Positions 1-38,718 of a DNA stretch of 38,718 nt are shown piece by piece. The translations under genes were made by a program, and so were the position numbers. The DNA lies in the NCBI GenBank assembly GCA_004298675.1, contig SCRI01000007.1, forward strand, positions 1-38,718, read 5' to 3'. The DNA comes from a bacterium. Lineage in GTDB: Bacteria; Vulcanimicrobiota; Vulcanimicrobiia; Vulcanimicrobiales; SCRA01. Every line of letters starts with the position of its first letter. Position 1 is the stretch's first letter. The notes beneath the pieces were generated by a model that did not search any database, was not told the origin of the DNA, and saw only the letters and a program-made list of their open reading frames with translations.

Positions 1-1
1 C

Positions 2-397
2 CTATGGGGGCGGATCCCCCGCCGCCGCTTCTACTGCTTCTATCCGATGGACAAGCGGCGCGGCGAACACGTGAACTGGTACGCGCTCTCGTACGAAGAG
101 CGTCAGGCCCTGATGCGCGATCACGGCACGCTCGGCCGCTCCTATCACGGCCGCGTCGCGCAGGTGATCTCCGGGTCGACGGGCTTCGATGATTGGGAGT
201 GGGGCGTGGACCTGTACGCCGACGATCCGCTGACGTTCAAGCATCTCATCTACGAGCTGCGTTTCGACCGCGCGAGCGCCCTCTACGCGGAGTTCGGCCC
301 GTTCACCACCGGCGTCCAGTTCTCGGTCGACGAGTTGCCGGCTTTTCTCGAAGGCTCTGAGGTTCCAAGGCTGCTTCCCCAACCCGCCGCCGTCTGA
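2..397 (+). CDS. hemQ: Coproheme decarboxylase HemQ, C-terminal part (cut by left edge)
   Basis: The last 131 residues of a chlorite-dismutase-fold protein are visible; the reading frame is open to the left edge. HemQ converts iron-coproporphyrin III to haem b in the cytoplasm by two peroxide-dependent decarboxylations. The family signature FYPMDKRR is followed by NWY, then LMRDHG, then a DDWEWGVDLY segment and a LRFDRASALYAEFG segment near the C-terminus. The tyrosine of FYP (codon 41-43) and the histidine of RDHG (codon 122-124) are 27 residues apart, the spacing of the catalytic Tyr and proximal haem-ligand His in Listeria HemQ. The protein ends normally with a short tail. Its last 115 bases are overlapped antisense by the next gene. 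HemQ implies the coproporphyrin-dependent haem pathway of Gram-positive and related lineages. Confidence 0.93.
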   Translation, partial: LWGRIPRRRFYCFYPMDKRRGEHVNWYALSYEERQALMRDHGTLGRSYHGRVAQVISGSTGFDDWEWGVDLYADDPLTFKHLIYELRFDRASALYAEFGPFTTGVQFSVDELPAFLEGSEVPRLLPQPAAV

Positions 398-1710
398 GCG
401 CGCAAACCCTCGTAGATGGCGGCGATCACGATGACGGCGAGTGCCGCACTCACCGTACCGTGCCTGCCCACGAGCGAGAACGTGTGCTCCAGCAAGAGGG
501 CCAGCAGCGGCAGAGCCACGGCGTACTCCACGAGCCGGCGCGGTGCCAGCAACACGGAGGGGAATGCCCACAGGAGATACCAAGGATACACCGCGCCGCC
601 GAGCGCGATGTACGACCAGCGCGCCCCATCCCAGAGCTGACGCCGCACGACGGCGAGCGCGATGCCCAACACCGCGATCGCCAGCAGCACGGCGTGCAGG
701 GTAACGAAGCCTCTGAACGCGGCGGTGATGTGGGCGGCTGCGGGCGCGGCGTCAGCTCTCGTGACGCTCAGCAAGCTCGCAAAGTACGAGGGCCCCGCCC
801 AGGCCGCATAGGCCACGAGCGTCAATCCCAGCAGCGCAACTCCCGCGGCCAGCCGCCTTGCCGGTACAGGCTCGTAGAAGAGCAGCAGCAGACCCAACGC
901 GACCAGCGGCAATTTCACCAGGCCCGCGCAGACGATCAGAACCAACGCGACCAGCCGCCAGCCCTTACGATAGGACAAGAGCGCCGCCGCCACGAGCACG
1001 ATGCCGCCCAGATCGTTGTGGGCGTCAACGACGAAGAGATCGTGGAGCGCGGGGTTGAGCGCGACGACGGCCACCGCACCCGGCGCGCGCGTGAGGGCGT
1101 AGACCAGGACGATCAACGCGACCAGCGCGATCACGTTGAATAGACGTATCGCCAACCACGCTTGGGCCAAGGTATGCACCCCGGAGAGCGCCACACGGAT
1201 GCCTTCGAGCCACAGCGGTCCGTAAATACACGGTACCAGCGGCATACCCCAAATCTGATTGATCGCCGAGAACTCTCCCCGCAGCGCAACGGCCTCGGGA
1301 GCGTACGCAGCGTGCAGCGAGGGCAGCACGCCGTAGCCGATGTAGGCGTAGGCGTCGTTGCTCATCGCCGTGGACGAGCGTAGATCGATCAGCAGCATTG
1401 CGGCGAAGGCGAGCAGCAGCCCGCCGCGTGCGGCCACGCTCGGCGCGCCCGCGGCGAGCGAGCGATACAAGAGGTACAAGACGGCGCCCATGAGCAGCGC
1501 CAGCAGGACCAAACTCCACGCGGCGCCGTGCGCGAGCATGACGCCTTGCGGGATGACGTGCACGGGCAACTGCGCACCGTAGGCCAAGCGCTGCGCACTG
1601 GCGGTAACTTGGCCGGCGAACAGGCGCTCCTGCAACCAGTACAGCGCGACGAGGGCAAGACCCAGGGCCGGCACGGCGGCATCCCGACTCGCCACGAGCG
1701 CGGGCTTCAT
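283..1710 (-). CDS. GT-C type polytopic membrane glycosyltransferase
   Basis: A 475-residue, very hydrophobic protein with roughly ten to twelve membrane segments. After the first two helices comes a polar stretch with SNDAYAYIGYG (about residues 116-126), placed like the aspartate-containing first loop of GT-C enzymes, and then CIYGPLW, which resembles the YGPLW segment of polyprenol-phosphate-mannose-dependent mannosyltransferases and GT87-like proteins. Such enzymes move a sugar from a lipid-linked donor to an acceptor outside the membrane; the real donor and acceptor cannot be read here. The first methionine at 1710 leads directly into the first helix. No in-frame stop occurs until inside hemQ, so about 38 polar residues at the C-terminus are encoded antisense to hemQ. 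It lies 72 bases downstream of panE on the same strand. Confidence 0.75.
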   Translation of the reverse strand: MKPALVASRDAAVPALGLALVALYWLQERLFAGQVTASAQRLAYGAQLPVHVIPQGVMLAHGAAWSLVLLALLMGAVLYLLYRSLAAGAPSVAARGGLLLAFAAMLLIDLRSSTAMSNDAYAYIGYGVLPSLHAAYAPEAVALRGEFSAINQIWGMPLVPCIYGPLWLEGIRVALSGVHTLAQAWLAIRLFNVIALVALIVLVYALTRAPGAVAVVALNPALHDLFVVDAHNDLGGIVLVAAALLSYRKGWRLVALVLIVCAGLVKLPLVALGLLLLFYEPVPARRLAAGVALLGLTLVAYAAWAGPSYFASLLSVTRADAAPAAAHITAAFRGFVTLHAVLLAIAVLGIALAVVRRQLWDGARWSYIALGGAVYPWYLLWAFPSVLLAPRRLVEYAVALPLLALLLEHTFSLVGRHGTVSAALAVIVIAAIYEGLRAQTAAGWGSSLGTSEPSRKAGNSSTENWTPVVNGPNSA

Positions 1711-1782
1711 GGCCGCATTCTATCTGCGCGGCGGCAGCAAAGCCAGGGTCGTCGGCCTCAGCGCAGGGTGGCGGCCAGGCCC

Positions 1783-2742
1783 CTACCAGCGTCCTCCCGT
1801 GGCCTCGTCGACGCGCGCGATCAGCGCGTCGGGGCGCTCGCGATACTTCGCCCAGAGTGCGTGGGTGCGAACGATGTCCTCCAGCGTATCGGTCAAGACG
1901 GCGTTGACGGGCGTGGGAACACCCAGCGTCCTGCCCGCGCGTACAACTGCACCGTTGAGCGCCGTGACTTCAGAGCGCTGCCGCCCCGCGCGCAAGTCCG
2001 CCAAGAGCGAGGGCGGCTTCTCGCCGCGGGCGCCGGCCACGCGCGAGGCCAGCAGCAGCCGCGCCGCGGCGGACGGCAGCCGGAGCACCGCCGCCAGGGT
2101 CCGTACGGGGTAGCACGGGAGGTCGGTCAGCGCAATGCCCTGCCGGCGTATGACGCGCAACGCTTCGCGCAACGCGTGCACCTCGACGCGAAATGCTCCG
2201 GGGTGCTTCACGAGATTGGCCGGCAAGCTATCGAGGATGGCACAGGTGGCATTGGCCATCATGTTGATGAGCAGCTTCGACCACTTGAGGGCGCGGTAGT
2301 CCGCATACGAGCGTACCTGCAGCCCGGCGGCGCCGAAGGTGGCCAACAGCCAATTGATCGAGCCGCCGCCCACGGGGGCGATCCCCAAGCCGCCGCCTCC
2401 GGCTGCGTGCGCGCGTTCGCCGTCGAACTGCACGGGCACGGTCAGCGCCCCCGCGGCGACGGCGTCGGCGCCGAAGGCTTGTGCCAACTGCTCCTCGTTC
2501 CCGACGCCGTTCTGCACGCTGAGGATCGTTGCTGCCAGCGTCGCGCCCAGCGCGCGCCGCAGGGTGGCGACGGCACTGGGAGTATCGAACGCCTTCACCG
2601 CCACAAGCGCGAGATCGACGTTCTCGACCAGCGTCACCTCTTCGATGGCTCGCGGCGCGTAGAGCACCTCGCCGCCGTGACCGGAGAGAAGGTCGCCCAA
2701 ATAGCGGCCAACGGCACCGGCCCCAACGACGTAGACCCTCAT
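1783..2742 (-). CDS. panE: Ketopantoate reductase family protein
   Basis: A 319-residue member of the ApbA/PanE family. PanE reduces 2-dehydropantoate to pantoate with NADPH in pantothenate and coenzyme A synthesis. The protein opens with a Rossmann strand and the nucleotide-binding loop GAGAVG (residues 7-12). It has the NGVGNEE segment, a [13 protein letters not shown] segment with the conserved lysine, and a C-terminal [15 protein letters not shown] segment with the conserved acidic pair. An upstream in-frame start would add 21 residues before the Rossmann strand; I reject it because the start at 2742 overlaps the dut stop by four bases (ATGA), the usual translational coupling. The family contains paralogues of unknown substrate, so the exact reaction is less certain than the family. 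Confidence 0.82.
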
Positions 2743-3179
2743 CGCCCCGTCGACCCAAAACCGGCGGCAGCACGTTCCGAGTCGGGCAACTCTTCGCACA
2801 GGCAAAACGTAGCGCGCGTCACGGGGGCCACGATCATCTGCGCGATGCGCTCGCCACGCCGCACCGTGAAGGGCTCGGCGCCGAAGTTCGCGAGGACCAC
2901 ACAGACCGGACCGCGATAGTCGGCATCGACCGTACCTGGACTGTTGAGCAGCGTGACGCCATGGCGCAACGCCAGGCCGCTGCGGGGACGGATCTGCGCC
3001 TCGTATCCGGGGGGCAGCGCCATAGCGAAGCCCGCGGGCACCAACGCCCGCGCCCCGGGCTGCAGGACGATCTCCGCGCCGATGGCGGCATAGAGGTCCG
3101 CACCGGCGGCGCCCTCGCTCATGTAGGTAGGCACCGGGAGCCCCTCACCCTCCGGCAGGATTCGAATCGAGACGTTCAT
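2739..3179 (-). CDS. dut: Deoxyuridine triphosphatase (dUTPase)
   Basis: A 146-residue trimeric-type dUTPase, normal length for the family. It hydrolyses dUTP to dUMP and pyrophosphate, keeping uracil out of DNA and supplying dUMP for thymidylate. All five family motifs are present in order: AGADLYA (25-31), PRSGLAL (65-71), GTVDADYRG (82-90, with the catalytic aspartate), RIAQMIVAP (111-119) and the flexible C-terminal arm AAAGFGSTG (137-145). The gene starts 11 bases after the nrdR stop and its stop overlaps the panE start, so nrdR-dut-panE look co-transcribed. The link to nrdR is sensible because both act on deoxynucleotide pools. Confidence 0.96.
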
Positions 3180-3190
3180 GCCCGCCCCGT

Positions 3191-3637
3191 CTACGGCTTG
3201 AGGAGCTGCGAGAGCTCCTCCTGGAAAGACTCGACGTCGCGAAACGCACGGTACACGCTGGCGTAACGAATGTAGGCGACCTTGTCGAGGTCCTTGAGGG
3301 CCTCCATGATCTTCTCCCCCACCATCGAGGTGGGGACCTCGGTCTCCCCGCGCGCAAAGAGCTCGCGCTCGACCGCGGCGACGATCTCGTCGAACTGCGC
3401 CTCGGAAACCGGGCGCTTCTCGCAGGCCTTACGCAGGCCGACCAGCACCTTCTCGCGGCTGTACTGCTCCCGCCGCCCGTCCTTTTTGACGACGAACAGG
3501 CGCGGCGCCTCCATACGCTCGTAGGTCGTAAAGCGATGCTTGCAGGCTAGACACTCGCGGCGCCTGCGGACCACGGTTTCATCGTCGCGCGAGTCTACAA
3601 CCCGCGTCTCGCTCTTTTGGCAGCTCGGACAGATCAC
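3191..3637 (-). CDS. nrdR: Transcriptional repressor NrdR
   Basis: A 148-residue NrdR, the nucleotide-sensing repressor of ribonucleotide reductase genes. The zinc ribbon has CPSC near the N-terminus (Cys 3 and 6) and CLAC (Cys 29 and 32). An ATP-cone domain follows from about residue 49, starting [16 protein letters not shown], and holds ATP or dATP. I choose the GTG at 3635-3637 because family members begin M-x-C-P-x-C; a longer frame would add 43 residues that match nothing and would cross the promoter. A promoter with TTGACC, 18 bases and TATACT lies about 55 bases upstream. It is the first gene of a tight nrdR-dut-panE unit. Confidence 0.95.
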
Positions 3638-3690
3638 GACCCTGCTCGCCTCGCCGTAGAGGCAGCCACGACCCCTAGTGGTGTATGAAC

Positions 3691-3720
3691 AGTATAGCCA
3701 CGAGCAGTTGCGCCGGTCAA
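3691..3720 (-). promoter_or_regulatory. Predicted sigma-70 type promoter of nrdR-dut-panE
   Basis: Read on the minus strand: -35 TTGACC (3715-3720), an 18-base spacer, and -10 TATACT (3691-3696). Both boxes match consensus at five of six positions. The expected transcript start is about 45-50 bases before the nrdR GTG. The gap is unusually AT-containing for this window. Confidence 0.6.
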
Positions 3721-3737
3721 ACACCCGGGCGCGAATG

Positions 3738-3766
3738 ATGGGGGCGAACCGTTGGTCCGCCCCCAT
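3738..3766 (-). terminator. Strong hairpin downstream of the DUF5679-like gene
   Basis: A 13-pair stem (3738-3750 with 3754-3766, one G-T pair when read as RNA on the minus strand) closed by a three-base loop. It begins 13 bases past the stop of the small zinc-ribbon gene and sits just upstream of the nrdR promoter, so it could end the first transcript before the second begins. No run of T follows the stem, so intrinsic termination is inferred from position and stem strength only. Confidence 0.45.
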
Positions 3767-3779
3767 GCGCCTGCGCCGA

Positions 3780-3923
3780 TTAGCCGGCGCCGATCTTGAA
3801 GAGCTTGGTCCCGCACTCCGGGCATTTTCCCTGCGTGGCAGGGCGCCCGTTCTTCATCGTGATCTTCTCTTCGTTTTGCATCTGGCGCTTAGTTTTGCAT
3901 TTCACGCAGTACGCTTCTGCCAT
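3780..3923 (-). CDS. DUF5679-like small zinc-ribbon protein
   Basis: A 47-residue protein. It has two CxxC knuckles: CVKC (Cys 6 and 9) near the N-terminus and CPEC (Cys 34 and 37) near the C-terminus, with a central segment TMKNGRPATQGKCPECGTK. This layout matches the DUF5679 family as I remember it: tiny proteins with a YCVKCKxKR start and an NGRPATxGxCPxCG body. The four cysteines should bind one zinc ion; the function is unknown. A GGAGG ribosome-binding sequence ends four bases before the ATG at 3921-3923. An overlapping ATG four bases upstream is out of frame. A strong hairpin follows the stop. Confidence 0.88.
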   Translation of the reverse strand: MAEAYCVKCKTKRQMQNEEKITMKNGRPATQGKCPECGTKLFKIGAG

Positions 3924-4010
3924 GCATCCTCCAAAGGCTCGCCCGGGGCGAGGATCCGCCCCGCGTTGGCGCGCTTATTCCCTGGGAGCGGCCCGCGTCC
4001 TGGTCCGGAC

Positions 4011-4253
4011 CTAGTTCAGCGAGAGCGGAATGCGGCGGAGGCGGGTGGGCGAAGGGGTGCCGAGCAGGCGGCCGACATAGCTGCGCAACCGGCGCTCCTC
4101 GCAGCGTTGGACCTCGGCCACGGTCCACAGTAGACGCCGATGGTGGCCGCGTAGTCGCCGGGCCTCGACGTCGGAGGCCGTCAGTATCGCCACCTCGACG
4201 CGTGCCAGTTCGTCGTGGAGGGCGGCAAGCAGGTCGTCCGTGCGTTGCTCCAT
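4011..4253 (-). CDS. Hypothetical protein, 80 aa, helical and charged
   Basis: I do not recognise this 80-residue protein. It is rich in Arg, Glu and Leu and looks like two or three helices: about residues 1-30 (starting MEQRTDDLLAALHDELARVE) and an arginine-rich second half ending in RIPLSLN. It has no signal peptide, membrane segment or cysteine pair. The frame stays open far upstream, but that part is antisense to dprA. The start at 4253 is favoured because a promoter (TTGTCT, 18 bases, TATACT) lies 12 bases upstream and an AAGG ribosome-binding sequence sits six bases before the ATG. It is divergent from dprA. Charge and size would allow a nucleic-acid-associated protein, but nothing proves it. 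Confidence 0.6.
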   Translation of the reverse strand: MEQRTDDLLAALHDELARVEVAILTASDVEARRLRGHHRRLLWTVAEVQRCEERRLRSYVGRLLGTPSPTRLRRIPLSLN

Positions 4254-4264
4254 GATCGCCTTCG

Positions 4265-4294
4265 AGTATACCGCCCGTCCTTCGCCGCAGACAA
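4265..4294 (-). promoter_or_regulatory. Predicted promoter of the 80-aa hypothetical gene
   Basis: Read on the minus strand: -35 TTGTCT (4289-4294), an 18-base spacer, and -10 TATACT (4265-4270). The -10 box and 18-base spacer are the same as in the nrdR promoter. The ATG at 4253 lies 11 bases beyond the -10 box, so the leader would be very short. Confidence 0.5.
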
Positions 4295-4332
4295 GCCTTT
4301 CCCACGGCTGCAACCCCGGCAGAGAGCCTGGG

Positions 4333-5379
4333 ATGACGAGCGACCGATCTGCCGCCCTGCAAGCCCTGGCGGCCCTGGCGCGCCGGGGCGGCCCACGCGA
4401 GGCGCGCCGCGCCGCGGCCCATGGTGGCCCCCCAGTAGAGGCGCTGGCGCGCCTGGGGTTCGACCCCGCGCGCGAGCTGGAAGATCTGGGCATGGAGCTG
4501 GCGGATGCCGGGGTGGAGCTGCTGGATCCCGCCACCCTCCCAACTCTGGTGAGCCTCGCCGATCCGCCGGCGGTGCTCTTTGCGTGGGGCACGCCCCCGC
4601 CACAGCCGTGGAGCGGGGTGGCGATCGTCGGCACGCGTGCCGCCACCCCAGCGGGAAGCGCCCGCGCACACGCGATCGCGCGCGGGGTGGCTGCGGCCGG
4701 CGCCGTGGTGGTCTCCGGTCTGGCGCTGGGCATCGACGGCGCCGCCCATCGCGGCGCTCTGGCGGCAGGCGGGTGCACGATCGGAATCCTCGGCGGGGGC
4801 CACGGACGCTTCTTCCCGCTGGGAAACCGTACCCTGGCTTCCGAGATCGTCGCCGCCGGAGGCTGCATACTCTCGGAGTACCCGCCGCTGCAAGCGGCCT
4901 TCCCATTCCAGTTCCTCGAACGTAACCGCCTGGTGGCGGCCTTGGCGCGGGGTGTCGTCGTCGTGGAGTCGGGGCGGCGCGGCGGCGCCATCAATACCGC
5001 GGGCTGGGCCATGGAGATGGGGCGCGAGCTCTTCACGGTGCCTTGGGATGTCGAGCGCCCCAAAGGGGCAGGCTGTCTGCGCCTCTTACGCGAGGGCGCG
5101 CGCGCCGTGGGCGGCGCCGAGGACATCTGCGAAGACCTGGGGTTGACCGTACCGGTGCCGGTGCACCGGGCGCGGCGGCGGCTGGAGGCCATCGCCGGCG
5201 TCGCGGGCGGCCTCGCCACGCGCATCGTCGATGCCCTTGCCGGCGGAGAGCGTCTGATCGACGAGCTGGCCGAGCAGTGCGGGGCTCCGATCGGGCTGCT
5301 GCGCGGCGCGCTCTCGATCCTCGAGATCCACGGCGTGGTGGAGGATCGCGGTGGAGGGCGGGTCGCCCTGGTACAATAG
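4333..5379 (+). CDS. dprA: DNA-processing protein DprA
   Basis: A 348-residue DprA, which binds incoming single-stranded DNA during transformation and loads RecA. The Rossmann-like DNA_processg_A domain is clear: VAIVGTRAATPAG, then VVSGLALGIDGAAHRGAL, then GGGHGRFFPLGNRTLASEI, SEYPP, FLERNR and the VVESGRRGGAINTA segment. The last 60 residues look like the family's winged-helix domain (LIDELAEQCGAPIGLLRGAL). The start at 4333 excludes 31 residues from an upstream in-frame ATG that match nothing and overlap the divergent promoter. rlmH follows after 13 bases. Confidence 0.94.
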   Translation: MTSDRSAALQALAALARRGGPREARRAAAHGGPPVEALARLGFDPARELEDLGMELADAGVELLDPATLPTLVSLADPPAVLFAWGTPPPQPWSGVAIVGTRAATPAGSARAHAIARGVAAAGAVVVSGLALGIDGAAHRGALAAGGCTIGILGGGHGRFFPLGNRTLASEIVAAGGCILSEYPPLQAAFPFQFLERNRLVAALARGVVVVESGRRGGAINTAGWAMEMGRELFTVPWDVERPKGAGCLRLLREGARAVGGAEDICEDLGLTVPVPVHRARRRLEAIAGVAGGLATRIVDALAGGERLIDELAEQCGAPIGLLRGALSILEIHGVVEDRGGGRVALVQ

Positions 5380-5392
5380 CCAACGATCGCGC

Positions 5393-5854
5393 ATGCGTGT
5401 GCTCGTGCTTGCCGTCGGCCGGATCAAAGAGCGCTACCTTGCGGCCGCCGTGGCGGACTTCGCTCACCGGCTCCGCCCCTATCTGCCGCTGGAGCTGACG
5501 GAGGTCGCGGCTGCCCACGGCGGCGATCCGGCGGCGGCGATGCAGGAGGAGGCCGAGCGCGTACTCGCGCGCCTGAACTCCGGTGACGTCGTCTGGCTCT
5601 TGGAGCGCGAGGGTCAAGAGTGGTCGAGCATGGAGCTGGCGCAACGGCTGGCGGAGGTGATGCACGGCGGTGCCGGACGCCTGGTGCTGGTGGTGGCGGG
5701 AACGTTTGGAGCCGGCGCCGCGCTGCGCGCGCGGGCGACGCAACAGTGGAGCCTCTCGCGTCTCACGCTGCTGCACGAATGGGCGCGCGCGTTGGCACTC
5801 GAGCAGCTCTACCGCGCCATGAAGATCCTGCGCAACGAGCCCTACCATCACTGA
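5393..5854 (+). CDS. rlmH: 23S rRNA (pseudouridine1915-N3)-methyltransferase RlmH
   Basis: A 153-residue SPOUT-class methyltransferase that methylates pseudouridine 1915 in helix 69 of 23S rRNA on assembled ribosomes. It begins MRVLVLAVGRIKERYL, as RlmH proteins do, has the SAM-pocket glycine segment LVLVVAGTFGAG, and ends with the family signature RAMKILRNEPYHH. The start at 5393 is chosen because the first strand begins at once; an upstream in-frame ATG would add 14 residues overlapping dprA. It lies between dprA and argS on the same strand. A 95-base gap separates it from argS and holds nothing recognisable. Confidence 0.95.
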   Translation: MRVLVLAVGRIKERYLAAAVADFAHRLRPYLPLELTEVAAAHGGDPAAAMQEEAERVLARLNSGDVVWLLEREGQEWSSMELAQRLAEVMHGGAGRLVLVVAGTFGAGAALRARATQQWSLSRLTLLHEWARALALEQLYRAMKILRNEPYHH

Positions 5855-5949
5855 CGGCGTTAGGCAGGGCGTGGCGGCGAAGCCTCGGAAACGGAGTTGC
5901 CAACCTTCAGGGCAGCGTAGATTCGCGCAACTAGTGAAAGCGGGAGCAG

Positions 5950-7644
5950 GTGCAGTCCATCCTTCAGAGACTCGAGCAGATCGTCGACGCGCGGCTGGAA
6001 GACGCCGTGCGCCGCGCCCGGCCCGGTCTCGACGGGGATCTGACGCTCCCGCCCGCCAGCTTCGCTCCCGCGCGCGACACGCGCTTCGGTGACTACTCCA
6101 CCCCCGTGGTCATGCAGGCGGCAAAAGTCGCCCGTACCAACCCGCGCGCCGTGGGCGAGGAGGTACGCGCCGCGCTCGAAGAAGCGGTAACGGCCGACCA
6201 CGAGCTAGCCGGCGCGGTCACCTCGATCACCCTGGCGGGGGCGGGCTTCCTCAACGTATCGATGGCCCAAGCGTACTGGCAATCGATCGTGGCGCAGGTG
6301 CTGCGCGAGGGCGCGGATTACGGACGCTGCCCGGCCGGCAATCGTACCATCAGCCTGGAGTTCGGCAGCGCCAATCCCACCGGGCCCGTGGTCGTGGTGC
6401 AGGGGCGCTCCACGGCGGCCGGCTCGACCCTGGCCAACATGCTGCGCTTCTGCGGTACTACCGTCACCGTCGAGTGGGTGCAGAACGATGCCGGAACGCA
6501 GACCGAGATGCTGGGGCGTTCGCTGTACGCGCGCTATCGCCAGCTCTGGGAGCCGGCGTATCCCTTGCCCGAGGACGGCTACCCCGGTGACTACCTGCTG
6601 CCGGTGGCGCAAGCCCTGCGCGAGCGCGACGGCGACCGCTGGCTGCGCGCCGCAGAGGCGGAGTGGCTCGAGCCGCTCGCGCTCTTCGCGCGCGACCAGA
6701 TCGTCGCCGAGCAGCAGCGCGACATGCACGACTTTCACGTCGATTTCGACGTCTGGCAGTCCGAGCGCGAGCTGCACCGGCAGGGACGTGTCGAGCAGGC
6801 GCTGGAGACGTTGAAGGCCGCCGGACACTGCTACGAACGCGACGGCGCGCTCTGGTTCCACGCAACCGCCTTCGGCGACGACAAGGATCGCGTGCTGGTG
6901 CGCAGCGACGGACGCCCCACGTATTACGCCGGTGACATCGCCTACCATTGGGAAAAACTGCGCCGCGGCAACGAGCGCTTGATCGACATTTGGGGTCCCG
7001 ATCACCACGGCTACATCCAGCGCATGAAAGCCGTCGTCGAGGCGTTGGGCCACAAGGGCGCCCTCGAGGTGCTGATCGCGCAGCAGGTCACGCTCAAGCG
7101 CGGTGAGGAGATCGTCTCCTCCTCCAAACGCCAAGGGCAAATCCTCACCCTGCGCGAGATCTTCGAAGAGGTAGGCGTTGACGCAGCGCGCTTCTTCTTT
7201 TTATCGCGCGCACTCGACTCACATCTCACCTTCGATCTCGACCTCGCCAAACAGCAGACTCAGGACAACCCGGTCTACTACGTGCAGTACGGTCACGCGC
7301 GCATCGCGAGCGTGCTGCGCAAAGCGCCGGCGCAGCTGCTCGCGCGCGCCGCGCAGGCGATGGATCTCACGCTCTTGACGCACCCGGCGGAGTTGGCACT
7401 GATCAAGCGCCTGGCGCAACTGGCCGATCGCACCGGCGCGGCGGCCCAGGCACGCGAGCCGCACCAGCTCACCGTGTACGCGCGCGAGCTAGCCACGGAG
7501 TTCCACCATTTCTATACCGAGTGCCAGATTCTCGGGGAGGATGCCGCGCTCTCGTCGGCGCGTTTGGCACTGTGTTTGGCGGCCAAGCGCGTCCTGGCGA
7601 CGGCGCTATCGTTGATGGGAATCTCCGCGCCCGACGTCATGTGA
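5950..7644 (+). CDS. argS: Arginyl-tRNA synthetase with altered HIGH motif
   Basis: A 564-residue class I synthetase that charges tRNA-Arg with arginine. An N-terminal Add-1 domain (about 1-110) is followed by the catalytic core and a C-terminal DALR anticodon-binding domain (from about 450). Core landmarks are LEFGSANPTGP (136-146), QNDAG, the YxxxD pair at Tyr325 and Asp329, IWGPDHHGYIQRMKA (347-361) and the KMSK-like SSSK (390-393) followed by RQGQILTLREI. The striking feature is the HIGH site: the usual P-L-H-V-G-H-G-R reads P-V-V-V-V-Q-G-R, so both histidines are lost (residues 148 and 151) with no length change. The start is a GTG with GGGAG just upstream. The next gene overlaps the stop by one base (TGATG). 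Confidence 0.95.
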   Translation: MQSILQRLEQIVDARLEDAVRRARPGLDGDLTLPPASFAPARDTRFGDYSTPVVMQAAKVARTNPRAVGEEVRAALEEAVTADHELAGAVTSITLAGAGFLNVSMAQAYWQSIVAQVLREGADYGRCPAGNRTISLEFGSANPTGPVVVVQGRSTAAGSTLANMLRFCGTTVTVEWVQNDAGTQTEMLGRSLYARYRQLWEPAYPLPEDGYPGDYLLPVAQALRERDGDRWLRAAEAEWLEPLALFARDQIVAEQQRDMHDFHVDFDVWQSERELHRQGRVEQALETLKAAGHCYERDGALWFHATAFGDDKDRVLVRSDGRPTYYAGDIAYHWEKLRRGNERLIDIWGPDHHGYIQRMKAVVEALGHKGALEVLIAQQVTLKRGEEIVSSSKRQGQILTLREIFEEVGVDAARFFFLSRALDSHLTFDLDLAKQQTQDNPVYYVQYGHARIASVLRKAPAQLLARAAQAMDLTLLTHPAELALIKRLAQLADRTGAAAQAREPHQLTVYARELATEFHHFYTECQILGEDAALSSARLALCLAAKRVLATALSLMGISAPDVM

Positions 7645-8744
7645 TGCGCTGGAGCCCAATCTTCAGCTTTCACCTCGCGCCGGATCTCGATGACGACTCC
7701 GTCACGCGCGCGGTAGAGGGCGCCTACCGTCCGTTCGCGCGCCTGCTGCTGCGCCGCCCGCTGCTGCGCGGCGGACTGGTGGTGGAGGCCGGCGTCAGCG
7801 AGCGCCTCTGGCGCGGCGGCCACGAGGACGTGATCATTGCGCTGCGCACGCTGGTGGAACGCGGCCAGCTCGAGCCCGTCGACACCGCGGCGTATGGCGC
7901 GCCGCTCCCACTGCTGCCGGAGGAGGAGATCCGCCGCCAACTCGCGCGCAACGCGTCCATCAACCGCACCTACTTCGGCCTCGCCTATCGCCCCACGGGC
8001 ATCGTGGCGCGCGCCTACGCCGCCTCGCCGCTGCTGGCACGCGCCGCGCACGCCGAGGGCTATCGGTATCTGCTCTGCGATACGCGCGCGCTCGGCGCGG
8101 AGCGGCCCAGCGGAGCGCGTCTGCGCGCCCCGGTGGGGTTGGCGCTGCTGGGGTGCGATCGCGTACTGGCCGAGGCGCTCTCCGAACGCACGGCGCCGCG
8201 CGTGCAAGCGCTGCATGCGGCCTTCGCGCAGGCGGGCGACTATGGAGCGTGCATTCTCCCCGTCCGGCGCCTGTGCGCGGATCCGGCGCGAGTGCGCCGC
8301 CTGCTGGCGGCCGTCGAACGCTTCGCGCTGCTCTGCCGCCGCCCCAGCGAACTGCTGACCGATGCCGAGGGTACCGGCCGGCCGGCGGAGATCCGCGAGC
8401 CGGACGGTGGACCGTGGCTGCTTTGGCACGATCCGGAGAACGCCGTGCATCGCATGCAATGGCGCTTCATCGCGCACGCACTGCTCCTGGCCGCGCGCGA
8501 TCCCAGCGGCCATCCGCACGCGCGCGAATGTCTCGACCGCGCGCTCTGCGCCGACTTCCTCGCGGCCGCGTCGCCGGCGCCGTTGTGGGATCCCGCGCGC
8601 ATCGAGCGCGGTGCGGCGCTGCTCTTGGAGAGCGCCCTCGCAGCGATGGCCGGCGAAGAGGAGCAGGCGGAGGCGCGCTACTACGCGCTGGAGATCGGCG
8701 AACGCGCTAGGAGTTGCGCTCCCGGACCAGCAGCGGCGCGATGA
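7644..8744 (+). CDS. GH57-like protein of unknown function
   Basis: A 366-residue protein with no signal peptide. Its first 170 residues resemble the start of glycoside hydrolase family 57 proteins: a short strand ending in an FHL turn, a helix giving VVEAGVSERLW, then a long helix, then AYGAPLPLLPEEEIRRQL (where GH57 has Y-x-H-P-x-L-P-L), then FGLAYRPTGIVARAYA (where GH57 has W-x-P-E-x-A), and a strand ending YRYLLCDTRAL. The histidine of the H-P motif is absent, and I cannot name the nucleophile, so activity is uncertain. The ATG overlaps the argS stop by one base, implying coupled translation. The last 38 bases overlap the convergent permease gene. The family call is tentative. Confidence 0.6.
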   Translation: MRWSPIFSFHLAPDLDDDSVTRAVEGAYRPFARLLLRRPLLRGGLVVEAGVSERLWRGGHEDVIIALRTLVERGQLEPVDTAAYGAPLPLLPEEEIRRQLARNASINRTYFGLAYRPTGIVARAYAASPLLARAAHAEGYRYLLCDTRALGAERPSGARLRAPVGLALLGCDRVLAEALSERTAPRVQALHAAFAQAGDYGACILPVRRLCADPARVRRLLAAVERFALLCRRPSELLTDAEGTGRPAEIREPDGGPWLLWHDPENAVHRMQWRFIAHALLLAARDPSGHPHARECLDRALCADFLAAASPAPLWDPARIERGAALLLESALAAMAGEEEQAEARYYALEIGERARSCAPGPAAAR

Positions 8745-9792
8745 AGAACATCCACAGCGTCTTGATCAGCGCGGCTACCGGGATCGCCAGCAGCAGCCCC
8801 CATAAGCCAAACAGCTCGCCCCCGGCGAAGACTGCGAAGATGATCGCGATGGGCGAGATTCCAACGTGCGCCGACATGACCTTGGGTACCAGCAGGTAGT
8901 CGCTGACGCGTGCCGTCAGGAAGACGACCAACGCCACCCAGCCGGCCATTGCACCGCCTTGCAGCGACCCCAAGAGCGCCCCTAACAGCAACGCCAACAG
9001 CGGCCCGATGTAGGGGATGGCGTAGAACGTGCCCGCGATCACGGCCACGAGCAGCGCATAGTTGAACCGCAAGAGCCACAGCGCCACGAACGTCAGCGCG
9101 CCCGTAGCCGCGCACAGGATGATCTGGCCGATGATGAAGCCGCCGAAGATGGCGGCGATCTCGTGAGCCAAACCGCGTGCCTCGGCGCGCCTGGACTGTG
9201 GGAAGAGGCTGTTGAAGCCCCCCAAGATCGCGCTTTCATGGACCAGCAGATAGTACGAGAGGATCAACGCGGTCACGCCGATGACCAATGCGTTGACGGT
9301 GTTCAGCACGAACGTGCCCAGTGAGGCCACCAAGCGCGAGATCAAGGTGCTGAGCTCGGACAGGGCGTGCCCTTGCAGATCGGAGAGCTCGGGCGGCAGC
9401 GGGAAGCGCCCCACGTGACTCTGCAACGCACGCTCGATGCCGGCCAAGGCACCCTGCATGTCAGTGAGATAGACCGGCGAGTTGGCGAAAACCAACTGCA
9501 TCTGGAGGATCGCCTCCGGGATGACCACCACCAGCAGCAGCACCATCAGTGCCAACAGCGCCGCGTAGACGATGGCGATCGCCGCGCCGCGTGCGATGCG
9601 CCGCGAAAGCAATTCGACGACGGGGTGTACGCCGAACGCGACCAGCGTGGCCACCACGAAGACGGTCGCGGTTTTGGGGATGTGCAGCAGCACCGCCAAC
9701 GCCAGCACGATCGCCACCACGACTGCGGCGGTGATGCCCCAGGTCCGCGCGAGCCGCTGCAGCGGCGCGCCTCCGCTCACAGGTCCTTGCAT
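8707..9792 (-). CDS. AI-2E family transporter (PerM-like permease)
   Basis: A 361-residue membrane protein with the layout of the AI-2 exporter/PerM family (UPF0118): two N-terminal helices around KTATVFVVATLVAFGVHPVVE, a third helix, a polar domain of about 80 residues, and then five or so helices including GTFYAIPYIGPLLALLLGALLG split over two turns and the conserved SDYLLVPKVMSAHVGISP segment. Family members export various substrates; AI-2 itself is proven for few. Two starts are possible: ATG at 9792 (16-base overlap with the GNAT gene) or GTG at 9780 (GTGA four-base overlap, preceded by AAGGA). It is the last gene of the pyrE-to-permease run and overlaps its convergent neighbour by 38 bases. 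Confidence 0.87.
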   Translation of the reverse strand: MQGPVSGGAPLQRLARTWGITAAVVVAIVLALAVLLHIPKTATVFVVATLVAFGVHPVVELLSRRIARGAAIAIVYAALLALMVLLLVVVIPEAILQMQLVFANSPVYLTDMQGALAGIERALQSHVGRFPLPPELSDLQGHALSELSTLISRLVASLGTFVLNTVNALVIGVTALILSYYLLVHESAILGGFNSLFPQSRRAEARGLAHEIAAIFGGFIIGQIILCAATGALTFVALWLLRFNYALLVAVIAGTFYAIPYIGPLLALLLGALLGSLQGGAMAGWVALVVFLTARVSDYLLVPKVMSAHVGISPIAIIFAVFAGGELFGLWGLLLAIPVAALIKTLWMFFIAPLLVRERNS

Positions 9793-10232
9793 CGCACCGT
9801 CCGCTCGGTCGTGTAGTTGAGGGCGTCGTAAAGCTGGGTCGCCGCGACGTTTCCGGCGGTCACGACCAGGCCCATCTGACTCATGCCGCATCGTCGCGCC
9901 TCCGCCTCCGCGGCGGCCATGAGCGCGCGCGCGGCCCCACGCCGCCGCTGCTCGGGCTCAACCGCCACGTAAGCGACGTACCCTTCGGGAAGCCCCGTCA
10001 CCTCGTGTGGAAAGTTGACCAAGAGCAAGAGGAATCCAACGGCCGAACCGGCCTCCTCCGCGATCAGCAACCGATGCTCGCGCGCGCGGCAGAAGGCGAA
10101 GAGACGCTCGACGTTTATGGCCAAGAGCGCGGGGGCGGCATCCCGCGCGGGCGGCACCTGATCGCCGGCGACGCGAATCGCCAAAGCGAGTGCCCAGGCC
10201 TCTTCGCCGGGGAGCGCCGCCCGTACCGTCAC
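9777..10232 (-). CDS. GNAT family N-acetyltransferase
   Basis: A 151-residue single-domain GNAT protein. It has the usual order: a first strand (VTVRAALPGEE), a long helix pair, a strand giving GFLLLLVNFP, the strand YVAYVAVEPEQRRRGAARALM with the acetyl-CoA pyrophosphate loop RRRGAA, a helix with EAEARRCG, and the C-terminal LVVTAGNVAATQLYDALNY. The acceptor substrate cannot be read from sequence. I choose a GTG start at 10230-10232 because it overlaps the hisC TGA stop as GTGA and leads straight into the first strand; no ATG lies nearby in frame. It is embedded between hisC and the permease. Confidence 0.87.
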   Translation of the reverse strand: MTVRAALPGEEAWALALAIRVAGDQVPPARDAAPALLAINVERLFAFCRAREHRLLIAEEAGSAVGFLLLLVNFPHEVTGLPEGYVAYVAVEPEQRRRGAARALMAAAEAEARRCGMSQMGLVVTAGNVAATQLYDALNYTTERTVRCKDL

Positions 10233-11344
10233 GCTGGGCTGGCCGCCGTCCACGACTCCAGCGCCTGCTCGAGCGCCTCGACGAAGAGCTCGTTCTCCTC
10301 CGGCGTGCCCACCGTCACGCGAATGTGCTGCGGCAGATGAAAGCTCGTGCCCGCGCGCACGATGACGCCGCGGCGCACCAGATCGAGATAGGCGCGATCG
10401 GCCGCTACCGGGAGATGCAGGCAGATAAAGTTGGCCGCGCTGCGGTAGGCCCAGAGGCCCAAACGCTCGATCTGCCCGTAGAGATAGGCCTTGCCGCGCT
10501 CGTTGTTCGCGCGCGTACGCTCCATGAACTCGTGATCCTCGAGCGCCGCCAGCGCCGCGCGCACGCTGGGCAGCGTCACGTTGAAGGGCACGTGGGCACG
10601 CGTCAGCCAGGTGCAGATGGCGGGGTCGCCCACGGCGTAGCCCAGGCGCACGGCGGCCAATCCATACAGTTTGGAAAGCGTGCGCAGCACGAGCATGTTG
10701 GGACGCACACCGAGGTCGAGCGTGGCATCGATGGCGTCCTCGTCGGCGAACTCCACGTAGGCCTGGTCCACCACCAGCAGCACCTCGGGCGGCAGCTCGT
10801 TTAGAAAGCGGCGGTAGGCTTCGCGGCTCACGCGCGTGCCGGTCGGGTTGTTGGGGTCGCACAGGATCACGATCTTGGTGCGCGGCGTGAGCGCGGTCAA
10901 CATCGCGTTCAGATCGTGGACGCCGTCGCGTAGCGGGACCTCCACGGCGTTGGCGCCGAGCATCCGCGCGTCGTGGCGATAGAGCGAGAAGGTCTCCTTC
11001 GCACAGATCAGATCGTCTCCCGGCTCCACGATCAGCGTAAACAGATAGCGCAGCAGCTCGTTGCTGCCGTGGCCGAGCACGATCGACTCCGGCCCTACGC
11101 CGCAGCGCTCGCCCAGGCGCCGGCGCAACTCCAGGTTCACGTCGTCGGGATAGACGTTGAGCCGCTCGATCGAGCGCAGCGCTTCGAGCGCGCGCGGAGA
11201 GGTCCCCAGCGGATTTTCGTTGGAGGCGAGCTTGATCACGCGCTCCAAACCGAAGCGGCGGCGGACCTCCTCCACCGGCGTGCCTGGGACATACGGGGGA
11301 ACCTCGCGCATAGCGGCGCGCACGAGCTGGTCGAACGGGTGCAT
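10229..11344 (-). CDS. hisC: Histidinol-phosphate aminotransferase
   Basis: A 371-residue fold-type I PLP aminotransferase acting on histidinol phosphate in histidine synthesis (related enzymes also use aromatic amino acids). Landmarks are LASNENPLG (39-47), GHGSNELL (91-98), CDPNNPTG (162-169), VVDQAYVEF (191-199) and TLSKLYGLAAVRLGY with the PLP lysine at residue 225, followed by the C-terminal HIRVTVGTPEEN segment that binds substrate phosphate. The DEAY motif common in the family is DQAY here. AGAGGG lies four bases before the ATG at 11344. It is 13 bases downstream of the peptidase gene and its stop overlaps the GNAT start. No other his gene is in the window. Confidence 0.92.
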   Translation of the reverse strand: MHPFDQLVRAAMREVPPYVPGTPVEEVRRRFGLERVIKLASNENPLGTSPRALEALRSIERLNVYPDDVNLELRRRLGERCGVGPESIVLGHGSNELLRYLFTLIVEPGDDLICAKETFSLYRHDARMLGANAVEVPLRDGVHDLNAMLTALTPRTKIVILCDPNNPTGTRVSREAYRRFLNELPPEVLLVVDQAYVEFADEDAIDATLDLGVRPNMLVLRTLSKLYGLAAVRLGYAVGDPAICTWLTRAHVPFNVTLPSVRAALAALEDHEFMERTRANNERGKAYLYGQIERLGLWAYRSAANFICLHLPVAADRAYLDLVRRGVIVRAGTSFHLPQHIRVTVGTPEENELFVEALEQALESWTAASPA

Positions 11345-11357
11345 GCGGCCCTCTTCG

Positions 11358-12434
11358 CTACTCGGCGACGAGCGTCATGCGCCAGCGCAGCGCGTCGGCC
11401 AAGCGCCCGGCATCGTCGAGCTCGCGCGCGTGCCGGTAGGCCGCGAGCGCGCCCTCACGATCCTCCATCAGACGGCGCGCGTCACCCAGTTCCAGCCAGC
11501 CGGCGGCGTCCAAATGTACCGCCGCCGGCTCCAAGAGCGCACGCGCCCGCCCCACCTCGCCGCGCTCGAGCAGCAGGCGCGCGCGCAGAGCGGCGTCGTC
11601 GCGATAGAGACTCGCATCGAACGCCTGCAAGGCCAGGCGCGTCAATCCGGCGCGCGCGGCCCAGACGCCGACCCACGCCGCCGCCAGCCTACGATCGCCG
11701 GTAGCGGTCAGCGCGCCCTCCTCACGCTCCAACTCCCGCGCCGCCCCCGCCGGATCGCCGCTCTGGGCGCGGTCGTACGCGCGCTCGAGCGCGCGCACCG
11801 CTAGCTGATGCGCCGTTGGCGCCGGCCAGCGCGGCAGCGTCGTGCTCACGACCTCGCGTAGCCGTTCCGGCGGTTGCCCGCGCCAGACCACGAGATACTC
11901 ATTGCTGCCCCCCTCCAACGTGCGCCGGAAGTCCACGCGCGAGAGCACGTACCCGGGACCATAGAGCGGGTCGACCATCCACACGTCGCGGTCGTCGAGC
12001 CCCACCACCACCCGAAAATGCGGTGCGGTGTCGATCACGCTAGCAGTACCCGCGACGATCACCGGTCGCCCCTGCGCCAACTCGCGTGCGAGCAGCTCAA
12101 AGTGCGGGTCGGCAGCGCTAGCGAAGTAGATATGACGGACGTGGAAGTGCAGGGATGCGGCCTCTTCCGCCATACGCACCGTGAACGTGGAGTTCGTCAT
12201 GCGGTTGTAGACGCGCGCAAAGATCGCGTCGTAGGCGATCGAGGGATCGTAGAACTGCAGTACGTCGGTCAACGCGGCGGGGCCGCAGTTTGCCGTCCAC
12301 GCCGCCTCGGGCACGTTGGGGACCGTGCCGATGTAGATGCCGCCGGCGTGCGCCGGCGCGGCGGTCAGGAGCGCGCCGAGGAGAAGCGCGAACCCGGTTC
12401 CTGCAACGGCTCGCCGCGCATGCACAGCGGGCAC
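11358..12434 (-). CDS. Secreted C39-like cysteine peptidase with TPR-like C-terminus
   Basis: A 358-residue protein with a signal peptide (basic HARR, then a hydrophobic stretch, probable cleavage after APAHA at residue 30). Residues about 40-195 look like a C39/papain-like peptidase domain with Cys50 in the context ANCGPAALTDVL, His139 in PHFRVVVGL and Asp155 in MVDPLYG, the expected triad order. The remaining 160 residues are alanine- and leucine-rich helical repeats resembling tetratricopeptide repeats. Bacterial C39-like double-glycine peptidases trim leader peptides, but without an ABC transporter a soluble peptidase or amidase role is as likely. Its start lies 70 bases inside the pyrE reading frame, and both overlapping parts are functional-looking. 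hisC follows after 13 bases. Confidence 0.8.
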   Translation of the reverse strand: MPAVHARRAVAGTGFALLLGALLTAAPAHAGGIYIGTVPNVPEAAWTANCGPAALTDVLQFYDPSIAYDAIFARVYNRMTNSTFTVRMAEEAASLHFHVRHIYFASAADPHFELLARELAQGRPVIVAGTASVIDTAPHFRVVVGLDDRDVWMVDPLYGPGYVLSRVDFRRTLEGGSNEYLVVWRGQPPERLREVVSTTLPRWPAPTAHQLAVRALERAYDRAQSGDPAGAARELEREEGALTATGDRRLAAAWVGVWAARAGLTRLALQAFDASLYRDDAALRARLLLERGEVGRARALLEPAAVHLDAAGWLELGDARRLMEDREGALAAYRHARELDDAGRLADALRWRMTLVAE

Positions 12435-12943
12435 TCCTCCGCGGGATAATCCTCGATCGGTAGATCCAAGAGGACTTCTGTAGGCCGTCCTAGCTCCACG
12501 GCGCCGCGGCGAACGATGGCACCCACGGCTACGACCACGGCACCGGCTTGCTCGACCACCCGGATCGTCTCACGCACCGAGAGCCCCGTGGTCATGACGT
12601 CTTCCACGACGGCTGCGCGCTGGCCGGGGCGCAGCGTGAAGCCGCGGCGTAGACAGGGCACGCCGTGCTCCTTCTCGACGAAGACGGCGAGCGTCCCCAA
12701 CTGCCGCGCCACTTCGTAGCCCAAGACGATGCCGCCGACGGCAGCGCTGACGACGATCTCCGGATCGAAGCGGCGCAAGCGAGCCGCCAGCGCTTGGGCA
12801 ATCGGCTCGACCGCTGCGGGATCTTCGAGGATGCGGAACTTCTGGACGAAGCGTCCGCTGTGCCGGCCACTAGAGAGCCGAAAATGACCGCTCAAGAGCG
12901 CGCCGCGGCGCTCGAGCTCCTCACGCAGATTGAGATCGGGCAT
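12365..12943 (-). CDS. pyrE: Orotate phosphoribosyltransferase
   Basis: A 192-residue OPRTase that joins orotate and PRPP to give orotidine 5'-monophosphate in pyrimidine synthesis. It shows LLSGHFRLSSGRHSG near the N-terminus (the family's G-x-F-x-L-x-S-G-x-x-S), the strand VVSAAVGGIVLG, VFVEKEHG, and the PRPP loop AVVEDVMTTG at 111-120. The C-terminus CPLCMRGEPLQEPGSR matches the P-L-C-x-x-G-x-P-x-x-x-P-G-S-R ending of this subfamily, so the last 23 codons that overlap the peptidase gene are genuine. It is first in a five-gene minus-strand run and is divergent from the phosphatase gene at 13000 across 56 bases. Confidence 0.95.
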   Translation of the reverse strand: MPDLNLREELERRGALLSGHFRLSSGRHSGRFVQKFRILEDPAAVEPIAQALAARLRRFDPEIVVSAAVGGIVLGYEVARQLGTLAVFVEKEHGVPCLRRGFTLRPGQRAAVVEDVMTTGLSVRETIRVVEQAGAVVVAVGAIVRRGAVELGRPTEVLLDLPIEDYPAEECPLCMRGEPLQEPGSRFSSARS

Positions 12944-12999
12944 CGTGGCCTGCGTTCGGCCTGCGGAGGGCGTCCTCCCGCCGCGGAGAATCGCTTATC

Positions 13000-14028
13000 G
13001 TGGTCACGTTGGAACGCATCTCGGTTGGGCGCCGAGCCGTCGTCATCGGCCTCTGCGTTCTATTGTTGATTGCGATCGCGGCCGGAGACTACACGCTCTC
13101 CGTGATCCAGCTCTCTCCATTGGCCGCCATACCCATCCTCATCATCGCCGCCGTCACGAATATGCGCGTGGGGCTGATCTTCGCGCTCCTGAGCGGCGTG
13201 CTCTTCGCGGACATCGAACGCGTCTTGGGTTTCGCGCGGCACGCCGACGTCTTGGTGAACGGGGCTATTCTCGCCATCGACTACAGTCTCTCCGTGGTGC
13301 TGGTGCTGCTCGCGCGCGACAGCGCCGCCAATGCGGCGCGCATGGCGGCGGAAATCCACGACGCCAAGGTCATTCACGACCACCTCTTCGTCGAACAAAT
13401 CCCGCAGAGCCGCTCCTGGCACGTCAACGTCGTACACGTCCCGCTGCGCGAGGTCGGCGGCGACTTCTACGAGGTCACGGCCTTCGACGGCGGCTTCCAC
13501 GTCATGGTGGCCGACGTCTCCGGTAAGGGCGTGCGGGCAGCGATGCTGCTGTCGGCAATCAAAGCGTCGCTGCATGGGGACACCAACGTCTCCCCCTCGA
13601 CCACCATGTTCGATCTCAACCAACGGCTCACGCCGATCTGCGGAACGGACCTCTTCTGCTCCGCCTGGTATGGCCGCTTCTTCGACGACGGTCACGTGCG
13701 CTTCACCTCCGCCGGTCACGAGCCGGCGCTCCTGCGCCGGCAAGACGGTAGCGTCGCGCTGGTGCGCGTCGAAGGGCTCCCGCTGGGCATCGCGGCGCAG
13801 TCGCCGTTCAAAGACGGGGAGTTGCGCCTAGAGCCGGGCGACTCACTCCTGCTCTATAGCGACGGGCTCACGGAGCTCATCACCGACGGCCAGATCTCCA
13901 CCGAGCTTGCCGTCACCGACTTCGCTGCATTCGAGCGGGCACTGCGTGCCGCGCAGCGTCGCGACGACGTTCTGGCGGTGCTGGTCTCACGCACGGCCAC
14001 GGTACCGCAGCTTACCCCGGCTCCGTGA
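13000..14028 (+). CDS. Membrane-anchored SpoIIE/RsbU-type serine phosphatase
   Basis: A 342-residue protein. The first 105 residues hold about three or four membrane helices with short loops. A linker helix (105-135) leads to a PP2C-type SpoIIE domain with EVGGDFYEV (151-159, metal Asp155), VADVSGKGVRAAML (170-183, metal Asp172), FTSAGHEPALLRR and LLLYSDGLTE. Such phosphatases usually dephosphorylate anti-anti-sigma factors of the STAS type in partner-switching pathways; no partner gene is in the window. The start is GTG with GGAGAA nine bases upstream. The last 17 bases overlap pyrF tail to tail. A short membrane sensor fused to the phosphatase suggests direct response to an envelope signal, which is inference. 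Confidence 0.88.
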   Translation: MVTLERISVGRRAVVIGLCVLLLIAIAAGDYTLSVIQLSPLAAIPILIIAAVTNMRVGLIFALLSGVLFADIERVLGFARHADVLVNGAILAIDYSLSVVLVLLARDSAANAARMAAEIHDAKVIHDHLFVEQIPQSRSWHVNVVHVPLREVGGDFYEVTAFDGGFHVMVADVSGKGVRAAMLLSAIKASLHGDTNVSPSTTMFDLNQRLTPICGTDLFCSAWYGRFFDDGHVRFTSAGHEPALLRRQDGSVALVRVEGLPLGIAAQSPFKDGELRLEPGDSLLLYSDGLTELITDGQISTELAVTDFAAFERALRAAQRRDDVLAVLVSRTATVPQLTPAP

Positions 14029-14734
14029 CCGGCTGCAGCTCCTCGAGAATCGCGCGCGCCGCCGCCACCGGATCCGGCGCCTGCACGACCGGACGTCCAA
14101 CGACGATGTAGTCGGCACCCAACGCAGCGGCTGCGCGCGGCGTCACGACCCGCTTCTGATCGTCGCGCGCGCTCCCGGCCGGACGGATGCCCGGGCAGAG
14201 CGTCTCAAACGCAGCACCGCAGACGGCCTTGATGCGCGGCACCTCCAGTGCCGAGCAGACGACGCCTGCACAGCCGGCCCGGTGCGCCAACGCGGCCAGC
14301 CGCACGACGTTTGTGGCCGCGTCGCCGCCCAACCCAAGCTCGGCGAGATCCTCACCGGCCAAACTCGTCAGCAGAGTCACGGCGAAGATCTTCGGCGGTG
14401 CGGGCATGCCCAGCTCGCGCGCGCGCCGCGCTGCGGCGTCGACAGCCGCGCGCATCATCGCCGTACCGCCGAACGCATGGACGTTAACGATCTCGACGCC
14501 GGGCTCCACCAGCGCCCGGACGGCCGCTTCGACGGTTCGCGGGATGTCGCACAGCTTCGCGTCCACGAAGATGCGCGCGCCCGCTTCGCGCAGCGCCGCG
14601 CGAATCTCGGCCGGATAACCGTAGAGGCCTTCGTAACCGACTTTCAGCAGCGCACCAACCGGTTGCAGGCGGCGCACGAGTTCCGTCGCGGCTCCGGCCG
14701 CGGCGAGATCGAGGGCGATGACGAGTTCGGTCAT
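14012..14734 (-). CDS. pyrF: Orotidine 5'-phosphate decarboxylase
   Basis: A 240-residue TIM-barrel decarboxylase giving UMP from OMP. The catalytic residues are visible: Asp9 in VIALDL, Lys31 in LLKVG, and the DxKxxD motif VDAKLCDIP with Asp58, Lys60 and Asp63. The phosphate-binding end of the barrel shows LCPGIRPAG and GADYIVVGRPV. Length and motif order match the short bacterial PyrF group. It is on the same strand as pyrE and pyrD but separated from both by plus-strand genes. Its 140-base upstream gap is shared with a divergent small gene. Confidence 0.95.
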   Translation of the reverse strand: MTELVIALDLAAAGAATELVRRLQPVGALLKVGYEGLYGYPAEIRAALREAGARIFVDAKLCDIPRTVEAAVRALVEPGVEIVNVHAFGGTAMMRAAVDAAARRARELGMPAPPKIFAVTLLTSLAGEDLAELGLGGDAATNVVRLAALAHRAGCAGVVCSALEVPRIKAVCGAAFETLCPGIRPAGSARDDQKRVVTPRAAAALGADYIVVGRPVVQAPDPVAAARAILEELQPVTEPG

Positions 14735-14821
14735 GACGATGCGCCGTTCGTCCTAGCTCGGGCCGTTTCCGCCCCTGTGAGACTTGGTAAATATTCCTTG
14801 GAAAGGCGCAACTTTTGCCGG

Positions 14822-14851
14822 TTTCAGCCGTTTACTCAAGTAGGATAGAAT
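14822..14851 (+). promoter_or_regulatory. Weak candidate promoter of the 47-aa small protein
   Basis: A TAGAAT box (14846-14851) lies 18 bases after TTTCAG (14822-14827) and 23 bases before the ATG. The -10 box matches consensus at five of six positions, but the -35 box is poor. The region is AT-richer than its surroundings. Confidence 0.28.
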
Positions 14852-14874
14852 CGAAACGGAAGGAGGGACGGGCA

Positions 14875-15018
14875 ATGCAAGGCCTGATCGTCTTCAAATC
14901 GCTGGCCGAGGCCCTCAGAGCGGGCTATCAGGTCTGCGATCGCACCCCTACGGGTTATCTCGTGCGCACCCGCACCGAGGCCGGCTGGGCGCTTGCCGTC
15001 GTGGAGTGCCGATCCTAG
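14875..15018 (+). CDS. Small hypothetical protein, 47 aa
   Basis: I do not recognise this protein. It is 47 residues long, starts MQGLIVFKSLAEALRAGYQV, and continues with CDRTPTGYLVRTRTEAGWA and a final ALAVVECRS. The predicted pattern is strand, helix, then two or three strands, a small alpha-beta fold with no signal peptide or membrane helix. The evidence that it is real is a consensus AAGGAGGG ribosome-binding sequence (14860-14867) seven bases before the ATG, one of the best in the window, and a stand-alone position between pyrF and pyrD. An upstream in-frame ATG at 14815 would place this sequence inside the gene and is rejected. Confidence 0.7.
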   Translation: MQGLIVFKSLAEALRAGYQVCDRTPTGYLVRTRTEAGWALAVVECRS

Positions 15019-15036
15019 CGTTGTCTTGATTGCAGT

Positions 15037-16116
15037 TCATTGGAATCCACCGCGCAGAAGGGCACCGGTTGAGGTGCCCTTCTCGCGTAGGCGAGCCGCG
15101 AGACGCCGCAACATCTGACGCGGCCACTGCGGCCCGCCATAAATGAACCCGGTATACGCCTGCACGAGATCGGCGCCCGCCTCCAAGCGCTCCCAAAAAT
15201 CTTCGAACGTCGAGACGCCGCCTACGCCTACCAACACGACCGGCCTTGGCAGCAGGGCGCGCAGCAACTGCAAAACCTTCAGCGAGCGCGAGCGCAACGG
15301 TGCACCCGAGAGGCCGCCGTTGCCGCAACGCTCCACGAACTCGCGCGGAGTACGCAGCCCCTCGCGCCCGGTCGTCGTGTTGGTCGCCACCACGCCGTCC
15401 ACGCCATAACGCCGCACGATCTCGGCAACGTCCGCCAAGCCGTTTTCGTCCAACTCCGGCGCGATCTTCAAGAGCAGCGGCGGACGGCGCGGCGCGCGCG
15501 CGCGCGCTTCGCAGAGCGCCTCTACCAGCCGCTCTAACTCGCCGCGCGCCTGCAGGCTGCGCAGACCCGGCGTATTAGGCGAACTGATGTTGACGACGGT
15601 GTAGTCGGCCAGCGGCGCCAAGCGTTCCCAGGCCTGCACGTAGTCGTCCACGGCGCGCTCCAGCGGCGTCGCGATCCCCTTGCCGACATTGATCCCAAGC
15701 GCCGCCCGCCGCGGCGCCCGCAGGCGCGCCGCCACCGCCTCCGCGCCCTCGTTGTTGAAGCCAAGCCGATTAATGAGCGCGCGGTCCAGCGGCAGGCGGA
15801 AGAGGCGCGGCCGGGGATTACCCGGCTGCGGCAGCGGCGTCACCGTGCCGACTTCCACAAAACCGAATCCCAGCGCCGCCAACGCTTCGTAGGCGCGTCC
15901 GTTCTTGTCGAAGCCGGCCGCTAAGCCAAGCGGATTTGGGAAGACCACGCCGGGCCAAGGCTCGACGCGCAGAATCGGATCGCACACGGGCTCGAGCAGG
16001 CGGCGCAGCACGGGCAGCGACTGCAACGTCTCCAACACACCCAGCCCAAGCTCGTGCGCCCGCTCCGCCTCCAGCGCAAAGAGCGCGCGCCTGGCGGCTC
16101 TCCACCACAGGCTCAT
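15037..16116 (-). CDS. pyrD: Dihydroorotate dehydrogenase (quinone), class 2
   Basis: A 359-residue class 2 enzyme oxidising dihydroorotate to orotate with quinone as acceptor, bound at the membrane surface. The N-terminal amphipathic helix (about 1-35) that forms the quinone tunnel is present. The FMN barrel shows LGLAAGFDKNG, VEVGTVTPLPQPGNP, FRLPLDRALINRLGFNN, NISSPNTPGLR with the catalytic serine region, KIAPELD, ATNTT, NGGLSGAPL and VGVGGVSTFEDFWE, in the family order. It overlaps thpR by four bases (ATGA). Its final codons contain a strong inverted repeat. Confidence 0.96.
   Translation of the reverse strand: MSLWWRAARRALFALEAERAHELGLGVLETLQSLPVLRRLLEPVCDPILRVEPWPGVVFPNPLGLAAGFDKNGRAYEALAALGFGFVEVGTVTPLPQPGNPRPRLFRLPLDRALINRLGFNNEGAEAVAARLRAPRRAALGINVGKGIATPLERAVDDYVQAWERLAPLADYTVVNISSPNTPGLRSLQARGELERLVEALCEARARAPRRPPLLLKIAPELDENGLADVAEIVRRYGVDGVVATNTTTGREGLRTPREFVERCGNGGLSGAPLRSRSLKVLQLLRALLPRPVVLVGVGGVSTFEDFWERLEAGADLVQAYTGFIYGGPQWPRQMLRRLAARLREKGTSTGALLRGGFQ
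15056..15083. terminator. Inverted repeat at the 3' end of pyrD, possible bidirectional terminator
   Basis: An 11-base perfect stem (AGAAGGGCACC with GGTGCCCTTCT) around a six-base loop, extendable by four more pairs if one base bulges. It lies inside the last codons of pyrD and 37 bases past the stop of the convergent 47-aa gene. No T-run follows on either strand, so termination is inferred from stem strength and the convergent setting. Confidence 0.4.
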
Positions 16117-16652
16117 CCGCCCAGCCTCCAGCGCGCGAGCGTGCGATAGCGCGCACCCTCCGGCAGCGTCGCGCTCTGCACCAGCGCGATCTCGCCCACC
16201 GCCCAGCGCACCGGGGCGACTTCCAGCGCCGGCAGGCGCACCGGCACCTTCGCGCGCGCGATGGTCACGTGCGCGAGCGCTTCCTTCGCGTCGTAGGCGA
16301 TCTCCGACTCACGCAGGCGTTCGCGCAGCGCGTTCGCGGTACCACGAAAGGCGGCGTCGCTGCCGCTGGTGCCCAACCACAGTACGCTGGCGCGCTGGGT
16401 GTTCGGAAATCCGCCCAGCCGATCGACGATCAGTTCGAAAGGCGTCTCAGCCGCAGCCGCAGCCGCGCAGGCCGCCTCGACCGCAGCGGTGCGTTGGTCA
16501 CCGAGCATCCCCAGGAACGCAAGCGTCGCATGCAGTTGTTCGGGAGCGTAGAAGCGTGCGTCGAGACCGCGGCCGCGCAACGCCAGCGCGGTCTCCTGGG
16601 CACGCTCGCGTACCGCTTGGCCGGCCCACGCTGCGATAAAGAGTCGAGGCAT
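16113..16652 (-). CDS. thpR: RNA 2',3'-cyclic phosphodiesterase
   Basis: A 179-residue 2H phosphoesterase (LigT/ThpR). The two signature HxTx motifs are HATL at residues 41-44 and HVTI at 128-131, each on a central strand, and the protein begins with the typical RLFIAAW strand. The enzyme opens 2',3'-cyclic phosphates on RNA ends to 2'-phosphates. It overlaps pyrD by four bases and lies 24 bases after the MBL-fold gene, so all three may share a transcript. Confidence 0.92.
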   Translation of the reverse strand: MPRLFIAAWAGQAVRERAQETALALRGRGLDARFYAPEQLHATLAFLGMLGDQRTAAVEAACAAAAAAETPFELIVDRLGGFPNTQRASVLWLGTSGSDAAFRGTANALRERLRESEIAYDAKEALAHVTIARAKVPVRLPALEVAPVRWAVGEIALVQSATLPEGARYRTLARWRLGG

Positions 16653-16676
16653 CGGCGCCCCATTCTCGCCGCACGC

Positions 16677-17474
16677 CTAACGGGCCTGGAACGCCGCGAG
16701 CTCCTCCTCCACGTCGAGCTCCCAATCGTCGTGAGCAGCATAGACGCGCAAACCCAGCTCCTGCTCCAGTTGCCGCGCCAGCAGCCACGGTTTGCGATCG
16801 AGCATCTGCGTACCGAAATGCGTGAGGATGGCGATGCGTGGACGAACTACACCGAGAATCTCACGCGCATCGTCGAACGTGAGATGGTCGACATCCATGC
16901 GATCCCGATAACGCAAGACGTTGATGATCAGCACGTCGGGCTCGGCCTGAGCGTAGTGCTCGGCTAGGCCGTCGAAGCGCCGCGTACAGGGCAGGTAGGA
17001 GATGCGGGTCTCCGCGTATGCGAAGTGGAGGCCGAACGTCTCCACGCCGTGGCGGTGGCGTATCGATCCGCGCACCTCGACCTCGCCGACATGATACGGC
17101 CCGCCGAACTCGGTCAAGTACTCGATGCGCTCCAAGAAGCCGCGCGCATACGGCAACACCACGCCCTCCGCGTCGAACGCATCCGCGGGCGCCAGCAGCA
17201 GACCACGGCGTTTCCAGCCGCCGTGCGTCATCGCTTCGATCATCACGTTGACGTCGCAAGAGTGATCGAGATGCTTGTGCGAGAGCACCAACGCATCCAG
17301 ACGCGGCGGGTCGAGCGGCGGTTGATGCGCCAGCGCGCGCACTAGTGCGCCCGGTCCCGGATCCACGTGTATGCTCGTCGATCCGAACTCCAGCCACATG
17401 CCGCCGGAGGCGCGCAACTGCTTAGCGACGACGAAGCGGGCGCCGCCGGTGCCGAGAAAGACGATGCGGCTCAT
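16677..17474 (-). CDS. MBL-fold metal-dependent hydrolase
   Basis: A 265-residue metallo-beta-lactamase-fold protein of the RNase Z/PhnP-like type. It opens with IVFLGTGGARF, then SIHVDPGPG, and the metal motif LSHKHLDHSCD (His66, His68, Asp70, His71). A later SYLPCTRRFDG segment, a DVLIIN strand and LTHFG near the C-terminus supply the remaining metal-ligand positions. This subgroup includes phosphodiesterases of cyclic phosphate substrates; the substrate here is unknown. It sits between thpR (24-base gap) and a PadR gene (29-base gap). Confidence 0.85.
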   Translation of the reverse strand: MSRIVFLGTGGARFVVAKQLRASGGMWLEFGSTSIHVDPGPGALVRALAHQPPLDPPRLDALVLSHKHLDHSCDVNVMIEAMTHGGWKRRGLLLAPADAFDAEGVVLPYARGFLERIEYLTEFGGPYHVGEVEVRGSIRHRHGVETFGLHFAYAETRISYLPCTRRFDGLAEHYAQAEPDVLIINVLRYRDRMDVDHLTFDDAREILGVVRPRIAILTHFGTQMLDRKPWLLARQLEQELGLRVYAAHDDWELDVEEELAAFQAR

Positions 17475-17503
17475 AGGGGCGTGTTCCGCGCCGGCGCGGC
17501 AAC

Positions 17504-17854
17504 TTACCTGCGCTTGGGTGCCGCCTCGTATAATTCGAAGAACGCGTCGAGACTATGGCGATAGTCCGCCAAGACCGCAGACCAGCGTGCCAGCGCTTCA
17601 TGGCCATCGGGCGTCAGCGCGTAGAGGCGGCGCGTTGGACCCTCGGCGTGCGGGCTCCACCATGAAGCGATCAAACCCTCGCGCTCCAAGCGCCGCAAGG
17701 CGCGGTAGACGGCGCCGGCGTCGACGGTAAAGGCGAAGCGATCGCGTAGATGCTTGGCGATCTCGTACCCGTGCAGATTGCCGCCTTCGAGCATGACCAG
17801 CAGCCAGGCCATCAGGTAGTTCTTGGGCGTCACGCGAAGCGAAGGCGCGTCCAT
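17504..17854 (-). CDS. PadR family transcriptional regulator
   Basis: A 116-residue PadR-type regulator: winged helix with LHGYEIAKHLRDRF, then DAGAVYRALRRLEREGLI, then GPTRRLYALTPDGHEALARW, and a short C-terminal dimer helix. PadR proteins usually repress a neighbouring transporter or stress gene and respond to a small ligand. The start MDAPSLRV at 17854 is preferred to one 12 codons upstream; a TATAGT box (17864-17869) ends nine bases before it, suggesting a leaderless or very short-leader mRNA, although no -35 box is visible. Nearby targets could be the MBL-fold hydrolase downstream. Confidence 0.88.
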   Translation of the reverse strand: MDAPSLRVTPKNYLMAWLLVMLEGGNLHGYEIAKHLRDRFAFTVDAGAVYRALRRLEREGLIASWWSPHAEGPTRRLYALTPDGHEALARWSAVLADYRHSLDAFFELYEAAPKRR

Positions 17855-17915
17855 CCTGAACGGACTATACCCTGGCCCGGAGCTGACCACGGAGCGGCAA
17901 CGTGGGCCGATCGCG

Positions 17916-19514
17916 TTACCCGCGTGACTCGATCAGCGAGAGGATCAGATCCCCCTGCTGCGGATGCTCGCCATTACGGTAGACGACGGCGCCGCCGCCG
18001 CGGGCGCCGCAGAGCGGCGGCAGCAGGCGCTCGCGGCGGCGCACCACCGTGAAGGGCGTGCCGTGGATGCGCACGCGATCGAGCACGTCGTGGCCGGCCA
18101 CCCGCTCGGCCACCAGCGGTGCCGCGAGATCGCGTAGCGCATGCACCGTTCCGGCATCCAGGTGGCGCTCCACCGCACGCCCCAGCGCGGCGTTGTTGAA
18201 GCGCAGGACCACCCGCGCGTCGCGGCGCAAGCCGCGCGCGGTCAACGCGATCTTGAGGTTGGTCGTGTCGTCGTTCGCCAGCGCCACCACGCCCAGCGCG
18301 CTCTCCACGCCCGCGTACTCGAGCGTGCGCTCGCGCGTGGCATCGCCGGTGAGCACGCTGGCACCGCGATCGCGCGCCTGGGCTACGAGTGCCGGATCGG
18401 GGTTGCGCTCCACGATCACCACGGGAACATCCAGCGCCAGCAAGTACTCCACGACACGCGAGCCCACCACGCCGGAGCCGCAGACCACCACGTGGCCGCG
18501 CGCGCCGACGCGCCGCATCCCCGCCACGGACTCCTCGCGGCGGCGCACCACCGCATTGGTGATGAGCGCCACTACGCTGCCGGTCAAAGCGATACCGCTC
18601 AGCATCACGGCGATGGTGAAGGCCTCCACCACCGAGGACGTGCGCCACAGCGAGACGTCGCCGTTCTCGGCGATGCGGCTGGTGACAACGTAGAACGCGT
18701 CCAGCACGCTCAGATGCAGCGTCGACTCGTAGAACGCGGCCGAGACGAGGTAGAGCAGCAGCAGAGCCGTCGCCACGGAGAGCGAGACCGGGTCGAGGTG
18801 GCGCATCAGGGCGCGCAGCGAGCGCGGCCGCCGCTTGCTTCGCTGTGGAGCGGCGGGGGTACGCGCACGCGCGATCTGCGCCAAACGTGCCACCGTCGCG
18901 AAGACCGTTACCTCGTCCGCGGGCTCCAGCGGTACGTCCTGCGGCGGATGACCGTTGATCTCCATCACCCTGCCGCGCAGATGCTCCTCGGCCTCGCCCA
19001 GGTCTAAGCCGGTACACCCGAAATCTTCGGCGCGCCCGCCCGCGAACGCCAAGAGCGCATCGCCCGCCTCCGGGAAACGGAACGCAGAGATGATGTGCGG
19101 ATCGAGCACGGCGGCGGCGAAGGTTGCCGCGGCGACGTCCGCGATGGCAACGACGCCGGCATTGGGCAGGATGCGTTCCAATTCGGCGGCCATCCGGCGA
19201 TCGAACTGGCGCAAGATGAGCCGCACGCCGGGGTTCGCCTCGCGCGCGAGCAGGCCCACCGTCAAGTTGAAATCGTCGGCCTGCGCGATGCAGACCACCA
19301 CGGCGCTCGCCGGTAGCGGCAGCCGCTCCCAGGTAGCCAAGCGCTCGGGGTCGGCATCGCGGTAGCGGGCACCGTGACGCACGGCCTCCTCGGCGACGCG
19401 GCACGGCGCGCGCCAGAGCAGCTCCACCTCATCTCCCGCGGCGCGCAGTTCGCGCAGCACGTCCAGCGCCAGCTCGTCGCCGCCCACCAAGACCACGTGG
19501 AGTCCGCCGCTCAT
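17916..19514 (-). CDS. Double-RCK (TrkA-N) channel-like membrane protein lacking a K+ filter
   Basis: A 532-residue protein with two RCK units flanking a two-helix membrane module. RCK-N1 covers about 5-135 ([17 protein letters not shown]) and its RCK-C partner about 140-210. Helix one is about 245-262, a pore-loop-like stretch 272-290, and helix two 297-323. RCK-N2 is about 340-460 ([17 protein letters not shown], then VVIVERNPD), and RCK-C2 reaches the C-terminus. The fold is that of potassium channels gated by nucleotides, but where T-V-G-Y-G-D is expected it reads IAENGDVS, so potassium selectivity is doubtful. The start at 19514 is chosen because the first strand begins there. It is divergent from liuB. 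Confidence 0.82.
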
Positions 19515-19591
19515 GCCGCAGCGTTGCTTCACCCGTCGCGGCGCATCGCCTGCCTGCAAGAGAGACGGGTGGCGCCCCCGAAGCCAGCGGC

Positions 19592-21175
19592 GTGGCCATA
19601 CTCGAAACGTTCATCGACACGCGCTCCGGGCAGTACGCGCGCAATCGCGCGCGCATGGAGGTGCTCTCGACGCAACTGCGCGAGAGCCTCGCCGGCGTCC
19701 ATCATGGTGGCGGCCCAAGCGCCGTGGCCAAGCACCGCAAGCGCGGCAAGCTGACCGCACGGGAGCGCGTCGACCGTCTCATCGATGCGGGCGCGCCGTT
19801 TCTGGAGATCGGTGCCCTCGCGGCATGGGAGATGTACGGCGGCGACGCTCCTAGCGCTGGCATCGTCACGGGCATCGGCGTGGTGGAGGGGCAGGAGTGC
19901 ATGATCGTCGCCAACGACGCGACGGTCAAGGGCGGCACGTACTATCCGCTGACCGTGAAGAAGCACCTGCGGGCGCAGGAGATAGCCGAACAGAACTACC
20001 TGCCCTGCATCTACCTCGTGGACTCCGGTGGTGCGTTCTTGCCGTTGCAGGCCGACGTCTTTCCAGATCGCGATCACTTCGGACGCATCTTCTACAACCA
20101 GGCGCAGATGAGCGCCAAGGGTATCCCGCAGATCGCCGCCGTGATGGGCTCCTGCACGGCCGGTGGCGCGTACGTGCCGGCGATGAGCGACGAGACGGTG
20201 ATCGTCAAGAAGAACGGCACCATCTTCCTCGGGGGGCCGCCGCTCGTCAAAGCGGCCACCGGCGAGATCGTCAGCGCCGAGGAGTTGGGGGGCGCCGACG
20301 TTCACACGCGCGTCAGCGGCGTGGCCGACCACTTCGCCGAGGACGACCTCCACGCGCTGGCGATCGTGCGCGGCATCGTCTCGGAGCTCCACCGCGAGCA
20401 TCCGCGCCTGTGGGACCTGGCCGAGCCGGAGGCCCCCGCCTATGACCCCGCGGAGATTCACGGCATCATCCCTGCCGACGCGCGCCAGTCCTACGACGTG
20501 CGCGAGATCATCGCGCGGCTGATCGACGGCTCGCGCTTCCACGAATTCAAGGCGCGTTACGGCACCACGCTGGTGTGCGGCTTCGCGCGCATCGAGGGCC
20601 ATCCGGTCGGGATCATCGCCAACAACGGCATCCTCTTCAGCGAGAGCGCACTCAAGGCGACGCACTTCATCGAGCTGTGCGCGCAGCGCGGCACGCCGCT
20701 GGTGTTCCTCCAAAACATCACCGGCTTCATGGTCGGTAAGCAATACGAGAACGGCGGCATTGCCAAGGACGGCGCCAAGCTGGTGACGGCCGTGGCCACC
20801 ACCAACGTGCCGAAGTTCACCGTCATCATCGGCGGCAGCTTCGGTGCCGGAAACTATGGCATGTGCGGGCGCGCCTACGCGCCGCGCCAACTGTGGATGT
20901 GGCCCAACGCGCGCATTAGCGTCATGGGCGGGCCCCAGGCAGCCAGCGTACTCTCGACGGTCAAAGGCGAGCTCACGCCGGAGCAGAAGGCGGAGTTCGA
21001 GCGCCCCATTTTAGAGAAGTACGAGCGCGAGGGCAGCCCCTACTACTCTACCGCGCGGCTTTGGGACGACGGCATCATCGATCCACTCGACACGCGCCGC
21101 GTGCTGGCCTTGGGGCTTCAGGCGGCGGCTCACGCCCCCGCGCCACCCCTGCGCTTCGGCGTCTTCCGCATGTGA
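19592..21175 (+). CDS. liuB: Methylcrotonyl-CoA carboxylase beta subunit (carboxyltransferase)
   Basis: A 527-residue carboxyltransferase subunit that moves CO2 from biotin to 3-methylcrotonyl-CoA in leucine degradation. It starts [12 protein letters not shown], typical of this subunit. The N-terminal crotonase-like half has [47 protein letters not shown] and [16 protein letters not shown]; the C-terminal half has [30 protein letters not shown] and [10 protein letters not shown]. The [13 protein letters not shown] segment separates it from propionyl- and acetyl-CoA carboxylases. The start is GTG with no clear ribosome-binding site. Its biotin-carrying partner is 5.7 kb downstream, an unusual split. 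A small XRE-like gene follows after 10 bases. Confidence 0.93.
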
Positions 21176-21185
21176 GGACGCGGTC

Positions 21186-21452
21186 ATGAGCGAGCGCACG
21201 CCGCACGAGCTCGTCGCGTTCGTCGGAACGCGGCTGATGAGCGCGCGGGTGCAGTGCGGCCTCGCGCTCGAAGAGGCGGCCGCGGCGGCCGGCGTGGACG
21301 ACGAACGTCTGGCGGCCGCGGAGGCTGGCGAGGCGGCACTAGACGAGAGCGAACTGGAGGCGCTAGCCGGCGTTTACGATCAACCGCTGGAGTGGTTTTT
21401 CGGCGGCGAGACGACCCCGCTACCCTACCTCCCGTTCTTTGACATCGGTTAG
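21186..21452 (+). CDS. Small XRE-like helix-turn-helix protein
   Basis: An 88-residue protein whose first 70 residues resemble a lambda-repressor-type helix-turn-helix: VGTRLMSARVQCGLALEEAA, then AGVDDERLAAAEAGEAALDE, then ELEALAGVYDQPLEWFFGGE. The normal arginines of the recognition helix are mostly replaced by acidic residues, so DNA binding is doubtful and a protein-interaction role is possible. A GAGGA sequence lies eight bases before the ATG. It is 10 bases downstream of liuB, so it should be on the same transcript. Its last four bases overlap the convergent LysR gene. Confidence 0.75.
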   Translation: MSERTPHELVAFVGTRLMSARVQCGLALEEAAAAAGVDDERLAAAEAGEAALDESELEALAGVYDQPLEWFFGGETTPLPYLPFFDIG

Positions 21453-22336
21453 CGCCGCACGAACTCGGGCACGGTGCGTTTGACCACGTCGATGAACGCG
21501 GCCGCGCTCGGAGCGAGGAAACGGTTGCGCGGCGTGGCGATGCCGATAGTGCGCTGCAGGCAGCGCTCGCTCACGTCGACGGCGACGACGCCGCCCAACA
21601 GCGGCACGCACAGACGCGGCACCAGCGCCACGGCCACGCCCGCCTCAACGAACCCGCCGGTGGTCGTGAGGTTGGAGGAGCGCACCGCGACGGGCGGGCT
21701 AATGTGCAGCGCGTCGAACGCACGCGTCTGGATCGTCGAGCAATGGGCGTCGCCGCTGTAGGCAAACGGTTCATCGGCGATCTCGCGCAACGAGATGCGG
21801 CGGCGGCGTGCCAGCGGGTGCGCAGGGTGGACCACCAGTTGGAAGTCCTCGGTGAAGAGCGGCGTCACGTCGGCATCCAACTCGGCCACCACCCCCTCGA
21901 CGAAGCCGACGTCCGCCGTACCCTCAACCAGCCAGCGTGCGACGTCGTCGTCCTCGCCCTCGCGAATCTTGAGATCGACGCGTGGATGCAGGCGCCGGAA
22001 CGCCAGCGCCACGCGCGGCAGTAGCCGCCCCGCCACCGACTGCAGCGAGGCCACGCGCAGCGTCCCGCCCTCACCCCGCAAGAGCGACTCCACCGCCACG
22101 GTGCCGTCCTCCAACTCCGCGAGCGCCCGTTGGGCCCGTTCCAGAAATGCCAGCCCCGCCGCCGAAGGCACGACGCGGCGCCGCGCGCGGTCGAAGAGCG
22201 GAGCGCCAAGGCGACGCTCGAGCGCGGCCACATGCTGGCTGACGGCCGCTTGCGTCAGACCCATGCTCTCGGCCGCACGCGTAAAACTCCCGGTGCGCGC
22301 AACCTCGACGGCGGCCCGCAGATGGCTGGTATTCAT
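21449..22336 (-). CDS. LysR family transcriptional regulator
   Basis: A 295-residue LysR-type regulator. The winged helix-turn-helix covers residues 1-62 (LRAAVEVARTGSFTRAAESM, then LTQAAVSQHVAALERRLGAP). The rest is a two-lobed effector domain with VASLQSVAGRLLPRV, GTADVGFVEG and VEAGVAVALVPRL. It is divergent from two EamA exporters and its promoter interlocks with theirs, so the likely target is the exporter pair and itself. AAGGGA lies six bases before the ATG. A 34-base leader is predicted from the TATAAT box. Effector unknown; amino acids or metabolites exported by EamA proteins are candidates by analogy. Confidence 0.95.
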   Translation of the reverse strand: MNTSHLRAAVEVARTGSFTRAAESMGLTQAAVSQHVAALERRLGAPLFDRARRRVVPSAAGLAFLERAQRALAELEDGTVAVESLLRGEGGTLRVASLQSVAGRLLPRVALAFRRLHPRVDLKIREGEDDDVARWLVEGTADVGFVEGVVAELDADVTPLFTEDFQLVVHPAHPLARRRRISLREIADEPFAYSGDAHCSTIQTRAFDALHISPPVAVRSSNLTTTGGFVEAGVAVALVPRLCVPLLGGVVAVDVSERCLQRTIGIATPRNRFLAPSAAAFIDVVKRTVPEFVRR

Positions 22337-22371
22337 CGAATTCCCTTATAGATTTTCCTAGACAATCGTCA

Positions 22372-22400
22372 TTTACATTATAAGCGACACGGTTTATGCT
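22372..22400 (+). promoter_or_regulatory. Promoter of the EamA exporter pair, nearly leaderless
   Basis: -35 TTTACA (22372-22377), a 17-base spacer and -10 TATGCT (22395-22400). The ATG at 22409 lies only eight bases beyond the -10 box, so the mRNA should start at or next to the start codon. No ribosome-binding sequence is present, in agreement. Confidence 0.62.
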
Positions 22401-22405
22401 TACAA
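22377..22405 (-). promoter_or_regulatory. Promoter of the LysR gene, interlocked with the exporter promoter
   Basis: Read on the minus strand: -35 TTGTAA (22400-22405), a 17-base spacer and a perfect -10 TATAAT (22377-22382). Each end shares one base with a box of the opposite promoter, so polymerase cannot occupy both. The LysR leader would be about 34 bases and carries AAGGGA before the ATG. Confidence 0.62.
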
Positions 22406-22408
22406 CTA

Positions 22409-23344
22409 ATGCCGCCGTCTCAGCCCTTTTCGCGCCCCCTAGTCTTCGCCGCTCTCCTTGCGGTCGTGCTCTTCTGGGGCCTCAACGTCGTAGTCATGAA
22501 AGCGGCCTTCGTCCACTGGAATCCGCTGGGCTTCACTGGTCTGCGCTTCCTGGCGATGGTCCCGCTGGCGCTAGGCATCGCGCGCCTGCGCGGCGAGTCG
22601 CTACGCATCGAGCTTCGCGATCTCCCGGCGCTGCTGATCTGCGCCGCCTGCGGCTACGGCGTCTACCAATACTTCTACGTGATCGGTCTCGCGCACACCA
22701 CGGTCTTCGCCTCCGCACTGCTCAGCTCGCTGACGCCGGTCTTCACGTTGATGCTGGCGGTGGCGATGGGACTCGAACGCTCGCGTACGGGGCGTTGGAT
22801 CGGGGCCATCATCGCGTTATTCGGAGTGGCGGTCTTCGAAGGCGCTTTCGCCGGGCGCGCCACGATCCGCCTGGGCGATGCGCTGACCCTGGTCGGCGCG
22901 ATGATCTTTGCGGGCTACAACGTCTTCGCGGGGCGCCTCTTGAGCCGCTACTCGCCCACGTCGCTGATCGCCATCACGATCACGCTGGGGGCGCTGATGA
23001 TCGCCCCGGGCGGTCTGTGGGGTCTGGCGCACCAGGACTTCGCGCGTCTGCGCGTCAGCGACTGGTTCCTGATGCTCTACTCGGTCATCTTCCCGATGGT
23101 CATCGGCTACCAACTGTGGAGTTGGGGCATCTCCAAGATCGGCGCGGGGGCAACCTCGATCTTCAATTTCGGCGTGCCGATCGTGGCCGGCTTCGCCGGC
23201 GTGATGTTCCTGAGCATGCCCGTCACACGCTACGAGATCCTCGGTGCGGCGATCTGCATCGCCGGTATGGCCGCGGCACAGGTGCTGGCCCGCTACTCTT
23301 TCACCGGCCTCTGGACACAGTTGACCGTCCCGGCGGAACGGTAG
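22409..23344 (+). CDS. EamA family transporter (DMT superfamily), first of a pair
   Basis: A 311-residue inner-membrane protein with about ten helices in two EamA repeats. The first repeat begins VVLFWGLNVVVMKAAF and contains LRFLAMVPLALGIARLRG; the second begins LTLVGAMIFAGYNVFAGRLL and ends with GVMFLSMPVTRYEILGAAI. EamA proteins export amino acids, metabolites or sugars by proton exchange; the substrate here is unknown. The promoter is strong and apparently leaderless and is shared with the divergent LysR gene, its likely regulator. The second EamA gene starts six bases after the stop. Confidence 0.93.
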   Translation: MPPSQPFSRPLVFAALLAVVLFWGLNVVVMKAAFVHWNPLGFTGLRFLAMVPLALGIARLRGESLRIELRDLPALLICAACGYGVYQYFYVIGLAHTTVFASALLSSLTPVFTLMLAVAMGLERSRTGRWIGAIIALFGVAVFEGAFAGRATIRLGDALTLVGAMIFAGYNVFAGRLLSRYSPTSLIAITITLGALMIAPGGLWGLAHQDFARLRVSDWFLMLYSVIFPMVIGYQLWSWGISKIGAGATSIFNFGVPIVAGFAGVMFLSMPVTRYEILGAAICIAGMAAAQVLARYSFTGLWTQLTVPAER

Positions 23345-23350
23345 GCGCAG

Positions 23351-24259
23351 GTGAGCGAACGCGTCAAGATCGTCGCGGCCTACGCGGCGATGGTTCTGAT
23401 CTGGGGCACCACCTGGCTAGCCATCAAGTGGGCGCTGCTGTACATCCCGCCGCTGCAAGGTGTGGGCTACCGCTACCTGATCGCCGGGCTCTTCGTCCTC
23501 AGTCTGGCACGCGTCACGCACGCGCCGTGGCCGCGCGGCCGGGAGGCCTGGCGCGTCGTAGCCGTCACGGCTTTCGCGCTCTTCGGAGCCAACTACGCGC
23601 TCACGTATCTCTCCGAAGAGCGCATCACGTCAGGGCTGGCCGCGGTGCTCTTCGGTACGGCACCGTTTTGGATCATGCTCTTCGCCTACTTCATGACGGG
23701 TGAACGGCTGACGGCGCGCAAGATCGCGGGCTCGCTGCTGGCCCTAGCGGGCGTGGCGGCGATCTCGCTCTCGGGCGGCGAGCGCGGCACGCTGGTGGGC
23801 ATCGCGGAGATCCTGGCCGCGGCGGTGCTGGCGGCGTTCGGCAACGTCTACATCAAGCGCCACCAAGAGCTGGCCGAGCCGCTGGTCGTGATCCCGCCGG
23901 CGATGCTGATCTCCGGGATCTTCTTCACCGTGCTGGGTCTCTCCGTCGAGCCCCATTCCGCGGCGCGCGCGCTCGCGCCGGCTTCGCTGGCCGCATTGTT
24001 CTATCTGGGACTGTTCGGCAGCGGGATCGCGTTTCTGCTCAACTACATGCTGCTGCGCCGGCTGCCGGCATCGATCGTGGGGCTCAACGGGCTGATGATC
24101 CCGGTGGTGGCGGTGGCGATCGGGGTCGGCTTGGCGGGCGAGCGCTTCACACCGCAGGATCTCTTAGGCGCAACGCTGGTGCTGGCCGGGATGGCGCTGG
24201 CCATGACCGGCACGCAGCGGCTCCAGGCACCCGCGCGTTACGTACCCGGCGTCAGATAG
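23351..24259 (+). CDS. EamA family transporter (DMT superfamily), second of a pair
   Basis: A 302-residue, ten-helix EamA protein. It begins with AAYAAMVLIWGTTWLAIKWA, has ANYALTYLSEERITSGLAAV in the first repeat and LLNYMLLRRLPASIVGLNGL followed by GERFTPQDLLGATLVLAG in the second. It is only distantly similar to the preceding EamA protein and looks closer to the YedA/RhaT-like branch. The start is GTG, six bases after its neighbour's stop. The last 22 bases overlap the convergent small secreted-protein gene. The two may form separate exporters or act on related substrates under the same LysR control. Confidence 0.92.
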   Translation: MSERVKIVAAYAAMVLIWGTTWLAIKWALLYIPPLQGVGYRYLIAGLFVLSLARVTHAPWPRGREAWRVVAVTAFALFGANYALTYLSEERITSGLAAVLFGTAPFWIMLFAYFMTGERLTARKIAGSLLALAGVAAISLSGGERGTLVGIAEILAAAVLAAFGNVYIKRHQELAEPLVVIPPAMLISGIFFTVLGLSVEPHSAARALAPASLAALFYLGLFGSGIAFLLNYMLLRRLPASIVGLNGLMIPVVAVAIGVGLAGERFTPQDLLGATLVLAGMALAMTGTQRLQAPARYVPGVR

Positions 24260-24654
24260 CCGCACGAGACGTAGTGCGTGAGGTTGGTCGCGCTCGAGTG
24301 GACGTTCACGCTGTAGTTTCCGGATAGGAGCTTATCCATCGGAACGTCGAGTAGCGTGACCGAGCGCCCATTCACCACGGGCTTGAGCGGATAGGCCGGT
24401 ACGGGATTGATCTTCGGGCACTCCCCACGATGAACGTGTGCCGGCTCCACTCGGCCGGGCGGCGCGCCATCGAGACGAATGCTGACGATCGTCCGCATGC
24501 CGCGCGGCGTGAGCGAGACGAAGCCCGCTTGTCCGGAGTTGTTCTGCTGCTCCATGCCGCGTTGAGTGCCTAGTGCCGCGGGAACCTGCGCCACCGCGAC
24601 CCCCGCCGCGGCGAGCGCCCAGGCTAGCGAGGCCGCCGCTAGGTTGATGCGCAT
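24238..24654 (-). CDS. Small secreted protein with HVHRGxC motif, paralogue 1
   Basis: A 138-residue exported protein. The signal peptide runs to about AVA (residue 22). The mature part is beta-rich: NNSGQAGFVSLTPRG, then VEPAHVHRGECPKINPVPAY, PLKPVVNGRS, and a C-terminal SVNVHSSATNLTHYVSCGYL. The His-Val-His and two cysteines could bind a metal or form a disulfide. It resembles uncharacterised proteins sometimes grouped near CHRD or copper/zinc superoxide dismutase-like folds; I do not know a function. The start at 24654 is chosen because GGAGGAGGG lies about six bases upstream; a start six codons earlier would fall inside that sequence. It has a paralogue directly upstream, separated by a hairpin. 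Confidence 0.82.
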   Translation of the reverse strand: MRINLAAASLAWALAAAGVAVAQVPAALGTQRGMEQQNNSGQAGFVSLTPRGMRTIVSIRLDGAPPGRVEPAHVHRGECPKINPVPAYPLKPVVNGRSVTLLDVPMDKLLSGNYSVNVHSSATNLTHYVSCGYLTPGT

Positions 24655-24716
24655 AGAAACCCTCCTCCGCATCTCCCTACCCAGTCCGCGCGCGTTCCAT
24701 GCGGGTGCGCAGAAAG

Positions 24717-24743
24717 GGGGCGCCGCCCAGCGGGCGACGCCCC
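24717..24743 (-). terminator. Hairpin terminator between the two paralogous secreted-protein genes
   Basis: Stem GGGGCG/CGCCCC, one mismatch, then CGCCC/GGGCG, with a three-base loop. On the minus strand the stem is followed by CTTTCT, a weak U-tract. It lies about 32 bases after the stop of the upstream paralogue and could limit read-through into the second. Confidence 0.55.
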
Positions 24744-24775
24744 ACTTGCTCTACGCAGTGTGCAGCCGCGGCGTT

Positions 24776-25177
24776 CTAGCGGACTAGCTCTCCGCAGGCG
24801 ACGTAGCGCTTGAGGTTCTTGGTGGAGGCGTGCACGTTGACGGCGTAGTGACCCGACATCAGCCTGCTAAGCGGCGCGTTCACGAGCGTCGTGGAACGCC
24901 CGTTGACGACGTTCTGCAGTGGATACGCCGGCACCGGGTTGAGATTGTCGCACGAGCCGCGATGAACGTGCGCCGGCTGCGCCACGCCCTTGGGCGCCCC
25001 CTGAACGCTCAGCGAGACCAACGTCTTGTTTCCACGTGCCGTGAGTGTGACGATGCCGACCTCACCGGAGTTGTTCAATCCCATCAGACCGATCTTCTCG
25101 GGAGGTGCGCCGAACGCCGGAGCAAGGCTGGTTGCCGCGAAGGCCAAAGCTGCGGCAAAGGCAAGATGAATGCGCAT
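24776..25177 (-). CDS. Small secreted protein with HVHRGxC motif, paralogue 2
   Basis: A 133-residue exported protein related to the gene at 24238 over its whole length. The signal peptide ends near AFGA (about residue 24). Shared elements are NNSGEVGIVTLTARG, QPAHVHRGSCDNLNPVPAY, VVNGRSTTLVNAPLSRL and YAVNVHASTKNLKRYVACG. Cysteines in HRGSC and VACG are kept in both copies, as is the HVH. An AAGGAGA ribosome-binding sequence lies five bases before the ATG. A PLD-like gene ends 21 bases upstream on the same strand, and a hairpin follows 32 bases after the stop. Tandem duplication with strong translation signals suggests an abundant periplasmic or extracellular protein; the function is unknown. 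Confidence 0.84.
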   Translation of the reverse strand: MRIHLAFAAALAFAATSLAPAFGAPPEKIGLMGLNNSGEVGIVTLTARGNKTLVSLSVQGAPKGVAQPAHVHRGSCDNLNPVPAYPLQNVVNGRSTTLVNAPLSRLMSGHYAVNVHASTKNLKRYVACGELVR

Positions 25178-25198
25178 GGAATCTCCTTTCCGCGCGCG

Positions 25199-26032
25199 TC
25201 ATTCCAGCACGCGATCGAGCTTCCTTGCCGCGCCCGTGGTGACGGCGGCCACGAAGTGCGCGCACACGGTGCGTGCTTGCGCGCCGTTGAAACGCGCGGC
25301 CCACTCGGACATCGTAGGCTGTCCAACGGTCGCGTTAGCCGACGTGACGACGGCGCGATCGCCCACGACGACGCCTTTTTCCGCGATGCGCGCGACCTCG
25401 ACGTCGACTCCATGTGCCTCCAACGCCTGCAGCGCTGCGCGCTCGGGGGGCTTCTGGAGCCCGCGTGGGTTGACGATGACGCGCTCGTGCAGCTCCCCGG
25501 CACGAGCGAGCAGCTCGCGCACCAGCACCGATTCGTTCGCGTACTCGCTGACTACCAGCACCGCGCTCCCTGCCGGCGCTTCGCGCACGAGCTGCACCTC
25601 TAGGGCCTGCGCGCCGGCCTTGTTTCCCAGCACCAATCCACCGGTTCCCGCGGATCTCCCAGCGATGGCCGACTCCACGGCACGGACCTGATCGGTGCGT
25701 ACCACCGTCTCGTCGCGGGCGAAGTTGCGATCGGCCAGGTAGGCTTCACATCCGTCCACCACGACCGCCTTGAGGTGCGCGATGCGCCGGCGCTCCTTGA
25801 CCACGTGCACGCCCGCCGCGCGCAGCGTTCGTAAGCGCGCATCCAGCGCGCGCGCCCGGTCGGAGCCCCACGGCATCGTACCGGGAACGTGAATCGTCAC
25901 CGCCGCGCCCCGGCGCGCGGCGTTGCTCAGGGCCGCGGTAAAGTCCGGCGCCGGCAAATAGGCGGCGGCATCGATCCGGCGGGCGCCGGTCAGCGCCGCA
26001 AACACGCGTGCTTGCGTGGTAATGGCGATCAT
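25199..26032 (-). CDS. Phospholipase D-like protein with one intact HKD motif
   Basis: A 277-residue protein with two PLD-like repeats. The first holds a complete HxKxxxxD motif (His86, Lys88, Asp93) in HLKAVVVDG, followed by LADRNF at the position of the usual G-S/x-x-N segment. The second repeat reads AEKGVVVGDRAVVTSANAT: the lysine and the SAN are kept, but the histidine is alanine and the aspartate shifts by one, so a normal two-HKD active site cannot form within one chain. Possible roles are a dimeric nuclease-like or phosphodiesterase activity or a non-catalytic fold. No signal peptide is evident. The small secreted-protein gene follows after 21 bases; liuC is divergent 103 bases away. 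Confidence 0.72.
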   Translation of the reverse strand: MIAITTQARVFAALTGARRIDAAAYLPAPDFTAALSNAARRGAAVTIHVPGTMPWGSDRARALDARLRTLRAAGVHVVKERRRIAHLKAVVVDGCEAYLADRNFARDETVVRTDQVRAVESAIAGRSAGTGGLVLGNKAGAQALEVQLVREAPAGSAVLVVSEYANESVLVRELLARAGELHERVIVNPRGLQKPPERAALQALEAHGVDVEVARIAEKGVVVGDRAVVTSANATVGQPTMSEWAARFNGAQARTVCAHFVAAVTTGAARKLDRVLE

Positions 26033-26074
26033 ACGTACCGCTCTGCCGCGCGCCAGGGCCGGGGCAAGCCCCCA

Positions 26075-26086
26075 GGCTTCGAAGCC
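26075..26086. repeat. 12-base perfect palindrome upstream of liuCDE
   Basis: The self-complementary GGCTTCGAAGCC lies 49 bases before the liuC ATG in the gap shared with the PLD-like gene. Position fits an operator for a dimeric repressor; no matching regulator binding site is known to me. Confidence 0.25.
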
Positions 26087-26135
26087 GCGCGGGCGGCGGG
26101 GGGGACCAGCCGCACGCGAGCAGAACGCGCCAGCG

Positions 26136-26921
26136 ATGCTCTACCAGAATCTACGTCTCACGACCGAGGCCGGGGTTGCGCGTGTCACCCTGGCCCGGCC
26201 CGAGGTCCGCAACGCCTTCAACGCCGACCTCATCCGCGAGCTCAGCGACGCCTTCGCACGCTTGGGGGCCGATCCGCAGGTACGCGCCATCGTGCTCGCC
26301 GGTGAAGGCAAGACCTTCTCCGGCGGCGCCGACCTCAACTGGATGCGGGCCGCGCTCGACTGCAGCGAGGACGAGAATATCGAAGACGCGCTGGCGATGA
26401 GCGATATGTTTCGCACCCTCGACCGCTGTCCCAAGCCAACCATCGCGCGCGTGCACGGCGCCGCGCTGGGGGGCGGCGTGGGCCTCTGTGCCGTCTGCGA
26501 CATCGTGGTATCCGCTAGCGACGCCGTCTTCGGCTTCACCGAAGTCAAGCTCGGTATACTACCCGCGGTGATCTCGCCGTTCGCGATCGCCAAAGTTGGG
26601 CGCTCGCACGCGCGCGCGCTCTTCCTCACCGGCGAGCGCTTCGGCGTCGAGCGCGCCATGCAGATCGGCTTGGTCCACCACTGCGCCGATCCCGACGAGC
26701 TGGACCTGGCCGTGGATCGCGTGCTGGGAGAGCTGCGAACGGCGGGCCCGCTTTCGAGTCAGCTGGCCAAGCGCATGATCGAAGAAGTCTGTGCCGTCGA
26801 CTACGCTGCCTCGCGCGAGCTGACGGCCAAACGCATCGCGGCACAGCGCGTCTCCCCTGAGGGGCAGGAGGGCATCCGCGCCTTCCTCGACAAGCGCAAG
26901 GCCGCCTGGGCGCAAGCATGA
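26136..26921 (+). CDS. liuC: Methylglutaconyl-CoA hydratase (enoyl-CoA hydratase family)
   Basis: A 261-residue crotonase-fold protein. It has the ARPEVRNAFN start of the fold, the oxyanion-hole segment GEGKTFSGGADLNWMRA, the second backbone segment VHGAALGGGVGLCAVCDIV, and the catalytic-region FGFTEVKLGILPAVISPF, which is characteristic of methylglutaconyl-CoA hydratases. The role is hydration of 3-methylglutaconyl-CoA to HMG-CoA in leucine breakdown. The start at 26136 drops 40 unrelated residues of the open frame. The stop overlaps the liuD start by four bases (ATGA). Context with liuD and liuE makes the specific assignment stronger than the motif alone. Confidence 0.88.
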   Translation: MLYQNLRLTTEAGVARVTLARPEVRNAFNADLIRELSDAFARLGADPQVRAIVLAGEGKTFSGGADLNWMRAALDCSEDENIEDALAMSDMFRTLDRCPKPTIARVHGAALGGGVGLCAVCDIVVSASDAVFGFTEVKLGILPAVISPFAIAKVGRSHARALFLTGERFGVERAMQIGLVHHCADPDELDLAVDRVLGELRTAGPLSSQLAKRMIEEVCAVDYAASRELTAKRIAAQRVSPEGQEGIRAFLDKRKAAWAQA

Positions 26922-28885
26922 GTGCGCCCTCCACGCCGATCCGGCGCCTGCTGATCGCCAATCGCGGCGAAATCGCCGTGCGCGTCGCGCGCGTCGCCCG
27001 CGAGCGCGGCATCGTTCCGCTGGGCATCTACAGTGAGGCCGACGCCGCGGCTTACCACCTGCGCTTCATGGACGACGCGCTGTGCGTCGGTCCCGCGCCG
27101 GCGACGGCATCCTATCTCGACATCGATGCCGTCGTGGCGGCGGGGCGCACGCTGCGCGCCGACGCCATCCATCCAGGCTACGGTTTCCTCAGCGAGCGTG
27201 CCGGCTTCGCACAGGCGGTAGCGGACGCGGGGATGTGCTTCGTCGGTCCCACGCCGGATGCCATGCGCGCGATGGGTTCGAAGATCGAGGCAAAACGGCG
27301 CGTGCGCGAGCGCGGCGTCCCCGTGCTGCCGGGCTACGACGGCGACGATCAGTCGCCGGCGCGGCTGCACCGCGAAGCCGAGGCGATCGGCACGCCGCTG
27401 TTGATCAAGGCCAGCGCCGGCGGCGGCGGACGCGGCATGCGCGTCGTGGACGACCTCGCAACCTTCGACCAGGCCCTGGAGTCGGCCAAACGTGAGGCGC
27501 TGGCGGCCTTCGGTGACGACGCGGTGTTGCTGGAGCGCTATCTGCGCAACCCGCGTCACGTCGAGATTCAGATCATCGCCGATACCCATGGCAACACGCT
27601 CTTCCTGGGCGAGCGCGAATGCTCCATCCAACGCCGCCATCAAAAAGTCTTGGAGGAGTCACCCAGCCCGGTGCTCACGCCCGAATTGCGCGAACGGATG
27701 GGGCGCAGCGCCGTCGCCGCCGCGCAGGCCGCGGGCTACACCAACGCGGGCACCGTCGAGTTCATGCTGGACGAAGACGGCCGCTTCTACTTCTTGGAGA
27801 TGAACGCGCGCCTGCAGGTAGAGCACCCCGTGACTGAGCTGGCGTACGGCGTCGATCTCGTGCAGTTGCAGATCGACGTGGCCAACGGGGAGCCGCTGGC
27901 GCTCTCACAAGAAACGATCGCACCGCGCGGACACGCCATCGAGGTGCGGCTGTACGCGGAGGATCCCGCCAGCGGCTTCCTCCCCGCCAGCGGAACGCTG
28001 GTGCGCTGGTGCATGCCGGAGGGTCCCGGCATCCGTGTCGACGCCGGCGTCACGCAGGGCGACGAAGTCTCGATCTACTACGATCCTATGCTCGCCAAAC
28101 TCATCGTCTGGGGATCCGACCGCCCAGCCGCGATTGCGCGCCTGACCGCGGCGCTGGATGCCACCGAAGTGGCGGGCGTCAAGACCAATGTGCCGTTCCT
28201 GCGCTGGCTCGCGCGCGACGCCTGGTTTCACGAAGGGCGTACCACGACGAGCTTCCTCAGCGAACGGCTGCACCCGGGGCAATTCACCGCCGGGGCCCTG
28301 CCGCAGCGCGCGCTCGCGGCGGCAGCGGCACTGGTGCTGGCGGAGCGCGCACCGTTCCGCATCGCGCAGATGGGTATTCCGGTGGCGTTACGCCACGACG
28401 ACGGGCATATCTACCGGATGCTCTTCGATCGCAACGCCGCAGGCTGGCTAGCTCAGGGCGATCTGGAGGGCGAGCTCGCCGCCACGCAGCACGGCGATGC
28501 CCTGGAGGTTCAATTCGCGGGCGAGCGCTTCGCGGTGACCGGCGAGGCCGACGCGGAGGGCGTGACCTTCGCCGTCGAGGGCCAGACCTTCGCCTTGACC
28601 TTCGCGCCCTCGCCGTCGGTCGCCGATCCCCACCAGGGCGGCGCAGGTTCCGAGGATGGCGCGCAGACACTGCGCGCGCCGATGCCGGGAAAGATCCTAA
28701 AGGTCACGGCCAAGACCGGCGAACGAGTCGAAGAACGCACGCTGCTGGTGGTGCTGGAGGCGATGAAGATGGAACACCGCATCGAAGCGCCCGGCGCCGC
28801 CAACATCGCGGCCGTCAAGGTTCGCGAAGGGGAACTGGTCGCGGCGGGCGCGCCGCTGGTAGAACTGGAGCCGCTAGGATCGTGA
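26918..28885 (+). CDS. liuD: Methylcrotonyl-CoA carboxylase alpha (biotin) subunit
   Basis: A 655-residue biotin-dependent subunit. The biotin carboxylase domain begins RRLLIANRGEIAVRVARVAR and has HPGYGFLSE, the glycine-rich ATP loop KASAGGGGRGMRVV, GERECSIQRRHQKVLEESPS and NARLQVEHPVTE. A BT linker domain precedes the C-terminal biotinyl domain with VLEAMKMEHR, where the lysine at about residue 617 carries biotin. It carboxylates its own biotin with ATP and bicarbonate for transfer by the liuB subunit. Overlapping start and stop (four bases at each end) couple it to liuC and liuE. The length is normal for the family. Confidence 0.93.
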   Translation: MSAPSTPIRRLLIANRGEIAVRVARVARERGIVPLGIYSEADAAAYHLRFMDDALCVGPAPATASYLDIDAVVAAGRTLRADAIHPGYGFLSERAGFAQAVADAGMCFVGPTPDAMRAMGSKIEAKRRVRERGVPVLPGYDGDDQSPARLHREAEAIGTPLLIKASAGGGGRGMRVVDDLATFDQALESAKREALAAFGDDAVLLERYLRNPRHVEIQIIADTHGNTLFLGERECSIQRRHQKVLEESPSPVLTPELRERMGRSAVAAAQAAGYTNAGTVEFMLDEDGRFYFLEMNARLQVEHPVTELAYGVDLVQLQIDVANGEPLALSQETIAPRGHAIEVRLYAEDPASGFLPASGTLVRWCMPEGPGIRVDAGVTQGDEVSIYYDPMLAKLIVWGSDRPAAIARLTAALDATEVAGVKTNVPFLRWLARDAWFHEGRTTTSFLSERLHPGQFTAGALPQRALAAAAALVLAERAPFRIAQMGIPVALRHDDGHIYRMLFDRNAAGWLAQGDLEGELAATQHGDALEVQFAGERFAVTGEADAEGVTFAVEGQTFALTFAPSPSVADPHQGGAGSEDGAQTLRAPMPGKILKVTAKTGERVEERTLLVVLEAMKMEHRIEAPGAANIAAVKVREGELVAAGAPLVELEPLGS

Positions 28886-29811
28886 GCAGCCGTATGCCCG
28901 GCCTCCCCGCTCACGTCAAAGTCTGCGAGATGGGGCCGCGCGACGGCCTCCAGAACGAAGCACGCAGCGTCGACGCCGCCACCAAGATCCACTACATCGA
29001 CCTGCTCTCCGAGAGCGGTCTCCCCGTCATCGAGGCCACCTCGTTCGTCAGCCCCAAGGCGATTCCGCAGCTAGCCGATGCCGCCGCGGTTTGCATGGGG
29101 ATCGCCAAGCACCCCGGAGTGCTCTACCCCGTGCTGGTGCCGAATGCGCAGGGCTTCGCACGCGCACGCGAGGCCGGCGTGGCGGCAATCGCCGTCTTCA
29201 CCGCGGCCTCCGAGTCGTTCACGAAACGCAACATCAACATGAGCATCCAGCAATCGCTGGAGATCTTCGCGCCGATCGTGAGCGAGGCCCGCGCGCTAGG
29301 CATGTGGGTGCGGGGCTACGTGTCGACATGCTTCGGCTGCCCCTACGAGGGGCCGGTCGATCCGGCCAAGGTCGCGCACCTCGCCGCGGCGCTGGCTGCC
29401 ATGGGCTGCGTGGAGATCTCGATCGGCGATACCATCGGCGTCGGCACGCCCAGTCAAGTCTACGAAGTGGTCGCGGCGCTGCGCCGGGAGATTCCTCTGG
29501 AGCGCGTAGCGATGCACTTCCACGATACGCGCGGCACCGCGCTTGCCAATGTCGGCGCTGCGCTAAACGAAGGTATCGCGATCTTCGACAGCTCGAGCGG
29601 GGGCCTAGGCGGCTGTCCATACGCGCCGGGAGCTGCAGGGAACCTAGCGACGGAAGATCTGCTCTATCTGCTGCACGGCATGGGCATCGCGACCGGCGTC
29701 GATTCGCAGCGCGTGCGCGAGGCCTCGCGCTTCATCGGCGAGGCGCTCGGAAGAGCGCCTACATCGAAGGCCTATCTCGCCCCAGAACGGTGGTGGCAGC
29801 CGGCGGGTTAG
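28882..29811 (+). CDS. liuE: Hydroxymethylglutaryl-CoA lyase
   Basis: A 309-residue TIM-barrel lyase cleaving HMG-CoA to acetoacetate and acetyl-CoA, the last step of leucine degradation. Landmarks are VCEMGPRDGLQNEA with the catalytic Arg-Asp, SFVSPKAIPQLAD, AASESFTKRNINMS, GYVSTCFGCPYEG, MHFHDTRGTALAN with the metal histidines, and SSGGLGGCPYAPGAAGNLATED with the catalytic cysteine. The GTG at 28882 overlaps the liuD stop as GTGA; an in-frame ATG four codons later is an alternative. A longer open frame upstream is antisense-like read-through of liuD. The stop overlaps the convergent kinase gene by four bases. Confidence 0.94.
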   Translation: MSSRMPGLPAHVKVCEMGPRDGLQNEARSVDAATKIHYIDLLSESGLPVIEATSFVSPKAIPQLADAAAVCMGIAKHPGVLYPVLVPNAQGFARAREAGVAAIAVFTAASESFTKRNINMSIQQSLEIFAPIVSEARALGMWVRGYVSTCFGCPYEGPVDPAKVAHLAAALAAMGCVEISIGDTIGVGTPSQVYEVVAALRREIPLERVAMHFHDTRGTALANVGAALNEGIAIFDSSSGGLGGCPYAPGAAGNLATEDLLYLLHGMGIATGVDSQRVREASRFIGEALGRAPTSKAYLAPERWWQPAG

Positions 29812-31187
29812 CCGCGCTGCACCGGGATCTCCAACCGGAAGCGGCTGCCCTTGCCCGGCGCGCTCTCGACGGAGACGCCACCGTGATGCGCCTTGGCCAC
29901 GCTCTGCACGATCGCCAGTCCCACGCCGCTGCCCGGTACGCGGCGCTCGTCGCGCCCACGATAAAAGCGCTCGAAGATGTGCGGGAGATCCTCCGCCGCG
30001 ATGCCGCTGCCGGTATCGGCGACTTCGAAGACTGCGCGCCCCGCGTTGCGCGTGAGCGCAACCGTGATCGTACCGCCCTCCGGCGTGAACTTCACGGCGT
30101 TGCCCAGCAAGTTGGAGAGCGCCACGCCCAGCAGATCGGCCTCACCTTCCGCTTCGAGGGGTGGCTGCGGCAGTTTCACCGTCAACGTGAGGCCATGATC
30201 GCGCGCCTGCTCCTCCCACCCCGCCACGGCCGCGCGTACCACCGCGTTGAAATCGATGGGGCGCAACGCGACTGCCTCACTCTCCGCGCGCGAGAGCGCC
30301 AGCATCTCGCGCAGCATGCGATCCATCTCGCGCGCGCGGCGCACGATGGCGTGCAGCGAGTCTTTGCGCACGTCCGCCGGCGCCTCGTCGCCCCAACGCT
30401 GGAGGAGTTGAGCGTTTCCGGAGATCGCCGCCAGCGGCGTCTTCATCTCGTGCGAGGCATCGGCCACGAAGCGGCGCTCGCGCTCGAATGCCAGCGCCAG
30501 CCGGTCGAGCATAGCGTCGAAGGCACCCGCCAACCTGCCCACTTCGTCGTGCCTTCCGCTCCATCCCAAACGTCTTTCGAGCGAGGCGGGATCGATCGCC
30601 TCGGCGGCGCGCGTCATGCGCTCCAGCGGCGTCAGCAACGCCTGCGCCAAGAACCACGCCGCGACGAACGCCGCCACCACGCCCGCGGCAAAGACAATGC
30701 CCACACGCCAGATCAGCGCTGCCAGCAGGCGATCGAAGCTGTTGGCCTCATGGCCCACTTCCAGGACGGCGTACGGTGCCACGCCGGGAACGCGCACGCG
30801 CCGGTACGAGGCGAGATAGGGCTCGCCATCCAGCATGACTCGCGCCACGTGGTTCCGCTTCCAGATCACGCGCTCCGCGCCGCCGTACGATCCCGGCCCT
30901 GAACTCGCGGCGATGACCTGCCCGCCGGCGTCCAGCACGCGGATGAAGGTGCCCGGCGAGGCGTAGGTGTCCAACACCTGCGGAACCAGCAGCGCCGGCG
31001 CAATCGAGAACGGGAAACCCGCGCCGCCCGCGCTCTGCACCACACGCTCGGAGAGCTGACTCACCTCGCTCTGCAGCTCTTGATCGAAGGCGTGGCGCAA
31101 CGAGGTGAGGCTCGAAGCGAAGACGGCGATCAAGAGCGCCAGCAGCAGCGCCGCGAATGACGCCGCGACGCGAAGACGCAGGCTCAC
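29808..31187 (-). CDS. Sensor histidine kinase
   Basis: A 459-residue membrane kinase. Helix one is about 8-28, an extracytoplasmic sensor domain runs to about 155, helix two is about 160-182, then a HAMP domain, then HisKA with phospho-acceptor His246 in ADASHEMKTPLAAI, and a HATPase domain with LGNAVKFTPEGG, DTGSGIAAED, IFERFYRG and GSGVGLAIVQ. It phosphorylates the response regulator encoded just upstream; the two genes overlap by four bases. The sensor domain resembles the short domains of envelope-stress kinases, but the signal is unknown. It overlaps the liuE end tail to tail. Confidence 0.95.
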   Translation of the reverse strand: MSLRLRVAASFAALLLALLIAVFASSLTSLRHAFDQELQSEVSQLSERVVQSAGGAGFPFSIAPALLVPQVLDTYASPGTFIRVLDAGGQVIAASSGPGSYGGAERVIWKRNHVARVMLDGEPYLASYRRVRVPGVAPYAVLEVGHEANSFDRLLAALIWRVGIVFAAGVVAAFVAAWFLAQALLTPLERMTRAAEAIDPASLERRLGWSGRHDEVGRLAGAFDAMLDRLALAFERERRFVADASHEMKTPLAAISGNAQLLQRWGDEAPADVRKDSLHAIVRRAREMDRMLREMLALSRAESEAVALRPIDFNAVVRAAVAGWEEQARDHGLTLTVKLPQPPLEAEGEADLLGVALSNLLGNAVKFTPEGGTITVALTRNAGRAVFEVADTGSGIAAEDLPHIFERFYRGRDERRVPGSGVGLAIVQSVAKAHHGGVSVESAPGKGSRFRLEIPVQRG

Positions 31188-31849
31188 GAACGCAGAATGT
31201 AGCCCACGCCGCGGACGGTGCGGATCGTCGACTCCGGCGCACCGCCGTCGCGAAGCTTGCGCCGCAGATGCCCCACGTGCACATCTACGACGTTGGACTC
31301 ACCGACGAAATCGGTACCCCAGACCGCGTTCATCAGTGCGTCGCGCGTGAAGACCTTGTTGGGGTTGAGCAAAAAATGCTCGAGCAGGCGGAACTCCGTG
31401 GCGGTCAACTCCAACGGCTTGCCGCCAATCTCCACCTCGTGCGCATCCCGGAACAACACGACGTCGCCCAGAGTCAGCGTGCGCTGGCGCGTCTGGTTGG
31501 TGCGGATGTGAGCGCGCACGCGCGCCAGCAGCTCGTCGCTCTCGAAGGGCTTGGTCATGTAGTCCGTGGCGCCGGAGTCGAGACCGATCACGGTGTCGCT
31601 CGTGGTGTCGCGCGCCGTGAGCATGATGATCGGAACGCTGCTGCGCTCGCGCACCGCGCGGCACACGTCCACGCCGTCCATGCCGGGCAGCAGCAAGTCG
31701 AGGATGATGAGCGCCGTGCCGCTCACGTCGTAGGCGGCGGCGGTCCTGCCGTCACGCACCACGTCAACGGCATAGCCCGCGCGCTCCAACTCCAGTTTTA
31801 GAACGCGCGCGATATCGGGATCGTCCTCGACGACCAGCACCTTCTCCAT
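31184..31849 (-). CDS. OmpR/PhoB family response regulator
   Basis: A 221-residue two-domain regulator. The receiver has the acidic pocket near residues 8-10, phospho-acceptor Asp51 in IILDLLLPGMDG, Thr78, and Lys100 in MTKPFE. The C-terminal winged helix (about 125-221) has LTATEFRLLEHFLLNPNKVF, VDVHVGHLRRKL and RTVRGVGYIL. It is coupled to the kinase gene by a four-base overlap and follows a secreted DUF4097-like gene after 36 bases, a plausible target because the three share a strand. Confidence 0.96.
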   Translation of the reverse strand: MEKVLVVEDDPDIARVLKLELERAGYAVDVVRDGRTAAAYDVSGTALIILDLLLPGMDGVDVCRAVRERSSVPIIMLTARDTTSDTVIGLDSGATDYMTKPFESDELLARVRAHIRTNQTRQRTLTLGDVVLFRDAHEVEIGGKPLELTATEFRLLEHFLLNPNKVFTRDALMNAVWGTDFVGESNVVDVHVGHLRRKLRDGGAPESTIRTVRGVGYILRS

Positions 31850-31885
31850 GCAGGCTCCCGTCTTAGCGTTGCGTGCGGCTTAGGG

Positions 31886-32815
31886 CTACGGCTTACTGCG
31901 AACGACGTTGACGGAGCTAGCCTCCGCCGTGATGGCTACGTTGGCACCACCGCCCCGGAAGGTCCCCGACGCCGAGAAGGCCATCCCGAAGGGCGCAGCG
32001 CTCACTTGGAGGATACCACCAAGCGACCCTGCGGTGCTGTTCGCCACGATGCTCGCGTGCACCGCATCGGGCACCCTCAGCAGCAGGTCCCCCGTCTCGA
32101 TCGCGAAGTTCTGAATGTCGCCCCGGTCCACCGCCAACTCCCAATCCAACGAGGCCCCCTGCCCAGAGACTTCGAGCATGCGCGCGCGCACGTTACGCGC
32201 CCGTCCCTGGCCCCCCAAGAGGCCCACGGAGAGATCGTCACCGCTGACGTCACGCAGATCGCAGTCCCCCATCACCTGCAGGTAGCTCTCGCCGGAGAGA
32301 CGGCTCCATGCGACTGCGAGGCTCCCGAAGGAACGGACGATCGCGCGCGTCCCCTGCAGCCCGCGGATCATCACGCCGCCGCCCGTGTCGTTGAGCACGA
32401 GCGCCGCCGTATGGGGCGGGATACGCAGCTTGACGTCGCCCATGTTGGCGGTAATGCGCACGAGAACTTGATCCGGATTCAGCGCCGGCAGGGCCACGAC
32501 GCGCGAGATGCGTCGCAGATGACCGTCGACCTGACGGTCGGTGGTGAGGTAGAGCGCCTGTCCGGGAGCGCCTCGCTGCGTGCTCACCGCGGTGCCGGGG
32601 AAGGCCGTGAGGGCAATGGCGCCGTCGGAGCCCGGAAGCACCTCCACATCGCCGCCGCCGGCCCGGATCTCGATGACCGGATCGGCGCCCGTGGCAAAGA
32701 TGCGCGTAACGGCCGGAGTGCTCGGGGTCAGGCCGGGCGAGGGCGGCGGTGCCGCGGCTAGGAGACCCGCGAGGGCAAGGATGCCCAACGCGGCTTGGAA
32801 GTGTCGACCGGCCAT
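31886..32815 (-). CDS. Secreted DUF4097-like beta-repeat protein
   Basis: A 309-residue protein with a signal peptide (hydrophobic LGILALAGLLAAAP, residues about 9-22). The mature part is made of short strands and turns with many V-x-x-G repeats, such as VMIRGLQGTRAIVRSFGSLA and GGILQVSA, the pattern of DUF4097/adhesin-like proteins that form a right-handed beta-helix or sandwich. Such proteins are often beside two-component or LiaF-like stress systems. The start at 32815 leads directly into the signal sequence. It is the first gene of a three-gene unit with the response regulator and kinase, and may be controlled by or feed signals to them (inference). Confidence 0.7.
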   Translation of the reverse strand: MAGRHFQAALGILALAGLLAAAPPPSPGLTPSTPAVTRIFATGADPVIEIRAGGGDVEVLPGSDGAIALTAFPGTAVSTQRGAPGQALYLTTDRQVDGHLRRISRVVALPALNPDQVLVRITANMGDVKLRIPPHTAALVLNDTGGGVMIRGLQGTRAIVRSFGSLAVAWSRLSGESYLQVMGDCDLRDVSGDDLSVGLLGGQGRARNVRARMLEVSGQGASLDWELAVDRGDIQNFAIETGDLLLRVPDAVHASIVANSTAGSLGGILQVSAAPFGMAFSASGTFRGGGANVAITAEASSVNVVRSKP

Positions 32816-32867
32816 CGGCCTACAGCCTACCAAAGAGCAGGGGTTGCTTGCATGACGCGGCCTTCAT

Positions 32868-32877
32868 CTTCGCGAAG
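32868..32877. repeat. 10-base palindrome at the ribosome-binding site of the amidohydrolase gene
   Basis: CTTCGCGAAG is self-complementary and its right arm overlaps the AAGG ribosome-binding sequence (32875-32878). It could pair or act as an operator; evidence is limited to symmetry and position. Confidence 0.22.
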
Positions 32878-32885
32878 GCGCCGCC

Positions 32886-34067
32886 ATGAGCGAGCGTTTG
32901 CATGTGCGTGCGGATATCTTGATCGACGGGTCAGGCGGTCCCGCCCTCCGCGATGCCGCGCTGCTGGTGGAGGACGGCGCCATCGCGCGGGTCGGCCCAT
33001 ACTTCCCGCCACCTGAAGGGGTACGCAGCCTAGCCACCGGCACCCTGCTCCCTGGGCTCGTCAATGCCCACGTGCACCTCGACATGGCGGGCGAATCCGA
33101 CACCTGGGTGATCGTCAATCGCAAGGATGCCGCAGGCGCGCTAGCCGGCGCCCACCAGGCCGCCAAGACCTTGCGCAGCGGCGTCACCAGCGTGCGGGAT
33201 CTGGGCACGAAGAACTTCATCTCCGTGGCGCTGCGCGATGCCATCGCGCGCGGCGAGATTCCGGGCCCGCGCGTCTTGACCGCGGGCATGGTCATCTGCA
33301 TGACGGGCGGTCACGGCTGGCCCATCGGGCGCGAGACCGACGGGCCCTGGGACGCCCGCAAAGCCGTGCGCGAGTTTCTCAAGGCCGGCGCAGACTGCAT
33401 CAAGCTCATGGCCACAGGCGGCGTGCTGACACCGGGCGTCCAGCCCGGTAACGCGCAACTGGAAGAAGCCGAATTGGCCGCCGCCATCGACGAGGCCCAC
33501 AAGGCCGGCGTCCACTGCGCCTCGCACGCCATCGGCGCCGCCGGCATCAAGAATGCGCTGCGCGCGGGCATCGACTCCATCGAGCACGGACATCTGCTCG
33601 ACGCCGAAGCCATCGAGCTCTTCAAGCAACGCGGCACGCGTCTCGTGCCCACGCTGACCGCCGTGCAATGCATCATCGATCACGCCGACGACGGCGGCAT
33701 GCCGTCGTTCGTGGTGGAGAAGGCTTCGCGACTGGTCACCGACCTCTATGACAACATTCGCAAGGCCTATCGCGCCGGCGTGACGATCGTGGCCGGCTCG
33801 GACGCGGGCACGCCGTTCAACTACCACGACAACTACGCCTACGAGTTGGAGTTGATGGTACGCGAGCTCGGCATGCCGCCGCTTGAAGCAATCCACGCTA
33901 GCACGGGCCGAAGCGCCGACTTTCTGCATCTCGGCGACGTTGGACGCCTGGAGGCGGGGCAGGCCGCCGATCTCTTGGGCGTGCGCGGCGATGCCTCGCG
34001 CGACATCCGCGCGCTGCGTGAGGTCACGCTGGTGACGCGCGGTGGAACGCTCTACGCCGGCGGCTAG
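32886..34067 (+). CDS. Amidohydrolase family protein (imidazolonepropionase-like)
   Basis: A 393-residue metal-dependent hydrolase. A small beta domain (1-55) precedes the barrel motif NAHVHLD (His62, His64). The carboxylated-lysine strand is CIKLMATGG, followed by CASHAIG and SIEHGHL with further metal histidines, and VAGSDAGTPF with the catalytic aspartate. This subgroup includes Xaa-Pro dipeptidases and related enzymes that cut C-terminal dipeptides; the substrate is not determinable. There is no signal peptide. AAGG lies seven bases before the ATG. The GT4 gene follows after six bases. Confidence 0.88.
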   Translation: MSERLHVRADILIDGSGGPALRDAALLVEDGAIARVGPYFPPPEGVRSLATGTLLPGLVNAHVHLDMAGESDTWVIVNRKDAAGALAGAHQAAKTLRSGVTSVRDLGTKNFISVALRDAIARGEIPGPRVLTAGMVICMTGGHGWPIGRETDGPWDARKAVREFLKAGADCIKLMATGGVLTPGVQPGNAQLEEAELAAAIDEAHKAGVHCASHAIGAAGIKNALRAGIDSIEHGHLLDAEAIELFKQRGTRLVPTLTAVQCIIDHADDGGMPSFVVEKASRLVTDLYDNIRKAYRAGVTIVAGSDAGTPFNYHDNYAYELELMVRELGMPPLEAIHASTGRSADFLHLGDVGRLEAGQAADLLGVRGDASRDIRALREVTLVTRGGTLYAGG

Positions 34068-34073
34068 GCGGCG

Positions 34074-35216
34074 ATGACCGATCTGCGTGGGCTGCGTGTC
34101 GCGGTTCTGGCGCCGATCTCTTGGCCCACGCCCCCGCGCGGCTACGGGCCGTGGGAGCAGGTAGCGGGCAACATCGCCGATGGCCTGGTGCGCCGCGGCT
34201 TGGACGTCACGCTCTTCGCCACGGGCAACTCGCGCACCACGGCGCGCTTGGCCAGCATCTGCCCCGTGGGTCTCAACGAGGATCCCGCGTTGCCGGGGCA
34301 CCTGCTTACTCCACTGCACGCCGCCGCGTGCTTCGCGCGTGCCGGCGACTTCGATCTCATCCACAACAACTTCGACTGGCTGCCGATGACGTACGCGCTG
34401 GGCACGCGCACGCCGCCGCTGCTCACCACCGTCCACGGTTTCTCGTCGCCGCTGATTCTCGGCGCTTACTATGCCTGCGCCGGGCGCAGTTTCTTCTGCT
34501 CGATCAGCGACGCCGACCGCGACCCGGGACTCTCCTACCTCGCCACGACGTACAACGGCATCGATCCCGCCGCATTCACGTACAGCGCACAACCGGGTGA
34601 GTACCTACTCTTCCTGGGGCGCCTGCATCCCGAGAAAGGCACGCACCTGGCGATCGAGCTCGCCCGGCGCAGCGGGAAGCGCCTGCTGATCGCGGCCATC
34701 CCGCAGGATCGCGAGTACTTTGCGCGCGCGGTCGAACCCCTCCTCGACGGTGAGCAAATCGTCTTTCTGGGCGCGGTAGAGGGCGAACGCCGCAACCGCC
34801 TGTTGCGCGAGGCGCTGGCACTCGTGCATCTCACCACGCGCCCCGAGCGCTTCGGGCTCACCATGGTGGAGGCAATGGCCTGCGGCACACCGGTCATCGG
34901 TGCGCGTATGGGCAGCATCCCCGAGATCGTGGTCGACGGCGTTACCGGCTTCTGCGTCGACTCGATGGAGGAGGCAGTAGCGCGCGTCCGCGATCTTCCC
35001 GGCCTCGACCGCGCCGCTTGCCGCCGGCGCGTCGAAGAGGCCTTCACGGTCGAGCACATGATCGACCGCTACCTCGCCGCCTATGCGCAGGCGTTGCGCT
35101 TGGAAACGCCGCCGGAACCCAGCTCCGAACAACTGCGCTGGCGCGCCCACGACTGGTGGGATCGCCCGCAGGCGTTCACCGAAATTCCGCCCAAGCCGGC
35201 TCACTGGATCGTGTAG
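34074..35216 (+). CDS. Glycosyltransferase family 4 protein
   Basis: A 380-residue GT-B fold enzyme. The N-terminal half has APISWPTPPRGYGPWEQVAG, the glycine-rich donor loop region, DLIHNNFDWLP and TTVHGFSSP; the C-terminal half has YLLFLGRLHPEKGTHLAIEL, then the RPERFGLTMVEAMACGTPVI segment with the E-x7-E motif, and PEIVVDGVTGF. Sugar and acceptor are unknown. It is likely co-transcribed with the amidohydrolase six bases upstream. Its last 16 bases overlap the convergent propeller gene. Confidence 0.9.
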   Translation: MTDLRGLRVAVLAPISWPTPPRGYGPWEQVAGNIADGLVRRGLDVTLFATGNSRTTARLASICPVGLNEDPALPGHLLTPLHAAACFARAGDFDLIHNNFDWLPMTYALGTRTPPLLTTVHGFSSPLILGAYYACAGRSFFCSISDADRDPGLSYLATTYNGIDPAAFTYSAQPGEYLLFLGRLHPEKGTHLAIELARRSGKRLLIAAIPQDREYFARAVEPLLDGEQIVFLGAVEGERRNRLLREALALVHLTTRPERFGLTMVEAMACGTPVIGARMGSIPEIVVDGVTGFCVDSMEEAVARVRDLPGLDRAACRRRVEEAFTVEHMIDRYLAAYAQALRLETPPEPSSEQLRWRAHDWWDRPQAFTEIPPKPAHWIV

Positions 35217-36109
35217 CCCTGAGCCCAGTCCCCGCGTCCGTCTGCCCACACGGTCCAGACTTGCTTGGTCTTGCCGTCGATCGCCACCGTGTGCACACGC
35301 TTGCCGGTAGTAAGCTTCGCCACCAGACGCGGTGCCTTGCCGGCTTCCAAACGGTAGACCGTCAGCGTCTGCGCACCCGCGCAGGCCAAGAGATCGCCTG
35401 CGTCATCGAGGCTGCACTGATCGAGGTCCGGCTGTACCCGTACGTCCCCCACGTGCTTGCCAGCGGGGGTGTAGACGGAGAGCACGCCGTTCTTGCCGCC
35501 CACGATCAGCTGGCCTAAGCGGGCGTCGAATTGCAGCGGGTGGTTGTGCCTGAGCTGCGGCGTCTTGACGATCCGTCTCACCTTGAGCGTGTGCGTATCG
35601 ATGATCGCGAAGGCATCCAGATCGTTGAGGTTTTGATAGAGTAACCCAGCCTTGGGGTCGACCGCGAGATACTCGGGATCGCTACCGGGAGATGCGATCG
35701 TCCCAACTTGCTTCAGCGTGTTTGCATCGATGACGAAGATGCGCGATCCGCCGTCCTCGTCGGCGTAGACACGGCTGCTCGACGGATCGTAGATCAGGGC
35801 GTCAACAGGTCCCGGTACGCTGGTCTGCGCGACCACGCGCAGCGTGCGCGGATCCACCTTCGAGACCGTCTGCTCGCTGCCGTTGCCGGTGAACACGTCG
35901 CCGCTCTTCGGATCGACGGCCACGCCGTGCAGCGGCCCCACCCGTACCTGACCGCGCACTCGCCCGGTGCGGGAGTCAACGACCACCAGCCGGTTGCTGC
36001 CGGTGTGCGCCGCATAGACGCGCCCGCGCGCCGAATCGACCGTGACGTAGTCGAAGCCGCTGTAGACCGGAACGCGGGCCGGCGGCGCAGCCGGGACTAG
36101 GTGCAGCAT
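35201..36109 (-). CDS. YncE-like beta-propeller protein
   Basis: A 302-residue protein made of about seven WD/YVTN-like beta-propeller blades. Repeats recur about every 40-45 residues, for example YVTVDSARGRVYAAHTGSN, then GVAVDPKSGDVFTGNGSEQ, then ALIYDPSSSRVYADEDGGS, then YLAVDPKAGLLYQNLNDLD. The family includes E. coli YncE, whose gene neighbours the TonB-dependent receptor gene yncD; here it follows a TonB-dependent receptor by 33 bases, so a linked role in uptake is plausible. No signal peptide is visible at the N-terminus MLHLVPAAPP, which is odd for a periplasmic partner. GAGAGAG lies six bases before the ATG. Confidence 0.85.
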   Translation of the reverse strand: MLHLVPAAPPARVPVYSGFDYVTVDSARGRVYAAHTGSNRLVVVDSRTGRVRGQVRVGPLHGVAVDPKSGDVFTGNGSEQTVSKVDPRTLRVVAQTSVPGPVDALIYDPSSSRVYADEDGGSRIFVIDANTLKQVGTIASPGSDPEYLAVDPKAGLLYQNLNDLDAFAIIDTHTLKVRRIVKTPQLRHNHPLQFDARLGQLIVGGKNGVLSVYTPAGKHVGDVRVQPDLDQCSLDDAGDLLACAGAQTLTVYRLEAGKAPRLVAKLTTGKRVHTVAIDGKTKQVWTVWADGRGDWAQGYTIQ

Positions 36110-36142
36110 CGTTGACTCTCTCTTCCCTTCCCGGTTAGCGCG

Positions 36143-38718
36143 TTAGAACTTGGTAGTCACCATGAATTGGACCGACCGCGGAGGCATCCCAAAGCGCTCC
36201 GATCCTTGATCGAAGGCATTGAGCGCGGTTCCGTACCGGTTCTGCGGCTGAAATACGCCGTAGCCGATGCGGCCATAGAGATCCGTCGCGCTATCGAACA
36301 GATTCTGGACCCCAAGATTCACGGATACGCGCCCGTTGATCCTCTTGCTCAGCGAGAGATTCGAGTAGCTGTAGGCCGGGCGGTTGTATCCATTATTTTG
36401 AGCGATCCAATAGGTGTCGAGGCGTCCGTCGAAGAGGTTGCTGCGGAGGTTGAGCCCCACCGACAGCTTGTGCAGCGGCACCCCTAGGATCTGCGCGCCG
36501 TTGATGATCTGGACGTTGTTCTGCAAGATCGAGTCCGGGACACCCAAGCGCACCGCGGATTGGATGTCGTAGGCGTAGTCGATGCCCAAGCGCTTGGTTA
36601 CGCCCAAGTGGCCACGTAACTCGACGCCCCGATACCGAGCCTGCGCCGCGTTGACGACCTGCTGCACGTTCAGATTGGCGATGGTGTAGATTCCGCCCGC
36701 GCAGTGGTTGGAGTATGCGGCGAGCACGCGCGCCAGGAGCGCCGGGTTGAAGAGTGCCGCATAAGGCGCGGCCGGCACGCCGATCTGGAAGAGTTGGTTG
36801 GTGAGGTTGGTCTGGTAGGCGTCAATCTCGACGGTCGAGGACGGATTGAAGCGATGGCCGTAGCCTGCCTCAAGGTCCGTGCCCGACTCCGGCTTGACGC
36901 TGGTGTTCCCGATCGTCCCGACGCCGGTCGTCATCCCCGCGCCGCAGTTGTAGTTGATGTTCTCCGGGGTACCGTTCGGCGTGAACTGGCCTAGCACCAG
37001 GGGCGCGGCCGGGTTGCCGGTGGCGTGGCCGCCGGTCAACCGGAACACATCGTCCGGCGTCGCGCGGTAGATGAACGAAAGGCGGGGATCGAAATTCGTC
37101 TGATTCGTGAGCGACGAATGGCGGAACCACCCGTTGAAGAACGCGGTGAGCTTGGCACTGAGATTCAATTGGTCGCGGACGAAGAAGCTGCTCTCGACGA
37201 AGTGAAGCGGCTGGTTGGCCGTGACGCTGATGCCGCCGCTCGAAAACGTATCGCCCGTGACGTTCTGGTTGGCCAGGAAGATGCCGAGTCCCAGGCTATT
37301 GCGCGCACTGGTGATCTCGTCCGATGCCAGGAATCCAGTGGTCCTGGTAAAGGTCGTGTCGTAGCCGCCGCCGCCCACGCACAGACCCGTCGCGGGAACG
37401 ATGGACGGACCACAGCTGCGGTTGTAATCGACGGCGTAGCTGTCGGAGAAGCCGTCCAGCACGAGTTCGCTGTTATGGCCGATGCGTGAGGTGAAGCGGG
37501 CGTGGTAGTCGTGATTGCGGATCGCCTGCCAGGGCGATGGCCCACCCCCGGCGGGCCCGGAGGCCGCAGCCGCCCACTGCTGCGGCGTGTCACAGGTGCC
37601 GTTGGGGGAAGCGTTCGTGATCACAGCGATCGCGCCGGTGCACGTGAATGGTGTACCGCTGGCGCCCGTCACTGAAGACTGGTTGCCGTTGGCTGCCAGC
37701 GTTGCATTCGCCGTATACAGTTGCTGCTCGTATGTGTAGTAGTCGTTGTCGCCATTGCCGGACTTATCGTCCCAGGAGAGCGCGTCGTAGTAGCCGAGCA
37801 GCAGGTTCGATGCGGGCGACAACTGGTAGGTGAGCTTGTACAGGTCGTTGCGCAGCCGGTAGTTCGCCGACACCGGCCAGGTGAAGGCGGCCTTTGTATT
37901 CGAGGTCAGATCCTGCCCGACATCACCGGTCTGCGCGATGCTCTTCCTGGGGAAATCGCCGTAGAGGTCCTCCTGGCCGTGCGCAAGGGCATAGCCGAGG
38001 CGGCCGTCTCGCCCGGTGGTGCGAACCCCGACGGTGCTCTTGCCGGCCGAGCCGATTCCGGAGAAGACCTCCGTGGCCGGCTTCGTGGTGGGATTGAGCG
38101 TCTGCAAGTCGACGACGCCGCCGATGCTGTCGGTGCCGTAGAGGCCGGTGGCGCCGGAACCGTACGTTACGTCAACATTCCTAAGCCCGAAGTAGGGGCT
38201 CGCCTGATAGTCGAACGTTGTCGGCGCTCCGTTGAAGAACGTGCTCGGGGCGACGCCGATCGGCCCGATGGGATGGCCGTCAAGCAGCGTCTGCGTCTCG
38301 GTTGCCCCCAACCCCCGAATATCGATGAAGATGTCGTCGCCCGCCGCAGAGCTGAGCGAATCGACATTCACGCCCGGCAGCGTGATCAGCGCGTCGCCAA
38401 CGCGGTTGTAATTCTGCTGCTGAAGCTGCGTGGCGGGAATGCGCTCCGAGATGGTCGTCGACTTCTGGAGCGAGGTCTCGCCCCCGACGCGAACAGTTGC
38501 GATAGTCTTCAAGCCGCTTTCGATGCGCGCCACACTCAGCGTCGCGTTGACCTGCATCGTTGCGCCCGCGATCACGAAGACGTCGGTCACCCGCATCGTG
38601 TCGTAGTGCGCCGCTTGGAGGACGACGGCGTAGGGACCAGGGGCGATGCCATCGAGGTGATAGCTGCCGGAGGCATCAGTCGTCGTCGACGCTACGGGCG
38701 AATCGGCGTGGTCTAGCG
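36143..38718 (-). CDS. TonB-dependent receptor with N-terminal carboxypeptidase-regulatory-like domain (cut by right edge)
   Basis: The last 858 residues of an outer-membrane receptor are visible; the start lies beyond the right edge. The first 50 visible residues, TTDASGSYHLDGIAPGPYAV and following, form a carboxypeptidase-regulatory-like domain and run in frame into the plug, so the first internal methionine at 38596 is not the start. The plug has ISERIPATQLQQQNYNRVGD, ALITLPGVNV and FIDIRGLGATETQTLLDGHP. About twenty beta strands follow, with long loops carrying cysteines (FTCTGAIAV, NGTCDTPQQW, RSCGPS). The chain ends SVQFMVTTKF with a C-terminal phenylalanine, the BAM recognition signal. 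It should import iron chelates, sugars or cobalamin-like ligands; the substrate is unknown. A YncE-like gene follows after 33 bases. Confidence 0.94.
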   Translation of the reverse strand, partial: LDHADSPVASTTTDASGSYHLDGIAPGPYAVVLQAAHYDTMRVTDVFVIAGATMQVNATLSVARIESGLKTIATVRVGGETSLQKSTTISERIPATQLQQQNYNRVGDALITLPGVNVDSLSSAAGDDIFIDIRGLGATETQTLLDGHPIGPIGVAPSTFFNGAPTTFDYQASPYFGLRNVDVTYGSGATGLYGTDSIGGVVDLQTLNPTTKPATEVFSGIGSAGKSTVGVRTTGRDGRLGYALAHGQEDLYGDFPRKSIAQTGDVGQDLTSNTKAAFTWPVSANYRLRNDLYKLTYQLSPASNLLLGYYDALSWDDKSGNGDNDYYTYEQQLYTANATLAANGNQSSVTGASGTPFTCTGAIAVITNASPNGTCDTPQQWAAAASGPAGGGPSPWQAIRNHDYHARFTSRIGHNSELVLDGFSDSYAVDYNRSCGPSIVPATGLCVGGGGYDTTFTRTTGFLASDEITSARNSLGLGIFLANQNVTGDTFSSGGISVTANQPLHFVESSFFVRDQLNLSAKLTAFFNGWFRHSSLTNQTNFDPRLSFIYRATPDDVFRLTGGHATGNPAAPLVLGQFTPNGTPENINYNCGAGMTTGVGTIGNTSVKPESGTDLEAGYGHRFNPSSTVEIDAYQTNLTNQLFQIGVPAAPYAALFNPALLARVLAAYSNHCAGGIYTIANLNVQQVVNAAQARYRGVELRGHLGVTKRLGIDYAYDIQSAVRLGVPDSILQNNVQIINGAQILGVPLHKLSVGLNLRSNLFDGRLDTYWIAQNNGYNRPAYSYSNLSLSKRINGRVSVNLGVQNLFDSATDLYGRIGYGVFQPQNRYGTALNAFDQGSERFGMPPRSVQFMVTTKF

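Follow-up and report, generated by a model that had tools for sequence, protein, structure and literature searches.

The question raised by this locus is whether a bacterium can rely on an arginyl-tRNA synthetase (ArgRS) from which the HIGH signature is missing. This signature is the taught hallmark of the class I synthetases and is used in arguments on their catalysis and origin; in canonical class I enzymes, its two histidines stabilise the triphosphate. The window, by which is meant the whole stretch of 38,718 nucleotides that was analysed, carries on its forward strand, as it does all the window features described here, an argS gene (5950..7644; GTG start, TGA stop at 7642-7644) encoding an ArgRS of 564 amino acids. 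Alignment of its translation places V-V-V-Q at residues 148-151 (6391..6402), where the canonical enzyme has H-x-G-H. A sequence-only reading of this DNA had offered two explanations, namely that the ATP site is compensated in this lineage, or that a second argS exists and the copy in the window has another role.

The product scores 377.1 bits against the whole-protein model TIGR00456, for which the equivalog cut-off is 261.65, and in a domain profile search PF03485, PF00750 and DALR_1 all lie above their cut-offs. The Arg_tRNA_synt_N domain occupies residues 8-104 (5971..6261; PF03485, 49.7 bits) and the DALR anticodon-binding domain residues 445-564 (7282..7641; PF05746, 112.6 bits). The match to the catalytic profile PF00750 (tRNA-synt_1d) spans profile positions 137-298 only, because the half containing the HIGH region diverges. 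Membership of class I rests on homology and fold, and the HIGH motif is not involved. Upstream of argS lie dprA (4240-5379) and rlmH (5351-5854), both on the same strand, while downstream an uncharacterised open reading frame with a weak GH57 match (7644-8744) begins with an ATG at 7644 that overlaps the argS stop codon.

Residues 140-154 read S-A-N-P-T-G-P-V-V-V-V-Q-G-R-S in translation, that is SANPTGPVVVVQGRS, and positions 1, 3 and 4 of the HIGH motif are all replaced. The earlier claim that both histidines have gone is thus borne out, by V148 and Q151 in the translated frame; the glycine at position 3 (residue 150) is lost too, and no part of the change is more invariant. The equal length reported around the motif is likewise confirmed by a gap-free alignment, in which the Campylobacter jejuni enzyme (3fnr) has SANPTGPLHIGHAR. 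At the KMSK position, residues 390-393 (7117..7128) do read S-S-S-K: the second lysine of the signature and the serine preceding it are kept, while the first lysine and the methionine are replaced. SSSK in place of MSK is the form of the window's genus, unlike other HIGH-less ArgRS, the form of the class being S-M-S-K. The asparagine and aspartate of the arginine site, said to be kept along with the DALR domain, are indeed present as N142 and D351, which are conserved in both HIGH-less and HIGH-bearing enzymes.

The window is a contig of a draft genome, and an error of sequencing, assembly or frame might be suspected of having produced so odd a motif. Two genus-mates (G002 and G003; 86-87% identity), however, have the same motif residues encoded by synonymously changed codons (GTGGTCGTGGTGCAG versus GTGGTGGTGGTGCAG). 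Over the whole gene, the codon differences from these genus-mates comprise 180 synonymous and 73 nonsynonymous changes and, to judge from the codons, purifying selection is maintaining the HIGH-less motif. The discovery of HVGH in close relatives had been named as a possible refutation; alignment revealed none, and valine at 150 and glutamine at 151 occur without exception in the 57 sequences of the class that were read. The class relatives examined, which come from two orders, all have xxVQ, with LVVVQGR the commonest form. Residue 148 is more variable, being valine in 52 of the 57 and asparagine in 2, with serine, leucine and alanine also seen, and therefore probably has no catalytic role in this class. 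Moreover, the HIGH-less motif is found in more than 100 independent assemblies, with no gap and no change of frame. The likelihood that it is an error is negligible.

A second argS was sought in the window's own genome, which is 98.5% complete with 0.38% contamination. It contains one PF00750 match and one DALR_1 (PF05746) match, both within argS, and the idea of a second gene, with some other role for the copy in the window, is not borne out. The two original alternatives can thus be separated, since nothing points to a second argS. PF00750 matches were obtained in 90 of 101 relatives and almost always come from the HIGH-less gene, in many cases as a match split within a single frame; no canonical argS turned up among the 101 in this search. 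One relative (G118) has two HIGH-less copies, but its assembly shows 7% contamination. In other phyla, 49 of 50 genomes with a HIGH-less argS have no additional full ArgRS gene. A single Bacillota genome of these 50 (G167; loci L102 and L212) has two full ArgRS genes, one with NVVS and a separate one with HVGH (SINPNKAAHVGHLRN).

It might still be supposed that charging of tRNA-Arg is the task of a canonical argS located elsewhere, the window gene being a paralogue of ArgRS that has degenerated or taken on a new function. In three genomes of this phylum (G061, G062 and G065) a canonical argS is indeed accompanied by a paralogue whose HIGH motif is wrecked, but the single matches in the window's own genome, and the similar picture in its relatives, argue against this supposition. 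So does the TIGR00456 score, which for the window protein is far above the cut-off, whereas the true paralogues score below the cut-off and are not matched by PF00750, and so do the arginine-site and KMSK residues, which are invariant. The supposition is largely refuted, and we consider it very improbable. The second ArgRS-like proteins in question (L056:545-2443 in G061, L063 in G062 and L054:521-2191 in G065) retain the N-domain and DALR and carry NVDDGR or NFDDGR as their motif; they are possible non-catalytic paralogues. As argS is single-copy, it is predicted that the window ArgRS very likely arginylates tRNA-Arg.

The spread of the HIGH-less type was surveyed in one genome per species with a degenerate DNA pattern that excludes histidine at residue 148. 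At least 119 loci were found, essentially all of which translate as argS with [N/V][V/I]V[S/N/Q]; since the pattern selects for the trait, these counts show breadth and not frequency. A compensated site had been proposed for 'this lineage'; the loss of HIGH is not confined to it, however, and marks a bacterial ArgRS type distributed over more than 20 phyla. The contig labels include Bacillota, Spirochaetota, Leptospiraceae, Cloacimonadota, Poribacteria, Eisenbacteria, Krumholzibacteriota, Latescibacterota, Zixibacteria, KSB1, Calditrichota, Rokubacteria, Methylomirabilota, Myxococcota/Deltaproteobacteria, Actinomycetota, WOR-3, Stahlbacteria and Firestonebacteria, among others. A restriction of HIGH-less ArgRS to Eremiobacterota is ruled out by the same scan.

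Within the window's own phylum, other families have NVVN (G070 and G066-G068) or HVGH and HAGH (G072 and G073), and still others have an ArgRS of the SPN.AKPMHVGH type. Both types also occur in Spirochaetota, where a Leptospira-like set has NIVS or NVVS and another set has HIGH. The enzymes of the Leptospiraceae, Cloacimonadota, Poribacteria, Bacillota lineages and others resemble that of the window in having Val150, in mostly having Pro350 and in being single copy. Most other HIGH-less ArgRS have Asn148 with Ser or Asn at 151, unlike the window's class, in which 148 is mostly Val and 151 always Gln. A plasmid collection was also searched for HIGH-less argS of named cultured organisms, and the matches inspected were all HIGH-bearing. 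The ArgRS of Leptospira interrogans in public databases reads NIVS, so that the variant has presumably been visible there even if undiscussed.

To compare the two types, 292 different ArgRS open reading frames were assembled and the SANP subfamily was split by residue 150, which is Gly in 59 sequences, Val in 207 and nothing else. In the window protein, the loop G349-P350-D351-H352-H353-G354 (6994..7011) has proline instead of the alanine of the canonical GADHHG. This residue shows the clearest difference outside the motif: of 206 Val150 sequences, 197 have proline at 350, whereas the 59 Gly150 sequences never do, having Ala (54), Ser (3), Arg (1) or Thr (1) there. When all columns were scored, those that best separate the groups were, in rank order, 148, 150, 154, 350, 377, 151 and 379. 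They fall in three elements established as walls of the ATP site in class I enzymes, namely the helix of HIGH, the ribose loop and the region preceding KMSK. Residue 154 (6409..6411), serine in the window, is Ala, Ser, Thr or His in HIGH-less enzymes and Trp, Gly or Asn in HIGH-bearing ones, while the pre-KMSK stretch reads A377-Q378-Q379 (7078..7086) as against Gly at 377 and Leu or Met at 379 in most HIGH-bearing enzymes.

Other positions are common to both types. E137, N142, R153, D351, H352 and Q378 are invariant or nearly so; R153 (6406..6408), for example, is present in 207 of 207 HIGH-less and 58 of 59 HIGH-bearing sequences. D351 and H352 occur in all 206 HIGH-less sequences compared, and K393 in all 201 that have a letter there. 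In the arginine-site segment E137-V147 (6358..6390), E137, N142, P143, T144 and G145 are invariant across HIGH-less ArgRS. E137, N142, D351 and Q378 presumably form the arginine site, with roles as in known ArgRS structures.

Eight of the nine Val150 sequences that lack Pro350 carry His154 (NVVSxRH or SVVLxRH). These sequences form an alternative constellation, in which a histidine has possibly been relocated. His154 enzymes, mostly without Pro350, were seen in Actinomycetota (L082 and L278-L283) and Bacillota (L140 and L151), SVVLxRH occurring once.

These data bear on whether the motif has simply drifted. In an enzyme that depends on tRNA for activation, the HIGH side chains might be of minor importance, and the motif could then decay neutrally with no compensating pocket. 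The looseness of motif position 4 would fit such drift: HMGN, HLGG, HIGG, HLGA and HVGS all occur in HIGH-bearing ArgRS, and it follows from those whose last histidine is replaced by Asn, Gly or Ala that this position is loose in ArgRS. The variability of residue 148 in the window's class would fit it also. On the other hand, the SANP subfamily allows only Gly or Val at residue 150, and residue 151 is an invariant Gln in the class, a pattern that is not one of decay; residues 350, 154, 377 and 379, moreover, differ along with 150. Neutral drift is, on balance, unlikely. HIGH-bearing enzymes with the last histidine replaced by Asn, Gly or Ala were seen in Oscillospiraceae and Monoglobus (L247, L250 and L256) and in Actinomycetota (L248, L252 and L309-L311).

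ArgRS trees were computed without the trait columns. The best tree has 5 changes between HIGH-less and HIGH-bearing states, of which supported branches force at least 2; a single HIGH-less clade is not rejected by the AU test (p 0.079), and the backbone of the tree is poorly resolved. With so few independent changes (2 supported pairs), a sign test on HIGH loss and Pro350 is without power, and the group differences at 350 and 154 likewise rest on few independent evolutionary changes. Shared ancestry could account for part of the pattern at 150, 350 and 154. The association between 150 and 350 thus appears as a strong pattern across phyla, not as proven co-evolution. One HIGH-less argS row (L086; Eisenbacteria, VBPB01000040.1) stood on a tree branch 4.28 changes per column in length and is probably a frame-broken sequence; it was excluded from the group comparison and from the second tree.

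An AlphaFold model of the window ArgRS, built from 57 aligned HIGH-less proteins, has a mean pLDDT of 95.4 and a pTM of 0.93, with a complete Rossmann core. Helix alpha-1 (149-167) is intact in the model and begins at 149, right after the motif loop. The best match in the PDB is the C. jejuni ArgRS 3fnr (TM 0.94 by target, 32% identity); the best 20 chains are all ArgRS, with CysRS and MetRS next. We found no solved structure that carries a HIGH-less motif.

The compensated ATP site that had been proposed as one alternative is supported by the single-copy gene, by purifying selection on the motif and by the ATP-site positions that differ together. With considerable confidence, the window gene can be regarded as probably encoding the sole, essential housekeeping ArgRS, of a widespread HIGH-less type with a remodelled ATP pocket that seems to have been rebuilt in concert. 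We infer that residues 148, 150, 151, 154, 350, 377 and 379 together form this pocket.

Work on other class I enzymes indicates how such a pocket might operate. The HIGH glycine is strongly conserved so that the adenine base fits (Brkic et al. 2023, PMC10485003), and mutation of the first histidine has been cited as costing approximately 1000-fold in several class I enzymes (in PMC10485003), which by analogy would count against an active HIGH-less ArgRS. However, a natural IleRS2 with G/AxHH is active because the tip of its motif-bearing helix is displaced from the adenine (PMC10485003). In a separate analysis, bound structures showed few HIGH contacts, and the part played by the motif was assigned to the ATP phosphate in the transition state (PMC5919687). 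For arginine activation, ArgRS depends on bound tRNA (PMC7373986). In the HIGH-less enzyme, the alpha-1 tip or the adenine position may be shifted, as with IleRS2, and Pro350 would shape the wall facing the shifted tip or adenine. Candidates for holding the phosphates are Arg153, Lys393 and the residues of DHH, perhaps joined by the polar residue at 151 (Q, S or N). As ArgRS requires tRNA for activation anyway, it is proposed that the triphosphate would be stabilised with tRNA-Arg bound. We give an even chance to the fuller proposal that this is an ancient bacterial ArgRS branch performing class I chemistry without HIGH, with the adenine repositioned via Val150 and Pro350 and the transition state stabilised by other residues.

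The closest known enzymes are HIGH-bearing ArgRS of the SANPTGP type (for example C. jejuni 3fnr and Priestia megaterium WP_014457737). They share with the window ArgRS the same fold, length, N-domain and DALR, as well as the arginine-site residues, DHH and the KMSK lysine, but have H-x-G-H and GADHHG where the window has V-V-V-Q and GPDHHG, with 154, 377 and 379 also changed. IleRS2 is a natural class I enzyme that departs from HIGH at positions 1 and 3, carries a bulky residue in place of the glycine and is nevertheless active (PMC10485003). VVVQ does not fit G/AxHH, and shares with IleRS2 only the principle of a bulky position 3; in IleRS2 two residues are swapped and a histidine remains by the site, whereas the window ArgRS has no histidine left. 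The IleRS2 variant is tied to mupirocin resistance, but no such link is known for HIGH-less ArgRS. ArgRS of the APN/SPN type, which form the outgroup, have likewise lost a class I signature, in the opposite manner: they keep HIGH, have a lysine just upstream (SPNIAKPMHVGH) and have lost KMSK, whereas the window ArgRS has lost HIGH, lacks the upstream lysine and keeps the KMSK lysine.

Class I reviews present HIGH as conserved (PMC7373986, PMC6366043), and one survey reports it in every class I protein covered (PMC6366043); the first altered HIGH, that of IleRS2, was treated as highly unexpected in 2023 (PMC10485003). No description of HIGH-less ArgRS was found in the open-access literature searched, and no assay or solved structure of an ArgRS of this type. 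The group is apparently undescribed. If the fuller proposal above is true, one of the twenty housekeeping enzymes could, across more than 20 phyla, do without a signature that is called universal for class I; lineages would have arrived at different solutions, with Pro350 in some and His154 in others. Since many phyla have a sole ArgRS that lacks HIGH, nature itself offers a comparison by which the roles of the first histidine and the glycine can be tested, and paired swaps offer another. For annotators and modellers there is a caution, in that loss of HIGH is not equal to loss of function. The altered ATP pocket, that of the Leptospiraceae included, could matter for selective inhibitors.
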